Source of the DNA: Erysipelotrichaceae bacterium
GTDB lineage: Bacteria; Bacillota_I; Bacilli_A; Erysipelotrichales; Coprobacillaceae
NCBI GenBank assembly: GCA_021770925.1
Contig: JAETPY010000001.1
Location: 1-64,000 of the forward strand
DNA: 64,000 bases
Direction: 5' to 3'
Positions 1 through 64,000 of the stretch are shown piece after piece. The translations under genes and the position numbers were made by a program. The notes under the pieces are model-generated. The model searched no databases. It was not told where the DNA came from and worked only from the letters and a program-made list of their open reading frames with translations. Within the stretch, counting starts at the first letter, position 1. Every line of letters starts with the position of its first letter.

Positions 1-201
1 ATCAAGAAATCTAACAACTCACCTCAAACAGAATAACCTTCCATTTGGGGAAAGGGGCTTTATGCACTTTTTTAGGTAAAACATTTATTTCCATTCTTAT
101 TTTTTATTCAGATTAACATCGCCTCATAAGACATTTTAACTTAATTATAATAATTAGACAATAAATCAAGATTAATTTTACTTAAGAAAGTTTAAGATGT
201 T

Positions 202-234
202 TTGTATACAATCTTAATATAAATTGTATACAAT
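202..234. promoter_or_regulatory. Two copies of the palindrome TTGTATACAA (202-211, 224-233) in the citrate synthase promoter; the second overlaps the probable -35, with TATAAT at 250-255
   Basis: Direct reading: tttgtatacaatcttaatataaattgtatacaattttatcgaatgatgttataatgg; centres are 22 bp apart. Confidence 0.6.
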
Positions 235-284
235 TTTATCGAATGATGTTATAATGGTAATAATTAATTTTAGGGGGTGTTTAC

Positions 285-1625
285 ATGAGTGAATTTATAG
301 ATGGTTTTATTGAAAAAGCTAAAGAAAATAACAATAAAATTGATAACGAGTTATACTCAAAATATGATGTAAAAAAAGGATTGAGAAATGAAGATGGTAC
401 AGGCGTATTAGTTGGACTTACTAAAATAGCTGATGTAGTTGGTTATAAAAGAATCGATGATAAAAAGGTTGATTGTGAAGGGAAACTTTATTATCGAGGG
501 ATTAATGTTGCTGATATTATTAATAAAAGAGAATCGCATCAAAGATTTTTGTTTGAAGAAACATGTTTTTTGATTTTATTTGGCTATTTGCCTAGTGTCA
601 AGGAATTGGAAAACTTTAAAAAGGAGTTATCTGATCGTTATGAATTGCCACCACATTATCTTGAGTCAAAGATTTTAGGGTTTCCCTCTAAAAATCTGAT
701 GAATAAGTTACAACAGGAAGTTTTGATGCTTTATTCATATGATGATGATCCTGATAATATCAGCGCATCAGCAACTATGTATAAAGGATTAAATTTGATT
801 GCTAAAATTCCTTCAATTGTTTGTTATGCATATCGTAGTAAAGTACATTATTTTGATAAAGAAAGCTTATATATTCATCAAATTAGATCAGATTTGTCAA
901 TTGCTGAAAATATTTTATATCTTTTAAGAGATCATAAACAATTTACAGCAAAAGAAGCCGAAGTTCTTGATATGTGTCTAGTTTTACACGCTGATCATGG
1001 GGGTGGAAACAATTCAACATTTACTAATGTAGTAATTAGTTCTACTGGAACAGATATTTATTCAAGTTTTGCTGGAGCAATCGGCTCATTGAAGGGACCT
1101 AAACATGGAGGGGCCAATCTAGCAGTTATGAAGCAGATGAAATTAGTTATTGATGAAATCGGCCTAGATGCAGGCGATGAACAAATTGAAATGATTGTTA
1201 GAAAAATCTTAGATAAGAAATTTAATGATAATAGTGGACTGATTTATGGTATTGGGCATGCAGTTTATACTCTTAGTGATCCACGTTGTGTTATTTTAAG
1301 ACAGCAGTGTAAAGAATTAGCATTAGAAAAAGGTCGTGAAACTGAATTTGATTTTTACTATCGTTTTGAACAATTAGCAATAAAGGAAATAAAGAAGCGA
1401 AAAGGTATTACTGTTTGTGCTAATGTTGATTTTTACAGTGGCTTAATTTATGATATGTTATGTATTCCGACTGAATTATACACTTTAATGTTTGTGGTAG
1501 GGCGAGCAGTAGGATGGTTAGCTCATAATATTGAAAACAAATTATATTCTGGTCGTATTATCCGTCCAGCAGCTAAATATGTTGGAGAAACATATGAATA
1601 TATCCCGATAGATAAACGAAAATAA
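285..1625 (+). CDS. gltA: Citrate synthase
   Basis: ORF 446 aa; motifs LHADHGGGNNSTFT, GSLKGPKHGGAN, GIGHAVYTLSDPR. Confidence 0.93.
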   Translation: MSEFIDGFIEKAKENNNKIDNELYSKYDVKKGLRNEDGTGVLVGLTKIADVVGYKRIDDKKVDCEGKLYYRGINVADIINKRESHQRFLFEETCFLILFGYLPSVKELENFKKELSDRYELPPHYLESKILGFPSKNLMNKLQQEVLMLYSYDDDPDNISASATMYKGLNLIAKIPSIVCYAYRSKVHYFDKESLYIHQIRSDLSIAENILYLLRDHKQFTAKEAEVLDMCLVLHADHGGGNNSTFTNVVISSTGTDIYSSFAGAIGSLKGPKHGGANLAVMKQMKLVIDEIGLDAGDEQIEMIVRKILDKKFNDNSGLIYGIGHAVYTLSDPRCVILRQQCKELALEKGRETEFDFYYRFEQLAIKEIKKRKGITVCANVDFYSGLIYDMLCIPTELYTLMFVVGRAVGWLAHNIENKLYSGRIIRPAAKYVGETYEYIPIDKRK

Positions 1626-1645
1626 GCTTTTAGGCTTATTTTTAT
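1621..1645 (+). terminator. Rho-independent terminator after citrate synthase
   Basis: AATAAGC-ttttag-GCTTATT followed by TTTT. Confidence 0.7.
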
Positions 1646-1787
1646 ATGGGTTTATTTTGATAAAAATTATAAAGTTAAAGCTATTATTTATATGACTAAG
1701 ATAAACACAATATACTAATGACTTAAAAAATGGTTAAAAGATGCAGGAATAATTGATGCATACTACACTAAGCTGATGGCAGAATTA

Positions 1788-1819
1788 TAAAAAAACAGAT
1801 CAGGTATGATCTGATCTGT
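1788..1819 (-). terminator. Rho-independent terminator of ilvE (minus strand)
   Basis: ACAGATCAG-gtatgat-CTGATCTGT, with an A-run at 1788-1794 that is a U-run on the minus strand. Confidence 0.8.
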
Positions 1820-1833
1820 ATATAATATTTTAA

Positions 1834-2898
1834 TTATTTAATATGACGTACCCAACCATATTTGTCTTCTAGTCGACCCCATTGAATTCCTGTTAAAGTA
1901 TCATAAAGTTTTTGTGTTAAATCCCCAGTTTTAAAGTTGTTAATAACAATTTCTTCTCCTTTATAATAAAGCTGGCCAACTGGTGAAATTACTGCAGCTG
2001 TACCTGTACCAAAAGCTTCAGTTAGTTTACCATTACGTCCTGCTTTCATTAATTCGTCGATACTAAGTTCACGTTCTTCAACTTTATATCCCCAATCTTT
2101 AAGAATATGGATAATTGAATCACGTGTAACCCCAGGTAATACAGATCCTTCAAGAGGAGCAGTAACAATAGTGTCGTTAATTACAAACATTACATTCATT
2201 GTTCCAACTTCTTCAACATATTTACGATGAACACCATCTAGCCATAAAACTTGAGTATAGCCATGAGATTCAGCTTTTACTTGGGCAGCTATGCTGGCAG
2301 CGTAGTTTCCACCACATTTAGTAAATCCAGTTCCGCCCTTAACAGCACGAACATATTCATCTTCAACCCAAATTTTTACTGGATTCACTCCTTCAGGATA
2401 ATAATTTCCTACAGGTGATAAAATAATTACAAATTTATATGTTTTAGCGGGATGAACCCCAACTCCTGCTTCACTAGAAAACATAAATGGTCGAATGTAT
2501 AATGATGTATCTTTAGCTGTAGGGATCCAGTCTTGTTCATACTTAACGATTGCTTCAACAGCTTCAACAAACATTTCTTCCGGTAATTCAGCCATGCAGA
2601 TACGTCTGTTTGAATTGATCATTCTTCGTGCGTTCATTTCTGGTCTAAATAATGTGATATTTCCTTCAGGATCACGATATGCTTTTAATCCTTCAAATGT
2701 CTCTTGGGCATAGTGTAATACCATAGTAGCTGGATCCATAGCAATAGGTCCGTAGGGAACGATTCTTGCATCATGCCAGCCTTTACCCTCAGTATAATCC
2801 ATCATAAACATATGATCGGTAAAATAGTTACCAAAGCCTAAATTATTTTGATCTGGTTTTTCTTTTAGCGTTTGAGCTCTTTCAATCTTAATTTCCAT
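1834..2898 (-). CDS. ilvE: Branched-chain amino acid aminotransferase
   Basis: ORF 354 aa; HYAQETFEGLKAYR, GGNYAASIAAQ, EVGTMNVMFV, LPGVTRDSI. Confidence 0.95.
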   Translation of the reverse strand: MEIKIERAQTLKEKPDQNNLGFGNYFTDHMFMMDYTEGKGWHDARIVPYGPIAMDPATMVLHYAQETFEGLKAYRDPEGNITLFRPEMNARRMINSNRRICMAELPEEMFVEAVEAIVKYEQDWIPTAKDTSLYIRPFMFSSEAGVGVHPAKTYKFVIILSPVGNYYPEGVNPVKIWVEDEYVRAVKGGTGFTKCGGNYAASIAAQVKAESHGYTQVLWLDGVHRKYVEEVGTMNVMFVINDTIVTAPLEGSVLPGVTRDSIIHILKDWGYKVEERELSIDELMKAGRNGKLTEAFGTGTAAVISPVGQLYYKGEEIVINNFKTGDLTQKLYDTLTGIQWGRLEDKYGWVRHIK

Positions 2899-3094
2899 TA
2901 TTAAAATACCCCCTTAATTTATCTATAAGTATACTCTTATTTGGGGTATGTTACAAGATAGAATTTATCTAAGAAATGGGTATAAGATATGATTTTCATG
3001 AAAATGAGTGCTTAATTATAGATAAAACTATATTTTGCTGCTCTTTTTAATGAAAAATTAGACAGCTCTTTTTATAACCGCCTAATCTATTAAA

Positions 3095-3613
3095 CTAAAT
3101 TATTTTTATGTGCAGGTTTTTCATTATATCGAGAGCTTTTTGCTCTAGGACAGGGTCATTGCTAGCAATTCCTTTTGTATCAATAATTATTGTTGATTCT
3201 GGTAGAGCAGCTTTAATAATTACAGCATTAGAAATAACACAAATATTAGAAACAACACCAGCTAAAGTTATTTCATCATAATTTTTGCTTTTTAAATAAT
3301 TGCCTAATTCTAGAGAGCCAAAAGATTCTTTTAAAATTTTTTTATCATTTACAGCTAGTTCATTTATTTTACCAAACAAATGCCATCCTTCACTGTTTTC
3401 AATACAATGAGTAATCGGTAAATTTTTACCCTCCTGGGTTTCTAAATAATTTTCTTGATGTGTGTCATATGTAAAAATAACATCGTCATTATTATGATGA
3501 TATTTATTGATTAAATTAACTAAATAATCCTCTAGTGTAACAGCTTTTTCAAATCCAAGACTACCATTTACAAAATCGTTTTGATAATCAATTACAACTA
3601 ATAATTTTTTCAT
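3095..3613 (-). CDS. Isochorismatase-family hydrolase, nicotinamidase-like
   Basis: ORF 172 aa; VIDYQNDFVNGSL, K...SFGS, VVSNICV (catalytic Cys). Confidence 0.8.
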   Translation of the reverse strand: MKKLLVVIDYQNDFVNGSLGFEKAVTLEDYLVNLINKYHHNNDDVIFTYDTHQENYLETQEGKNLPITHCIENSEGWHLFGKINELAVNDKKILKESFGSLELGNYLKSKNYDEITLAGVVSNICVISNAVIIKAALPESTIIIDTKGIASNDPVLEQKALDIMKNLHIKII

Positions 3614-3748
3614 CTCAAGCCTCCATCTTTTTGATTCATTTTAACATTATTAATTAGTAATGTAAATATACACAAATAAGAGATTATAACTTAAATAAAA
3701 GAAATAAAAAGTTTAGAGACTATAAAGATTTTATAATTTAGTATATAA

Positions 3749-3783
3749 TTTAACATAACTATTTAATAAATAGTTATGTTAAA
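3749..3783. repeat. 35-bp palindrome with 17-bp perfect arms overlapping a -10 element
   Basis: TTTAACATAACTATTTA-A-TAAATAGTTATGTTAAA; TATAAT at 3744-3749. Confidence 0.85.
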
Positions 3784-3848
3784 ATCGTTCGAATTAATAG
3801 ATGTTAATGAGGTACGTAATTTTATTAATGGGATAAAGGATGGATAGA

Positions 3849-3882
3849 AAGTCACAATTTGTGAACATCCTGTGACTTTTTT
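3849..3882 (+). terminator. Intrinsic terminator of a short transcription unit upstream of feoA
   Basis: AAGTCACA...TGTGACTTTTTT. Confidence 0.65.
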
Positions 3883-4073
3883 ATATTTCAGTTTTATAAT
3901 ATAGAAGGAATTGACTTATTTAGGTAATAAATCATATAATAAGCAATGTATTATTAAATTAAAAATTTAATTTTAAAATAAAAATTATATACTAACGAAG
4001 TTAAATAATATTTTAACAGTAATATATATGTATCAGATGATTTAGGAGTGTATAAATTATAGGAGGGATTATA

Positions 4074-4310
4074 ATGACATTAGATAAATTAACACCTGGA
4101 ATGAGTGGTAAAATTACTGTTGTTCATGGAGAGGGACTACTACGACGACGTTTACTAGAAATGGGTTTAACCCCTAAAACAGTAGTTAAGGTTCGTAAAG
4201 TTGCTCCTATGGGAGATCCAATTGAATTATATTTACGTAGTTATGTTTTAACGATTAGAAAAGACGATGCGTCAATGATAGAAGTTGAGGAGATTAACAA
4301 TGATAAATAA
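4074..4310 (+). CDS. feoA: Ferrous iron transport protein A
   Basis: 78 aa SH3-like FeoA (RRRLLEMGLTPKTVVKVRKVAPMGDPIELYLRSY). Confidence 0.9.
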   Translation: MTLDKLTPGMSGKITVVHGEGLLRRRLLEMGLTPKTVVKVRKVAPMGDPIELYLRSYVLTIRKDDASMIEVEEINNDK

Positions 4311-6312
4311 AACAATTGCTTTAATTGGAAATCAAAATTGTGGGAAAACAACACTTTTTAATGCTTTGACTGGTTCTAATCAACATGTCGGTAATTTTCC
4401 TGGAGTTACAGTCGAACAAAAATCAGGAACTATAAAAAAGCATCCTGCCATTAAATTAGTTGATCTTCCAGGTATCTATTCATTAACCCCATATACAATG
4501 GAAGAAATTGTTTCTACTGATTTTTTAATCAAAGAAAAGCCATCGATGATTATTAATATTATTGATGCAACTAGTATTGAAAGAAATTTGTATTTAACAA
4601 TGCAGTTATTGGAATTGAATATTCCAATGATCTTAGCTTTAAATATGATGGATGAGGTTATCAGTAGTGGTAACTGTATTGATGTTGAAGGATTACAAGA
4701 TGCTTTAGGATTAAGGGTAATTCCTCTTTCAGCTAGTAAAAATGAAGGAATTGAAGAACTGATTGAAGCAATTGAATCGATATTAAAGGAAAATAACTGT
4801 TCACATTTAGATTTATGCAGGGGTGAGATTCATAAAGCAATTCATTCAATTAATCACTTAATTGAAGAAAACGCAATAAAAGCTGATCTTCCAAGACGTT
4901 TTGCAGTTACTAAAGTGATTGAAGGTGATCAGGAAATAATAAAACAGTTAAAACTAGATACTCAGCAGCTGCATATTATTGAACACATTATTAAAGATAT
5001 GGAGGAAAAGGAAGAACTTGATAAAGATGCTGCATTAGTAGAAATGCGTTATCAGATTATTGAGAATATTACAAGCAAAACAGTATTTAAGGAACAGGAA
5101 ACTACTGGGCAGGTACGTTCTGAAAAAATAGATGCTATTTTGACTCATAAGTATTTGGGAATACCAATCTTTATTATTATAATGCTGTTGATTTTCTTTT
5201 TAACATTTAATGTAATTGGGGCACCTTTACAATCTTTAATGGAAATAGGGGTGGATTTTATTGGTGAAACAATAATTACATTTTTGTCTAACCATCAAGT
5301 TGCTCCCTGGCTGATTTCTTTACTGGAAGATGGTGTGATTGCTGGAGTGGGTAGTGTTTTATCATTTTTACCATTGATTGTTGTCTTGTTTTTCTTTTTA
5401 TCGATGCTTGAAGATAGTGGTTATATGGCACGGGTTGCTTTTGTTATGGATAAATTATTAAGAAAAATCGGGTTATCCGGAAAATCATTTGTTCCGATGC
5501 TGATTGGATTTGGCTGTTCAGTTCCTGCAATTATGGCAACAAGAACTCTATCATCACAGCGAGATCGTAAGATGACAATAGTTGTGACCCCATTTATGTC
5601 TTGTAGTGCAAAATTACCGATTTATGGAATGATCATTGCTGCTTTTTTTAGTACTAAAGCACCATTTGTAATGATTACAATTTATTGTATAGGAATTTTA
5701 GTAGCTGTTTTTTCAGCGTTATTACTAAAAGCGACGATCTTTCCAGGGGATCCAATTCCGTTTGTAATGGAACTGCCAAGTTATCGAATTCCTACTGCTA
5801 AAAACGTTATTATGCATATGTGGGAAAAAGCAAAAGATTTTTTAAAGAAAGCTTTTACAATTATCTTTATTGCTTCTTTGCTGATTTGGTTTTTACAAAG
5901 TTTCAATTTTAGATTTGAAATGGTTAGTGACAGTTCAAAAAGTATTCTAGCTTTTATTGGAAATAAACTATCTTTTATATTTACTCCATTAGGTTTTTCA
6001 GATTGGCGTTTATCAACCTCATTGATTACTGGGGTTACTGCAAAAGAATCAGTTGTATCAACATTGTCGGTATTAACTAATTCAGGTACTCCAAATGCTT
6101 TATATCATGCTTTAAATGGATTACTTACACCTGCAAGTGCTTTTGCCTTTTTGACATTTACAGTTTTATATATGCCCTGTGTTGCGGCTTTTGCAGCAAC
6201 AAAAAGAGAATTAGGTTCGTGGATTCAGGCAATTTTAACAGCATTATATCAAACTGGCATAGCCTATGTTGTTGCTTTTATTGTTTATCATTTTGCTTTA
6301 TTGATTTCTTAG
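4300..6312 (+). CDS. feoB: Ferrous iron transport protein B
   Basis: G-domain GNQNCGKTTLFNALTG, DLPGIYSL; Gate domains. The ATG at 4300 overlaps feoA; the track's extra 5 N-terminal residues are probably an over-extension. Confidence 0.95.
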   Translation: MINKTIALIGNQNCGKTTLFNALTGSNQHVGNFPGVTVEQKSGTIKKHPAIKLVDLPGIYSLTPYTMEEIVSTDFLIKEKPSMIINIIDATSIERNLYLTMQLLELNIPMILALNMMDEVISSGNCIDVEGLQDALGLRVIPLSASKNEGIEELIEAIESILKENNCSHLDLCRGEIHKAIHSINHLIEENAIKADLPRRFAVTKVIEGDQEIIKQLKLDTQQLHIIEHIIKDMEEKEELDKDAALVEMRYQIIENITSKTVFKEQETTGQVRSEKIDAILTHKYLGIPIFIIIMLLIFFLTFNVIGAPLQSLMEIGVDFIGETIITFLSNHQVAPWLISLLEDGVIAGVGSVLSFLPLIVVLFFFLSMLEDSGYMARVAFVMDKLLRKIGLSGKSFVPMLIGFGCSVPAIMATRTLSSQRDRKMTIVVTPFMSCSAKLPIYGMIIAAFFSTKAPFVMITIYCIGILVAVFSALLLKATIFPGDPIPFVMELPSYRIPTAKNVIMHMWEKAKDFLKKAFTIIFIASLLIWFLQSFNFRFEMVSDSSKSILAFIGNKLSFIFTPLGFSDWRLSTSLITGVTAKESVVSTLSVLTNSGTPNALYHALNGLLTPASAFAFLTFTVLYMPCVAAFAATKRELGSWIQAILTALYQTGIAYVVAFIVYHFALLIS

Positions 6313-6361
6313 TCAACAAATAATATAATAATCGTGTATATTTTTGAAAGGACTTACAATT

Positions 6362-7003
6362 ATGGACAAGAATTTGAAAGAAATTATTAAAATTAGAGAA
6401 GATAAAATGATTAGAGCTTTTAGTCAAAATAATATGCAAATAACTTTTGTAGATAATTTTGAACAGTTACATAATTATTTGAAAAGATATTTATGTAATA
6501 AAAAAACAGTTGCTTTAGGAGGATCAATGACTTTATTTGAAACAGGTGTTATTGATTTAATTAAACAAAGTGATGTGATTTTACATGATCGTTATCAGGA
6601 TGGATTATCAAGAGACCAAATGCAGGAAATATTTAGAAAAGCTTTTACAAGTGATATTTTTATTACTAGTACTAATGCATTGACAACAGACGGCTGCCTA
6701 TACAATGTTGATGGCAACGGCAATCGGGTGGCTGCAATGATTTATGGACCTAAAGAAGTTATTGTGATTGCTGGAAAAAATAAAATTTTTGAAACCGAAG
6801 CAGGAGCAATCAATCACATTAAAACAATTAGCGCCCCAGCTAATGCAGTTCGTTTAAATAAAAAAACACCATGTACTAAAACAGGTGAGTGCATGAATTG
6901 TTTATCGCCAGATCGTATTTGCAGCAGTTACGTAAAATTAGGATATCAGGGTAACATTGATCGAATTAAAATAGTCATTGTTAATCAGGATTTAGGATAT
7001 TAA
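6362..7003 (+). CDS. LutC/YkgG-family (lactate utilization, DUF162) protein
   Basis: ALGGSMTLFETGVIDLIK, STNALTTDGCLYNVDGNGNRVAAMIYGP; ATG 6362 has RBS gaaagga. Confidence 0.85.
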   Translation: MDKNLKEIIKIREDKMIRAFSQNNMQITFVDNFEQLHNYLKRYLCNKKTVALGGSMTLFETGVIDLIKQSDVILHDRYQDGLSRDQMQEIFRKAFTSDIFITSTNALTTDGCLYNVDGNGNRVAAMIYGPKEVIVIAGKNKIFETEAGAINHIKTISAPANAVRLNKKTPCTKTGECMNCLSPDRICSSYVKLGYQGNIDRIKIVIVNQDLGY

Positions 7004-7004
7004 T

Positions 7005-8420
7005 ATGAATGCTGGAATTTTATTTCCTCTATCTAGTTTTCCATCAAGTCATGGAATTGGTGATTTTGGGGAAAATGCTTATAGAATTGTTGATGCTTTG
7101 GCAAAAAATGGGGCAAAATATTTACAAATTTTACCATTTCATCCCTCAACTCAAGCAAATTCGCCATATCGTGGAGTAAGTACATTTGCAGGTGATGAAA
7201 TATATATTGATTTAAAACAATTAGTAGAAACAGGTCTTTTAGATGAGGTACCTGATTATTATGCTGATGCGAAAATGGTCTATTATGATAAAATAAGAGA
7301 ATTTAAGCATAAATATTTATTAAAAGCATATAAAAATTTTAGAGGCGATGATAAATATAATTACTTTTTGAAAAAATGTCCTTGGGTGTTTGATTATGCA
7401 GTATATTGTACTTTTGCTGTTGTTAACAAATCTTATGATTGGGCATCATGGCCTCAAGAATTCAAACAATTTCCTAAATTACATCAAGTTGATTTAACAA
7501 AATATGCAGATGAAATAGGATATTATCAATTTGTTCAGTATATTTTTTATTTACAATGGTTTAATTTTAAAAAATATGCTAATGAAAAAGGAATTAAAAT
7601 TATTGGAGATATGCCATTTTATGTAGATCATGGTTCAGTAGAAGTTTGGCTTGATAATGCATCTTTTATGTTGGATTCTGATGGATATCCAACAGATGTA
7701 GCAGGTGTACCGCCTGATTATTTTAGTGCTACAGGCCAATATTGGGGAAATCCAATTTATGACTGGCATCATTTACAAAATAATAGTTTTAAATTTTGGG
7801 TTGATCGTATAAATTGGGCATGTAAAATTTTTGATATTACAAGAATTGATCATTTTAGAGCCTTTGATTCATATTGGGATATTCCTGCATCATCGTCTAG
7901 TGCAATAGATGGTAGCTGGAAATATGCACCAGGATATGAATTATTTGATTGTCTTTATGAAAAGCTGGGCAATATTGAATTAGTAGCTGAGGATTTAGGG
8001 TATTTGAGAAAAGAAGTTGTTGAACTGAAGGATCATTATCATTTAAAAGGAATGAAGGTATTTCAGTTTATGGTTGATGAAGGATTCGATAAAGTAGATA
8101 ATAGTTATTTTTATCCTGGAACTCATGATAATGAGACAATCAAAGGCTGGATTGATGGTTTGAATCAGCAAACATGTGATAGAATAGTTGAAACTGTTGG
8201 CAATGAACTGCCTTTAAACCTTGCTGTTTTACATTATTGTCTGCATTCAGATGCTAGTGATGTAATTATTCCTATTTGGGATTTGTTAGAGGTAAATAAT
8301 GATCAGCGTTTTAATGTGCCTGGTGAAGTTAATGATACTAATTGGACTTATCGTGTACCTGATCTTTTAACTGTAGAAAAAGGAATAAACTTATTTGGTA
8401 AATTAAGAAAAGAGGATTAA
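7005..8420 (+). CDS. malQ: 4-alpha-glucanotransferase
   Basis: Start MNAGILFPLSSFPSSHGIGDFG, RIDHFRAFDSYW, PGTHDNETIKGW. Confidence 0.93.
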   Translation: MNAGILFPLSSFPSSHGIGDFGENAYRIVDALAKNGAKYLQILPFHPSTQANSPYRGVSTFAGDEIYIDLKQLVETGLLDEVPDYYADAKMVYYDKIREFKHKYLLKAYKNFRGDDKYNYFLKKCPWVFDYAVYCTFAVVNKSYDWASWPQEFKQFPKLHQVDLTKYADEIGYYQFVQYIFYLQWFNFKKYANEKGIKIIGDMPFYVDHGSVEVWLDNASFMLDSDGYPTDVAGVPPDYFSATGQYWGNPIYDWHHLQNNSFKFWVDRINWACKIFDITRIDHFRAFDSYWDIPASSSSAIDGSWKYAPGYELFDCLYEKLGNIELVAEDLGYLRKEVVELKDHYHLKGMKVFQFMVDEGFDKVDNSYFYPGTHDNETIKGWIDGLNQQTCDRIVETVGNELPLNLAVLHYCLHSDASDVIIPIWDLLEVNNDQRFNVPGEVNDTNWTYRVPDLLTVEKGINLFGKLRKED

Positions 8421-8421
8421 A

Positions 8422-8931
8422 ATGAGTTATAAAAAAATTGATATTAATGATATTGTCTTAAATCCATTTAAAACAATTGGTAAAGATTGGCTTTTAATCA
8501 GTGCTTTAAAAGCAGACAAAGTAAACACAATGACTGCTTCATGGGGTGGTATTGGTGTTATCTGGAATAAAAATGTTGTTACAGTTTATATTCGTCCACA
8601 GCGTTATACAAGAGAGTTTGTTGATGCATCTGATTATTTTACTTTGACTTTTTTTGACGGCTATAAAAAAGAATTAGGTGTGTTAGGCTCTAAATCAGGA
8701 CGTGATGGTGATAAAATAAAAGATGTTAATTTTGAAGTAGAGATGATTGAAGGACAGCCGGTTTTTAAACAAGGGAAGATGACTTTTATTTGTAAAAAGC
8801 TATATCAGAGCAAAATTGAACCAGCTGGTTTTGTTGATAGCAGCCTCGATGAAAAAAATTATCCTAATCAAGATTATCATTATGTTTATATTGGAGAAAT
8901 TGAAAGTGTTTATGTAAACGAAAAAGAATAA
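8422..8931 (+). CDS. Flavin reductase-family protein
   Basis: KADKVNTMTASWGGIGVIWNKNVVTVYIRPQRYTREFVDASDYFTLTFF. Confidence 0.85.
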   Translation: MSYKKIDINDIVLNPFKTIGKDWLLISALKADKVNTMTASWGGIGVIWNKNVVTVYIRPQRYTREFVDASDYFTLTFFDGYKKELGVLGSKSGRDGDKIKDVNFEVEMIEGQPVFKQGKMTFICKKLYQSKIEPAGFVDSSLDEKNYPNQDYHYVYIGEIESVYVNEKE

Positions 8932-8983
8932 TTCTTTTTCGTTTATTTTTATTAATTTAGACTATAATATTAATGGTGAGATT

Positions 8984-9679
8984 ATGCAAATATTAGAATA
9001 TATAATTATTCCGATTATATCTTTAATCGTGTTGTTTATTATTACTAAAATGATGGGTTATCGACAAGTAAGCCAGTTAAATATGTATGATTATATTAAT
9101 GGAATTACTATTGGTAGTATTGCAAGTGAATTAGTGATGGGGGGATTTGATAATATTTTACAACCTTTAATTGCCATGGCTGTTTATGCGATTGTAATAA
9201 TAACTTTATCTAAGTTAGCTGTTTCTTCTTTGAAATTAAGAAAAATTATTGATGGTGAAGCAGTTGTTTTATATGAAAATAATCAAATTTATAATGAGGA
9301 ATTAGAAAAAGCAAAATTAGATATTGATGAATTTTTAATGCAGTGTCGTATTGCTGGTTATTTTAATTTGAATGAATTGCAAACGGTAGTATTGGAAACC
9401 AATGGTAGTTTTAGTTTTTTTCCAAAAGAAAAATATCGGCCTGCTGTAGTAAATGATTTAAATATTAAAATTAATAAAGTTAAATTACCAACAGTATTAA
9501 TTAAAGAAGGAAAAATTTTTTATAATAATCTTAAGACTATTGGACAAGATGAAAAATGGCTTGAAAATGAATTAAATGTACAGGGAATACCACTTTCTGA
9601 TGTTATTTTAATGTTTCAAGAGGATAATAGTAATATTGTTACTTATACAATTAATGAGATAGAAAAAAATTTTGATTAA
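8984..9679 (+). CDS. DUF421 (YetF-like) membrane protein
   Basis: N-terminal TM helices; KMMGYRQVSQLNMYDYINGITIGSIASE. Confidence 0.8.
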   Translation: MQILEYIIIPIISLIVLFIITKMMGYRQVSQLNMYDYINGITIGSIASELVMGGFDNILQPLIAMAVYAIVIITLSKLAVSSLKLRKIIDGEAVVLYENNQIYNEELEKAKLDIDEFLMQCRIAGYFNLNELQTVVLETNGSFSFFPKEKYRPAVVNDLNIKINKVKLPTVLIKEGKIFYNNLKTIGQDEKWLENELNVQGIPLSDVILMFQEDNSNIVTYTINEIEKNFD

Positions 9680-9730
9680 AATATAGAATAAAAGTGATTT
9701 TAGACTTAAGTTCTAAGATCACTTTTATTT

Positions 9731-10504
9731 CTATATTTTCTTTTTATATTTATCATAAATGATTTTTAATCCTTTAAATGTAAGATCAGGATCATATATA
9801 TCAATTAACTTAGTTTCATTAAAAATAATTCGTCCTAATCCACCAGTTGAAATAACTGTTAGATCTTGACCATATTCTTTTTTTATTTTATTAATAATAT
9901 TTTCGGTTAAACCAATATAACCATAAACAATTCCTGACTGCATACTTGTAACTGTATTTTTAGCAATAATGTTTTTAGGTTTTTTTATTTCAATTTCTGG
10001 AAGTTTTGCAGCCTGACTTGAAAGAGCATTAATACTAATTCCAATTCCTGGAGCGGTAGCACCACCTAAAAAATCACCACTATCATTAACAACATCAAAA
10101 GTTGTTGCAGTACCAAAATCAATTACTAGACATGGTCCGCCATAAATATAGTAGGCACCAGCTGCATCAACTAATCGATCGGCACCTAATTCTTTAGGAT
10201 TATCGATTTTAATGCGAATACCCGTTTTAATGCCTGGTCCTACAATGATTGGTTCGCGGTTAAAATATTTTTTAATTGAATTAGTAAAAGAATACATGAT
10301 TTTTGGAACTACAGAGGCAATAATTATGTCTTCAATTTCATCGACAAGAATATTTGAAGCATTCAAGAAACTTAACAACATAAATCCATATTCATCAGAA
10401 GTACGTTCTAACTTAGTTGTTAAACGATAATTATCAATAATTACATCCTTATCAACTAATCCCATTGTAATATTTGTATTACCAATATCAATTACAATTA
10501 ACAT
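9731..10504 (-). CDS. coaX: Type III pantothenate kinase
   Basis: MLIVIDIGNTNITMG, DFGTATTFDVV, GATAPGI. Confidence 0.94.
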   Translation of the reverse strand: MLIVIDIGNTNITMGLVDKDVIIDNYRLTTKLERTSDEYGFMLLSFLNASNILVDEIEDIIIASVVPKIMYSFTNSIKKYFNREPIIVGPGIKTGIRIKIDNPKELGADRLVDAAGAYYIYGGPCLVIDFGTATTFDVVNDSGDFLGGATAPGIGISINALSSQAAKLPEIEIKKPKNIIAKNTVTSMQSGIVYGYIGLTENIINKIKKEYGQDLTVISTGGLGRIIFNETKLIDIYDPDLTFKGLKIIYDKYKKKI

Positions 10505-11685
10505 GATTTTTCCTCCTTAATTTTAATCAATTTTTTTAAGATCAAATCACTTAAGTTATTTTTTGTCATTAATTCAATTTCCTGAATATCTTTTCCAGTT
10601 ATAAATGTTACTTTGTTAGTGTCGTTTTTAAATCCTGCACCAGGTTCTTTTAAATTATTAGCGACTAGTAAATCACAATTTTTATGATTAAATTTTTCTT
10701 TAGCATTCTTTATTAGGTTTTCTGTCTCCATTGCAAAACCACAAATAATCTGATTAGTTTTATGTTTTCCTAAATAAGCTAAAATATCATCATTTTTTAC
10801 CAATTCTAAAGTTAAGGTTTGTTCTTTCTTCTTTATTTTATCTTTAGATATTTCTTTGATACGATAATCACCAACAGCAGCAGCTTTAATAATAAAATCC
10901 TGCTTTTGATAGTATTCTTTAACTGCTTCAAACATTTCTAAAGCTGATTCAACTTTAATAATTTTTACACCATATGGAAAATCAAGGGTAGTAGGACCAG
11001 TAATTAGAGTTACTTTAGCCCCTAATTCAAAAGCTCTCTTGGCAAGAGCGTATCCCATTTTACCACTTGAATGATTAGTGATATATCTTACTGGATCAAG
11101 AGCTTCTTGCGTTGGTCCAGCAGTTATTAAAACTTTTTTATTTTTTAATGGTTTATCACTTAAACAATATTCAATCATTGCGATAATTTGATTTAAATCT
11201 GCAAGTTTACCTCTTCCAGTATCCCCACATGCTAAAAGCCCGTATCCAGGTTCTACGAATTTAATCCCATATGTTTTACACCTTTCAATGTTGCGTTGTG
11301 TTGCTAGATTATCATACATATTAACGTTCATGGCTGGCGCAATTAATTTAGGGCAGGTGGCTGCAATAAAAGATGATGTCAAGACATCATCACAGATACC
11401 ATTTGCTATTTTACCAATAATGTTAGCAGTTGCAGGAATAATAACAAAACAATCAGCTTTTTTAGCATAACTAATATGCTTAATTTCATAACCATCATCA
11501 TCAAAATCATCAATTAAAACTGGTTTATTAATTAAAGCTCCTAAAGTAAGGGGACTAATAAATTTTGTTGCATTATTTGTCATAATTACTTCTACATCAT
11601 ATTCTTTCTTTTTTAAAGCTCTGACGAGTTCACAAGCTTTATATGCGGCGATACTGCCACTAATTCCTACAACTATCGTCTTCAT
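10498..11685 (-). CDS. coaBC: Bifunctional phosphopantothenoylcysteine decarboxylase / phosphopantothenate-cysteine ligase
   Basis: GISGSIAAYKACELVR, PAMNVNMY, GPTQEALDPVRYITNHSSGKMG. Confidence 0.95.
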   Translation of the reverse strand: MKTIVVGISGSIAAYKACELVRALKKKEYDVEVIMTNNATKFISPLTLGALINKPVLIDDFDDDGYEIKHISYAKKADCFVIIPATANIIGKIANGICDDVLTSSFIAATCPKLIAPAMNVNMYDNLATQRNIERCKTYGIKFVEPGYGLLACGDTGRGKLADLNQIIAMIEYCLSDKPLKNKKVLITAGPTQEALDPVRYITNHSSGKMGYALAKRAFELGAKVTLITGPTTLDFPYGVKIIKVESALEMFEAVKEYYQKQDFIIKAAAVGDYRIKEISKDKIKKKEQTLTLELVKNDDILAYLGKHKTNQIICGFAMETENLIKNAKEKFNHKNCDLLVANNLKEPGAGFKNDTNKVTFITGKDIQEIELMTKNNLSDLILKKLIKIKEEKSC

Positions 11686-11686
11686 T

Positions 11687-12295
11687 TTAATTTCCTTTCT
11701 TTGTAAACATTAATAAAGGCTGGCAAACAAGAACTGCAATCACTGTTCCTACAGCTGCCTCTAATAAACCACTGCTAGTAACAATTCCAATTAAATAAGT
11801 CATCAATAAATTAAAATCCTGACCAATTGCCTGAGCATAGCTATGACCAAAAATCACATAAATTCCACTTAATACTAAGATAGTATTAGTTAATGCACCT
11901 GCCAAACTAGCAATGATCATTCCTGCATATTTATTCCATTTATGTTTGGTAACCTGTTCAAAAATAAAGCCAGTAACAAAACCAATCATTACTCTAGGTA
12001 AAACTGCAATTACAGCACTTAAAATGTTTCCACTAATAAATGGTGAAAAAACAAATGAGGTTACAGTTGGATTGATCGTATTGTAAAACAAACTGCTTAA
12101 TCCAAAAACCAGTCCGATAATCGACCCGCCTTTTTTACCTAAAATAATTCCGGCAATAATCACTGGAATATGCAATGTTGTTGCACGCAATGGACCAATT
12201 GGAATATATCCTAAAAATGGAATAAATACAAGCAGCATTTCAATTGCAATAAACATTGCATACAAAACAAGATCTTTAGTTTTTTTATTTTTCAT
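11687..12295 (-). CDS. panT: ECF transporter S component, probable pantothenate transporter (PanT-like)
   Basis: Multi-TM S-component; co-directional with coaBC and coaX. The ATG at 12295 follows GGAGG; the track's GTG start at 12307 lies in the RBS. Confidence 0.75.
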   Translation of the reverse strand: MKNKKTKDLVLYAMFIAIEMLLVFIPFLGYIPIGPLRATTLHIPVIIAGIILGKKGGSIIGLVFGLSSLFYNTINPTVTSFVFSPFISGNILSAVIAVLPRVMIGFVTGFIFEQVTKHKWNKYAGMIIASLAGALTNTILVLSGIYVIFGHSYAQAIGQDFNLLMTYLIGIVTSSGLLEAAVGTVIAVLVCQPLLMFTKKGN

Positions 12296-12363
12296 CTTTT
12301 CCTCCACTACCGTTCATTTAGATACGGTGCTAATAATATTTTTGTTATAAAATAATTAGATAG

Positions 12364-12411
12364 TTAATACCTGGTTATTACTAAATTTTTATCTTAATAA
12401 CAAGGTTATTA
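12364..12411. promoter_or_regulatory. Two palindromic operator-like sites downstream of the -10 of panT-coaBC-coaX
   Basis: TTAATACCTGGTTATTA (12364-12380) and TTAATAACAAGGTTATTA (12394-12411). On the minus strand a TTGAAA-17-TATAAT promoter leads into the second site. Confidence 0.6.
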
Positions 12412-12494
12412 TAGTATGATATTGCTCGTTTTTCAATCATTAAGATAATGCATTTTGATTAGTTTAGTGGTAAAATGTTAGTCAAGGAGGTTTT

Positions 12495-13052
12495 ATGATG
12501 AAAAAAATAGCAGTTTTATTTCGTGATGGATTTGAAGAACTTGAAGCATTGTCAGTAGTAGATGTAATGCGTCGGGCTAATATTGAATGTACCATGGTTG
12601 GGATGGATAAATTAGAAGTAACTAGTAGTCATCAGATAAAAATATCAATGGATTGTCAATATGATAAAACAATTGAAACATATGATGCTGTAGTTATTCC
12701 TGGAGGAATGCCTGGAGCTGTTAATTTAAGAAATGATCCAAGGGTAATTGAATTAATACAAAAATTTAATGGTGATGATAAAATTATTGGAGCGATTTGT
12801 GCTGGGCCGATTGTTTTAGAAAAAGCGGGAGTAATTAAGGGAAAGACAGTTACCTGCTATCCTGGTTTTGAAACCCAATTAATTAGTGCTAATTATCAAG
12901 AGGCACTTGTCTTAAAAGATGAAAATATTGTTACTGGCAAGGGACCCGCTGCTGCCTTGGCTTTTGCTTATACTCTTTTAGAAGCTCTTGGAATTAACAG
13001 TTCAGAGATTAAAGAAGGGATGCAGTATAAATACTTGGAAGAAAATATTTAA
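12495..13052 (+). CDS. DJ-1/PfpI (YajL-type) family protein
   Basis: MKKIAVLFRDGFEELEALSVVDVMRRA, AICAGPIVLEKAGVIKGKTVTCYPG. Confidence 0.9.
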   Translation: MMKKIAVLFRDGFEELEALSVVDVMRRANIECTMVGMDKLEVTSSHQIKISMDCQYDKTIETYDAVVIPGGMPGAVNLRNDPRVIELIQKFNGDDKIIGAICAGPIVLEKAGVIKGKTVTCYPGFETQLISANYQEALVLKDENIVTGKGPAAALAFAYTLLEALGINSSEIKEGMQYKYLEENI

Positions 13053-13065
13053 AAAAGATTTATTT

Positions 13066-13091
13066 GGAGATGTCCATAGGTCATCTCTTTT
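13066..13091 (+). terminator. Terminator after the DJ-1 family gene
   Basis: GAGATG-tccataggt-CATCTC TTTT. Confidence 0.6.
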
Positions 13092-13095
13092 AATA

Positions 13096-13125
13096 TTGAC
13101 AAATAATTATTAACATGCTTATAAT
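13096..13125 (+). promoter_or_regulatory. Sigma-A-type promoter of the panD operon
   Basis: TTGACA (13096-13101), 18-bp spacer, TATAAT (13120-13125). Confidence 0.7.
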
Positions 13126-13127
13126 GA

Positions 13128-13290
13128 GCGGCGGAGATAGTATTTGGTAACAAAACTATACTCTATCTGATTCGCTGTTATTTCATATAAAATATATTGA
13201 TAAAGAGCTTATATTTTTAAAAATGGGACTCGAGAAATACAAATAGAGTTTAAGCATTTCAGGGTAGTACCCTGGTAAATGCTTTTTTAA
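13128..13290 (+). ncRNA. Structured leader with terminal intrinsic terminator (attenuator/riboswitch candidate) upstream of panD
   Basis: 5' hairpin gcgGAGATAG...CTATCTgattcgc, then terminator AAGCATTTcAGGG-tagta-CCCTggtAAATGCTTTTTT (13252-13289), then RBS. Confidence 0.55.
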
Positions 13291-13309
13291 TTAAGAAAGG
13301 ATATATGAA

Positions 13310-13702
13310 ATGACGATAGAAATGTTAAAAGGAAAGATTCATCGGGCTACAGTTGTTCAAGCTGAACTAGACTATGTAGGAAGTATTACGATTGATGAAG
13401 AATTGCTTGAAGCAGCTGGAATTTTGGAATATGAAAAAGTCCAGATTGTAGATATTAATAATGGCAGCAGATTTGAAACATATACTATCTGTGCTAAAAG
13501 AGGCAGTGGTATGATTTGTTTAAATGGAGGGGCTGCAAGATGTGTAAATACTGGGGATAAAGTTATTATTATGGCTTATGGAAACTATGATCTAGAGGAA
13601 GCCAGATCGCATAAACCAGCAGTTGTCTTTGTGGATGAGGAGAATAGGATTAGTCGTGTAACTAATTATGAAAAACATGGCTTATTAAAAGATATGAAAT
13701 AG
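13310..13702 (+). CDS. panD: Aspartate 1-decarboxylase
   Basis: [22 protein letters not shown] (GS self-cleavage site), [20 protein letters not shown]. Confidence 0.95.
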
Positions 13703-13764
13703 TCAGCAGTGAAATCAGTTAAGAGTACTATCTCTAAATCCATAAGAAAGAAGAGAGTTTAAAG

Positions 13765-14604
13765 ATGCAGATAACAAAAACAGTAGAACAAACAAGAAAA
13801 CTTGTTAAAGAATGGAAAAAAGAAGGGAAGACAATTGGTTTAGTACCAACAATGGGATTTCTTCATGAAGGACATTCTAGTTTGATTAAGAAATGTCGTG
13901 AAGGAAATGATATTGTTGTAGTATCTATTTTTGTCAATCCTACACAGTTTGGTCCAAATGAAGATTTAGAAGCATATCCACGTGATTTTAAATGTGATAG
14001 CAAACTATGTGAACGTTTAGGAGTAGATTTGATTTTTCATCCAGAACCTGAAAATATGTATTGTGATCCTCATGCATATGTGAATATTGATTTACTTTCA
14101 GCAACACTTTGTGGTAAATCAAGGCCAGTTCATTTTCAAGGTGTTTGTACAGTAGTAGCAAAACTATTTAACATTGTTACACCTAACAAAGCATATTTTG
14201 GTCAAAAAGATGCTCAACAATTAGCGATTATTCGTAAAATGGTACAGGATTTAAATTTTGATATTGAGATTATTGGATGTCCAATTATTCGTGAAGAAGA
14301 CGGTCTTGCAAAATCTTCTCGAAACACATATCTTAATTTTGAAGAAAGAAAAGCAGCACAATGTTTATCAAAAGCTGTAAAAGAAGGTCGAAAAGTTATT
14401 TATCAAGGATGTTTGGTTAGAGATGTTTTAGATGCAATGGAAAATATTATTAAGGAACAGCCTTTAGCAAAGATTGATTATATTTCAATAGTTGATGCAT
14501 TGACTATGCAGCCAGTCGAAAAAGTTGATCGAAATGTTCTTGTTGCAATGGCGGTTTATATTGGTAAGACTCGTTTAATTGATAATTTTTCATATGAGGT
14601 ATAG
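13765..14604 (+). CDS. panC: Pantothenate synthetase
   Basis: GLVPTMGFLHEGHSSLI, VVSIFVNPTQFGPNEDLEAYPR, YFGQKDAQQL. Confidence 0.95.
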   Translation: MQITKTVEQTRKLVKEWKKEGKTIGLVPTMGFLHEGHSSLIKKCREGNDIVVVSIFVNPTQFGPNEDLEAYPRDFKCDSKLCERLGVDLIFHPEPENMYCDPHAYVNIDLLSATLCGKSRPVHFQGVCTVVAKLFNIVTPNKAYFGQKDAQQLAIIRKMVQDLNFDIEIIGCPIIREEDGLAKSSRNTYLNFEERKAAQCLSKAVKEGRKVIYQGCLVRDVLDAMENIIKEQPLAKIDYISIVDALTMQPVEKVDRNVLVAMAVYIGKTRLIDNFSYEV

Positions 14605-14607
14605 CCA

Positions 14608-15588
14608 ATGGAAAAGATAATAGAAAAAATAGGGAAGAGCAGTTCGCTGTTAACAAAATATATTGGAGTTATTATTATTTGTTTTTCTATATTAGCTTTT
14701 TTTATTCCAAAAGGGTTTGCCTGGACAACAGATTATACTTCTATTTTTCTAGGGGCAGCAATGTTTGGAATGGGATTGACGATTAAAATGAATGATTTTC
14801 AAATTGTTTTTTCACGACCTAAAGAGGTTATTATTGGCTGTGTGGCACAGTATACAATTATGCCTTTAGCAGCATGACTATTAGCAGTCGGATTTCAATT
14901 GCCAGAAGATTTAGCAATAGGAGTTATTCTTGTGGGATGCTGTCCAGGAGGAACAGCTAGTAATGTTATCACTTATATTGCAGGTGGTGATGTACCTCTT
15001 TCAGTTGGGATGACAATTGTATCAACTTTGATTGCACCGCTTATGACACCTTTTTTAGTATATATTTTAGCAGGAGCATGGGTAGAGGTGACATTCTGGT
15101 CAATGGTTCTATCAGTTGTAAAAGTTATTTTGATTCCTGTCTTGCTAGGTATTTTGATTCGTGGTTTATTGGAAAAACAAATTCAAAAAATTTCTAAAAT
15201 TTTACCTCTTATTTCAGTAGTATCGATTGTAATGATTATTTCTGGGATTGTTGCAATTAATGCTCAAAAAATAGTTAGCTGTGGTGTTTTGGTATTATGT
15301 ATAGTTGTTCTTCATAATTTATTTGGGATGATACTTGGTCTTATTGCTGCAAAAATTTTGAAAGTAGAATATTCTAAAGCAACTGCAATCGCAATTGAAG
15401 TAGGAATGCAAAACAGTGGCTTAGCAGTATCACTAGCAACAGCAAATTTTGCTGCAAACCCACTTGCCACACTTCCAGGAGCAGTCTTTAGTGTTTGGCA
15501 TAATATTTCTGGTTCTATATTTGCAAGTATCAGATGTCGTTCTTTAAATAAGGATGAAGCTATAGAATTAAACTATAAAATTAAATGA
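14608..15588 (+). pseudogene. Bile acid:sodium symporter (BASS) family transporter, PanS/YocS-like, interrupted by an in-frame TGA at 14875-14877
   Basis: 14608-14877 and 14899-15588 are in one reading frame: ...YTIMPLAA-[TGA]-LLAVGFQLPEDLAIGVILVGCCPGGTASNVITYIA... Confidence 0.8.
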
Positions 15589-15689
15589 AACATTAATTAT
15601 TGATGATTATTCCATTTACTTATTATTGATCAAAGATCAAAAAGATATGAACAACCAGACTCTTGCTAGATAATGAATAATTAAAAATG

Positions 15690-15738
15690 AGGGATTTCTA
15701 ACTGCTGTTTTATCAGTGGTATAAGAAATCTCTTTTTA
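15690..15738 (+). terminator. Terminator after the panD-panC-BASS operon
   Basis: GATTTCT...AGAAATC followed by TCTTTTTAT. Confidence 0.65.
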
Positions 15739-15871
15739 TATTTATGCTAGAGTAAAAAAGCAGCGTTAAACTGTTTTTGTTATCTAATAAAGTAATAAAA
15801 ATTACTTTTAGTATAAATTTATCCATGTTAAAATGAATAATAATATTAAGATTTGTAAGGAGATAAAAAAT

Positions 15872-16567
15872 ATGAGTGAAGAATGTTTAATTTGCAAAGC
15901 ACCATTAGAATATCTTGAAGCGGATACATTGATGGAATGTGCACTTTGTCATAATAAAGAATATAGTGAAACAAGGTGTATAAATGGACATTATGTATGT
16001 GATGAATGTCATACTAAAGGTATAGATACTATGATTGAAATATGTTTAAATGAAACTTCAACTAATCCAATCATAATAATAGAAAAATTAATGAATCTGA
16101 ATTTTTGTCATATGCATGGACCAGAACATCATATAATGGTTGGTTCAGCATTGTTAACCGCTTATAAAAATGCTGGTGGTGATCTAGATTTAGGAAGTGC
16201 ATTATTAGAAATGCAAAATCGAGGAAGAAAGATCCCTGGAGGTGTTTGCGGTTTTTGGGGCGCTTGTGGAGCCGGCATAAGCAGTGGAATGTTTATTTCT
16301 ATTGTTACAAAATCAACACCGCTATCTAATAGAGGATGGGGTCTTTCAAATCAAATGACATCTTATTCATTACAGAAAATTGGAGAACTTGCAGGGCCTA
16401 GATGTTGTAAACGTAATTCATACCTTGCTGTTCTAGCGGCAATTAAATTTGTTAAAGAAAATTTAGATATTGAAATGCAAAGTAGCGAAATCATTTGTGA
16501 ACGTTCTTCAATGAATAATCAGTGTATTAAAAAAAGATGTCCATTTTCAAAATTAAATCATATATAA
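15872..16567 (+). CDS. DUF5714-domain protein (Cys-rich)
   Basis: CLICKAPLEYLE...CALCH...GGVCGFWGACGAGISSG...GPRCCKRNSY; ATG 15872 preceded by aaggag. Confidence 0.75.
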   Translation: MSEECLICKAPLEYLEADTLMECALCHNKEYSETRCINGHYVCDECHTKGIDTMIEICLNETSTNPIIIIEKLMNLNFCHMHGPEHHIMVGSALLTAYKNAGGDLDLGSALLEMQNRGRKIPGGVCGFWGACGAGISSGMFISIVTKSTPLSNRGWGLSNQMTSYSLQKIGELAGPRCCKRNSYLAVLAAIKFVKENLDIEMQSSEIICERSSMNNQCIKKRCPFSKLNHI

Positions 16568-16672
16568 TGGTTTTTTGTTATGAAAATATTCATGGTGTAC
16601 AAAAGATAAATTTGTTTAATTGTTAACTATATAATTTATTTAGGGTACAGTGAATTAAAACAGGAGGTTTAA

Positions 16673-17185
16673 ATGAATTTAAGATTGGCTACTATATCTG
16701 ATTTACCACAAATTATTAAAATGTATAAAAAAATTGTAGCAAAAATGTATGATAATAATATCTATATTTGGGATGAAATTTATCCATGTAGATACTTTGA
16801 AAACGATATCAAAAATAATCAGCTTTATCTTTTAATAAATAATAATGAAATAATTTCGGCATTTGCTTTATGCCATTTGAAAGATACTGCAAAGAGTGTA
16901 AACTGGATGGATAAAAATGCAAAGGCTCTATATATTGAGCGATTAGGGGTAAATATTAATTATTTAAGAAATGGAATCGGATATACTGCAGTTAATAAAG
17001 CAATTGTTCTTGCTGGACAAATGGATGCTGAGTATTTAAGATTATTTGTAGTAGATAATAATTATGCTGCTATAAATCTTTATCAAAAAGCTGGTTTTAA
17101 AAAGACTGATGGTATTTATGAAGAAGTAATTGATTATGATTTAACCCTTCATGAATTAGGCTTTGAAATCAAGATAAAATCATAA
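16673..17185 (+). CDS. GNAT family N-acetyltransferase
   Basis: LYIERLGVNINYLRNGIGYTAVNKAI...NNYAAINLYQKAGFKK. Confidence 0.85.
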   Translation: MNLRLATISDLPQIIKMYKKIVAKMYDNNIYIWDEIYPCRYFENDIKNNQLYLLINNNEIISAFALCHLKDTAKSVNWMDKNAKALYIERLGVNINYLRNGIGYTAVNKAIVLAGQMDAEYLRLFVVDNNYAAINLYQKAGFKKTDGIYEEVIDYDLTLHELGFEIKIKS

Positions 17186-17300
17186 AAAGTATATTATCTT
17201 GATTAAGAAAATATAATATAGAGATTTTGTATAAATATTAAGCTGACACTTCATTAATGAAGTGTCTTTTTGCAAAAATAAAATGATTGTTTTATCATGT

Positions 17301-17753
17301 TTATTTGTTTAATTTTTCCATAATAAAATTTGTAAGAAAAATCCCCTGTCGTTCTACGCATTGTTCTTTTATAACTTTGTACCCTCTTTTTTCAAAAAAA
17401 GATTTTGCAGTAATAGAAGAATGGGTAAGGATACTTCCATAAACTGCCTGTTCTAACTGGTTGCAAATAGCTGTAGCGATTCCCTTTCCTTGATAATCAG
17501 CATGAACGAATAGATGGTCAAGATAACCTGTTTTATCTATATCTCCAAAACCTACGATAATTCCATTATCAATTGCAACAAGACTGTAATTTTTTTGAAG
17601 TGATTGATCCCATTTTTTCAAATTCGTCTGTTTTGTTGCCCATATATCTAACTGTTCTTTTGTATAATCTTTGGCATTAATTGTATGAACTGTATTGTAA
17701 AATAATTCGGTCAATTCTTTGCAGTCTAGCGACTTATATTCTCTAATAATCAT
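17301..17753 (-). CDS. GNAT family N-acetyltransferase
   Basis: GYLDHLFVHADYQGKGIATAICNQLE...SITAKSFFEKRGYKV. Confidence 0.88.
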   Translation of the reverse strand: MIIREYKSLDCKELTELFYNTVHTINAKDYTKEQLDIWATKQTNLKKWDQSLQKNYSLVAIDNGIIVGFGDIDKTGYLDHLFVHADYQGKGIATAICNQLEQAVYGSILTHSSITAKSFFEKRGYKVIKEQCVERQGIFLTNFIMEKLNK

Positions 17754-17989
17754 TTTTCCTCCTAATGAATATTTCTTTTATTCTTTCAATATTATTAAAA
17801 AATAATTTTGTTCTTTTTTACTTTATTATGCATTCCTAAATATCTAAATATCTTTTAGAAGATTTATAAATATTTTTTGTATATTTAAATATTTTTTATC
17901 TTTAATTCCTGAATTTATATATTCAACAGAAATTTATAGTAGTAAAAATGATATTTTATATATGTAAGTTTATTATATTTTGAATTTTA

Positions 17990-18511
17990 TTAGAAATATT
18001 TATCAATCATTTTTAAAGGCAGCATTATTATAAAAATAAAAAATAATTCAATAATACTATTAATTACACCAAACATAATAATAAACATGCATAATATTAA
18101 AATCAATCTGTGAAATATTATATTTATCTTTTTGTAAAAACCAAAGTCAATTAACATAGTACGATTAATTAATATTTGAATTATTATTAATAAAGATATG
18201 GCTCCTAAAGATGAAAGAATAATATGGAGCATAGAAATAATATTTTCATTATCAGGATGATAGGGTAAAAAAGAGCCTATTAATATTGTTGAAAAACTAA
18301 ATATTACTAATAACTTATTTAAACTGGTTGAATAAGTTATTTTTTTGAATAACTTATTTATTTTATATAGTAAAAAGCAGGAAATAATTGTAATCCAAAT
18401 AAGATAGTGGATTCGCATCTCATTTTGATAAGATAAGTAAGTAAAATTATTATATGTCCAGGAAGTTTTTAATGATAATAAAAACGTATAAATAAATATT
18501 AAATAGTACAT
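17990..18511 (-). CDS. Hypothetical multi-TM membrane protein
   Basis: 173 aa, several hydrophobic segments; no family recognised. Confidence 0.55.
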   Translation of the reverse strand: MYYLIFIYTFLLSLKTSWTYNNFTYLSYQNEMRIHYLIWITIISCFLLYKINKLFKKITYSTSLNKLLVIFSFSTILIGSFLPYHPDNENIISMLHIILSSLGAISLLIIIQILINRTMLIDFGFYKKINIIFHRLILILCMFIIMFGVINSIIELFFIFIIMLPLKMIDKYF

Positions 18512-18616
18512 TTTTTAACCTCCATGACTAACATTTTAATAAAATCGAAAAAAAATGTAAATAATAAAAGAAAAATCATTTTTTTAAATGTAAAAAATAA
18601 TGAGGAGGAAATTAAA

Positions 18617-18934
18617 ATGAAAATTAGATTAAAAAGTATTCATGGAAATGTCGTTAATGATAAGGAGAATTATGTATCCAAAAATGTTAAGGCACATATT
18701 GAAGTAGGTTACAGTTATAATCAAAAAAGAAATTTAAGTCTTAATTATCAAATTAAGGTGGGTGAGGCAAAAAAACAGTTTTTTGTAGTTAAATGTGTTT
18801 TTGACATTGAAAATTATGATCATGATATAGATGAAAAAATAATTCTTGATCAGGCAGTTGAAATACTTCAAGAACGAATTGAAATTATTTTAGGATTAAT
18901 TAGTGAGGAAATGGGAATTGAGTTACAAGGTTGA
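18617..18934 (+). CDS. Hypothetical protein (about 105 aa)
   Basis: ATG 18617 preceded by gaggagg; MKIRLKSIHGNVVNDKENYVSKNVKAHIEVGYSY. Confidence 0.6.
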   Translation: MKIRLKSIHGNVVNDKENYVSKNVKAHIEVGYSYNQKRNLSLNYQIKVGEAKKQFFVVKCVFDIENYDHDIDEKIILDQAVEILQERIEIILGLISEEMGIELQG

Positions 18935-18956
18935 TGAAATTTATCAACCTTGTAAC
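18922..18956. repeat. Perfect 14-bp stem inverted repeat without a U-tract
   Basis: GTTACAAGGTTGAT-gaaattt-ATCAACCTTGTAAC overlapping the stop codon of the preceding ORF. Confidence 0.85.
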
Positions 18957-18996
18957 AAACTTAGATTATTATCATATTTTATAATAGAGGTGGAAT

Positions 18997-19749
18997 ATGT
19001 TGATCTATATTAATGGAACTGATAATCGTTGTAAATATTTAGCTAAGCTGATGGCTAAAGATGGTTATCAGATAGAGGATGATAAAAACTATATATCATC
19101 TTGTCAAATTGTATATTTGGGAAAAGATGGTAAAGGCTTTGAACAAGTAGATTTTGCTTGTAATGCAGTTGTATTGACATTATTAAAAAATCAGCGATTA
19201 TGTTATTTAAGTAAACTAAAAGGTTTTAAGTATGATTATTTGTATCACGATGAGCAATTTGTTAATGAAAATACCTACATCAGTGATGAAGCTTTGATTG
19301 CCTACATGATTATTGATAATAATATCAGTCTATCTAATTCAAATATTCTAATATTAGGCTATGGTCATTGCGGTAAAGATTTAGCAAATAAATTAGAACA
19401 GTTTAATGCTAAAATTACTGTTTCTAATCGTAATGATCATTATCATGATGAGGTAGTAGCTAAAGGATATCGCTACATTCGTTTAAATGAGCTTACGTTA
19501 GAAGGATATGATTTTATTATTAATACTATTCCATGTAATATTATTAGTGATGAAATGTTGAAAACAAAAGATGACAGGTGCCAAATTTATGATGTGGCTT
19601 CTAAACCATATGGTCTACAAAGTAATAAAAGAGATACTAGTTATCATTTGTTGAAACAATTACCAACAAAATATGCTTATCAAAGCAGCGCTTTAGCTTT
19701 ATTCAAAGCAATTAAAAGGGCGGTTGATTATAAGAATGTTAAAAAATAA
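18997..19749 (+). CDS. dpaA: Dipicolinate synthase subunit A-like (short form)
   Basis: Rossmann segment NILILGYGHCGKDLANKLEQF; followed immediately by dpaB. Confidence 0.75.
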   Translation: MLIYINGTDNRCKYLAKLMAKDGYQIEDDKNYISSCQIVYLGKDGKGFEQVDFACNAVVLTLLKNQRLCYLSKLKGFKYDYLYHDEQFVNENTYISDEALIAYMIIDNNISLSNSNILILGYGHCGKDLANKLEQFNAKITVSNRNDHYHDEVVAKGYRYIRLNELTLEGYDFIINTIPCNIISDEMLKTKDDRCQIYDVASKPYGLQSNKRDTSYHLLKQLPTKYAYQSSALALFKAIKRAVDYKNVKK

Positions 19750-20326
19750 AAAAATTGGAGTTGGAATTACTGGTTCTTTTTGCTCATTAAAAAAAACAAT
19801 AAACGTTTTAAATGAATTAGCAAAACAAGAATGTGACTTATATATATTTGTTAGTGAAAAGATTTTAACCTGTAACACGCGTTTTGATCAGGCTGATGAA
19901 TTAATTGAGGAAATCGAAAAGATAGCTAAGCGTAAAGTTATTACTGATGTTGTAAATGCAGAAATTTTTGGTCCTAAAATCCCATTAGATTTAATGCTGG
20001 TCATGCCATGTAGCGGAAATACATTAGGTAAAATTGCCCATGGAATCAATGATAATGCTGTAACTATGGCATGTAAATCAACTTTGCGTAATGAACATGA
20101 CGTTGTTTTAGCGATTGCAACAAACGATGCATTAAGTAATTCAGGTAAAAATATGATGCAGATTTTAAATACCAAACACTTTTATTTAGTGCCAATGTAT
20201 CAGGATGATTGTATTAAAAAACCAAATAGTATGTTATTTGATGAGACTTTAGTAATACAAACACTAATTAATGCCTTGAATAATAAACAAATCCAACCGG
20301 TGTTTGAAGGTAGTAAAGATGTATAA
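19736..20326 (+). CDS. dpaB: Dipicolinate synthase subunit B (flavoprotein-like)
   Basis: KIGVGITGSFCSLKKTINVLNELAKQ, MPCSGNTLGKIAHGINDNAVTMACKSTLR; ATG 19736 overlaps dpaA. Confidence 0.88.
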   Translation: MLKNKKIGVGITGSFCSLKKTINVLNELAKQECDLYIFVSEKILTCNTRFDQADELIEEIEKIAKRKVITDVVNAEIFGPKIPLDLMLVMPCSGNTLGKIAHGINDNAVTMACKSTLRNEHDVVLAIATNDALSNSGKNMMQILNTKHFYLVPMYQDDCIKKPNSMLFDETLVIQTLINALNNKQIQPVFEGSKDV

Positions 20327-21380
20327 AGTTTTAAAATTTGGTGGTACATCTTTACGTGATAAAAAAACATTGGGATCTGTAATTGAAATAATAAAAAAAA
20401 ATCTAGATCATAAATTGATTATTGTTGTTAGTGCAATGGGACGTTATCCTGATCCATATGCTACTGATACATTAAAAGAATTGGTTTCCTGGCAGTTATC
20501 ATTTGATGAATATAGTCGCATCGTAAGCTGTGGGGAGACAATCAGTAGTGTTGTTTTATCAAGTGAACTAAGAAAAAAGGATATTAATGCGATTTCTCTT
20601 TCTTGTTTACAAGCAGGTTTAAAAGTTAGAGGAAACCGTTTAGTTGATTTCAATAAGAAAAAAGTGCTTGAATATTTAAGAAAATATGATGTAGTGATAA
20701 TACCAGGTTTTCAGGGAATTGATAAGTTTAAAAATATTCGAATTCTAGAAAAGGGTGACAGTGATTATAGTGCTGTTTATATTGCTCGAAGAATGAATTT
20801 AAATGAGGTATTTATATACAGTGATGTTTGTGGAATATATACTGGGGATCCTAAATATATAAACGATGCTCGTTTAATTAAACATGTCGGCTATCGTCAG
20901 GCAATGGATTTAGCGAAACATAAAGCACGGATAATTTGTTATAAAGCATTATTAGAGGGTTATAAAAAAGATGGGTTTAAAATTAATTTGCGTTCTATCT
21001 ACAATAATGATATTGGTACTTTAATTAATCATGATGAGACAAAAATAAAAACTATGTCAATTGATTTTAATTACTGGTTAATTCGTTTTGATGAAGAAAT
21101 AGCAAAAAAAGATTTTGGTTATTTATATGATAAATGTGAAAATGATTATCTTGTTTTAGAAGAAAATCTTCATAAATTAGATACCAAATATACTAAAATA
21201 GATGCTTATACAAAAGTTCATTTTGTCGGATGTGAGTTAGAAAATGATGATATTTATCGAAATTTCTTAGAAAAATTTGCTCTTACATCAACCAAAGAAA
21301 TAGATAGTTATTATGTTAAAGTTAAAACGCAAAAGCAGGATTTAAATTTACTGCATGATTTAATTGTTCGAAGTGATTAG
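20319..21380 (+). CDS. Aspartokinase-like protein (DapG position, divergent)
   Basis: KFGGTSLRD, SCGETISS, GDSDYSAVYIARRMN, YSDVCGIYTGDPKYI; C-terminal ACT region unclear. Confidence 0.8.
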   Translation: MYKVLKFGGTSLRDKKTLGSVIEIIKKNLDHKLIIVVSAMGRYPDPYATDTLKELVSWQLSFDEYSRIVSCGETISSVVLSSELRKKDINAISLSCLQAGLKVRGNRLVDFNKKKVLEYLRKYDVVIIPGFQGIDKFKNIRILEKGDSDYSAVYIARRMNLNEVFIYSDVCGIYTGDPKYINDARLIKHVGYRQAMDLAKHKARIICYKALLEGYKKDGFKINLRSIYNNDIGTLINHDETKIKTMSIDFNYWLIRFDEEIAKKDFGYLYDKCENDYLVLEENLHKLDTKYTKIDAYTKVHFVGCELENDDIYRNFLEKFALTSTKEIDSYYVKVKTQKQDLNLLHDLIVRSD

Positions 21381-21382
21381 AG

Positions 21383-22174
21383 ATGAAGATTTTTACCAAT
21401 CTAGTTACTCCGTTTAAAGAAGATGGAATTATTGATTATCAGGCAGTTGATATTTTAATTAAACGTTTAGCGTTTCAAAAAAATCATTGCTTTATTATTG
21501 GCAGTCTTACTGGGGAAGGGATGTTTTTAAATCCTTTGGAGCTTAAACATTTAACACAATATATTTGTCGTCGTTATGAACTTGAGGTTTATGTCTATAT
21601 TTTACAGGAAAGTACCAAAAAGGCAATTGAACAAATTAATGAATTAAATGATATTAAGGGCTTATCAGGTTATATTATTAAAGTTCCTGATATGGTTAGA
21701 TATTCAAATATTAGTATTTATAAACATCTTGATTTAATTTCAGTAGTAACTAATAAAAAGATCATCGTTGATTTTTATCATCAAGATATCTTAGAAAATA
21801 AATTTATTGAAGATTTATTAAAAAAGCATAAAAATATGACTGGGGTAATAGTTGATAAAGATTTTAAAAATTTACTGAATGTAAAAAAATATGTTCGAGA
21901 TGAATTTGTTTTAAAAATGGATAATAATTATGATGGAATAGTTAGTGATATAAGCAATATTGATTATCAGTCTGTTAGTTTATTAAATGATAGTGAGATA
22001 AATAGAGATTATTTTAGTCTATTAGTTAAATATTTTTATCGTGAAAATATTTCCAGCAGTTTAAAATATATTTTATTTAAAAAAGGTTATATTGTTTATA
22101 AACTTCGTTTACCATTAATGAAAATAGATAGTAATTTACAAAAACAGTTAAATAAACTGATGGAAAAATATTAA
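21383..22174 (+). CDS. DapA/dihydrodipicolinate synthase-like protein, catalytic residues apparently lost
   Basis: NLVTPFKEDGIIDYQAVDILIKRL, IIGSLTGEG, GYIIKVPDMVRYSNISIYKHL; position in the dpa operon. Confidence 0.7.
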   Translation: MKIFTNLVTPFKEDGIIDYQAVDILIKRLAFQKNHCFIIGSLTGEGMFLNPLELKHLTQYICRRYELEVYVYILQESTKKAIEQINELNDIKGLSGYIIKVPDMVRYSNISIYKHLDLISVVTNKKIIVDFYHQDILENKFIEDLLKKHKNMTGVIVDKDFKNLLNVKKYVRDEFVLKMDNNYDGIVSDISNIDYQSVSLLNDSEINRDYFSLLVKYFYRENISSSLKYILFKKGYIVYKLRLPLMKIDSNLQKQLNKLMEKY

Positions 22175-22195
22175 CTTTGATATTAATATGTTATA

Positions 22196-22239
22196 AAAAG
22201 TTAGAATATTACAAATTTATGTTATTCTAACTTTTTTTA
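22196..22239 (+). terminator. Terminator after the dpa operon
   Basis: AAAAGTTAGAATA...TATTCTAACTTTTTTTAT. Confidence 0.8.
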
Positions 22240-22470
22240 TTATTTTTCTATCAAGATAGTAAAAAATAAGATAAAGAGGACATAATTTATTTAAAAGAAC
22301 AAATGCTCAACGATAATACTAAAAGAGATATTAATTTTATTTCTCTTTTTCTTTAATTTTTGTTACAATGTTTTTAGAAAGTATTAGCCAACCATACTTT
22401 GATGTGGTAATATATTAAAGATTGTTTTTATACCTATTTTAGATAATATAAAATAATAATGGAGGAAAAG

Positions 22471-24165
22471 ATGAGAAAAGATATTATAAAGATTTTACCT
22501 CTTGGTGGACAAGCTGAGATGGGTAAAAGTATGTACTGCATCGAAATAAAAGATAAAATTTTTATTTTAGATGCTGGATTTAGATTTCCTGAAATAAATA
22601 AATTAGGAGTAGATATTATTATTCCTAGTTTTGATTATTTAAAAGAAAACGAAGAACGAGTAGCAGCAATAATTGTAACTCATGGACATGATGATGTAAT
22701 GGCAGCATTACCATATTTATTAGAAAATATAAACGCTCCTGTGTATGCACCTGCTTTAACTGCTGATTTGATTGACCAGATGATGAGACGACATAAAAAA
22801 CATAATAATTTAAAACTTAATTATCAGCTTATAAAAGTTAAACGCAATGATTCAATTAATATTGCTGGAGTACCAGTAGAATTTTTTCCAGTAACTCATT
22901 CAATTCCAGGTAGTGTTGGAGTTGCTTTGTGGACTAGAGATGGTTATATTGTGTACAGTGGTGAATTTATTATTGATTTTGGAGCACCAGAAGGTTTTAG
23001 ATGTGATATTCAAAAAATGATGGAAATTGGTAAAAAAGGGGTTTTAGTACTGTTGTGTGAATCGTCATATTCTAAAAACACCGGATATACTTCACCAAAA
23101 CATAAGTTAACAGAAAAAATTGATAATATTTTTGAAGATAGTGAAGGAAGAATTATTATTTCATCATATGCCCAAAATATTTTTAGAACTAAAGAAATTG
23201 TTGAATTAACTAAAAAATATAATCGTAAAATTGTTTTCTATGGTCGTGATAAATATGACAGTACAAATAGTATTGTAAGGATAGGGCAGCGTTTGAAAAA
23301 AGCTGTGATTCAAGTTCCTAAAGAATTAATTGCTTTTTCTACTGATATTGGAAAAAGAGCTGTTGATGATAATCTAGTAGTTTTATTAAGTGGTAAACCA
23401 CAACGTATTTATCATGATATAAGTGATATTATTGATGGTGGTGATGAGTATTTAAAACTTAATGAAAAAGATACTTTTATTGTTGCTTCACCAGTAATTC
23501 CAGGTACTGAAAAAATTGCTAATAAGGCAGTTAATGAATTATATAAGACTGATTCTAAGATTTATGTTTTAAAAAATAAGGAATTATTTTCAATGCATGC
23601 ATCTCAGGAAGATATAAAGGTAATTATTCAAATTTTTAATCCAACTTATTTTGTACCGATCAAAGGGGAATATCAACATTTTATTTCTAATATGGAAGTT
23701 GCTAAGAACATGGGTATAGCAATTGAAAATATTCCAATTATTGATAATGGAGAATTTTTAAGCTTTAAAAATGGAAAGTTAGAAGATTATCGTGATACGA
23801 TTGAAGTTGAAGATGTGATGATTGATGGTATTGGTGTTGGAGATGTTGGAGATAAGGTTATTGATGATCGAATTCAGCTTTCAAATGATGGAGTTGTTAT
23901 AATTGGTGTGACTATCGATAGTAATAGCCGAGAAATTATTGCTAATACTGATGTTCAGTCACGAGGATTTGTCTACTTAAGAGATTCTGAGCATATTATT
24001 AAAGGAGTAATTGATATTGCTGAAAAGTGTGTTGCCCAAATGAAGAATGATCCAAATTTAGAAGCAATTGAGGTACGTCAGGAAATCAAAGAAAAGTCTA
24101 ATAAATTTATTGTTAAAGAAACAGGCAAAAGGCCTGTCATTCTACCAATTATTATCGAAATTTAA
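22471..24165 (+). CDS. rnjB: RNase J family protein (RnjB/J2-like, degenerate metal site)
   Basis: ILPLGGQAEMGKSMYCIEIKDKIFILDAGFRFPE, THGHDDVMAALPY, THSIPGSVG, HASQEDIK, PIKGEY, IDGIGVGDVGDKVIDDR. ATG 22471 follows ggagg. Confidence 0.85.
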   Translation: MRKDIIKILPLGGQAEMGKSMYCIEIKDKIFILDAGFRFPEINKLGVDIIIPSFDYLKENEERVAAIIVTHGHDDVMAALPYLLENINAPVYAPALTADLIDQMMRRHKKHNNLKLNYQLIKVKRNDSINIAGVPVEFFPVTHSIPGSVGVALWTRDGYIVYSGEFIIDFGAPEGFRCDIQKMMEIGKKGVLVLLCESSYSKNTGYTSPKHKLTEKIDNIFEDSEGRIIISSYAQNIFRTKEIVELTKKYNRKIVFYGRDKYDSTNSIVRIGQRLKKAVIQVPKELIAFSTDIGKRAVDDNLVVLLSGKPQRIYHDISDIIDGGDEYLKLNEKDTFIVASPVIPGTEKIANKAVNELYKTDSKIYVLKNKELFSMHASQEDIKVIIQIFNPTYFVPIKGEYQHFISNMEVAKNMGIAIENIPIIDNGEFLSFKNGKLEDYRDTIEVEDVMIDGIGVGDVGDKVIDDRIQLSNDGVVIIGVTIDSNSREIIANTDVQSRGFVYLRDSEHIIKGVIDIAEKCVAQMKNDPNLEAIEVRQEIKEKSNKFIVKETGKRPVILPIIIEI

Positions 24166-24183
24166 GTTAATATATTTCTGTTT

Positions 24184-24221
24184 AAAAAATTCCGCTTTCA
24201 TATATAGAAAGTGGAATTTTG
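24184..24221 (+). terminator. Terminator after the rnjB-like gene
   Basis: AAAATTCCgCTTTC-atatata-GAAAGtGGAATTTT. Confidence 0.7.
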
Positions 24222-24544
24222 TTTACAAAGAATATTAATCAAAACATTAAATAATTAAGTTTTATTAATAATTAAAATAGATTTTTGATTTAAATTATGT
24301 ATCTTTAAGTATGATTAAATATTTCTTTATTCATTGACTGTGTATAATAGAAAAAATAATAAAATTTATTTTTCTTATCATGAACTAAATTTAGGTAAAA
24401 AGACATAATTAGACACAATTAACAGATAATCTATTTGCAATCAATTATATTATTAATATTTAAGAATAATTAACCAGCTTTTTTTCTTTTGTTATAATAA
24501 TGTGTTATGATATAATGGTTGAGTTAGAATAGGGAGTGTGAGTC

Positions 24545-26812
24545 ATGGCTAAAACGAGTCGATCAAAAAAATCCAAGCAAGAACAACTTAGTGAAGATTT
24601 AAAGGTCAGAATTATTGCTGTCACAGGTTTGTTTTTAGTTATTGTAGCGGCGATGAAATTGGGACCGATAGGAGAACAGTTAAATTTTCTTTGTACATAT
24701 ATATTAGGAAATTTTGTAGGAATTGGTTATGTAACATTAATTATAATTAGTATATATGTAATTTATTATGCTAAATTACCACGTTTTAACGGTCCTAACG
24801 CAATTGGATTTTATTTATTATCTGGAGCAGTCTTAACATTCATGTCATCACTTAGTGATGATAATATGACTGGGATGAAAGTAATTAATCAATATATTAA
24901 TCAGGCACCATGTAATCGTGGTGGTTTTATAGGTGCTTTATTATATGGAATGCTTAGTATGTTGTTTGATAAAACTGGAGCAATTATTGCTGCTGGCTTT
25001 ATTCTTATAATTAGTCTAGCCTTATTAGGAAGTAAATTTTATGTAGAGCATCGAAAAAAATCGCGACCTAAGATAACGTCTAAAAAGAAAAAAGAGAAAG
25101 AAAAGAATCAAAATTCAAGTAGATTTATTGATTTTTTTACTAAAAAAAGAGATATTGCTTTTTTTCCAGATGATATATTTGAAATAGATGAAGAAAAACC
25201 TGAAAAGAAAACGTCTGCAAGGATTCATACTGCTCATTTAGAAGAAGATGATAATATTTCTTCAGCATTAGAATTTGATGAAAAATCAATGACTTTAGAA
25301 ATAAAAGAAAAGGAGCCTAAAGTTCACGAAAATGATAATTCAAAACCAAAACAGAAAATTAATAAAAATTATCGATTACCAGCATTATCTTTATTAAAAA
25401 ATCCGATTTCAAAAAAATCCGGTGATAATAAAGGCAATGCTTTAGAAAAAGCAGAAGCTTTAACCAATGTTCTTCATGAATTTGGAGTCAATGCTTCAAT
25501 TAGTGATATTTTTATCGGACCTTCTGTTACTAAATATGAATTAAAACTTGAAACAGGAACTAGGGTTAATAAAATTCTCCAATTACAAGATGATATTAAA
25601 TTAGCTTTAGCTGCAAAGGATATTAGAATTGAAGCACCAATTCCTGGTAAACCAGCGGTTGGTGTAGAAATTCCTAATAGTGTAGCTACTATGGTTACTT
25701 TTAAAGAAGTTATTAAAGATATTCCTAAAGAACTTCAAGCAAATAAATTATTAGTTCCTTTGGGTAAAGATGTTAGTGGGAAAACCATTTATGCACAATT
25801 GAATAAGATGCCCCATTTATTAATTGCCGGAGCTACAGGAAGTGGTAAATCGGTTTGTGTAAATACTATTATATGTAGTATCTTGATGCGAGCAAGGCCA
25901 GATGAAGTTAAATTTATTTTAGTTGATCCTAAAAAAGTAGAACTTACTAATTATAATGGAATTCCTCATTTATTAGCACCAGTAGTAACTGATCCTAAAA
26001 AAGCAGCTGCAGTTTTACAAGAGGTTGTTGTGGAGATGGAACGACGTTATGATTTATTTGCAGGAGCAAATGTTAGAAATATTGAAGGGTATAATAAATA
26101 TGTCCATAAAAAAAATGAAGATCTGCCATTAGATGAACAGTTAGAAGTGCTACCGTTTCATGTTATTATCTTAGATGAAGTAGCTGATTTAATGATGGTT
26201 GCTAGTAAACAGGTTGAAGACTGTATTATGAGAATTGCCCAAATGGCCAGAGCAGCTGGAATTCATTTAATTGTTGCGACTCAAAGACCATCTACCGATA
26301 TTATTACAGGGGTTATTAAAGCTAATATACCTTCTAGAATTGCTTTTGCAGTATCATCAGGAATTGATTCTAGAACTATTTTAGATACTTCAGGAGCTGA
26401 AAAATTACTAGGTAAAGGTGATATGCTTTTTTCACCAATGGGTTCGAGTTCCCCAATCAGAGTTCAAGGTGCTTTTGTATCAGATGAAGAAGTTAATGCA
26501 ATTACTCATCATACAGCAAATCAGCAGGAAGCTAACTATGATGAAAAATATATTAATGTTAAACTGAATACATCTTCAGCAGGTGCTGCTTCTAAAGAGG
26601 AAGAAGAGGATGAGGAATATGAAATGTGTCGAAGCTTTGTTATTAATGCTCAAAAAGCTAGTACATCATTATTACAAAGACAGTTTAGAATTGGATATAA
26701 TAAAGCGGCACGGATTATTGACCAGCTGGAAGCTGATGGCGTGATTGGACCTCAAATAGGTTCAAAGCCTCGTGAAGTATACATACGCGGTTATCAAGAA
26801 GAAGATATCTGA
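24545..26812 (+). CDS. spoIIIE: DNA translocase FtsK/SpoIIIE
   Basis: 4-TM N-terminus; HLLIAGATGSGKSVCVNTII, FILVDPKKVEL, IILDEVADLMM, C-terminal gamma domain. Confidence 0.93.
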   Translation: MAKTSRSKKSKQEQLSEDLKVRIIAVTGLFLVIVAAMKLGPIGEQLNFLCTYILGNFVGIGYVTLIIISIYVIYYAKLPRFNGPNAIGFYLLSGAVLTFMSSLSDDNMTGMKVINQYINQAPCNRGGFIGALLYGMLSMLFDKTGAIIAAGFILIISLALLGSKFYVEHRKKSRPKITSKKKKEKEKNQNSSRFIDFFTKKRDIAFFPDDIFEIDEEKPEKKTSARIHTAHLEEDDNISSALEFDEKSMTLEIKEKEPKVHENDNSKPKQKINKNYRLPALSLLKNPISKKSGDNKGNALEKAEALTNVLHEFGVNASISDIFIGPSVTKYELKLETGTRVNKILQLQDDIKLALAAKDIRIEAPIPGKPAVGVEIPNSVATMVTFKEVIKDIPKELQANKLLVPLGKDVSGKTIYAQLNKMPHLLIAGATGSGKSVCVNTIICSILMRARPDEVKFILVDPKKVELTNYNGIPHLLAPVVTDPKKAAAVLQEVVVEMERRYDLFAGANVRNIEGYNKYVHKKNEDLPLDEQLEVLPFHVIILDEVADLMMVASKQVEDCIMRIAQMARAAGIHLIVATQRPSTDIITGVIKANIPSRIAFAVSSGIDSRTILDTSGAEKLLGKGDMLFSPMGSSSPIRVQGAFVSDEEVNAITHHTANQQEANYDEKYINVKLNTSSAGAASKEEEEDEEYEMCRSFVINAQKASTSLLQRQFRIGYNKAARIIDQLEADGVIGPQIGSKPREVYIRGYQEEDI

Positions 26813-26831
26813 AAGGATATCTTCTTTATTT
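26800..26831 (+). terminator. Terminator overlapping the spoIIIE stop codon
   Basis: AAGATATC-tgaaag-GATATCTT ctttatttttat. Confidence 0.65.
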
Positions 26832-26916
26832 TTATCTTGTATATTTAATACTGGAAATGGATATAATTTTGATAAATAATCGAGATTAATTTATATATGT
26901 AAAGGAGAAAATAAAA

Positions 26917-28011
26917 ATGAAAAAAACATTAATCATATTACTAACATTTTCATTTTTATTAGTAGGATGTGCAGGCAATGGGGATGAATTTGAAATTGCA
27001 TTAATTACTGATGCTGGTGACATCAATGATAAATCTTTTAACCAGGCAGCCTGGCAAGCAATAGAAATGTTTGGAAGAGAAGAAAACATTACTTATAAAT
27101 ATTATAAGCCGGCTACATTTGATGCTGCAGGCTATAAAGCTCAAATTGAAGAAGCTGTGTATAATGGTGCAAAAATAATTATCTGTCCAGGTTTTAAGTT
27201 TGGCAATGTGATTGGTGAGGTACAAGAAGAATATGCAGAGGTTAAGTTCATTTTGATTGATGCAACGCCAACACTTTCTGACGAAAAGGACAGTACAAAA
27301 ACAAAAGCAATAGAACCTAGTAATAACGTATATTGTGCCTTATATAATGAAGCACAGGCGGGATATTTGGCTGGGTATGCAGTAGTAAAAGCAGGTTATA
27401 CTAAACTTGGGTTTATGGGAGGAATTACCTTACCAGCAGTAGTCAACTACGGATATGGATTTATTCAAGGTGCTAATGATGCAGCTTTACAATCAGGAGT
27501 TAATATCGATATGATGTATACTTATACTGGAACTTTTAGTGAAGATCCTACAATCAAAACAAAAGCAGCTAAATGGTATGATGCAAAAACTGAAGTTATT
27601 TTTTCCTGTGGTGGAGGAATTTGTAATTCCATTTTTTCAGCAGCTAAAGAAGCCGGAAAATATGCCATAGGTGTAGACAGCAATCAAAATGATAATACTA
27701 CAGGAGTAGTTATTACATCAGCATTGAAGAATGTTAATAAAACTGTTTATGATAAACTTACTGATTATAAAAATGATAAATTTACTGGGAAAATTGAAAT
27801 ACTTGATGCCGCAGGAGAATATGTGGGATTACCTAAAGATTTTAATCGTTTAGGTGATTTTAATGAGGAAGCATATGATGAAATTTTTACAAAAATAGCT
27901 AATGGAATTATTCAAATTAAAACTATGGAAGATATAGATACTAATAATAAAGATAGTGGAAATCCCACTAAATTAAAAGTAACAAATGTCAATATCACAT
28001 ATGATAAATAA
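26917..28011 (+). CDS. bmpA: BMP-family nucleoside-binding lipoprotein
   Basis: Lipobox LLVGCAG; ITDAGDINDKSFNQAAWQA; GVDSNQND. Confidence 0.92.
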   Translation: MKKTLIILLTFSFLLVGCAGNGDEFEIALITDAGDINDKSFNQAAWQAIEMFGREENITYKYYKPATFDAAGYKAQIEEAVYNGAKIIICPGFKFGNVIGEVQEEYAEVKFILIDATPTLSDEKDSTKTKAIEPSNNVYCALYNEAQAGYLAGYAVVKAGYTKLGFMGGITLPAVVNYGYGFIQGANDAALQSGVNIDMMYTYTGTFSEDPTIKTKAAKWYDAKTEVIFSCGGGICNSIFSAAKEAGKYAIGVDSNQNDNTTGVVITSALKNVNKTVYDKLTDYKNDKFTGKIEILDAAGEYVGLPKDFNRLGDFNEEAYDEIFTKIANGIIQIKTMEDIDTNNKDSGNPTKLKVTNVNITYDK

Positions 28012-28055
28012 AAGCAGGAATACTCACTTTTATTTAAGATAATGGGAGCAAATTT

Positions 28056-29588
28056 ATGGATTATGCAATTGAAATGTTAAATATTACTAAAGAATTTCCT
28101 GGTGTTAAAGCAAATGATCATATTACTTTACGCGTAAAAAAAGGTGAAATTCATGCTTTGTTAGGTGAAAATGGAGCAGGTAAATCAACTTTAATGTCTA
28201 TTTTATTTGGATTATATCAGCCAGATAGTGGATATATAAAAATAGATGGCAAAAAAGTAAAAATTAATAATCCTGGTGATGCCAATGAATTTAAAATTGG
28301 GATGGTTCATCAGCATTTTAAGTTAATTAATACTTTTAGTATATTAGATAATATAATTTTAGGTGTAGAAGAAACTAAAAATGGTTTTTTAACAAAAAAT
28401 AGTGCTCGCAAAAAAATTATTGAATTATCAAACCAATATCATTTAAATATTGATCCAGATCTTTTAATTAAAGATATTACAGTAGGAATGCAGCAAAGAG
28501 TAGAAATTTTAAAAATGCTGTTTAGAAATAATGAAATATTGATTTTTGATGAACCTACTGCAGTACTGACTTTACAAGAGATTGAAGAACTTTTAAAGAT
28601 TATGAAAAGGTTAGTTAATGAAGGTAAATCAATTATTTTCATAACACATAAATTAAATGAAATTAAAGCTGTGGCTAATCGCTGTACGATTATTCGTAAA
28701 GGAAAATATGTTGATACAGTGAATATTGATGAGGTTTCTAAAGAACAATTATCAAAAATGATGGTTGGTCGTAATATAAATTTAGTCTTTGAAAAACAAA
28801 GAGCTGATTTAAAAGAGACAGTTTTAAAAGTGGAAAATCTTAATTATTTAAAAAAAGGTGCTGCTAAAAATACTTTAACGAATATTAATTTTGGTGTTAG
28901 ACGTGGCGAAATTGTTGGTATTGCAGGAATTGAAGGTAATGGCCAAAGTGAGCTAATATCAGCTCTTACAGGAATGCTAAATGGTTATACAGGTAAAATT
29001 ATTTTAAATAATCAAGATATTACTAGTTGTTCTATTAAAGATCGTATTTTAAAAGGAATTTCATACATTCCAGAAGATCGCCATAAATATGGATTAGTAC
29101 TTGATTATAATATTGCTGAGAATATGATTTTAAAAAATTATAATCATAAAAAAAATCAAAAATATGGTTTTTTGCAGTTTGATTATATTTATGATCATAC
29201 AGAAGAATTAATTAAGAAATTTGATATTCGTTCTAATCAGGGAGCTCATTCAATTATTCGTGGAATGTCAGGAGGTAACCAGCAAAAAATAATTATTGCT
29301 CGTGAAATTGATAGTAATCGAGATTTGTTGATTGCAGTGCAGCCAACTCGTGGTTTAGATATAGGAGCAATTGAATTTATTCATAAGCAGCTTCTCCAAC
29401 AAAGAGAAAAAGGACATGCACTACTACTGGTCAGTCTAGAATTGGATGAAATTATGAATATAAGTGATCGTATTTTAGTAATGTATGAAGGTAAAATTGT
29501 TGCTAATCTTAATCCTAAAGAAATTAACATTGAAGAATTAGGTCTTTATATGGCAGGTTCAAAGCGAGGTACAGAGTGTGAAAAATAA
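28056..29588 (+). CDS. Nucleoside ABC transporter ATPase (two NBDs, NupA/YufO-like)
   Basis: GENGAGKSTLMSILFG, VGMQQRVEILK, IFDEPTAVLT, MSGGNQQKIIIARE. Confidence 0.92.
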   Translation: MDYAIEMLNITKEFPGVKANDHITLRVKKGEIHALLGENGAGKSTLMSILFGLYQPDSGYIKIDGKKVKINNPGDANEFKIGMVHQHFKLINTFSILDNIILGVEETKNGFLTKNSARKKIIELSNQYHLNIDPDLLIKDITVGMQQRVEILKMLFRNNEILIFDEPTAVLTLQEIEELLKIMKRLVNEGKSIIFITHKLNEIKAVANRCTIIRKGKYVDTVNIDEVSKEQLSKMMVGRNINLVFEKQRADLKETVLKVENLNYLKKGAAKNTLTNINFGVRRGEIVGIAGIEGNGQSELISALTGMLNGYTGKIILNNQDITSCSIKDRILKGISYIPEDRHKYGLVLDYNIAENMILKNYNHKKNQKYGFLQFDYIYDHTEELIKKFDIRSNQGAHSIIRGMSGGNQQKIIIAREIDSNRDLLIAVQPTRGLDIGAIEFIHKQLLQQREKGHALLLVSLELDEIMNISDRILVMYEGKIVANLNPKEINIEELGLYMAGSKRGTECEK

Positions 29589-30672
29589 GATATGGGTTAA
29601 ATCGTTTGTCTCATCTTTAATTGCAGTTTTTTGTGGCCTTATTTTTGGCTTGATCATTATGTTTTTAGTAATTCCTAATCGAGCATTAGAAGGTTTTTCA
29701 ATCTTACTTAGAGGAGGTTTTTATCGAGGAATAAAAAGTGCTGGCGAAGTTTTATATTTGTCGGTTCCAATCATGATGACAGGACTTTCAGTGGCATTTG
29801 CATTTAAATGCGGCTTATTTAATATTGGCACCCCAGGACAATATATTATAGGTGCATTTGTCTCGATGTTTGTGGCTTTTAATACTACTTTCATTTCAGA
29901 TTCATTTCGTTGGTTATTTGCAATTTTAATTGGAGGACTAGCGGGAGCTTTGTGGGCCGCTATTCCTGGTGTTTTAAAAGCTTATTGCAATGTAAATGAG
30001 GTGATATCTGGCATAATGATGAATTATACAGGAATGTTGCTTGTAATTGAGGGGGTTAAACGATTTATGTATAATTCAGCAGGTGGCGAGTCTTATGCGA
30101 TTTCAAAAAGTCTTGCGATTCCTAAACTAGGTCTAGATAAAATTTTTAGAGGATCAAGTATTAATGCAGGAACTCTGATTGCAATTGGGATATGTTTTGC
30201 TGCTCATATAATTATGAATAAAACGGTTTTTGGCTATGAATTGAAAGCGGCTGGTTATAATTTAGATGCTAGTAAATATGCTGGTATGAATGAAAAGAAA
30301 AGTATTGTTTTAACAATGATGGCAGCAGGTTTTTTTGCTGGTCTTGGGGGAGCACTGGTTTATCTTGCTGGTACTGGAAGAACGATTAGTACAGCAGAAA
30401 TATTGGCAACTGAAGGATTTAACGGAATTTCAGTTGCTCTATTAGGTTTTAATAATCCATTAGGGGTGATTTTTGCATCTTTATTTGTTGCTTATATCAA
30501 TTTAGGTGGAAATTATATTCAGGCAGTACATATTGCAATTGAAATTATTGATATAATTGTTGCTGCTATTATCTATTTTAGTTCATTTACATTATTCATT
30601 AATTTAGCCTTGGAAAAAAGATATCGACGTAAATATAATGATCGAATAGTGATGATAGGAGAGGAAAAATAA
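29578..30672 (+). CDS. Nucleoside ABC transporter permease (YufP/NupB-like)
   Basis: Multi-TM; CNVNEVISGIMMNYTG, GTP; overlaps the ATPase gene. Confidence 0.9.
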   Translation: MKNKIWVKSFVSSLIAVFCGLIFGLIIMFLVIPNRALEGFSILLRGGFYRGIKSAGEVLYLSVPIMMTGLSVAFAFKCGLFNIGTPGQYIIGAFVSMFVAFNTTFISDSFRWLFAILIGGLAGALWAAIPGVLKAYCNVNEVISGIMMNYTGMLLVIEGVKRFMYNSAGGESYAISKSLAIPKLGLDKIFRGSSINAGTLIAIGICFAAHIIMNKTVFGYELKAAGYNLDASKYAGMNEKKSIVLTMMAAGFFAGLGGALVYLAGTGRTISTAEILATEGFNGISVALLGFNNPLGVIFASLFVAYINLGGNYIQAVHIAIEIIDIIVAAIIYFSSFTLFINLALEKRYRRKYNDRIVMIGEEK

Positions 30673-31634
30673 TGGATTTATTTTATTTTTTGTTTAGACA
30701 AAGTTTAATGTTTTCCATCCCTCTATTAATCGTTGCTTTAGGCGGGTTGTTTAGTGAACGTACAGGAGTTATTAATATTGCTTTGGAAGGAATTATGATT
30801 TTTAGTGCCTTTTTTGGAATTTGGTTTATGTATACTGCTCAAAATAATCATTGGTTAAATGGTCAAAAATTATTTTTTGGATCATTGTTGATTTCAGGGA
30901 TAGTTGGTGGAATGTTTTCTTTACTACATGCATTTGCTTCAATTAATATGAAAGCCAATCAAACTATTTCTGGAACTGCCTTAAATTTATTTGCACCAGC
31001 GTTTGGCATCTTTGTTACCAAAACAATGTTTGGTGGAGTTAAAAGCATTCCTTTTACTAATGAATTTTTAATAAAAAAAGTGCCTGGTTTGTCTGATATT
31101 CCAGTTATTGGTAAAATGTTTTTTACAGATTTTTATTTATCAACATTTATAGGAATCATAGTTCTAATTATTACATATATTTTTTTGTATAAAACTAAAA
31201 CCGGTTTAAGAATTAGAGCCTGTGGCGAAAATCCTCAGGCTGTTGATGCTGCAGGCATTAGTGTTTATAAAATCCGCTATATTGGTGTTGTTTTATCAGG
31301 AATATTATCAGGTGTGGGTGGGGTGATTTATGTTATTCCAATTACTAGTGAATATTCTAGCACAGTGGCTGGTTATGGATTTTTAGCTTTAGCTGTATTG
31401 ATTTTTGGGAACTGGAAACCTTGGCAAATTGCAATTTCCGCTGTATTTTTTGCTCTTGCAAAAACTTTGGCGGTTACTTATGCTTCAATTCCATTTTTAT
31501 TAAACTTGGGTATTCCAGGAATGATTTTTAAGATATTTCCATATACAGCAACATTAGTACTATTAGCATTTACTTCAAAAAATTCTGCTGTTCCAAAGGC
31601 TTTGGGTGAGCCATTTGATAAAAGTAAACGTTAA
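30672..31634 (+). CDS. Nucleoside ABC transporter permease (YufQ/NupC-like)
   Basis: LGGLFSERTGVINIALEGIMIFSAFFG, RACGENPQAVDAAGI. Confidence 0.9.
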   Translation: MDLFYFLFRQSLMFSIPLLIVALGGLFSERTGVINIALEGIMIFSAFFGIWFMYTAQNNHWLNGQKLFFGSLLISGIVGGMFSLLHAFASINMKANQTISGTALNLFAPAFGIFVTKTMFGGVKSIPFTNEFLIKKVPGLSDIPVIGKMFFTDFYLSTFIGIIVLIITYIFLYKTKTGLRIRACGENPQAVDAAGISVYKIRYIGVVLSGILSGVGGVIYVIPITSEYSSTVAGYGFLALAVLIFGNWKPWQIAISAVFFALAKTLAVTYASIPFLLNLGIPGMIFKIFPYTATLVLLAFTSKNSAVPKALGEPFDKSKR

Positions 31635-31654
31635 TTTTTTTAGTTTTATTGTAA

Positions 31655-31703
31655 TAAAAAGTGTTAAAATTAAAAAAATATCACAACGTGACACTTTTTT
31701 AGT
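31655..31703 (+). terminator. Terminator after the nucleoside transporter operon
   Basis: AAAAAGTGTTAAAA...TGACACTTTTTT. Confidence 0.55.
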
Positions 31704-31826
31704 TGTTTTAAATACGAATAGTTTTTTACTATTAATAGTATTTTATGGTAATAAAATGGGGTTTTAATTTTATTTTTTGAATTTTAGTGTATAATATATA
31801 CATTAGATTTATAGAAGGAGTGTCAT

Positions 31827-33089
31827 ATGAAAAAAAGTTATCAGCTTTTGGGATATACATTACATGTAATTCCAACTAGGAAATTCAAAAATATAACAAT
31901 GTCTTTAAAACTTGAGAATAAATTAACGAGAGAAAACGTTACCAAAAGATCGTTACTGGCATTTATGTTAACAGGTGGAACTAAGGAATATCCATCTACT
32001 CAAGCTCTATCTAGTCATTTAGAAGATTTGTATGGAATGAACTTTGGTACTAATTTAGCGACTAAAGGATTATCACAAGTATTAAATATTTCTAGTGTCT
32101 GCATTAATGAAGCTTTTTTGCCATATCAGGAAGATTTATTAAAACAACAAATTAAATTATTTAATGATGTTCTTTATAATCCTAATGTTAAAGATGGCAA
32201 ATTTGATGAACAAACTTTTAATATTAAGAAAAAAGAGTTAAGAGAACGTTTAATTGTTCAAAATGATGATAAGTTTATGTATGGGTTGAATCAGTTATTT
32301 ATAAATATGGGAGAAGGGGGATTTTTATCAATTTGTAATAATGGGTACATTGAAGAACTAGATAAGATAACTAATGAAGAATTGTATCAATATTTATTAG
32401 AATGTGTTAAAAATGATGTTAAACATTTATATGTTGTTGGAGATGTGGATGAGAGTATTGTTGAGGTTTTTAAAGAAAATTTAAGTTTTGATACTAATCC
32501 GCCTTCAAATGAGGTTGTAACTAATTTTAACTCAACAAAAAAAGAAGTCCTTGAAGTAATTGAAAAACAAGACATAACCCAGGCTAAGTTGAATTTAGGC
32601 TTTGTTGTGGATTGTAACTTTTTAGATGAAGGTACTTATGCAATGACAGTTTTTAATGCTATTTTTGGTGGTTTTTCACAATCAAGATTATTTAAAGTTG
32701 TTAGAGAAGAACATAGCCTTTGTTATTATATTTCCTCTAGTTATGGCGCTTTTAGTGGAATCATGACAGTTAATGCAGGAATTGAGGGAAGCAATTATCA
32801 AAAGGCTAAAGAACTTATTATGGATGAATTGGCTAAAATTCAAAATGGTGATTTTAGTGAGGATGAAATTAATTTAGCAAAATTAATGTTAAAAAGTTCA
32901 CTTATAAAAACGAAAGATGAGCCAATGAGTTTAATTGCATTAGCTTATAATCGTGATTTAACTAATAAACAAGAAACTAATGATGAATATCTTGAAAATA
33001 TTTTAAAAGTAACAAAAGAAGAAATTATCGCAGCAAGTAAAAAGGTTTATTTAGATACTATTTTCTTGCTTACAGGGAGTGATAAATAA
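31827..33089 (+). CDS. M16 peptidase-like protein lacking HxxEH (YmfF-like)
   Basis: 420 aa; VREEHSLCYYISSSYGAFSGIMTVNAGIE; no zinc motif. Confidence 0.85.
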   Translation: MKKSYQLLGYTLHVIPTRKFKNITMSLKLENKLTRENVTKRSLLAFMLTGGTKEYPSTQALSSHLEDLYGMNFGTNLATKGLSQVLNISSVCINEAFLPYQEDLLKQQIKLFNDVLYNPNVKDGKFDEQTFNIKKKELRERLIVQNDDKFMYGLNQLFINMGEGGFLSICNNGYIEELDKITNEELYQYLLECVKNDVKHLYVVGDVDESIVEVFKENLSFDTNPPSNEVVTNFNSTKKEVLEVIEKQDITQAKLNLGFVVDCNFLDEGTYAMTVFNAIFGGFSQSRLFKVVREEHSLCYYISSSYGAFSGIMTVNAGIEGSNYQKAKELIMDELAKIQNGDFSEDEINLAKLMLKSSLIKTKDEPMSLIALAYNRDLTNKQETNDEYLENILKVTKEEIIAASKKVYLDTIFLLTGSDK

Positions 33090-34369
33090 TGGAAAAAATA
33101 TATTTTGAAACTTTAAAAGAAACCTTATATCATGAAAAGATGGATAATGGTCTAGAAGTTTATTTACTTCCAAAACCTGGTTTTGAAAAAACCTATGGCT
33201 TGTTTTCAACCAGATTTGGAGCAATCGATACTAAGTTTGTACCAATTGATCAAGATCAAATGATTAAGGTAGAAGATGGAATTGCTCATTTTCTTGAACA
33301 TAAAATGTTTGATATGAATGGCAGTGATGCTTCAGATGAATTTGCAAAATTAGGAGCAAGTACCAACGCCTTTACTTCATCAAGTAGAACTGCTTATTTG
33401 TTTAGTACAACTACTAATGAATATCCATGCATTGAATTATTATTAGATTTTGTTCAAAAGTTAGAAATCACTCCAGAAAGTGTTGAAAAAGAGAAAGGAA
33501 TCATTGGTCAAGAAATCAAAATGTACGATGATGATCCAGATTGGCAGGTTTATTTTGGTTCGATTCAAAATCTATATAATAATCATCCTGTCGCTGTTGA
33601 TATTGCAGGAACAGTAGAAACTGTTAATAATACGACTAAAGAAATGTTGGAGCTTTGTTATAACACTTTTTATCATCCAAGTAATATGATGATTTTTATT
33701 GTTGGAAACATTGAGGCTAATAAAGCAATGTCAGTAATTAAAGAAAACCAGTCTAAAAAGAATTTTAATTTTGCTAAAAAGATTGTTTGTCAGAAAAATA
33801 TTGAACCTTGTAACATCAAGACTAAGGAAAATATTTTAACTATGGATGTTGAAATGAATAAAATCATTGTTTCAATTAAAATAAATGAGATTTTAGATGA
33901 TCCTAAATTAAAGATCAAACGAGAATTGGCAATTAATCTGTTGTTTGATTTATTATTTTCAAAGAGTGCCAAATTATATAATGAGTGGTTAAATAAGGGA
34001 ATAATAAATGATTCTTTTAGTGCCAATTTTACTCAAGAACGTGATTATGCTTTTATTCAGATAGGTTGTGATTGTGATGATTATGAGACATTAAAAGAAC
34101 ATATATTTGATTTGATTAGAAATTTGAAGAATATTGAAATTTCTAAAAATGATTTTGAAAGAATTAAAAAGAAAAATATCGGACTATTTATAAATTTGTT
34201 TAATGGTCCTGAAAGTATTGCAAATTTATTTAGCCGTTATTATTTTGAAGGAACGATTGCATTAGACTTAATTGATGAAATTGCTGAGATTTCACTTGAG
34301 GATATTTATGATATGTTTAAATATTTTGATTTAGAATATACTAGTGTATGTATTGTTAAAAAAAAGTAA
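33089..34369 (+). CDS. M16 zinc peptidase (YmfH-like)
   Basis: GIAHFLEHKMFDMNGSDASDEFAKLGASTNAFT (HxxEH). Confidence 0.9.
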   Translation: MEKIYFETLKETLYHEKMDNGLEVYLLPKPGFEKTYGLFSTRFGAIDTKFVPIDQDQMIKVEDGIAHFLEHKMFDMNGSDASDEFAKLGASTNAFTSSSRTAYLFSTTTNEYPCIELLLDFVQKLEITPESVEKEKGIIGQEIKMYDDDPDWQVYFGSIQNLYNNHPVAVDIAGTVETVNNTTKEMLELCYNTFYHPSNMMIFIVGNIEANKAMSVIKENQSKKNFNFAKKIVCQKNIEPCNIKTKENILTMDVEMNKIIVSIKINEILDDPKLKIKRELAINLLFDLLFSKSAKLYNEWLNKGIINDSFSANFTQERDYAFIQIGCDCDDYETLKEHIFDLIRNLKNIEISKNDFERIKKKNIGLFINLFNGPESIANLFSRYYFEGTIALDLIDEIAEISLEDIYDMFKYFDLEYTSVCIVKKK

Positions 34370-34400
34370 AATTATGTTAAATAACGTGGGTGAATAATAG

Positions 34401-34428
34401 TTGACACTTGTCATGCTTATGTTATAAT
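34401..34428 (+). promoter_or_regulatory. Consensus sigma-A promoter of the 6S-like RNA
   Basis: TTGACA (34401-34406), 16-bp spacer, TATAAT (34423-34428). Confidence 0.75.
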
Positions 34429-34432
34429 AACG

Positions 34433-34589
34433 TTGGTTAGAGAGTAAATAAATTTCCACATCATAGATAAGGGAACCTGATCTAAATCACGGTGTTGAAA
34501 ACCTATCATAGAATAGGGATCCTAAAGTGTATTTAAAGGTGCCCACCTGTATAAAACAGGGAAATATCTAAAGCTCTCTACCTTTTTTT
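34433..34589 (+). ncRNA. ssrS: 6S-like regulatory RNA (SsrS/BsrA type) candidate
   Basis: Closing stem GGTTAGAGAG/GCTCTCTACC, second stem ATTTCC/GGGAAAT, central bubble, long irregular arm GGGaACCT/AGGTgCCC and ACCTAT/ATAGG, ending in U7. Confidence 0.65.
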
Positions 34590-34603
34590 ATATAAGGAGA
34601 AAG

Positions 34604-34837
34604 ATGATGAGCAATATAGATCCAAAATTGATTGCAAGAATTAATGAGTTAGCTAAAAAGAAAAAAGATGGTATAATTACTCCCGCTGAATTGAAAGAAC
34701 AGAAAAAGTTGAGAGAAGAATATTTGAAAGCATTTAGAAATGGTTTTAAACAACAATTGATGGGAATTAAAGTAGTTGATGCTAAAGGAAATGATATAAC
34801 TCCACAGAAATTAAAGGATGAAAAATTAAAAAATTAA
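34604..34837 (+). CDS. ynzC: DUF896 (YnzC family) protein
   Basis: IARINELAKKKKDGIITPAELKEQKKLREEYLKAFRNGFKQQLMGIKVVDAKGNDITP. Confidence 0.92.
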   Translation: MMSNIDPKLIARINELAKKKKDGIITPAELKEQKKLREEYLKAFRNGFKQQLMGIKVVDAKGNDITPQKLKDEKLKN

Positions 34838-34925
34838 AGATATTTGCAGAAACTTATTCAAATTTAGGCTTTTTTGTGTATAATAAGAATAAGTTTTTTA
34901 TGTGCAAAAGGAGAATTAGAAATAA

Positions 34926-36902
34926 ATGGAAACGTCAAGTTTATCAATTGCAGCTATTCGTGCTCTAGGTATTGATACTATCAATAAAGCTAATTCTGGA
35001 CATCCTGGAATGGTTTTAGGTTCAGCACCAGCTGTCTATACATTATTTACTAAAGAAATGAATTTTTATCATAAACAGTCAAAGTGGTTTAATCGTGATC
35101 GATTTGTTTTAGCCTCTGGTCATGCTTCAGCATTATTATATGCTGTATTACATCTATCTGGATATCAGATTTCAATGGATGATTTAAAAAACTTTAGACA
35201 ATGGGGTTCAATAACACCAGGACATCCTGAATGTAATCTTACGGATGGTGTAGATGCTTCATCTGGACCACTTGGACAGGGAATTCCGATGGCAGCAGGA
35301 ATGGCTTTAGCTGAAAAATTTTTAGCTGCTAAATACAATCGTGAGAATTACGATATTGTTGATCACTATACATTTGCATTATGTGGTGATGGTGATATGC
35401 AAGAAGGGGTGACTTATGAAGCTGCATCACTTGCAGGACATTTGTCACTAGGAAAATTAATTGTTTTATATGATGCTAATCAGGTTACTCTTGATGGTCC
35501 TTTGTCAATGTCATTTAGTGAAGATGTAAAAAAACGATATGAAGCAATTGGATGGCAGGTAATCAATGTCAAAGATGGTAACGATATTAATGAGATTCAA
35601 AAAGCGATTCGTAAAGGTAAAAAGGAACTGTATAAACCTACTTTAATTATTGTTAATACAGTTATTGGATATGGTTCAAATAATCAGGGAACAAATAAAG
35701 TTCACGGAAGTCCATTAGGCAGAGAAGATGGAAGAAACGCAAAATTGTCTTATGGATTTGACCATGAGGAATTTTATGTACCTGAAGAAGTTTATGAGGA
35801 TTTTGCTAATAGTTGTGTTAAACGTGGTAAAAATCGTTATAATAAATGGAATCGTTTATTTAAAGATTATGAAAAAGCTTTTCCAGAATTAGCTCATGAA
35901 CTAAATAAGGCAATCGAGGGAAAATATTCTTTAGATATTGATGAAATTACTAAAAAGTATATAGCTGGATTTAGTGATGCAACAAGGAATACTTCATTAG
36001 AATTGATTCAGGAGACCGCAAGACAAAATCCTACATTTATGTCTGGAACTGCTGATTTAGCATGTTCAACTAAAACTGAGATTGCTAATGAAAAAGCTTT
36101 TAGCGTTGAAAATTATGATGGACGTAATTTAGTTTTTGGAATTCGTGAATTTGCGATGGTAGCGATGATGAACGGAATAGCTTTACATACAGGAATTAAA
36201 GTCTCTGCTGGTGGTTTTTTAGTTTTCTCTGATTATTTTAAAGCAGCTTTAAGAATGTCATGTTTAATGGAATTACCAATTATTATTCCTTTATCACATG
36301 ATTCTATTGCTGTTGGCGAAGATGGACCAACACATCAGCCGGTTGAACAATTAGCAATGCTTCGATCTTTACCTAATATTCAGGTCTTAAGACCAGCAGA
36401 TGCAATTGAAACTGCTGCAGCATGGAAGTTAGCAATCGAGTCAACTAAAAAACCAACTGCGTTGATTTTAACTAGACAAAATGTAACAACGATGGAAAAT
36501 ACTTCATGTGAAGGTGTTAGTAAAGGAGCTTATATCGTTGGTAAAGAAGTTGAACGTCTTGATGCAATAATTATTGCTACAGGTAGTGAAGTTAATCTAG
36601 CAATGAAAGCTAAAGCAGCTCTATTAAATGAGAATATTGATGTTCGTGTTATTTCTATGCCATCGATGGAATTATTTGAGGAACAAGAAGAGGCATATAA
36701 GGAATCTGTTCTTCCTCGTAATATGAGAGCACGTCTAGTGATTGAAATGGCTAGTGATTTTGGATGGCATAAATATGCTGGAATTGACGGGAGAGTAATG
36801 TCAGTAAGTACATTTGGTTCTAGTGCTCCAGCTAATGTGGTAATTGAGAATTATGGTTTTACAGTAGAAAATATTATTAAAAATATTAAAGAAGTTTTAT
36901 AA
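34926..36902 (+). CDS. tkt: Transketolase
   Basis: AIRALGIDTINKANSGHPGMVLGSAP, GDGDMQEGVTYEAASLAGHL, GEDGPTHQPVEQL. Confidence 0.96.
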   Translation: METSSLSIAAIRALGIDTINKANSGHPGMVLGSAPAVYTLFTKEMNFYHKQSKWFNRDRFVLASGHASALLYAVLHLSGYQISMDDLKNFRQWGSITPGHPECNLTDGVDASSGPLGQGIPMAAGMALAEKFLAAKYNRENYDIVDHYTFALCGDGDMQEGVTYEAASLAGHLSLGKLIVLYDANQVTLDGPLSMSFSEDVKKRYEAIGWQVINVKDGNDINEIQKAIRKGKKELYKPTLIIVNTVIGYGSNNQGTNKVHGSPLGREDGRNAKLSYGFDHEEFYVPEEVYEDFANSCVKRGKNRYNKWNRLFKDYEKAFPELAHELNKAIEGKYSLDIDEITKKYIAGFSDATRNTSLELIQETARQNPTFMSGTADLACSTKTEIANEKAFSVENYDGRNLVFGIREFAMVAMMNGIALHTGIKVSAGGFLVFSDYFKAALRMSCLMELPIIIPLSHDSIAVGEDGPTHQPVEQLAMLRSLPNIQVLRPADAIETAAAWKLAIESTKKPTALILTRQNVTTMENTSCEGVSKGAYIVGKEVERLDAIIIATGSEVNLAMKAKAALLNENIDVRVISMPSMELFEEQEEAYKESVLPRNMRARLVIEMASDFGWHKYAGIDGRVMSVSTFGSSAPANVVIENYGFTVENIIKNIKEVL

Positions 36903-36928
36903 AGTGATGATTTTCATCACTTTTTTCT
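36901..36928 (+). terminator. Terminator after tkt
   Basis: AAAGTGATGA-ttt-TCATCACTTTTTT. Confidence 0.85.
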
Positions 36929-36990
36929 TTTTAAACATATTTTGACAATTTTTATCATTTGATTTTGTTAAGCTTATAGGGGTGATAAAA

Positions 36991-37371
36991 ATGAATACAT
37001 ATAAAATATATAAATTAAATCCAAATGTTATGGATCTGTTTGAACAATATCCAGAAATAAAAGAAAAGGTTATTGAGTTAGAACCAAAAAATATTTTTTT
37101 TACTAAACAAATGGAATGCCTTTTTGGCAGTAATGAAGGAGTTAGTGATTTTATCGAGTATAAATTAAATAAACGTTATGACTATTTACGTGATAACAAT
37201 ATCCATGTTATTGATAATCAATTAACAAAAGAAAAAATAACATGTAAGGTTTTCGATTATTATATAATTATTGAAGCTGCTAAAAAAACCAATATATTCT
37301 TAGATATTTTATATCAAATTTCAAAAAGTTATGTTATAATTAATGAGCAAGCAAAAAAATTGGAGGTATAA
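36991..37371 (+). CDS. Hypothetical protein in the SirA (YneE) position between tkt and yneF
   Basis: ATG 36991 after aggggtgat; 126 aa; tkt-X-yneF order as in B. subtilis. Confidence 0.7.
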   Translation: MNTYKIYKLNPNVMDLFEQYPEIKEKVIELEPKNIFFTKQMECLFGSNEGVSDFIEYKLNKRYDYLRDNNIHVIDNQLTKEKITCKVFDYYIIIEAAKKTNIFLDILYQISKSYVIINEQAKKLEV

Positions 37372-37373
37372 AT

Positions 37374-37577
37374 ATGGTCTTAAATATAATTATAGGGGTA
37401 ATTATTGGAGCCGTTATCGGTTTCTTTGGAGCTCGTTATATGTTTAAAAAACAATTACAGAAAAATCCACCAATCAATGAAAAAATGATTCGTGCAATGT
37501 ATATGGAGATGGGTCGTAAGCCTAGTGAAGTACAAATAAAAAAAATCATGTCATCTATCATGGCACAATATAAATAA
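37374..37577 (+). CDS. yneF: UPF0154 (YneF) membrane-anchored protein
   Basis: GFFGARYMFKKQLQKNPPINEKMIRAMYMEMGRKPSEVQIKKIM. Confidence 0.93.
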   Translation: MVLNIIIGVIIGAVIGFFGARYMFKKQLQKNPPINEKMIRAMYMEMGRKPSEVQIKKIMSSIMAQYK

Positions 37578-37597
37578 GGGGATTCCCTTATTTTTAC
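37573..37597 (+). terminator. Terminator-like hairpin overlapping the yneF stop, just upstream of the next ATG
   Basis: AAATAAGGG-gatt-CCCTTATTTTT. Confidence 0.65.
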
Positions 37598-37600
37598 TTT

Positions 37601-38221
37601 ATGAGATTATTTATTACACGACATTCAAAAACATTGTGGAATCAAGAAAAAAGGCTTCAGGGATGGAAGGATTCTCCTTTAACAAATCAGGGAATTAAAG
37701 ATGCTTTATTATTAAAAGAACGAATTAAAACTCTATCAATTGATTATTGTTATAGCAGTCCTATCAATCGTGCAAAACAAACAAGTGAAATTTTATTTGA
37801 TCAGGTTATTTTAGACGAACGTTTAAAAGAAATGAATTTTGGCATTTATGAAGGAAAAAAAATTGAAGAGATATTGAATGATAAACAGTATGATGATTTA
37901 TGGAATCATCCTGATGACCAGGTTAGATTAACTGATGGGGAATCATATCTTGAAGTTCAAACAAGATTGAAAGATTTTATTGATGATATTTATCAAAAAC
38001 ATCCTGATAAAAATGTTTTTATTACAATTCATGGAATGTTATTTATTATTTTACATGGTTTAATGCTTAATTATAAAACTAGTGATCTAACCAAAATTAA
38101 CCAGCATGTTGTCCGTGGATGCTCACTTAGCGAGATTGAATATGATGGCAAAAGTTTTACCATCAAATATATTGGAGATGCCGCACATTTAAAAAATGAG
38201 GAAACTATAAGCTATAAATAA
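37601..38221 (+). CDS. Histidine phosphatase (phosphoglycerate mutase-like)
   Basis: MRLFITRHSKTLWNQEKRLQGWKDSPLTNQG (RH motif), SSPINRAKQT. Confidence 0.88.
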   Translation: MRLFITRHSKTLWNQEKRLQGWKDSPLTNQGIKDALLLKERIKTLSIDYCYSSPINRAKQTSEILFDQVILDERLKEMNFGIYEGKKIEEILNDKQYDDLWNHPDDQVRLTDGESYLEVQTRLKDFIDDIYQKHPDKNVFITIHGMLFIILHGLMLNYKTSDLTKINQHVVRGCSLSEIEYDGKSFTIKYIGDAAHLKNEETISYK

Positions 38222-38257
38222 AATAAAATCAGTCATATTATGCGACTGATTTTATTA
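38219..38257. terminator. Bidirectional terminator
   Basis: AATAAAATCAGTC-atattatgc-GACTGATTTTATT. Confidence 0.75.
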
Positions 38258-38854
38258 CATCCAGCTTATTTTATTTTCTGTTCCATGCCTGATTCGTTTT
38301 AAATTTTCTCGATGACGGTAAACTAACAATGAGATTATTCCAAAAGTAGTTAATTTTCCAGCTAAAGGCATATTCAAAAATGGAATAGCTGCTAAAACTG
38401 ATAAAGAAGCTAAAACTGATGAAAGTGATACATATTTACTGATCTTTAAAACAATAAAGAAAACAACTAATGCAAGGATAGCTCCTAAAGGATTAACAGC
38501 AAAAAAATAACCAATTGCAGTTGATACTGCTTTTCCACCTTTGAAATTTGCAAAAATTGGATAACAGTGTCCTATTACACAAAATAGAGCACATATGTAA
38601 GGTAAATCTGTGTTTAATGAAAATAATGAGCATAAATATCTAGCTAGAAGCATTACTAATAAAGCTTTTGAAGCATCTAAAACAATTACTGCAATCCCAG
38701 CTTTTTTTCCTAACACTCTACCAGTATTAGTTCCACCTAAATTACCTGACCCATAATTTCGAACATCTGTTTTATAAAAAAGCTTTCCAATTACTAAAGC
38801 AAAAGGAATAGACCCATAAAGATATGCTAAAATTATTAAAATTATTGAAATCAT
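38255..38854 (-). CDS. plsY: Acyl-phosphate glycerol-3-phosphate acyltransferase
   Basis: YGSIPFALVIGKLFYKTDVRNYGSGNLGGTNTGRVLGKKAG, GHCYPIFANFKGGKAVST; ATG 38854 has SD aaggtgat. Confidence 0.94.
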   Translation of the reverse strand: MISIILIILAYLYGSIPFALVIGKLFYKTDVRNYGSGNLGGTNTGRVLGKKAGIAVIVLDASKALLVMLLARYLCSLFSLNTDLPYICALFCVIGHCYPIFANFKGGKAVSTAIGYFFAVNPLGAILALVVFFIVLKISKYVSLSSVLASLSVLAAIPFLNMPLAGKLTTFGIISLLVYRHRENLKRIRHGTENKISWM

Positions 38855-39041
38855 ATTTATCACCTTCATTTATTATATATTATTAGTTTAAAAAAGCAAT
38901 CTTTTATTCTTAAAACTTTAGTTAATAGAAGATCATATTAGATGATTATTTTTATATAAATTGTTAAAAATACAATAACCTTTGAAAAAAACAGATAATT
39001 TAGTTATAATGACAAAAGTGATTAAAGGAGGCAATTGATTA

Positions 39042-40970
39042 ATGACAGCTAAAAGTAATTATGATGAATCAAACATTCAAATTCTAGAAGGATTAGAGGC
39101 AGTTAGAAAAAGGCCTGGAATGTATATCGGTTCAACTGATGGTCGAGGATTGCATCATTTGGTTTGGGAAATTGTTGATAATGCTATTGATGAAGCACTT
39201 AGCGGATTTGGTGATAATATTCAAGTAACAATTTGTAAAGATAATAGTATTGAAGTTAGTGATCATGGTCGTGGGATGCCAACGGGAATGCATGCTTCAG
39301 GTAGACCCGCAACAGAAGTGATTTTAACTGTTCTTCATGCTGGCGGTAAATTTAGTGAGGATGGCGGATATAAAACATCAGGAGGTCTACATGGAGTAGG
39401 GGCATCAGTTGTTAATGCTTTATCTTCATGGCTGGAAGTAACGATCCATCGTGATGGAAAAATCTGGTATCAAAGATTTGAAAATGGTGGTAGTAAAATC
39501 AGTAAATTAAAAGTGGTTGGAAAGACGAATAAAACTGGTACAACAATTCATTTTTTGCCTGATCCTAATATTTTTTCTGTTTGTGAATATAATTTTTCTA
39601 CAATTAGTGAAAGATTAATGGAAAGTGCTTTTTTGTTAAAAGGAATTAGAATTGATTTGAAAGATGATCGGACTAATAAAGAAGTGTCTTACCAATATGA
39701 AAATGGTTTAACTGCTTTTGTTGAATATTTAAATTATGAAAAAGAAACATTGAACCCAATTATTAATATTGAAGGTACCAGCAATGAAATTGAAATAGAT
39801 GTTGCTATGCAGTTTACTTCTGGTTACCAAGAAAATACATTATCATTTGTTAATCTAGTTAGAACCGGTGATGGAGGAACTCATGAAACAGGATTTAAAT
39901 CTGCTTTAACTAGAACTTTTAATGAATATGCTCGAAAATATGGTTTATTAAAAGAAAAAGATAAAAATTTAGAAGGAAATGATGTTCGTGAGGGGTTGTC
40001 TGCCATTATTTCAATAAAAGTACCAGAACATTTTTTACAGTTTGAGGGTCAAACAAAATCAAAATTAGGAACTCCAGAAGCTCGAAATGTTGTTGACAAT
40101 ATCGTCTATGAAAAACTATCTTTTTATTTAGAAGAAAATAAAGAGATAGCGGATATACTAACTAAAAAAATGATTAAAGCAGCTCAAGTTCGAGATGCTG
40201 CTAGAAAAGCTCGGGAGGCTGCTAGAAAAGGTAAAGGATCTAAGCAGGAAAAGATATTAAGCGGTAAACTTGCACCTGCTCAATCTAAAGATAAAAAACG
40301 TAAAGAGCTGTATTTAGTCGAAGGAGATTCAGCGGGTGGAAGCGCTAAACAAGGGCGTGATAGAAAATATCAGGCTATTTTACCACTTAGAGGTAAAGTA
40401 GTTAATACTGAAAAAGCGGCAATGAGTGATATTTTAAAAAATGAAGAAATTGCTACTATTATCAACACCATTGGAGCTGGTGTTGGAGCAGATTTTAATG
40501 AAAAAGATAGTAATTATAATAAAGTTATTATTATGACTGATGCTGACACTGATGGAGCTCATATTCAAATTCTTTTATTAACTTTTTTCTATCGCTACAT
40601 GCGAGATTTAATTACAGCAGGAAAAGTATACATTGCTTTGCCGCCATTATATAAAATATCAAAGAAAAATGGGAAAAAAGAAGAAGCTATTTATGCTTGG
40701 GAGGATGATGAGTTGGAGGAAGCAAAGAAAAAGATTGGTCGTGGATATACTGTTCAGCGCTACAAAGGTCTAGGAGAAATGAATGCCGGCCAGCTGTGGG
40801 AAACAACAATGAATCCAGAAACGAGGACTTTAATTCAGGTGTCAATTGATGATGCTGCAATTGTAGAACGTCGGGTCTCTGTCTTAATGGGGGATAAAGT
40901 AGAGCCACGTCGAGAATGGATTGAGCAAAATGTTCAATTTACATTAGAAGATAATTTTGCAATTGATTAA
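39042..40970 (+). CDS. parE: DNA topoisomerase IV subunit B
   Basis: EGLEAVRKRPGMYIGSTDGRGLHHLVWEIVDNAIDEAL, EGDSAGGSAKQGRDRKYQAILPLRGK. Confidence 0.95.
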   Translation: MTAKSNYDESNIQILEGLEAVRKRPGMYIGSTDGRGLHHLVWEIVDNAIDEALSGFGDNIQVTICKDNSIEVSDHGRGMPTGMHASGRPATEVILTVLHAGGKFSEDGGYKTSGGLHGVGASVVNALSSWLEVTIHRDGKIWYQRFENGGSKISKLKVVGKTNKTGTTIHFLPDPNIFSVCEYNFSTISERLMESAFLLKGIRIDLKDDRTNKEVSYQYENGLTAFVEYLNYEKETLNPIINIEGTSNEIEIDVAMQFTSGYQENTLSFVNLVRTGDGGTHETGFKSALTRTFNEYARKYGLLKEKDKNLEGNDVREGLSAIISIKVPEHFLQFEGQTKSKLGTPEARNVVDNIVYEKLSFYLEENKEIADILTKKMIKAAQVRDAARKAREAARKGKGSKQEKILSGKLAPAQSKDKKRKELYLVEGDSAGGSAKQGRDRKYQAILPLRGKVVNTEKAAMSDILKNEEIATIINTIGAGVGADFNEKDSNYNKVIIMTDADTDGAHIQILLLTFFYRYMRDLITAGKVYIALPPLYKISKKNGKKEEAIYAWEDDELEEAKKKIGRGYTVQRYKGLGEMNAGQLWETTMNPETRTLIQVSIDDAAIVERRVSVLMGDKVEPRREWIEQNVQFTLEDNFAID

Positions 40971-40983
40971 GGAGAAATGAAGC

Positions 40984-43599
40984 GTGGATAAAAAAATAGT
41001 TATGTCATTAGAAACCATCATGGGTGATCGCTTTGGAAAATATTCTAAATATATTATTCAGGATCGTGCTTTACCTGATGTTCGCGATGGTTTAAAACCA
41101 GTACAGCGAAGAATTTTATATTCAATGTATAAAGAAGGAAATTTATATACAAAACCATATCGTAAATCAGCAAAAACAGTCGGTAATGTAATTGGTAATT
41201 ATCATCCTCATGGCGATACTTCAGTTTATGATGCTATGGTGCGTTTATCACAAGAATGGAAAATGCGAATTCCTTTAGTTGATATGCAGGGAAACAATGG
41301 TTCAGTTGATAATGATCCTGCTGCTGCAATGCGTTATACAGAAGCAAGGCTTTCAGCAATTGCTGTTGAATTATTAAAAGACTTAGATAAAGATACAGTG
41401 CTGATGTCATTAAATTTTGATGATACTGAATATGAACCAACAGTTTTACCAGCTGCTTATCCTAATTTATTAGTAAATGGAGCTACCGGAATCTCTGCTG
41501 GTTATGCAACTGATATTCCTCCTCATAATTTAGAAGAGGTTATTGATGCTACGATTTATCGAATTAAACATGCTAACTGTTCGTTAGAAAAAATTATGGA
41601 ATATGTAAAAGGACCAGATTTTCCGACAGGAGCAATTGTTGAAGGGAAACAAGGAATTTTAAATGCTTTTAAGACAGGACGTGGGAAGGTGATCGTTCGT
41701 AGTAAAACAGAAATTTTGGAAGAAAAAACAATGAATAAGATCGTGGTAACTGAAATTCCTTATGAAGTAAACAAAGCAGAGTTAGTAAGAAAAATAGATG
41801 AAATCCGTTTTAATCGCAATGTGGATGGAATAATTGAAGTTCGTGATGAATCTGATCGAGATGGTTTGAGAATTGTAATTGACTTAAAAAAAGATATTTC
41901 AGTAAAAAATACATTGAATTATTTATATAAAAATACTGATTTACAAAAAAATTATAATTATAATATGGTGGCAATTAAAGATAAGCGGCCAGTACTAATG
42001 GGAATTATGGATATATTAGATGGTTATATTGATCATCAAATTGATGTAGTTACTAGAAGTTCAATTTATGATTTAAATAAAGCTAAAGATCGAAAACATA
42101 TTGTTAGCGGTTTAATTAAAGCTATTTCTATTTTAGATGATGTTGTAAAGACGATTAGGCAATCTAAAGATAAAAGTGATGCTAAAAATAATTTGATTAC
42201 TAAATTTGGTTTTAGTGAAAAACAAGCTGAAGCAATTGTGATGTTACAATTATATCGTTTGACTAATACTGATATTGTAACATTAGAAAATGAAAATGAT
42301 GAATTAGATAAAAAAATCACTTATTTAAACAATATTTTAAATAGTGATGATGTTTTAAGAAAAGTAATTATTGATCAATTAAAAACAATTAAGAAGAAAT
42401 ACCCAATGCCTAGGTTATCTAAAATTCGTGATGAGATTCAAGAAATCAAGATAGATGAAAAAGCAATGATTTTATCCGAAGATGTTAATATTTCGATTAC
42501 AAGAGACGGTTATATTAAACGAATCAGTAACCGTTCAATCAAAGCCAGTGGGTCAATACCATTTGGTAAAAAAGAAAATGATTATTTAGTATCAATGTAT
42601 CAGGCAAATACTTTAGATCATTTATTATTATTTACCGATGCTGGTAATTATTTATTTATTCCTGTTCATAAAATTGAAGAATTTAAATGGAAAGATGCAG
42701 GGAAACATGTTAGTTATTTAGTTAAAGTTAATTCGAGTGAAAAAATCATTGGCAGTATTTTAGTAAAAGATTTTAATTTACCTTTCTATGTAATGATGGC
42801 AACTAAGAACGGCCAAATAAAACGTACTTTATTAAAAGATTTTGAAGTAACCCGTTTTTCAAAACCATTAAAATGTATGGGGCTTAAAAATGACGATAAG
42901 GTCATCGGGGTTAAATTAACAGATAATAATCAGGGCGTTGTTTTAACAACTAGAGCTGGTTATGGAGCAATGTATTCAGAACAGGAAATATCGGTTGTTG
43001 GAATCAAGGCATCAGGAATCAAAGCTGTTAATCTTAAAAATGATCAATTAATAAGTTTGAATATTTTTGATCCAATGACTAGCTGTTCATTAATGGTAAT
43101 TAGTGAAGATGGCGGGATAAAACGTATTAAGATCAGTGATATTCCTCCATGTAATCGAGCTACTAAAGGGACACCGTTATATAAAAATCCTAAAAGTAAA
43201 GTTATTTATGTAAAAAAAGCTGTTGTTGTTGATAATTTTCAGCAGATAGTTTTAACTTTGAATGACCAAACAACCTTTAAATTTAAAGCAACTGATTATA
43301 ATAACGCTTCACTTGAACAAAAACCTGCACCATTTACAAAAATTAAAACTGGTCAATCCATTGATGATGTGTATATAGATACCCCAATTTCAACTAGTAA
43401 TTACTGTAATCAAAATTCAAAAAATATTATTCCTGATGTTTTTAAACAGCCTAAAGAACATACTTTATTAGATGAAATTGAAGAACCATTAATAGAAAAC
43501 AAAACAGTAAAAAAGAAAAAATCTCTAGTAAAAAAATCTAAACCTGTTAAATATGAAAAAATAAGTTTAGAAGATATACTAAATGAAGATGAATTTTAA
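40984..43599 (+). CDS. parC: DNA topoisomerase IV subunit A
   Basis: DRALPDVRDGLKPVQRRILYSMY, YHPHGDTSVYDAMVRLSQ, AAAMRYTEARLS. Confidence 0.95.
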   Translation: MDKKIVMSLETIMGDRFGKYSKYIIQDRALPDVRDGLKPVQRRILYSMYKEGNLYTKPYRKSAKTVGNVIGNYHPHGDTSVYDAMVRLSQEWKMRIPLVDMQGNNGSVDNDPAAAMRYTEARLSAIAVELLKDLDKDTVLMSLNFDDTEYEPTVLPAAYPNLLVNGATGISAGYATDIPPHNLEEVIDATIYRIKHANCSLEKIMEYVKGPDFPTGAIVEGKQGILNAFKTGRGKVIVRSKTEILEEKTMNKIVVTEIPYEVNKAELVRKIDEIRFNRNVDGIIEVRDESDRDGLRIVIDLKKDISVKNTLNYLYKNTDLQKNYNYNMVAIKDKRPVLMGIMDILDGYIDHQIDVVTRSSIYDLNKAKDRKHIVSGLIKAISILDDVVKTIRQSKDKSDAKNNLITKFGFSEKQAEAIVMLQLYRLTNTDIVTLENENDELDKKITYLNNILNSDDVLRKVIIDQLKTIKKKYPMPRLSKIRDEIQEIKIDEKAMILSEDVNISITRDGYIKRISNRSIKASGSIPFGKKENDYLVSMYQANTLDHLLLFTDAGNYLFIPVHKIEEFKWKDAGKHVSYLVKVNSSEKIIGSILVKDFNLPFYVMMATKNGQIKRTLLKDFEVTRFSKPLKCMGLKNDDKVIGVKLTDNNQGVVLTTRAGYGAMYSEQEISVVGIKASGIKAVNLKNDQLISLNIFDPMTSCSLMVISEDGGIKRIKISDIPPCNRATKGTPLYKNPKSKVIYVKKAVVVDNFQQIVLTLNDQTTFKFKATDYNNASLEQKPAPFTKIKTGQSIDDVYIDTPISTSNYCNQNSKNIIPDVFKQPKEHTLLDEIEEPLIENKTVKKKKSLVKKSKPVKYEKISLEDILNEDEF

Positions 43600-43627
43600 A
43601 CCGTAAAAATTATTTTACGGTTTTTCT
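43597..43627. terminator. Bidirectional terminator between parC and sigK
   Basis: AAACCGTAAAA-attat-TTTTACGGTTTTT. Confidence 0.75.
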
Positions 43628-44301
43628 TTCATATGTTCTTTTAATAACTTTATTAATGCTCTTTTTTCAAGCCGGGATACATAAGAACGTGAGATATTTA
43701 GTTTTTTGGCAATTTCTTTTTGAGTATATTTTCTGGTGTTATTTAGTCCATAACGCATAATTAACGTTTCTTTTTCACGTGGTTCTAATATATTGAAATA
43801 ATTAGTAAATTTATCTAATGTATCTTTTTTATCGACGATATCTATAAATTCCTCTTGTTTGGCGGCTATAGTATCACCTAAGACGATTTCACTGCCATCT
43901 TTATCAATTCCAATAGTTTCATTTAAAGAAACGTCTAAACTAGTTTTTTTATTAGTTCTTAAATGCATCAGGATTTCATTTTCTATGCATCTTGATGCAT
44001 AAGTGGCCAATTTTGTTTTATGGTTTTGTTTATAGCTGTCAACTGCTTTAATTAAACCGATCGTTCCAATTGAAATTAAATCTTCTTGTAGATCTTTACT
44101 GTTTTCGTATTTTTTAGCAATATGTGCAACGAGTCGAAGATTTCTTTCAATTAAAATATTTCTCGCTTCTTGATCACCATTAAAAAATAATTCAAGATAT
44201 TTTTCTTCTTCTTTTGGTGTTAAGGGAATCTCAAAAGATTTTGATTTAATATATGATAGAAAAAAGCCGTTTGTTAGTAATGATAGAATTGTTGAAAACA
44301 T
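43615..44301 (-). CDS. sigK: RNA polymerase sporulation sigma factor SigK (uninterrupted, with pro-sequence)
   Basis: EARNILIERNLRLVAHIAKKYENSKDLQEDLISIGTIGLIKAVDSY, KLATYASRCIENEILMHLR; ATG 44301 has SD aggggtga. Confidence 0.9.
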   Translation of the reverse strand: MFSTILSLLTNGFFLSYIKSKSFEIPLTPKEEEKYLELFFNGDQEARNILIERNLRLVAHIAKKYENSKDLQEDLISIGTIGLIKAVDSYKQNHKTKLATYASRCIENEILMHLRTNKKTSLDVSLNETIGIDKDGSEIVLGDTIAAKQEEFIDIVDKKDTLDKFTNYFNILEPREKETLIMRYGLNNTRKYTQKEIAKKLNISRSYVSRLEKRALIKLLKEHMKEKP

Positions 44302-44435
44302 GAATTTCACCCCTGATACATATATATTGTAAATCTTTTATTTTAGGACAAAATATTTATGAATTGTTCATTTTATTTACTTTAAAAGTAGCGCAAAATA
44401 AGGTACAATGGGTATAGTTTTGAAAAGGAGATTGT

Positions 44436-45533
44436 ATGAGTAAAGAAATAAGATGTTTTGGCTGTGGAGCTATAATCCAAAGTGAAGATGAAAAGAAAAT
44501 CGGTTTTGTACCAAAAAATGCTTTAAATAATGAATCAGTTTTATGTAAGCGATGTTTTCGTTTAAAGAATTATCATGAATTACAAAAAACTAGTCTTACA
44601 AGTGATGATTTTTTAAATATTCTTCAAAAAATAGGTGATCAGAATTGTTTGGTTGTATACTTAATTGATTTATTTGATTATAATGGTAGTTTGATCAATG
44701 GATTACCTAGACATTTAAATAATAATGATATTTTAGTAGTTGGAAATAAACGTGATATTTTACCTAAATCTTTAAAAGATATTAAAATAATTCATTGGCT
44801 GCGTCGACAATTAAAAGAAGTTGGAATTAAACCAGTTGATGTGATATTATCTAGTGGAGTGAAAAACTACAATTTAGATTTGTTAATTGATAGGATTAAT
44901 GAATATCGTCATGGACGTGATGTTTATATTGTTGGTGTTACTAATGTGGGAAAATCCTCGTTGATCAATGCTTTATTAAAACATTATGGAGCAGGCAGTA
45001 ATAATTTAATTACAACAAGTGAATTTCCTGGTACAACTTTAGATTTGATTGAAATTCCATTAGATGATAAAAGTTATTTGTATGATTCTCCAGGAATTAT
45101 CAATTCCCATCAAATGGCTCATTTAGTAAAAGATGATGATCTTAATGTGATTATTCCTAAAAGTGAATTAAGACCAATTAATTTTCAATTAGATGATCAA
45201 CAGAGTCTATATTTTGCTGGTCTTGCAAGAATGGATTTTGTAAAAGGAAAACATGCTTCATTTACATGCTATTTTCCTAAGTCAGTAAAGATTCATCGGA
45301 CTAAATTAGAAAAAAGCGATAGTTTATATAATCGTCATATGACTTTAAAACCAGAAATTGAAACAATTAAAGATATTAATGAAATGAAAGTTTATGATTT
45401 TAAATTACCAGATTATAAAGTAGATCTTGTTATTTCTGGTTTGGGGTTCATTAGTGTTAAATGTTTGAATGCTAGAATAAAAATTCATGCTCCTAAAGGG
45501 GTTGGGGTATTTATTAGAGAAGCATTAATTTAG
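44436..45533 (+). CDS. yqeH: Ribosome biogenesis GTPase YqeH
   Basis: CFGCG...CKRC zinc finger; GVTNVGKSSLINALL; circularly permuted G motifs. Confidence 0.94.
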   Translation: MSKEIRCFGCGAIIQSEDEKKIGFVPKNALNNESVLCKRCFRLKNYHELQKTSLTSDDFLNILQKIGDQNCLVVYLIDLFDYNGSLINGLPRHLNNNDILVVGNKRDILPKSLKDIKIIHWLRRQLKEVGIKPVDVILSSGVKNYNLDLLIDRINEYRHGRDVYIVGVTNVGKSSLINALLKHYGAGSNNLITTSEFPGTTLDLIEIPLDDKSYLYDSPGIINSHQMAHLVKDDDLNVIIPKSELRPINFQLDDQQSLYFAGLARMDFVKGKHASFTCYFPKSVKIHRTKLEKSDSLYNRHMTLKPEIETIKDINEMKVYDFKLPDYKVDLVISGLGFISVKCLNARIKIHAPKGVGVFIREALI

Positions 45534-45547
45534 AAAGGATTTAAGAT

Positions 45548-45835
45548 ATGTTAACAGGAAAACAAAAAAGATATTTAAGAGGATTAGGACATAATTTAAA
45601 TGCAATTTTTCAAATTGGTAAAGATGGTGTCCATCAAACACAAATAGAAGGAATTGATGCAGCTTTAGAGGCTCATGAATTAATAAAAATTAAAATTTTA
45701 GAATCTTGCAGTGAAACTAAAAACGAAGTAGCAATTGAAATAAGTATGAAAACAAAAGCTGATGTTGTTCAAATTTTAGGAAGAACAATTCTTTTATATC
45801 GACCAAGTGAAAAAGGAATTTATAAATTACCATGA
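45548..45835 (+). CDS. yhbY: YhbY-family RNA-binding protein
   Basis: LTGKQKRYLRGLGHNLNAIFQIGKDGV, GRTILLYRPS. Confidence 0.93.
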   Translation: MLTGKQKRYLRGLGHNLNAIFQIGKDGVHQTQIEGIDAALEAHELIKIKILESCSETKNEVAIEISMKTKADVVQILGRTILLYRPSEKGIYKLP

Positions 45836-46932
45836 TGAAAATAGGTATTTTTGGTGGCAGCTTTGATCCCGTTCATCGCTCTCATATAAGAGTAATTGAA
45901 GAAGCATTGAAACAATTACAGCTAGATAAAATCTTAATTATTCCAACTGCTAATAATCCTTGGAAAGATTCTACTGGTGCTAATAAACAACAGCGTTTAG
46001 AAATGCTGAATATTGCTTTACAACGATATCATAGTGTTGAAATTTGTCGTTATGAAATAGATCAGGATGGAAATGATAAGAATTATACAATTGATACTAT
46101 CAATTATTTAAAATCTGTTTATCCTAATGATTGTTTATATTTCATCATGGGAATGGATCAGGCAAGTCTTTTCCATAAGTGGAAAGATGCAAAAAAAATA
46201 AGTGAGTTAGTATCGTTAGTTGTATTTGAACGCGTTGGTTATCAAATAAATGAAAATTTAATTAAATATAATTTTATTAAATTAAATCTTATCGCTAGTG
46301 ATGATGCTAGCAGTGATATTAGAAATGGTAAATTACATGCTTTGACACCAGATGTTTTGAAATATATCGTAATGAACGGAATTTATTTAGAGACAATCGT
46401 TAAAACTAAAATGTCAAGGAAAAGATATCTGCACACTGTAAGTATGGCAAAATTAGCTAAAGATATTGCAATAAGTAATGGTTTAAACGAAACAAAAGCT
46501 TATGTAGCTGGAATGTTACATGATATAGCTAAAGAAATGCCTCATGCTCAGGCATTAGCTTTGATGAAAAAGTATTTTCCTGATTATGTAGATAAACCAG
46601 AGCCGGTTTGGCATCAATGGTTATCTGCATATGTGGCAAAAAATGAATATTTAGTAGATGATTTAGAAATTTTGCAAGCTATTAGACATCATACCACTGC
46701 TTCAATCAATATGTCTAAATTAGATATGTGTATATATGAAGCTGATAAATACGATCCTAGTCGTGACTATGATTCTTCTCAAGAAATTGCGTTGTGTAAA
46801 AAAGATGTAGTAGCAGGGTTTAAGGCTTGTTTAAAAGATTTTTATGATTTTTCAAGCAAAAAAGGACGAAAAATAGATGAATGTTTTTTTGAAATTTATA
46901 ACAAATATGTAAAAGGAGATATCAATGAATAA
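45832..46932 (+). CDS. nadD: Fusion of nicotinate-nucleotide adenylyltransferase (NadD) and YqeK HD-domain hydrolase
   Basis: N-terminus GIFGGSFDPVHRSHI...; C-terminus MSRKRYLHTVSMAKLAKDIA...AGMLHDIAKEMP...IRHHTTAS. Confidence 0.92.
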   Translation: MMKIGIFGGSFDPVHRSHIRVIEEALKQLQLDKILIIPTANNPWKDSTGANKQQRLEMLNIALQRYHSVEICRYEIDQDGNDKNYTIDTINYLKSVYPNDCLYFIMGMDQASLFHKWKDAKKISELVSLVVFERVGYQINENLIKYNFIKLNLIASDDASSDIRNGKLHALTPDVLKYIVMNGIYLETIVKTKMSRKRYLHTVSMAKLAKDIAISNGLNETKAYVAGMLHDIAKEMPHAQALALMKKYFPDYVDKPEPVWHQWLSAYVAKNEYLVDDLEILQAIRHHTTASINMSKLDMCIYEADKYDPSRDYDSSQEIALCKKDVVAGFKACLKDFYDFSSKKGRKIDECFFEIYNKYVKGDINE

Positions 46933-47269
46933 ATTAGAAATTATTGTAAAAGCTTTAGATGATAAATTGGGAGAAGATATTGTGGCTATTAATATGGAAA
47001 TGGCAAGTCCGATTTATGATACCTTTGTAATCTGTTCAGCTGCTAATGAACGTTTGATGAACGCTCTTAGAGACAGCGTAGAAGAAAATATGACAATCAA
47101 TGGATTTGAGGTAAAAAAAATAGAAGGACGTCGTAATAGTAAATGGCTATTGATGGATTATGGTGATATTATTGTTCATATTTTTGATCAAGATGAACGA
47201 ACAAACTATAATCTTGAAAAATTGTGGTCTGATATGCCAAGAATTGATGTTTCAGGGTATTTAAAATAA
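46925..47269 (+). CDS. rsfS: Ribosomal silencing factor RsfS
   Basis: YDTFVICSAANERLMNALRDSVEE, KIEGRRNSKWLLMDYGDIIVHIFDQDER. Confidence 0.94.
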   Translation: MNKLEIIVKALDDKLGEDIVAINMEMASPIYDTFVICSAANERLMNALRDSVEENMTINGFEVKKIEGRRNSKWLLMDYGDIIVHIFDQDERTNYNLEKLWSDMPRIDVSGYLK

Positions 47270-47991
47270 TGTCATACGAAAATTTTGCTTATTATTATGA
47301 TAGTTTGATGGATGAACAGTTTTATGATGATTATTATAAATTTATTAATGATCAGGCAGATTTCAAAAGTGTTTTAGAACTTGGCTGTGGTACTGGAGAA
47401 ATTGCTATCCGTTTGGCTAATGATAACAAGGAAGTTTATGCTACTGACCTCTCAAAAGATATGTTAGAAGTTGCAAGACTAAAAGCTTTAGAAGCTAATG
47501 TTGATCTGATGCTTGGTAGAGTTGATATGAGTGATTTTAAGACAGATAAAGCAGTGGATTTAATTATTTGTTTATGTGATTCAATAAACTATCTTTTAAG
47601 TAAGAAAAAGGTTATTCAAACATTTAAAAATGTATATGAATCATTGAAATATAATGGAACATTTATCTTTGATGTTGATAGTCTTTATAAAATGGACCAA
47701 ATTCTTGATGGCTATTTTGAAGAAGAAGACGAAGATGATTTTTATTTTAAATGGGATGTTAAAAAAACGGCATATGGAGAAATTGAACATTTAGTTGAAA
47801 TAATTGATAAAGAAAATAATGAACATATAAAAGAATTTCATCATCAACAAACTTATAGTATTGAAACATATCTAGAAATGCTAAAACAGGCTGGTTTTAA
47901 TGATGTAAAATACTATGGTGAATTTGAAATGTATCATGATAAATCACAAAGAATTATTTTTGTTTGCCATAAAAGAAGGGAAGATAAGTAA
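47269..47991 (+). CDS. Class I SAM-dependent methyltransferase (YqeM position)
   Basis: VLELGCGTGEIAIRLAN, DLSKDMLEVAR. Confidence 0.88.
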   Translation: MSYENFAYYYDSLMDEQFYDDYYKFINDQADFKSVLELGCGTGEIAIRLANDNKEVYATDLSKDMLEVARLKALEANVDLMLGRVDMSDFKTDKAVDLIICLCDSINYLLSKKKVIQTFKNVYESLKYNGTFIFDVDSLYKMDQILDGYFEEEDEDDFYFKWDVKKTAYGEIEHLVEIIDKENNEHIKEFHHQQTYSIETYLEMLKQAGFNDVKYYGEFEMYHDKSQRIIFVCHKRREDK

Positions 47992-48681
47992 ATGATCGGA
48001 ATTATTGGTGCAATGGAAGAAGAAGTAGCTGCAATTAAGGAGTATATGAATATTATAGACACTAAAACAATTCTAGATTGTACCTTTTATCAAGGAACGA
48101 TTGAAAATAAAGAAATTGTTTTATTACAAGGTGGAATTGGAAAAGTAAATGCTGCTATTTGTACTACACTGCTATTAACAAATTATAAAATTGATTTTGT
48201 AATAAATATAGGTTCAGCAGGTGGATTATGTTTAAATCAAGAAGTTGGTGATATTGTTATTTCTGATGAAGTATGTCAATATGATTTTGATGTTACGGCT
48301 TTTGCTAATAGGGTATTAGGTGAAGTTCCTGGCCTGCCGCCTAAAATTAAAGCTGATCAAGAGTTAATTGATAAAGCAAAAAAGGTTTTAGAGAATTTAA
48401 AACTTAACTGTGAAGTTGGTTTGATCGTTTCAGGGGATAAATTTGTTGCTGATAAAAATATTGTTGATTATATAAAGAATAATTTTGCGGAAGCAAAATG
48501 CTGTGAGATGGAAGCAGCAGCAGTAGGACAAACATGCTATAAATTTAATACTAGATTTATTATTGCACGTTCGTTAAGCGATGTTTTTAATAAAGGTGAT
48601 TCAACGGTTCAATTTGATGAATATCTAAATAAAGCTGCTAAAGCTTCTGCTTTAATGTGTGTAGCATTAATTAAGGATTAA
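47992..48681 (+). CDS. mtnN: 5'-methylthioadenosine/S-adenosylhomocysteine nucleosidase
   Basis: IGIIGAMEEEVAAIKE, GGIGKVNAAICTTLL, EMEAAAVGQTCYKF. Confidence 0.95.
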   Translation: MIGIIGAMEEEVAAIKEYMNIIDTKTILDCTFYQGTIENKEIVLLQGGIGKVNAAICTTLLLTNYKIDFVINIGSAGGLCLNQEVGDIVISDEVCQYDFDVTAFANRVLGEVPGLPPKIKADQELIDKAKKVLENLKLNCEVGLIVSGDKFVADKNIVDYIKNNFAEAKCCEMEAAAVGQTCYKFNTRFIIARSLSDVFNKGDSTVQFDEYLNKAAKASALMCVALIKD

Positions 48682-48683
48682 TT

Positions 48684-51020
48684 ATGAAAAGGCAAATAGA
48701 ATTATTAGCACCTGCTGGAAGCTATGAGGCTTTGATAGCCGCAATTCAAAATGGAGCAAATGCTGTATATTTAGGCGGTAATGAATTTAGCGCTCGGGCA
48801 TTTGCTACCAATTTTAATCGTGATGAACTAAAACAGGCAATAAATTATAGTCATTTAAGAAATGTAAAAGTTTATGTTACTGTAAATACATTGTATGAAG
48901 ATAATCAATTTGAGCGTTTAAAAGATTATCTTTTGTTTTTATCTTCAATAAATGTTGATGCTTTAATTATTCAAGATATTGGTTTAATGGCTTATGTAAA
49001 AAAGCATTTTTCTAATTTTGAAATCCATATGTCAACTCAAACTAGTTTATATAATTTAAATGCTGTTAAATATTTTGAGCAAATTGGTATTGAGCGGGTT
49101 GTTTTGGCTCGTGAAAATAGTCTAGATGAAATAAAAGATATTTGTACTAATACTAATCTGGATGTTGAAGTGTTTGTTCACGGAGCTTTATGTATGTCAT
49201 ATTCTGGACAATGTTTGATGTCGAGCATGATTGCTAAAAGAAGTGGAAATAAAGGTGCCTGTGGACAGCCATGCCGTTTGGCTTATAAATTGCAAAAAGA
49301 TGATAAAAATCTTAACCAAATACCGACTTATTTATTATCCCCCAAAGATCTTTGTACGATAGAAAATATTGGTAAATTGATTGAAGCTGGAATTACTTCT
49401 TTTAAAATAGAAGGACGAATGAAACGTCCTGAATATGTGGCTATAATCGTTAGACAATATCGTGAAGCAATTGATGCTTATTTTCATAAACAAAAATTAA
49501 CGGATTTTTCTAACCGGATCATTGAAATGAAGCAGATGTTTAATCGTGGCTTTACAGGCGGCTTTTTATTACAGAATAAAAGTATTATGGCTAATGAATA
49601 TCCTGGGAATCGTGGAATCAATCTTGGAACAGTTCTTGATTATGACAAAAAAAGAAAAGTAGTCAAAATTAAGTTGATCAATAAAATCAAACAGGGAGAT
49701 CGAATAAATTTTGAAAGTGTCGATTATACTAGAACAATTACGAAATTATTTTTAAATCAGAAATTAGTAAATCAAGCTGGTTTAAATGATATTGTGGAAA
49801 TTGAATTAAATACACCAGTAAAAAAAGGAGAATCTGTATACAAGATTATTGATATAGATTTGATTGAAAAAGCTCATGCCAGTTATCGAAAAGAACAAAT
49901 AAAAAATCCTGTTGAAATGTATTTTACTAGTCAGATGTATGACCATCCAATTCTCAGTATTACATATTGTGGCAAAACAGTTTCTGTTACTTCAAAACAA
50001 ATTATTGAGCCGGCAAGTAAAAGTCCTTTGACAAGTGAGAGAATCAAAGCACAACTTGCTAAATTAGGTAATACTGTTTTTAAAGCCGAAAATATAATTG
50101 TTGAAATTCCCCCTAATGCTTTTTTTAGTCTTAAAGAAATTAATGAAATGCGTCGCCAGGTAATTAATAAATTAAGTGATTCTTTAATAACTACTAAAAC
50201 TACAAATATATTCATAGAAGAAGAGAAAAAGGAACATCTAAGTAAAAAAATTAAAGGAATTTATGTTCGCATTTATTCTTTAACGCAATTAAATGCCTTA
50301 ATTGATGAAGACATTGAAGGATATTATTTTCCAATATTTAAACAGTTAAGAGAAGCAATTGAACTTGCTGCTAAATATGATAAAAAAATTATCCCATTTA
50401 CTGGATTTTTAACTAACCACCACCAACTAATTAACTTTAAAAATAGTAATTTATATCAAAAAGTTGATGAAATACTAGTTGGAGACTATGGCGCTTTAGA
50501 AATATTTAATGATAAAAAATGTATTCTTGATACAACATTTAATCTTTATAATAGTTATGCTTTAAACTATTTAAGAAATCATGATGCAATTCTTTCTTTA
50601 GAAATGAGTAAAAAACAGATCAACAATTTATCAAATATTCATCAAAATATAACAATGACAGCCTATGGTAAAACAATCAATATGCATTTAAAGCATTGTA
50701 TAATTAGTGGTCATTATTTTAAAGAAAAAAAGATAGGCTGTAATATGTGTAAAAAAGGAAATTATTGTTTAATTGATCGTAAAGGAGAAAAATTTAGAAT
50801 TTTAACCGATAGTAATTGTAATAATTTAGTTTTTAATAGTCATTGTTTATATTTAAATAAACTTAATAATCTGGATGTTGATTATATTTTATTATCTTTT
50901 AGTGATGAAAATGTTGAGATGGTAAAATTGGTTTATCAAGAATTTAAACAGATTTTATTAGATAAAAAAAATCAAATTCCTACTTTTATTAATCATACAA
51001 ACGGATATTTTTATGATTAA
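48684..51020 (+). CDS. Peptidase U32 family protein (long form)
   Basis: ELLAPAGSYEALIAAIQNGANAVYLGG, HGALCMSYSGQCLMSSMI, SFKIEGRMKRPEYVA. Confidence 0.92.
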   Translation: MKRQIELLAPAGSYEALIAAIQNGANAVYLGGNEFSARAFATNFNRDELKQAINYSHLRNVKVYVTVNTLYEDNQFERLKDYLLFLSSINVDALIIQDIGLMAYVKKHFSNFEIHMSTQTSLYNLNAVKYFEQIGIERVVLARENSLDEIKDICTNTNLDVEVFVHGALCMSYSGQCLMSSMIAKRSGNKGACGQPCRLAYKLQKDDKNLNQIPTYLLSPKDLCTIENIGKLIEAGITSFKIEGRMKRPEYVAIIVRQYREAIDAYFHKQKLTDFSNRIIEMKQMFNRGFTGGFLLQNKSIMANEYPGNRGINLGTVLDYDKKRKVVKIKLINKIKQGDRINFESVDYTRTITKLFLNQKLVNQAGLNDIVEIELNTPVKKGESVYKIIDIDLIEKAHASYRKEQIKNPVEMYFTSQMYDHPILSITYCGKTVSVTSKQIIEPASKSPLTSERIKAQLAKLGNTVFKAENIIVEIPPNAFFSLKEINEMRRQVINKLSDSLITTKTTNIFIEEEKKEHLSKKIKGIYVRIYSLTQLNALIDEDIEGYYFPIFKQLREAIELAAKYDKKIIPFTGFLTNHHQLINFKNSNLYQKVDEILVGDYGALEIFNDKKCILDTTFNLYNSYALNYLRNHDAILSLEMSKKQINNLSNIHQNITMTAYGKTINMHLKHCIISGHYFKEKKIGCNMCKKGNYCLIDRKGEKFRILTDSNCNNLVFNSHCLYLNKLNNLDVDYILLSFSDENVEMVKLVYQEFKQILLDKKNQIPTFINHTNGYFYD

Positions 51021-51134
51021 TTATCAAATTTTAGAAATAATTGTTGCTATAATACGAAAAAAATTATAAAAATGCAAAATTTTATTGAAGGTAAGTAAGG
51101 AAAATGCTAAAATTTATTTATCGGAGGTATAAAG

Positions 51135-51464
51135 ATGATAGATAAAGATTTAGCAGCCAGATTAAAATCCTATCGTAATTTTAAGCACCTTACTCAAAAA
51201 GAAGTGGCCAAGTATTTAAAAGTTCCACATTCTGCTATCTCTGACATTGAAAATGGTAAAAGGGATATTACAGTTGGAGAACTTAAAATTTTTTCTAATT
51301 TATATGGTCGCAGTGTTGAAGAAATTATGAGCGGCAAAAAGTATGATTATTATAATATTGCTAATATTGCACGACTTTTAACAGAATTACCAGATGAGGA
51401 TTTAAAAGAAGTTATGTTTATTATTGAATACAAGCGTAAACGTAATGAAGAAAGAGAAAAATAG
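51135..51464 (+). CDS. XRE-family helix-turn-helix transcriptional regulator
   Basis: LKSYRNFKHLTQKEVAKYLKVPHSAISDIENGKRDITVGELKIFSNLYG. Confidence 0.9.
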   Translation: MIDKDLAARLKSYRNFKHLTQKEVAKYLKVPHSAISDIENGKRDITVGELKIFSNLYGRSVEEIMSGKKYDYYNIANIARLLTELPDEDLKEVMFIIEYKRKRNEEREK

Positions 51465-51491
51465 AGTGAGATTTTCTCACTCTATTTTAAT
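51460..51491. terminator. Bidirectional terminator
   Basis: AAATAGAGTGAGA-ttt-TCTCACTCTATTTT. Confidence 0.85.
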
Positions 51492-52025
51492 GCTTTTAAA
51501 CTTTTCTAACATAAGTTTGCCATCATTCAAGACTAAATCGGTACATTCTTCAAAAGTTGAACTATGATAGAATTTAACATCAATATTATCTTTAATAATT
51601 GACACTATTGCAAAAGTTCCAAAACCATAGCTCCCACGATTGATCATTACACTACCAGGATTAATAATATATTTATTTTCAATAACACTGCACACAGGAA
51701 CATGGGTATGACCATGAAAGGCTATATCAATATGCTTTTTTTTCATAAAAGTAATTAATTGATCATTTCCATAATAAATATTGAATTTATTACCATGTGT
51801 AATTAAACAACGATATTTTTCAGCTTTAAAAATTATATTTATATTAAAAGTTCCTAACTGATCATGATTTCCATTAGCAGTAAGATATTTTGTTAACAGG
51901 GGGTTATTATTTTTTAACGAAGAATCACCACAATGAATATAGTAATCCATATTGGGATATCTATCAGTTATTTTTTTTAAAAGATCATTTTGTAAATGTG
52001 TATCACTAAGAACTAAAAGCTGCAT
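51477..52025 (-). CDS. YfcE/MJ0936-family metallophosphoesterase
   Basis: MQLLVLSDTHLQND, HCGDSS, NGNHD, GHTHVP, INPGSV. Confidence 0.92.
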   Translation of the reverse strand: MQLLVLSDTHLQNDLLKKITDRYPNMDYYIHCGDSSLKNNNPLLTKYLTANGNHDQLGTFNINIIFKAEKYRCLITHGNKFNIYYGNDQLITFMKKKHIDIAFHGHTHVPVCSVIENKYIINPGSVMINRGSYGFGTFAIVSIIKDNIDVKFYHSSTFEECTDLVLNDGKLMLEKFKSIKIE

Positions 52026-52210
52026 ATAGCTCACTTCCTTTGTTAATAATTTTATCATATTAGGAAAATTTATTATATATATTAAGTAAAAAAAGTATCG
52101 ATTAAAGCATAAAATTTAAATTTTAGTTTTAAAAAGATTTAAGAAAGTGTTTACATCCAATAATATTCGTTGTAGAATTATAATAAGTAAAAAAGGAGTG
52201 TGTACATTAT

Positions 52211-52525
52211 ATGAAAACTATTTTATTAGTGTGTTCAGCTGGTATGTCAACTAGCTTATTAGTAACAAAAATGGAGGGTGCTGCTAAAGAAGCTGGTGTT
52301 GAATGTAAAATTTTTGCATTGCCTTTCTCAGATGCACCAAGAGTATTAGAAGAAGTCGATTGTATCTTACTTGGACCTCAAGTTAGATTTCAAAAAGCTG
52401 CTATCGAAAAATTAGCTGCAGGACGTAAAGCAGGGGCAATTCCTGTAGATGTGATTGATATGAGAGATTATGGGACAATGAATGGTAAAGCTGTATTTGA
52501 AACTGCAATGAAAATGATTGGTTAA
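52211..52525 (+). CDS. PTS lactose/cellobiose-type EIIB
   Basis: LLVCSAGMSTSLLVTKM (phosphoacceptor Cys), CILLGPQVRF. Confidence 0.9.
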   Translation: MKTILLVCSAGMSTSLLVTKMEGAAKEAGVECKIFALPFSDAPRVLEEVDCILLGPQVRFQKAAIEKLAAGRKAGAIPVDVIDMRDYGTMNGKAVFETAMKMIG

Positions 52526-52548
52526 AAGAAGAGCTTGGCTGAAAAGGT

Positions 52549-52577
52549 AAAACGGGCGTTTTTATAATGCCCTTTTT
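52549..52577 (+). terminator. Terminator between the two EIIB genes
   Basis: GGGCgtttttataatGCCCTTTTTAT. Confidence 0.55.
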
Positions 52578-52606
52578 ATATGAAATATAATGAAGGAGAG
52601 AAAATT

Positions 52607-52924
52607 ATGAAAACTAGAATTATGTTAATATGCGCTGCAGGGATGTCAACCAGCTTATTAGTAACAAAAATGGAAAAGGCTGCTAAAGAGGCTGGAGATG
52701 AAGTGGAAATCTTTGCATTGCCTTTAACTGAAGGGGGAAAACTTATTAATACAGTTGATTGTGTATTACTTGGACCTCAAGTTAGATATGCTAAAACAGA
52801 AGTTGAAAAACTTATTAAAGAAACTGGAAAAGATATTCCTCTTGATATAATTGAAATGAAAGATTATGGCATGATGAATGGTAAAGCTGTTTATGAATAT
52901 GCTAAAAAATTAATGAATCAATAA
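52607..52924 (+). CDS. PTS lactose/cellobiose-type EIIB (second tandem copy)
   Basis: MLICAAGMSTSLLVTKMEKAAKEAG, CVLLGPQVRYAKTEVEKL. Confidence 0.9.
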   Translation: MKTRIMLICAAGMSTSLLVTKMEKAAKEAGDEVEIFALPLTEGGKLINTVDCVLLGPQVRYAKTEVEKLIKETGKDIPLDIIEMKDYGMMNGKAVYEYAKKLMNQ

Positions 52925-52938
52925 TTCATTAAAATATA

Positions 52939-52967
52939 TGAGACTGGTTAGCAGTCTCTTTTTATTA
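52939..52967 (+). terminator. Terminator after the second EIIB
   Basis: GAGACTG-gttag-CAGTCTCTTTTTATT. Confidence 0.75.
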
Positions 52968-52990
52968 TTTTTGAATTTTGCTCTTTTTTG

Positions 52991-53000
52991 TTGTATACAA
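52991..53000. promoter_or_regulatory. TTGTATACAA operator upstream of the TATAAT of the ACT/PFL operon
   Basis: Same 10-bp palindrome as at 202 and 224; TATAAT at 53007-53012. Confidence 0.55.
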
Positions 53001-53038
53001 TTATGCTATAATAACCTAAATAATTAGGAGGTTATTGT

Positions 53039-53311
53039 ATGCAAAAGGGGATTATTACAGTAGTAGGTAAAGATCAAGTTGGAATTATTGCTAAAGTATG
53101 TACTTATTTAGCAACTAAACAGGTAAATATTTTAGATATTTCGCAAACTATTATTCAAGGTTATTTTAATATGATGATGATTGTGGAATTAAGTTCGATA
53201 ACTGATGAATTTGGTACTATCTGTGAGGAATTAGATAAATTAGGTATTGAAATAGGTGTTAATATTAAATTGCAGCATGAAAATATTTTTAATAAAATGC
53301 ACCGTATTTAA
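53039..53311 (+). CDS. ACT-domain protein (UPF0237)
   Basis: [35 protein letters not shown]. Confidence 0.92.
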
Positions 53312-53325
53312 GGAGAATTTGTAAA

Positions 53326-54690
53326 ATGATTAATTTATTTGAAGTAGCAGAAACAAATAAAATGATTGAACAGGAGAACCTTGATGTAAGAACTATTACT
53401 TTAGGAATTAGTTTATTAGACTGTATGGATCATGATGTTAATGTTTTATGCGAAAATATTTATAAAAAAATTACTACTATAGCTAAAGATTTGGTTTCAA
53501 CGGGAAAACAAATTGAAATGAAGTATGGGATACCAATCGTTAATAAACGGATTTCAGTTACACCAATTGGTTTTATAGGTTCTAACGCATGTAAAACTAC
53601 AGATGATTTTGTTAAAATTGCAAAAGTTTTAGATAAATGTGCACATGAAACAGGTGTAAATTTTATAGGTGGTTATAGTGCTATCGTATCTAAAGGAATG
53701 ACTAAAGCTGAGGAGTTATTGATTAGATCAATTCCTGAAGCAATGAAAGTAACTAGCAACGTATGTAGTTCTGTCAATGTTGGTTCAACTAAAACTGGTA
53801 TCAATATGGATGCTGTTAAATTGATGGGAGAAATTATTAAAGAAACTGCAGTTTTAACAAAAGAAAATGATTCGATTGGATGTGCCAAGCTGGTTGTTTT
53901 ATGCAATGCACCTGATGATAATCCATTTATGGCTGGAGCTTTTCATGGTGTAAGCGAAGCTGATGCAATTATTAATGTTGGAGTTAGTGGTCCTGGAGTA
54001 GTTAAAACGGCAATTGAAAATGCTAAGGGTAAAGATTTTGGAAAGTTATGTGAAATCATTAAAAAAACAGCTTTTAAAATTACCCGTGTTGGTCAATTGG
54101 TAGCATTGGAAGCATCAGAAAGATTAGGTATTCCATTTGGTATAATTGATTTATCATTGGCACCTACTCCTGCAATTGGTGATAGCATTGCTGATTGTCT
54201 TGAAGGAATGGGGTTAGATAGTGTAGGTGCACCAGGAACAACTGCAGCTCTTGCAATTTTAAATGATCAAGTAAAAAAAGGTGGAGTTATGGCTTCTTCA
54301 TATGTTGGAGGATTAAGTGGTGCTTTTATTCCCGTTAGTGAAGATCAAGGTATGATCAATGCTGTAAACAATGGAGCTTTGACACTTGAAAAATTAGAAG
54401 CTATGACATGTGTGTGTTCAGTTGGTCTTGATATGATTGCTATTCCAGGTAGTGTTGAAGCAACTACTATTTCTGGGATAATAGCTGATGAAATGGCGAT
54501 TGGAATGATCAATCAAAAAACAACAGCTGTTAGAATTATTCCTGTTATTGGAAAAGATGTTGGAGAAGTCGTAGAATTTGGAGGATTATTAGGATATGCT
54601 CCAATTATGCCAGTAAACAATTTTGGATGTGCTGAATTTATTAATCGCGGTGGAAGAATTCCTGCACCAATTCACAGTTTTAAAAATTAA
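53326..54690 (+). CDS. PFL family protein (UPF0210/DUF711)
   Basis: [14 protein letters not shown]...[12 protein letters not shown]...GISGP-like [14 protein letters not shown]; follows the ACT gene as usual. Confidence 0.92.
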
Positions 54691-54713
54691 AAGACGAATT
54701 TTCGTCTTTTTAA
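54689..54713 (+). terminator. Terminator after the PFL gene
   Basis: AAAAGACGAA-TTTTCGTCTTTTT. Confidence 0.8.
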
Positions 54714-54958
54714 TTGTTTAGATAATTAATTATATGAAAATTAAGTTATTTTATAAAATTCAAAGTGAATTAAAATATTTGTTAACGACTAATAATTTCA
54801 AAAATAGAATATGACAAGAATTTATAAAAGAGTTGATTTTAGAAAGAAGCTGATTAAAGATGCATCTATTCTAAATAAAATCTAACGAAAGGAAAATGTA
54901 TATCAAATGATGAAATAAAATAGATATCACATTTGTAATATACTAGGAAAATTATAGT

Positions 54959-56188
54959 ATGAATGATTTAATAGTTTTTTTTCCATTATGCCAGAATGAT
55001 GATATAGAAGAGTGCTTCAAATTATACGATGAAATTATTAGAAATGATAATTTGGAAAATGCTAGTTATTTTGTATCGTTATTAATTAAATTAGCAGAAA
55101 AATATAATTTATATGATAATTTGTTTAATAGTTTGTTAACGCACTTATTAATCAATAATGAAAATTCATTTACTTTGGCATTAGAAAGAAAAAAAGAAAT
55201 TTCTGAAAATTTAAAAAAAGTAGTTATTAATGATTTTAAAATCATTTTTAAAATGTTTAATACCGATTTTAGCTCTTTAACATCTTTACAGCAAGATTTA
55301 ATTACTAATTTTATTCCATCAAAACCTATAATTAATCAAGAGTTATTTGATATTTTTGGTTCCTTACAAAACAGGTTATCTAATTGTAAAAATGTTGATG
55401 AATTTTATAATACTCTAGAAAAATTCTTTTTAAATTATGGGGTAGGAAAATTTGGATTAAATAAAGCATTTCGTTATGAAAACAATCAAATATGTCCTAT
55501 AATACATATAGGTAATGGACGATTAAATCAATTAATAGGATATGAAAGTCAAAAACAAAAACTTACCCAAAATACAGAAGCATTTTTATCTGGAAAAAAA
55601 GCTAATAATGTTCTTTTATATGGAGATAGCGGTACTGGAAAATCAAGCAGTATCAAAGCTTTATTAAATGAATATTATAAAGAAGGATTAAGAATGGTCG
55701 AAATTTACAAACATCAATTCAAATACTTACCAAGTATCACTCAAGAATTACAATCTCGTAATTATAAATTTATTTTATTTATGGATGATTTATCATTTGA
55801 AGAGTTTGAGATCGAATACAAATACTTAAAAGCTGTTATTGAAGGCGGTTTAGAAAAAAAACCAGACAATATTTTAATTTACGCAACTAGCAATCGTCGT
55901 CATTTAGTTAAACAGACATGGAGTGATCGTCAAGGTCAAGATGAAGTTAATATAAATGACGCTAAACAAGAGAAAACATCATTAAGCTCTAGATTTGGGG
56001 TAAAAATATTATATACACATCCAAATCGTCAAAATTACTTAGATATTGTAGATGGGCTGGCTAAACAATATGATCTACATATGTCTCAAGAAGAATTACA
56101 TCAAAAGGCTCTAGCCTGGGAAATACGTTATGGTGGATTTTCAGGAAGAACGGCTAAACAATTTATTAATGCTATGTTAGGAAGATAA
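54959..56188 (+). CDS. DUF815 AAA+ ATPase
   Basis: NNVLLYGDSGTGKSSSIKALLNEY, FILFMDDLSFEEFE, YATSNRRHLV. Confidence 0.88.
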   Translation: MNDLIVFFPLCQNDDIEECFKLYDEIIRNDNLENASYFVSLLIKLAEKYNLYDNLFNSLLTHLLINNENSFTLALERKKEISENLKKVVINDFKIIFKMFNTDFSSLTSLQQDLITNFIPSKPIINQELFDIFGSLQNRLSNCKNVDEFYNTLEKFFLNYGVGKFGLNKAFRYENNQICPIIHIGNGRLNQLIGYESQKQKLTQNTEAFLSGKKANNVLLYGDSGTGKSSSIKALLNEYYKEGLRMVEIYKHQFKYLPSITQELQSRNYKFILFMDDLSFEEFEIEYKYLKAVIEGGLEKKPDNILIYATSNRRHLVKQTWSDRQGQDEVNINDAKQEKTSLSSRFGVKILYTHPNRQNYLDIVDGLAKQYDLHMSQEELHQKALAWEIRYGGFSGRTAKQFINAMLGR

Positions 56189-56199
56189 ATAGGTGTTAT

Positions 56200-57927
56200 A
56201 TGCAAAAATTATTATTGAGAGATTATAATAAAATTAAATCATATCTAGATGATGCTAATTATGAAGGTTATAATTCAAATTTTGTAACAATGATGATGTG
56301 GGATCATGAATATGAGATTTTCTATGAAATTAAAGATAATTTTATGATTATGTTACATACTTATATGAATGAAAAGTTTTTTGCTATGCCATTTTGTAAA
56401 CCTGAATATTATCAAGAAGCTCTTGACTATATGATAGAATATGCTAATCAACACAATTTTCTATTTAAAATTGATTTAGCAGTAGAAAAATCAAAACAAT
56501 TAATTCAGGAATTGTATGGTGATAAATTTTTATATCTTCACAATGAAGATTTTGATGACTACATTTATAATAAATCTTCTTTAGAAACATTATCAGGTAA
56601 AAAAATGCAAAAAAGACGAAATCATTTTAATGCTTTTCTTAAAGAAAATCCTAATTATGTCTATAAAGAAATTGAAGATAATGATATCGACAATGTACTT
56701 CAATGTTTAAAAAAATGGGACTTTTCAAGACGGATTGAAGAAAGTGTAATTTCTGAATATATTGGAATTGTTTATTTATTAGTACATCGCCATGAATTAA
56801 ATATTAAAACTGGATGTATTTATATTAATGATAAATTAGAAGCATTTATTATTGGATCACCATTAAAACATAATACTGTTCAAATTCATGTTGAAAAAGC
56901 AAATAAAGATATTAGAGGACTTTATGTTGCAATTGGAAAATTTTTTTTAGAGAAAAACTTTGAAGGGTATGAGTTTGTAAATCGTGAGGAGGATATGGGT
57001 TTAGAAACATTACGTAAAGCTAAACAAATGCTTCATCCAGTAAAAATGTTAAAAAAATACACTATTGTTTTAAATAATCAATCAATTAGCCAAGCTGGTG
57101 ATAAAGATTTACATAATGTTATCGATTTATGGCGCAATAGTTTTGAAGATGAGGATGAAATGTCTACGAATTTTTATTTTATAAATAGATATCAAAAAGA
57201 AAATACTTATCTTTTAAAAAATAATAATCAGATAGTTTCTATGTTGCAAATTGTTCCATATACTATTCTTTTAAACAATAAAGAAGAGCGGGTATATTTC
57301 ATCTTAGGGGTAGCAACTAATAAAGATTATCAGAGACAAGGATTAATGAAAAAACTTATGCATTATGTTTTAACGTTACCAAAATATCAAAACGCTAAAA
57401 TAATGTTACAGGCGTATCATCCAGAGTTATATTATCAATTTGGATTTAATGAAGATTATTTTCATAAAGTTACAAAAGTAGATAAACAATCATATTTAAC
57501 AAAGTCTAAACTTAAAATAATTGAAAATTATGATTACAACAAATTAGTAAATTTATATGATTGTTTTTGTAATAAATTTACAGGATATCGTAAAAGAAAT
57601 ATTGATTATTACAAAAAATATTTAATTCCACGCTGTGTGGCTTTTAGGGAAGAAATTGAAGTTTTTTATCGTGATGCAAAAACAGTTGGATATGCTGTAT
57701 ACAGCGAAGATGGTACAACTATTAAAATATCCGAAATTATTTATTTAGATCAAAATGATCTAGATGACATACTTAGTTATTTTGTTAGTTATGATAAAGA
57801 AATAATTGTCGAAAGTGATCTAAAAGCCAAAATAGATGGTGAATGTACTTTTGTTTGTACAATGCTAACCAATTTCTTAAAAAATAATTGTCAAGATAAT
57901 AATTTTTATATAAATGAATGCTTATAA
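56200..57927 (+). CDS. DUF2156-GNAT fusion protein
   Basis: N-terminal LSGKKMQKRRNHFNAFLKENPNY (DUF2156); C-terminal VYFILGVATNKDYQRQGLMKKLMHYVL (GNAT). Confidence 0.8.
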   Translation: MQKLLLRDYNKIKSYLDDANYEGYNSNFVTMMMWDHEYEIFYEIKDNFMIMLHTYMNEKFFAMPFCKPEYYQEALDYMIEYANQHNFLFKIDLAVEKSKQLIQELYGDKFLYLHNEDFDDYIYNKSSLETLSGKKMQKRRNHFNAFLKENPNYVYKEIEDNDIDNVLQCLKKWDFSRRIEESVISEYIGIVYLLVHRHELNIKTGCIYINDKLEAFIIGSPLKHNTVQIHVEKANKDIRGLYVAIGKFFLEKNFEGYEFVNREEDMGLETLRKAKQMLHPVKMLKKYTIVLNNQSISQAGDKDLHNVIDLWRNSFEDEDEMSTNFYFINRYQKENTYLLKNNNQIVSMLQIVPYTILLNNKEERVYFILGVATNKDYQRQGLMKKLMHYVLTLPKYQNAKIMLQAYHPELYYQFGFNEDYFHKVTKVDKQSYLTKSKLKIIENYDYNKLVNLYDCFCNKFTGYRKRNIDYYKKYLIPRCVAFREEIEVFYRDAKTVGYAVYSEDGTTIKISEIIYLDQNDLDDILSYFVSYDKEIIVESDLKAKIDGECTFVCTMLTNFLKNNCQDNNFYINECL

Positions 57928-57988
57928 ATATTGACTATACCTTTAATACATTATAAAATGTAATGGAATTGAAGGAGGTCAGCAATTA

Positions 57989-59410
57989 ATGTTTTTACAA
58001 GATCAAGAATTGCATGAAGAGTGTGGGGTGTTTGCAGTGTGCGGCTATGAACATGCTGCAGCAATGTGTTATTATGGTTTACATAGTTTACAACATCGTG
58101 GACAGGAAGCAGCTGGAATTATTGTAAAGGATAAAGAGGCTTTATCTATTCAAAAAGGTGAAGGTTTAGTCTCTGAAGTCTTTAATCAAGAAAAAATCAA
58201 TAAAATGAAAGGTGATTATGCAATTGGACATGTTCGTTATTCTACTGCTGGAGGTGGCGGAATTGCTAATGTTCAGCCATTATTATTTAGAACTTTAAAT
58301 GGTTCTTTAGGAATTGCTCATAATGGTAATATTGTTAATGCTAATATTTTAAAAGCTGAATTAGAAAAAAAGGGTAGTATCTTTTCTAGTACATCAGATA
58401 CTGAAATTTTAGGCCATTTGATCATGCGTGAAGAAGGGCGAATGATTGACCGCATTTGTAATTCATTAAATCGATTAGATGGGGCTTTTGCATTTTTAAT
58501 TTTAATTGAAAATGCTCTTTATGTTGCACGTGATAAATATGGTCTAAGACCTGTTTCAATTGGTCAACTGCCTAATGGTGCCTATATTTTTTCATCAGAA
58601 ACATGCGCTTTTGAAGTAGTTGGTGCTAAATTTGTTCGTGATTTAGAACCTGGAGAAATTGTTAGAGTAAAAAACGGAAAATTAAAATCTAAATTATATA
58701 CAGATGATGTTACAGATAAAATATGTGCTATGGAGTATATATATTTTTCACGTCCTGATAGCAATTTAGATGGTATTAACGTACATACTACAAGAAAATT
58801 AGCTGGAAAACAATTATATAAAGAGGCTCCAGTAGATGCTGATTTAGTAATTGGGGTTCCTGATTCTTCGATATCTGCAGCTATTGGTTATTCTGAGGCA
58901 TCTGGTATTCCTTATGAAATGGGGCTAATAAAAAACAAGTATGTTGGAAGAACATTTATTCAGCCTACTCAAGAAATGAGAGAACAAGGGGTAAGAATGA
59001 AGCTTTCTGCAGTTTCATCAATTGTATGTGATAAAAGAGTTATTATGATTGATGATTCAATTGTTCGAGGTACTACTTCAAAGCGAATTGTTCGTTTATT
59101 AAAAGAAGCTGGTGCTAAAGAAGTTCATGTAAGAATTGCATCTCCAGCAATCAAATGGCCATGTTTTTATGGTGTAGATATGTCAACAATGGATGAATTG
59201 ATTTCTAATAGGCTTTCAGTTGAAGAATTATGTAAATATATTGAAGCTGATTCGTTAGCTTTCATTAGTGAAGAAGGAATTGATAAATCAATTCACTACA
59301 ATAAAGAAAAACATAAATGTAGTTTGTGTTTGGCTTGCTTTAATGGAGATTACGTTACTAAATTATATGATTCATTTGAAAATGATAAGATAAAAAAAGG
59401 AAAAGAGTAA
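57989..59410 (+). CDS. purF: Amidophosphoribosyltransferase
   Basis: ECGVFAV (propeptide/Cys), HNGNIVNA, VIMIDDSIVRGTTSKRIV, CSLCLACFNG. Confidence 0.96.
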   Translation: MFLQDQELHEECGVFAVCGYEHAAAMCYYGLHSLQHRGQEAAGIIVKDKEALSIQKGEGLVSEVFNQEKINKMKGDYAIGHVRYSTAGGGGIANVQPLLFRTLNGSLGIAHNGNIVNANILKAELEKKGSIFSSTSDTEILGHLIMREEGRMIDRICNSLNRLDGAFAFLILIENALYVARDKYGLRPVSIGQLPNGAYIFSSETCAFEVVGAKFVRDLEPGEIVRVKNGKLKSKLYTDDVTDKICAMEYIYFSRPDSNLDGINVHTTRKLAGKQLYKEAPVDADLVIGVPDSSISAAIGYSEASGIPYEMGLIKNKYVGRTFIQPTQEMREQGVRMKLSAVSSIVCDKRVIMIDDSIVRGTTSKRIVRLLKEAGAKEVHVRIASPAIKWPCFYGVDMSTMDELISNRLSVEELCKYIEADSLAFISEEGIDKSIHYNKEKHKCSLCLACFNGDYVTKLYDSFENDKIKKGKE

Positions 59411-59431
59411 AGCACCATCTGGTGCTTTTTA
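59411..59431 (+). terminator. Terminator after purF
   Basis: AGCACCA-tc-TGGTGCTTTTT. Confidence 0.75.
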
Positions 59432-59525
59432 TATTATATTTAACTTCGCATAATACATATTATGTAATTATTTATGTTTATAAATAGTATAATAATGCTT
59501 AAAATAAATAATTCAAAAAACCTTG

Positions 59526-59555
59526 AATAAAAAAAGAAGTTTAAAACTTCTTTAT
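59526..59555 (-). terminator. Terminator of the deoB operon (minus strand)
   Basis: AAAAAAAGAAGTTT-AAAACTTCTTT. Confidence 0.65.
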
Positions 59556-59836
59556 AAAAACAAATTATTAATAAATGCAGCTAAATTAATAATAATAAAG
59601 ATAAAACCAACTAAAAATAAATATAAATACAGTTTGATTTGTTTTTCTCTTCTATAATTATTAAATAAAGCCAGCATTGCGCAGATAATTAATATCATAG
59701 CAATGATATAAAAAGTGACAATACTAATAAATGATTTAGTTAAAAGTCCTGCAGCAAAAATGAATGTTCCTACTGCATAAGCTAAAATTGAAGTGATTAT
59801 TAAACGCTTACTATTTTCTTCCATAAAATTCTCCAT
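59552..59836 (-). CDS. Hypothetical small membrane protein (3 TM)
   Basis: 94 aa, hydrophobic; abuts deoB. Confidence 0.6.
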   Translation of the reverse strand: MENFMEENSKRLIITSILAYAVGTFIFAAGLLTKSFISIVTFYIIAMILIICAMLALFNNYRREKQIKLYLYLFLVGFIFIIINLAAFINNLFL

Positions 59837-61017
59837 TAAATTAATTTATCTAAAATTGAACTACCAATTGATGGTAAAGAAACTTCAAAATTATCAGCAA
59901 TAGTTGCACCAATAACAGCAAAAGAATCCATTTCGTCTAATTGACATGGTCTAAGCATTTCTTTTGAATAAATTATTAATGGTACTTGTTCACGAGTATG
60001 ATCAGTACCTCTATATGTAGGATCATTACCATGATCAGCAGTTATCATCAATAAATCATCATGTCTTAAATATTTCATCAATTCTTCTAGCTGAGTATCA
60101 AATTCTTTAATTGCCTTACCATATCCTTTTGGATCGCGACGATGACCATAAACAGCATCAAAATCAACTAAATTAATAAAACACAGTCCTGTAAAGTTAG
60201 TTTTGGCTAATTCGATTGTTTTTTCCATTCCATCATGATTATTAACAGTTTTTACCTTTCTGGTAATTCCTTGATTATCAAAAATATCAGGTATTTTGCC
60301 AACACCAATTACATCATAATTATGATTTTTCAATGTATCTAAAACAGTTTGATCAGACGGCGCTAATGCCAAATCATGCCGATTTGCTGTTCTCTTAAAT
60401 TTCCCTGCTTTTTTTCCTATGTATGGTCGTGCGATTATCCGCCCTACTTTCCAACGCTCATCCATTGCTAACTCACGAGCAATTTTACAAGCATCATATA
60501 ATTCTTGTAAAGAAATAATTTCTTCGTTAGCAGCTATTTGAAATACCGAATCAGCTGAAGTATAAACGATCCAGTCTCCTGTTTTAATTTGATGTTCACC
60601 ATATTCATCAAGTATTTCTGTACCACTAGCTGCCTTATTACCAACGCATTTACGACCTGTTTTTTCTTCAAACAATTTAATAAATTCATCAGGGAAACCG
60701 GTTTCTGTAAAGGTAACAAATGGTTTTTCAGTTTTTAACCCCATTATTTCCCAATGACCTGTCATAGTATCTTTACCATTGGAAACTTCATTTAATGCTA
60801 AAGTATAGCCAAGCTGTAATCTTAAGGGATGTATTCCTCTAAAGTTACCGAGATTACCTAACCCTAATCCTTCTAAATTTGGTAGATCAAGTCCATTACA
60901 ATAATCGCAGATATGTTTTAATGTGTTAGCACCTTTATCATTGAAAGAAATGGCATCTTTTGCATTACCAATTCCTAAAGAATCACATACAATTAAAAAA
61001 ATCCGTTTATATTTCAT
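59836..61017 (-). CDS. deoB: Phosphopentomutase
   Basis: IFLIVCDSLGIGNAKDA, DTMTGHWEIMG, TADHGNDPTYRGTDHTREQVPLIIYS. Confidence 0.95.
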   Translation of the reverse strand: MKYKRIFLIVCDSLGIGNAKDAISFNDKGANTLKHICDYCNGLDLPNLEGLGLGNLGNFRGIHPLRLQLGYTLALNEVSNGKDTMTGHWEIMGLKTEKPFVTFTETGFPDEFIKLFEEKTGRKCVGNKAASGTEILDEYGEHQIKTGDWIVYTSADSVFQIAANEEIISLQELYDACKIARELAMDERWKVGRIIARPYIGKKAGKFKRTANRHDLALAPSDQTVLDTLKNHNYDVIGVGKIPDIFDNQGITRKVKTVNNHDGMEKTIELAKTNFTGLCFINLVDFDAVYGHRRDPKGYGKAIKEFDTQLEELMKYLRHDDLLMITADHGNDPTYRGTDHTREQVPLIIYSKEMLRPCQLDEMDSFAVIGATIADNFEVSLPSIGSSILDKLI

Positions 61018-61058
61018 TTTTCCTCCATTTCCTGCATAATCTATGCAATTATTTTTAT

Positions 61059-61958
61059 CTAAATTTTTTTAGTTCGTGGATGAAACTGCTGGTATTCATT
61101 TTTTATCTTTTGATTTGAAATATGAGTATATATTGTTGTTGTACTAATATCGCTATGTCCTAACAGTTCTTGGATTGAACGTAAATCAGCCCCATTTTCT
61201 AAAAGATGAGTAGCAAAACTATGGCGAATAGTATGTGGAGATACTTTTTTATTTATTGATGTTTGGTTAATAATCTGCTTTAAAATAAGATAAAATTCCT
61301 CTCGACTTAATTTATTACCATGATTATTAAAAAATAATAAAGAAGATTCTTTTTTTATAAATTTTTCACGGTAGTGATTTAAATACTCATCCAATATCTT
61401 TTTAGCAATATCACCAATAGGAATAATTCGTTCTTTATCTCCTTTTCCAATAACTTTTATATATCCCATATAAATATTCACTGAGCCTACATTTAAATTA
61501 ATTAATTCAGATACACGTAGTCCTGTAGCATACATTAATTCTAACATGCAACGGTTACGTGAACTTAAATGATTATCAACAGTAATACTATCTAAAACTT
61601 CCTGCATTTCCTGGATACTTAAAACTACAGGTAATTTTTTATCAACTTTAGGTAAATCAAAACTGTTTATAATATTAACATCAATAATTTTTTCTTTCAT
61701 TAAAAAAGTAAAAAACATCCTTAATGAAACCAGTTTCCTTGTTATTGAAGCCGCGCTGTTACTTTTTGATAATTCTTTTAAATAAAGGCGGATATGTTCT
61801 TTAGAAATATTTTCTATTTCATTAATTTGATGGATATTTTTTAAATAATCAGAAAACCTATTTAAATCATTTAAATAAGCTATGATAGTATTTTTACTTA
61901 GACCTTTTTCAACGATCAAATATTGTTTATATTCATTTAAACTATCTTTTAACAGCAC
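61059..61958 (-). CDS. xerD: Site-specific tyrosine recombinase XerD
   Basis: ELMYATGLRVSELINL, SPHTIRHSFATHLLENGADLRSIQELLGHSDISTTTIYTH. Confidence 0.93.
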   Translation of the reverse strand: MLLKDSLNEYKQYLIVEKGLSKNTIIAYLNDLNRFSDYLKNIHQINEIENISKEHIRLYLKELSKSNSAASITRKLVSLRMFFTFLMKEKIIDVNIINSFDLPKVDKKLPVVLSIQEMQEVLDSITVDNHLSSRNRCMLELMYATGLRVSELINLNVGSVNIYMGYIKVIGKGDKERIIPIGDIAKKILDEYLNHYREKFIKKESSLLFFNNHGNKLSREEFYLILKQIINQTSINKKVSPHTIRHSFATHLLENGADLRSIQELLGHSDISTTTIYTHISNQKIKNEYQQFHPRTKKI

Positions 61959-62027
61959 TTATATTCACCTCATTTATCGTAATCAATTATATCACGATTA
62001 AAATTAAAATTTCCATTAATTTGGTAA

Positions 62028-62591
62028 CTAAAGTGCATAAACCTTAAAGGCCATCGATAGAGTTACAATAATTAAAATAATTATTACATAATCTAAAATA
62101 TAATTAATTATCTTTCGACTATTAAAAACTTCTCTAGTAATAAATGAGATTGTAAGACAGTTCAACGACAACCTCAAAGATATTATTGAAATGACATATG
62201 TTAAAATAAGCTCGATAAATAACTGTGGTATATATCCTAAAAAGAACATACCTATTTTAAAATCATTTAAAGTGAAATAAAAAATGGTTGCTAGAGTAAA
62301 CTGCATTCCTTTGGTAAAAATAATAAAACTATTAAAGAAAACACCTAGAAAACTTGTTGAAATTAACAAAGATAAAAATATGTATATACCAGTAATTGTC
62401 ATATATAAATTATAATTATTGGTAATTTCATTATCTTTACAAAAAAATATATATTTACATAAATCAATTAGGCTTTCACTGCCATAAAAATAATAAATAA
62501 TTCCAAATATAACACCACAGCTTAATAAAACAAAAGAAAAAAGATTAATTAATAATTTTTCATTTTTAAAAATTTTATTTAAAATGCCCAT
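62028..62591 (-). CDS. spoIIM: Stage II sporulation protein M-like (SpoIIM)
   Basis: 187 aa, multi-TM; position spoIIM-xerD-deoB as in B. subtilis. Confidence 0.7.
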   Translation of the reverse strand: MGILNKIFKNEKLLINLFSFVLLSCGVIFGIIYYFYGSESLIDLCKYIFFCKDNEITNNYNLYMTITGIYIFLSLLISTSFLGVFFNSFIIFTKGMQFTLATIFYFTLNDFKIGMFFLGYIPQLFIELILTYVISIISLRLSLNCLTISFITREVFNSRKIINYILDYVIIILIIVTLSMAFKVYAL

Positions 62592-62641
62592 AAATTGTCC
62601 TCCGTTTATACAACTTATGAGCAGGATAATTATTTATTCAT

Positions 62642-63841
62642 TTATTTTAAATATTTCTTTTGAATTACTTTATTTGAAATAGCAGAAGCTTTAGTTACAA
62701 TTGGTTTTTCAAATTTATTATTGATGTCTTCTAAAATGCTTTGTATTGTTTCTTTGTCATTATTATTTTTAGAGGAATCAAAAATAGTTAATTGTTCTTT
62801 ATAATTTTTTTTATTAATTGTATTGTTTAAACTAATTCCTAATAATCGTACTGGTCTGCCATCATAATTGCTGTCAAAAAGCATTTTTGCAACAGAAAGA
62901 ATCGTTTCGTAATCATTTATATAAGAATTAATTGTGGTTTGCCGATTAACACTTTCAAAACGGGTATATTTAATAGTAATTGAAATAGAATTAGAAATAA
63001 GATTTCTTTTTATTGCACGTATCGAAACCTGTCTAGCTAATCGTTTTAAAGTATCTCTTAAAATAATTTCATCTAAAGTATCGTAAGGTAATGTTGTAGA
63101 ATTACCAACGGATTTTAATTCGTTTTGCTTAGCATTAACGGTTCGATTATCAATGCCATTAGCTTTACGATATAATAATAAGGCATTTTTACCAATAATT
63201 TGCCGTAATTTGTTATAATTATTATAATTTGCGATATCACCAATTGTTTTGATTCCAACCTCTTTTAAACGAGGCTGTGTCTTTTTTCCAATTCCAAACA
63301 TATCCTTGATATCTAAGGGCCACATCAGCTCTTTTATATTTGAACGGGTTAAAACTGTAATACCCATTGGTTTTTTCATATCACTAGCCATTTTTGCTAA
63401 AAATTTATTTGGTGAAATACCAATTGAACATTTAAGATTCAACTGATGATAAACCTTTTCTTGTATCTCTTTAGCTAATTGTATAGGATGACAGTTTCTT
63501 TTTTGTATTACTTTAGTAACATCTACATAACATTCATCAATACTGGCAACTTCTAAAATTTCACTATATGATGCAATAATATTAAAAAATTCATTAGATA
63601 AGCGATGATATAATTCAAAATCTGCAGGAAGAACAATTAGATGTTTGCATTTTTGATATGCTTGAAATAAGGGCATTGCTGAATGGATGCCTAATTTACG
63701 AGCTTCATATGAAGCAGTAGTAATGATACTACGTTTTGATTTACCAGAAATTACAAGCGGCTTTCCTTCTAAACTAGGATTTCGAGATATTTCAGCACTA
63801 GCATAAAATGCATTTAAATCAATATGAAAAATTATTTGCAT
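62642..63841 (-). CDS. dinB: DNA polymerase IV
   Basis: IIFHIDLNAFYASAEISRNPSLEGKPLVI, EVASIDECYVDVT, GISPNKFLAKMASDMKKPMG. Confidence 0.95.
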   Translation of the reverse strand: MQIIFHIDLNAFYASAEISRNPSLEGKPLVISGKSKRSIITTASYEARKLGIHSAMPLFQAYQKCKHLIVLPADFELYHRLSNEFFNIIASYSEILEVASIDECYVDVTKVIQKRNCHPIQLAKEIQEKVYHQLNLKCSIGISPNKFLAKMASDMKKPMGITVLTRSNIKELMWPLDIKDMFGIGKKTQPRLKEVGIKTIGDIANYNNYNKLRQIIGKNALLLYRKANGIDNRTVNAKQNELKSVGNSTTLPYDTLDEIILRDTLKRLARQVSIRAIKRNLISNSISITIKYTRFESVNRQTTINSYINDYETILSVAKMLFDSNYDGRPVRLLGISLNNTINKKNYKEQLTIFDSSKNNNDKETIQSILEDINNKFEKPIVTKASAISNKVIQKKYLK

Positions 63842-63853
63842 TGCATATACCTC

Positions 63854-64000
63854 CTAAATAAAGATTAACTGCACACAAATCATATAGCTGGCTGTTCCAG
63901 CAATAATAGATAACAAAGTATTATTTTTAAATAAATGAACTATAATCGTAACAAAAATAGCTATAATCTCTGGTAAACCATGATTTGAATTAAAGAAATC
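63854..64000 (-). CDS. AzlD-like branched-chain amino acid transporter, C-terminal part (truncated by window end)
   Basis: Manual minus-strand translation: DFFNSNHGLPEIIAIFVTIIVHLFKNNTLLSIIAGTASYMICVQLIFI*. Confidence 0.6.
   Translation of the reverse strand, partial: DFFNSNHGLPEIIAIFVTIIVHLFKNNTLLSIIAGTASYMICVQLIFI

Follow-up and report, generated by a model that had tools for sequence, protein, structure and literature searches.

The 64,000-nucleotide stretch of Erysipelotrichaceae DNA analysed here (the window) carries on its forward strand a small gene that runs from an ATG at 36991 to a stop at 37371 and encodes a divergent SirA homologue of 126 aa, assigned from Pfam, predicted fold, profile comparison and co-occurrence with Spo0A. 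It lies between the transketolase gene tkt (34926–36902, forward strand, from the list of open reading frames), which forms the upstream flank of the slot, and yneF (37374–37577, forward strand; UPF0154, Pfam E 3e-29), which begins 2 nt 3' of it, and a ynzC/DUF896 gene (34604–34837; Pfam E 4.5e-29) precedes tkt. A sequence-only reading of the window had placed the frame in a ynzC-tkt-X-yneF slot, and both this gene order and the C-terminus given for the protein were confirmed. We take the order in Bacillus subtilis to be equivalent, with sirA (yneE) between tkt and yneF.

An intrinsic terminator of tkt, read from the sequence as AAGTGATGA-TTT-TCATCACTT-TTTT (36902–36926, forward strand), separates sirA from its upstream neighbor. 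Beyond it on the same strand lie TTTGACA (36941–36947), a candidate Spo0A box in reversed orientation (the opposite strand reads TGTCAAA) that doubles as a −35 hexamer, the weak −10 hexamer TAAGCT (36969–36974), exactly 21 bp past TTGACA and read as TATAAT in many relatives, and a GGGTGAT ribosome-binding site (36980–36986). The first of these elements is kept at about −50, and the ribosome-binding site is kept as GGTGAT ahead of sirA, across the three families compared here: f1, the window's own family and that of Thomasclavelia (43 genomes); f2, the other family of the same order; and f12, a second family of the same class, with genomes of roughly 0.9–1.6 Mb (~1 Mb). The uninterrupted frame is kept in all eight other searched members of Thomasclavelia, the genus of this gut bacterium, at 58–83% identity, and this conservation, together with the ribosome-binding site, the tkt terminator upstream and the gene's own promoter-like sequence, marks the frame as a gene and not a chance opening. 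sirA and yneF probably form one transcript. Farther along lies a phosphoglycerate-mutase/phosphatase-like gene (37601–38221 in the window); almost every f1 locus with sufficient flanking sequence has such a gene after yneF.

The best Pfam family for the protein is SirA (PF10747), matched at E 0.027 and 15.3 bits over nearly the full length (residues 14–123 on positions 24–132 of 140), below the curated cut-off of 26 bits; NCBIfam has no family for it. Such a cut-off is a detection threshold and not a statement about biology, so the claim of membership rests on fold, slot and profile. Among the 27 f1 relatives in the alignment built around the protein (A1), no other Pfam family comes near SirA in frequency: it is matched by 16 of them with a best E of 2.2e-4, and it is the only family matched in many of them. 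A sequence search of the PDB with the A1 profile returned nothing credible, and 4TPS, the B. subtilis SirA structure, was not recovered by sequence alone. When profiles were compared with one another, A1 aligned to the f12 SirA proteins plus the 4TPS chain at 97.8% and E 1.2e-12 over 116 columns, which is nearly the whole length. The C-terminus of SirA quoted in the sequence-only reading departs from 4TPS_A at a single residue (EVLKK versus EVLRK).

An AlphaFold2 model of the protein, built with A1, reached a pLDDT of 84.9 and a pTM of 0.75, and its elements run β1-α1-α2-α3-α4-β2-β3-β4-β5-α5-β6. The published order for SirA is β1-α1-α2-α3-α4-β2-β3-β4-β5-α5-β6-β7 (PMC4285326), and every element of that fold except β7 is thus present in the model. 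A structural comparison with SirA had been proposed from the sequence, and here Foldseek placed 4TPS_A SirA first in the PDB (E 9.1e-6, probability 1.00, TM 0.71/0.65) as the sole significant match, with the second at E 0.2 and probability 0.20.

The slot is conserved across f1, where yneF lies downstream in 30 of 30 loci and tkt upstream in 23 of 30. The gene is present in 32 of the 43 genomes and Spo0A in 30 of 43, and the two coincide closely: all 30 genomes with Spo0A have the gene, against 2 of the 13 that lack Spo0A (Fisher P 1.4e-8 with genomes as units and 7e-4 with genera, values that serve only as guides because the genomes are related). The two exceptions, G009 and G019, are likely assembly gaps, given that the former is 69% complete and that dnaA was also not found in the latter. 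Nine f1 genomes lacking Spo0A were inspected; in six, the tkt-yneF gap measures only about 90–140 bases and the slot is empty, and in the remaining three the neighborhood is rearranged, without a small open reading frame. The sequence-only reading turned in part on the gene not being kept in non-sporulating relatives, and the gene does indeed track Spo0A. As a separate observation, every Thomasclavelia genome searched encodes at least one extra Spo0A_C protein adjoining spo0A on the opposite strand (for example G000:C159:37880–38179 on the forward strand, beside spo0A at 38397–38708 on the reverse).

Two further families carry SirA in a related setting. Of 395 genomes of the class searched with the Pfam SirA model, 29 scored above its cut-off, all of them in f12, and a wider draw on the phylum with the same model added no family beyond f12. 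In the 30 f12 loci that were read, yneF is downstream in 26 and tkt upstream in 18, and Spo0A is present in 41 of 41 f12 genomes with SirA. The window SirA and those of f12 share slot, the company of Spo0A and the layout of the promoter, in which many f12 loci carry TTCGACA, the exact 0A core; the f12 proteins differ in scoring mostly above the Pfam cut-off and in keeping the β7 region with its DYFWL motif.

In f2 only the yneF flank of the slot is conserved. Weak single-protein matches in this family were discarded as chance fragments, and the true f2 proteins were found by reading the slot before yneF. There, in 11 of 11 Spo0A-positive genomes inspected (loci L141–L144, L147–L150, L152, L154 and L156), the open reading frame just before yneF encodes a protein of 108–129 aa (one frame of 141 aa) without a family, and it is absent from all four Spo0A-negative f2 genomes inspected. 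An alignment of these slot proteins (A3) matched the A1 profile at 96.6% and E 5.5e-10, and one of them, modeled at a pLDDT of 92.2, again found 4TPS first with Foldseek (E 8.8e-6, probability 1.00). Searched across the order with f1 left aside, the A3 profile gave strong matches in 19 of 27 f2 genomes with Spo0A, eight of which lay outside the set used to build it, and in 0 of the remaining 78 genomes.

The sirA genes of f1, f12 and f2 share an upstream TTYGACA element, placed roughly 50 bases from the start and followed, after 21 bp, by a hexamer resembling TATAAT. The 0A core is TGTCGAA (PMC3485338), and its exact reverse complement, TTCGACA, is the form often seen in f12 and f2; the f1 element TTTGACA departs from it at one contacted base. 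When the −35 and −10 hexamers were required jointly to match at no fewer than 10 of 12 positions, a spacing of 21 was found at 21 of 29 f1, 15 of 29 f12 and 7 of 11 f2 loci, against shuffle expectations of 0.8, 0.7 and 0.2, and the same scoring at a spacing of 17, the sigma-A norm, returned 0, 0 and 1. In f1 genomes lacking sirA, yneF itself stands behind a promoter with a spacing of 17 in six of six. The B. subtilis spoIIG and spoIIE promoters are Spo0A-activated sigma-A promoters with spacers of 21–22 bp. The conserved TTYGACA-N21-TATAAT arrangement supports sirA expression under putative Spo0A~P control. The window's own copy, with its poorer −10 (TAAGCT), falls outside the strict pattern, and its TTTGACA reads as a degenerate 0A box and equally as an ordinary −35.

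Four genomes were scanned for TTYGACA-N21-TATAAT. Eight matches resulted, in clear excess over a reversed-pattern control only in G039, and the matches with a ribosome-binding site right before a gene were only those of sirA and of an open reading frame upstream of sigE, each in both G012 and G039. The frame directly upstream of sigE (L161 1552–2274; L164 1533–2072, reverse-complemented locus) is by position SpoIIGA; neither Pfam nor NCBIfam returned a SpoIIGA family match for it. The absence of spoIIGA from Erysipelotrichales is implied by earlier work (PMC10868615), and may be a failure of detection.

The Foldseek alignment shows only 16% identity to B. subtilis SirA, and the protein on its own scores below the Pfam threshold, as would be expected of an orphan frame whose likeness to SirA is fortuitous. 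However, 4TPS is the only PDB structure with an E below 0.001, a result repeated with the independent f2 model, and chance would have to account as well for the profile match and for a slot and promoter common to the relatives, which makes an unrelated protein scarcely credible. It is also conceivable that the gene encodes a general replication regulator of vegetative cells with no tie to sporulation, since the promoter includes a perfect TTGACA from which vegetative transcription would be possible. Such a role is very improbable: sirA and Spo0A are missing together in eight f1 genera, the strong f2-profile matches in the rest of the order are likewise confined to Spo0A-positive genomes, and the promoter keeps a spacing of 21, not 17, in three families, whereas the sirA-less genomes place yneF behind a 17-bp one.

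The analysis established homology, the predicted fold, the slot, co-occurrence with Spo0A and the conserved promoter, and the identification as a divergent SirA made in the sequence-only reading is backed by the fold, by Spo0A and by the Spo0A-box promoter. By analogy, we infer that the window SirA would act on DnaA as it does in B. subtilis, where SirA is made in dependence on Spo0A~P and places α1–α3 on DnaA domain I, so that recruitment of DnaD and of the helicase is blocked (PMC4285326, PMC10201431). A sigma-A promoter of this kind should be weak without an activator because of its 21-bp spacer. On the strength of the conserved promoter, commitment to sporulation would bring Spo0A~P to the reversed 0A box lying over the −35 element and would turn sirA on. 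If the B. subtilis mechanism applies, the helical face formed by α1–α3 would dock on DnaA domain I and recruitment of the helicase loader would be blocked; no new round of replication would begin, and two chromosomes would be kept, one each for mother cell and spore.

The partner has diverged as well. The core contacts examined were F14, Y18, Q48 and I52 of SirA and T26, W27, N47 and F49 of DnaA. A single-sequence comparison, itself weak, pairs Q48 with Q40 of the window protein and I52 with its L44. Conservation of the published contacts is incomplete, given that DnaA Asn47, the partner of SirA Gln48, is Tyr, Phe or another residue in f1 and Met in f12, and that W27 is changed in f1. Invariance of Gln48 was considered and set aside: it is retained in most of f1, and the aligned position differs in f12. 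One might then suppose that a Spo0A-induced protein of SirA fold has shifted its target off DnaA to another replication or division protein, and it would fit such a shift that A50 is changed along with N47 and W27 and that Pfam DnaA_N failed to recognize domain I in 21 of 21 f1 genomes searched, with and without SirA (L089, L085 and L080 are examples of diverged N-termini), although Pfam still recognizes the domain in 10 of 10 f12 genomes. Yet slot, promoter, fold and the tie to Spo0A are all retained, Thomasclavelia DnaA still has F49, the residue that inserts into the SirA pocket, the SirA glutamine has its counterpart in Q40, and co-evolution of SirA with DnaA accounts for the changes. A new target is for these reasons unlikely, and we favor co-evolution of both sides of the interface over it.

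Taken as a Spo0A~P-induced DnaA inhibitor, the window gene is in our estimate (probability about 0.8) the orthologue of Bacillus sirA, diverged almost past recognition by sequence. With B. subtilis SirA (YneE, PF10747, 4TPS; PMC4285326) the protein has in common its fold, order of strands and helices, size class and tkt-yneF position, as well as restriction to genomes with Spo0A and predicted control by Spo0A~P. It differs in being 126 rather than 148 aa long, in lacking the C-terminal β7, in its sub-threshold Pfam score and in a partner DnaA domain I that has diverged too in Thomasclavelia. The activators HobA and DiaA contact DnaA domain I on the face that SirA uses (PMC4285326), a binding site that they would share with the window SirA; they have a different fold, are tetrameric and activate instead of inhibiting, and no match to either was found here.

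SirA was described with only "orthologues in Bacilli", the relatives shown being those of Bacillus (PMC4285326), and its range has been given as "most bacilli, no clostridia" (PMC3533761). The Erysipelotrichales protein adds to the SirA family a new member that has diverged strongly and whose gene has a conserved promoter of the Spo0A type, and the SirA brake appears to be older than those Bacillus relatives and to reach well beyond them. We put at even odds the broader proposition that SirA is an ancestral sporulation part of the branch that holds Bacillus, Erysipelotrichales and small-genome gut lineages, masked because it and DnaA domain I have diverged rapidly together, and that the Erysipelotrichales interface has been rebuilt. 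If so, SirA-DnaA pairs would be a series of inhibitor-initiator complexes that nature has re-wired, and such fast-evolving pairs would be material for studying how protein interfaces change. For the Erysipelotrichales themselves, the finding provides a readable Spo0A-type promoter, and sirA is a possible marker of the ability to sporulate in uncultured gut lineages. The distribution of the gene suggests that the block on re-initiation is an old component of sporulation in this branch, retained even in very reduced genomes and lost along with Spo0A.
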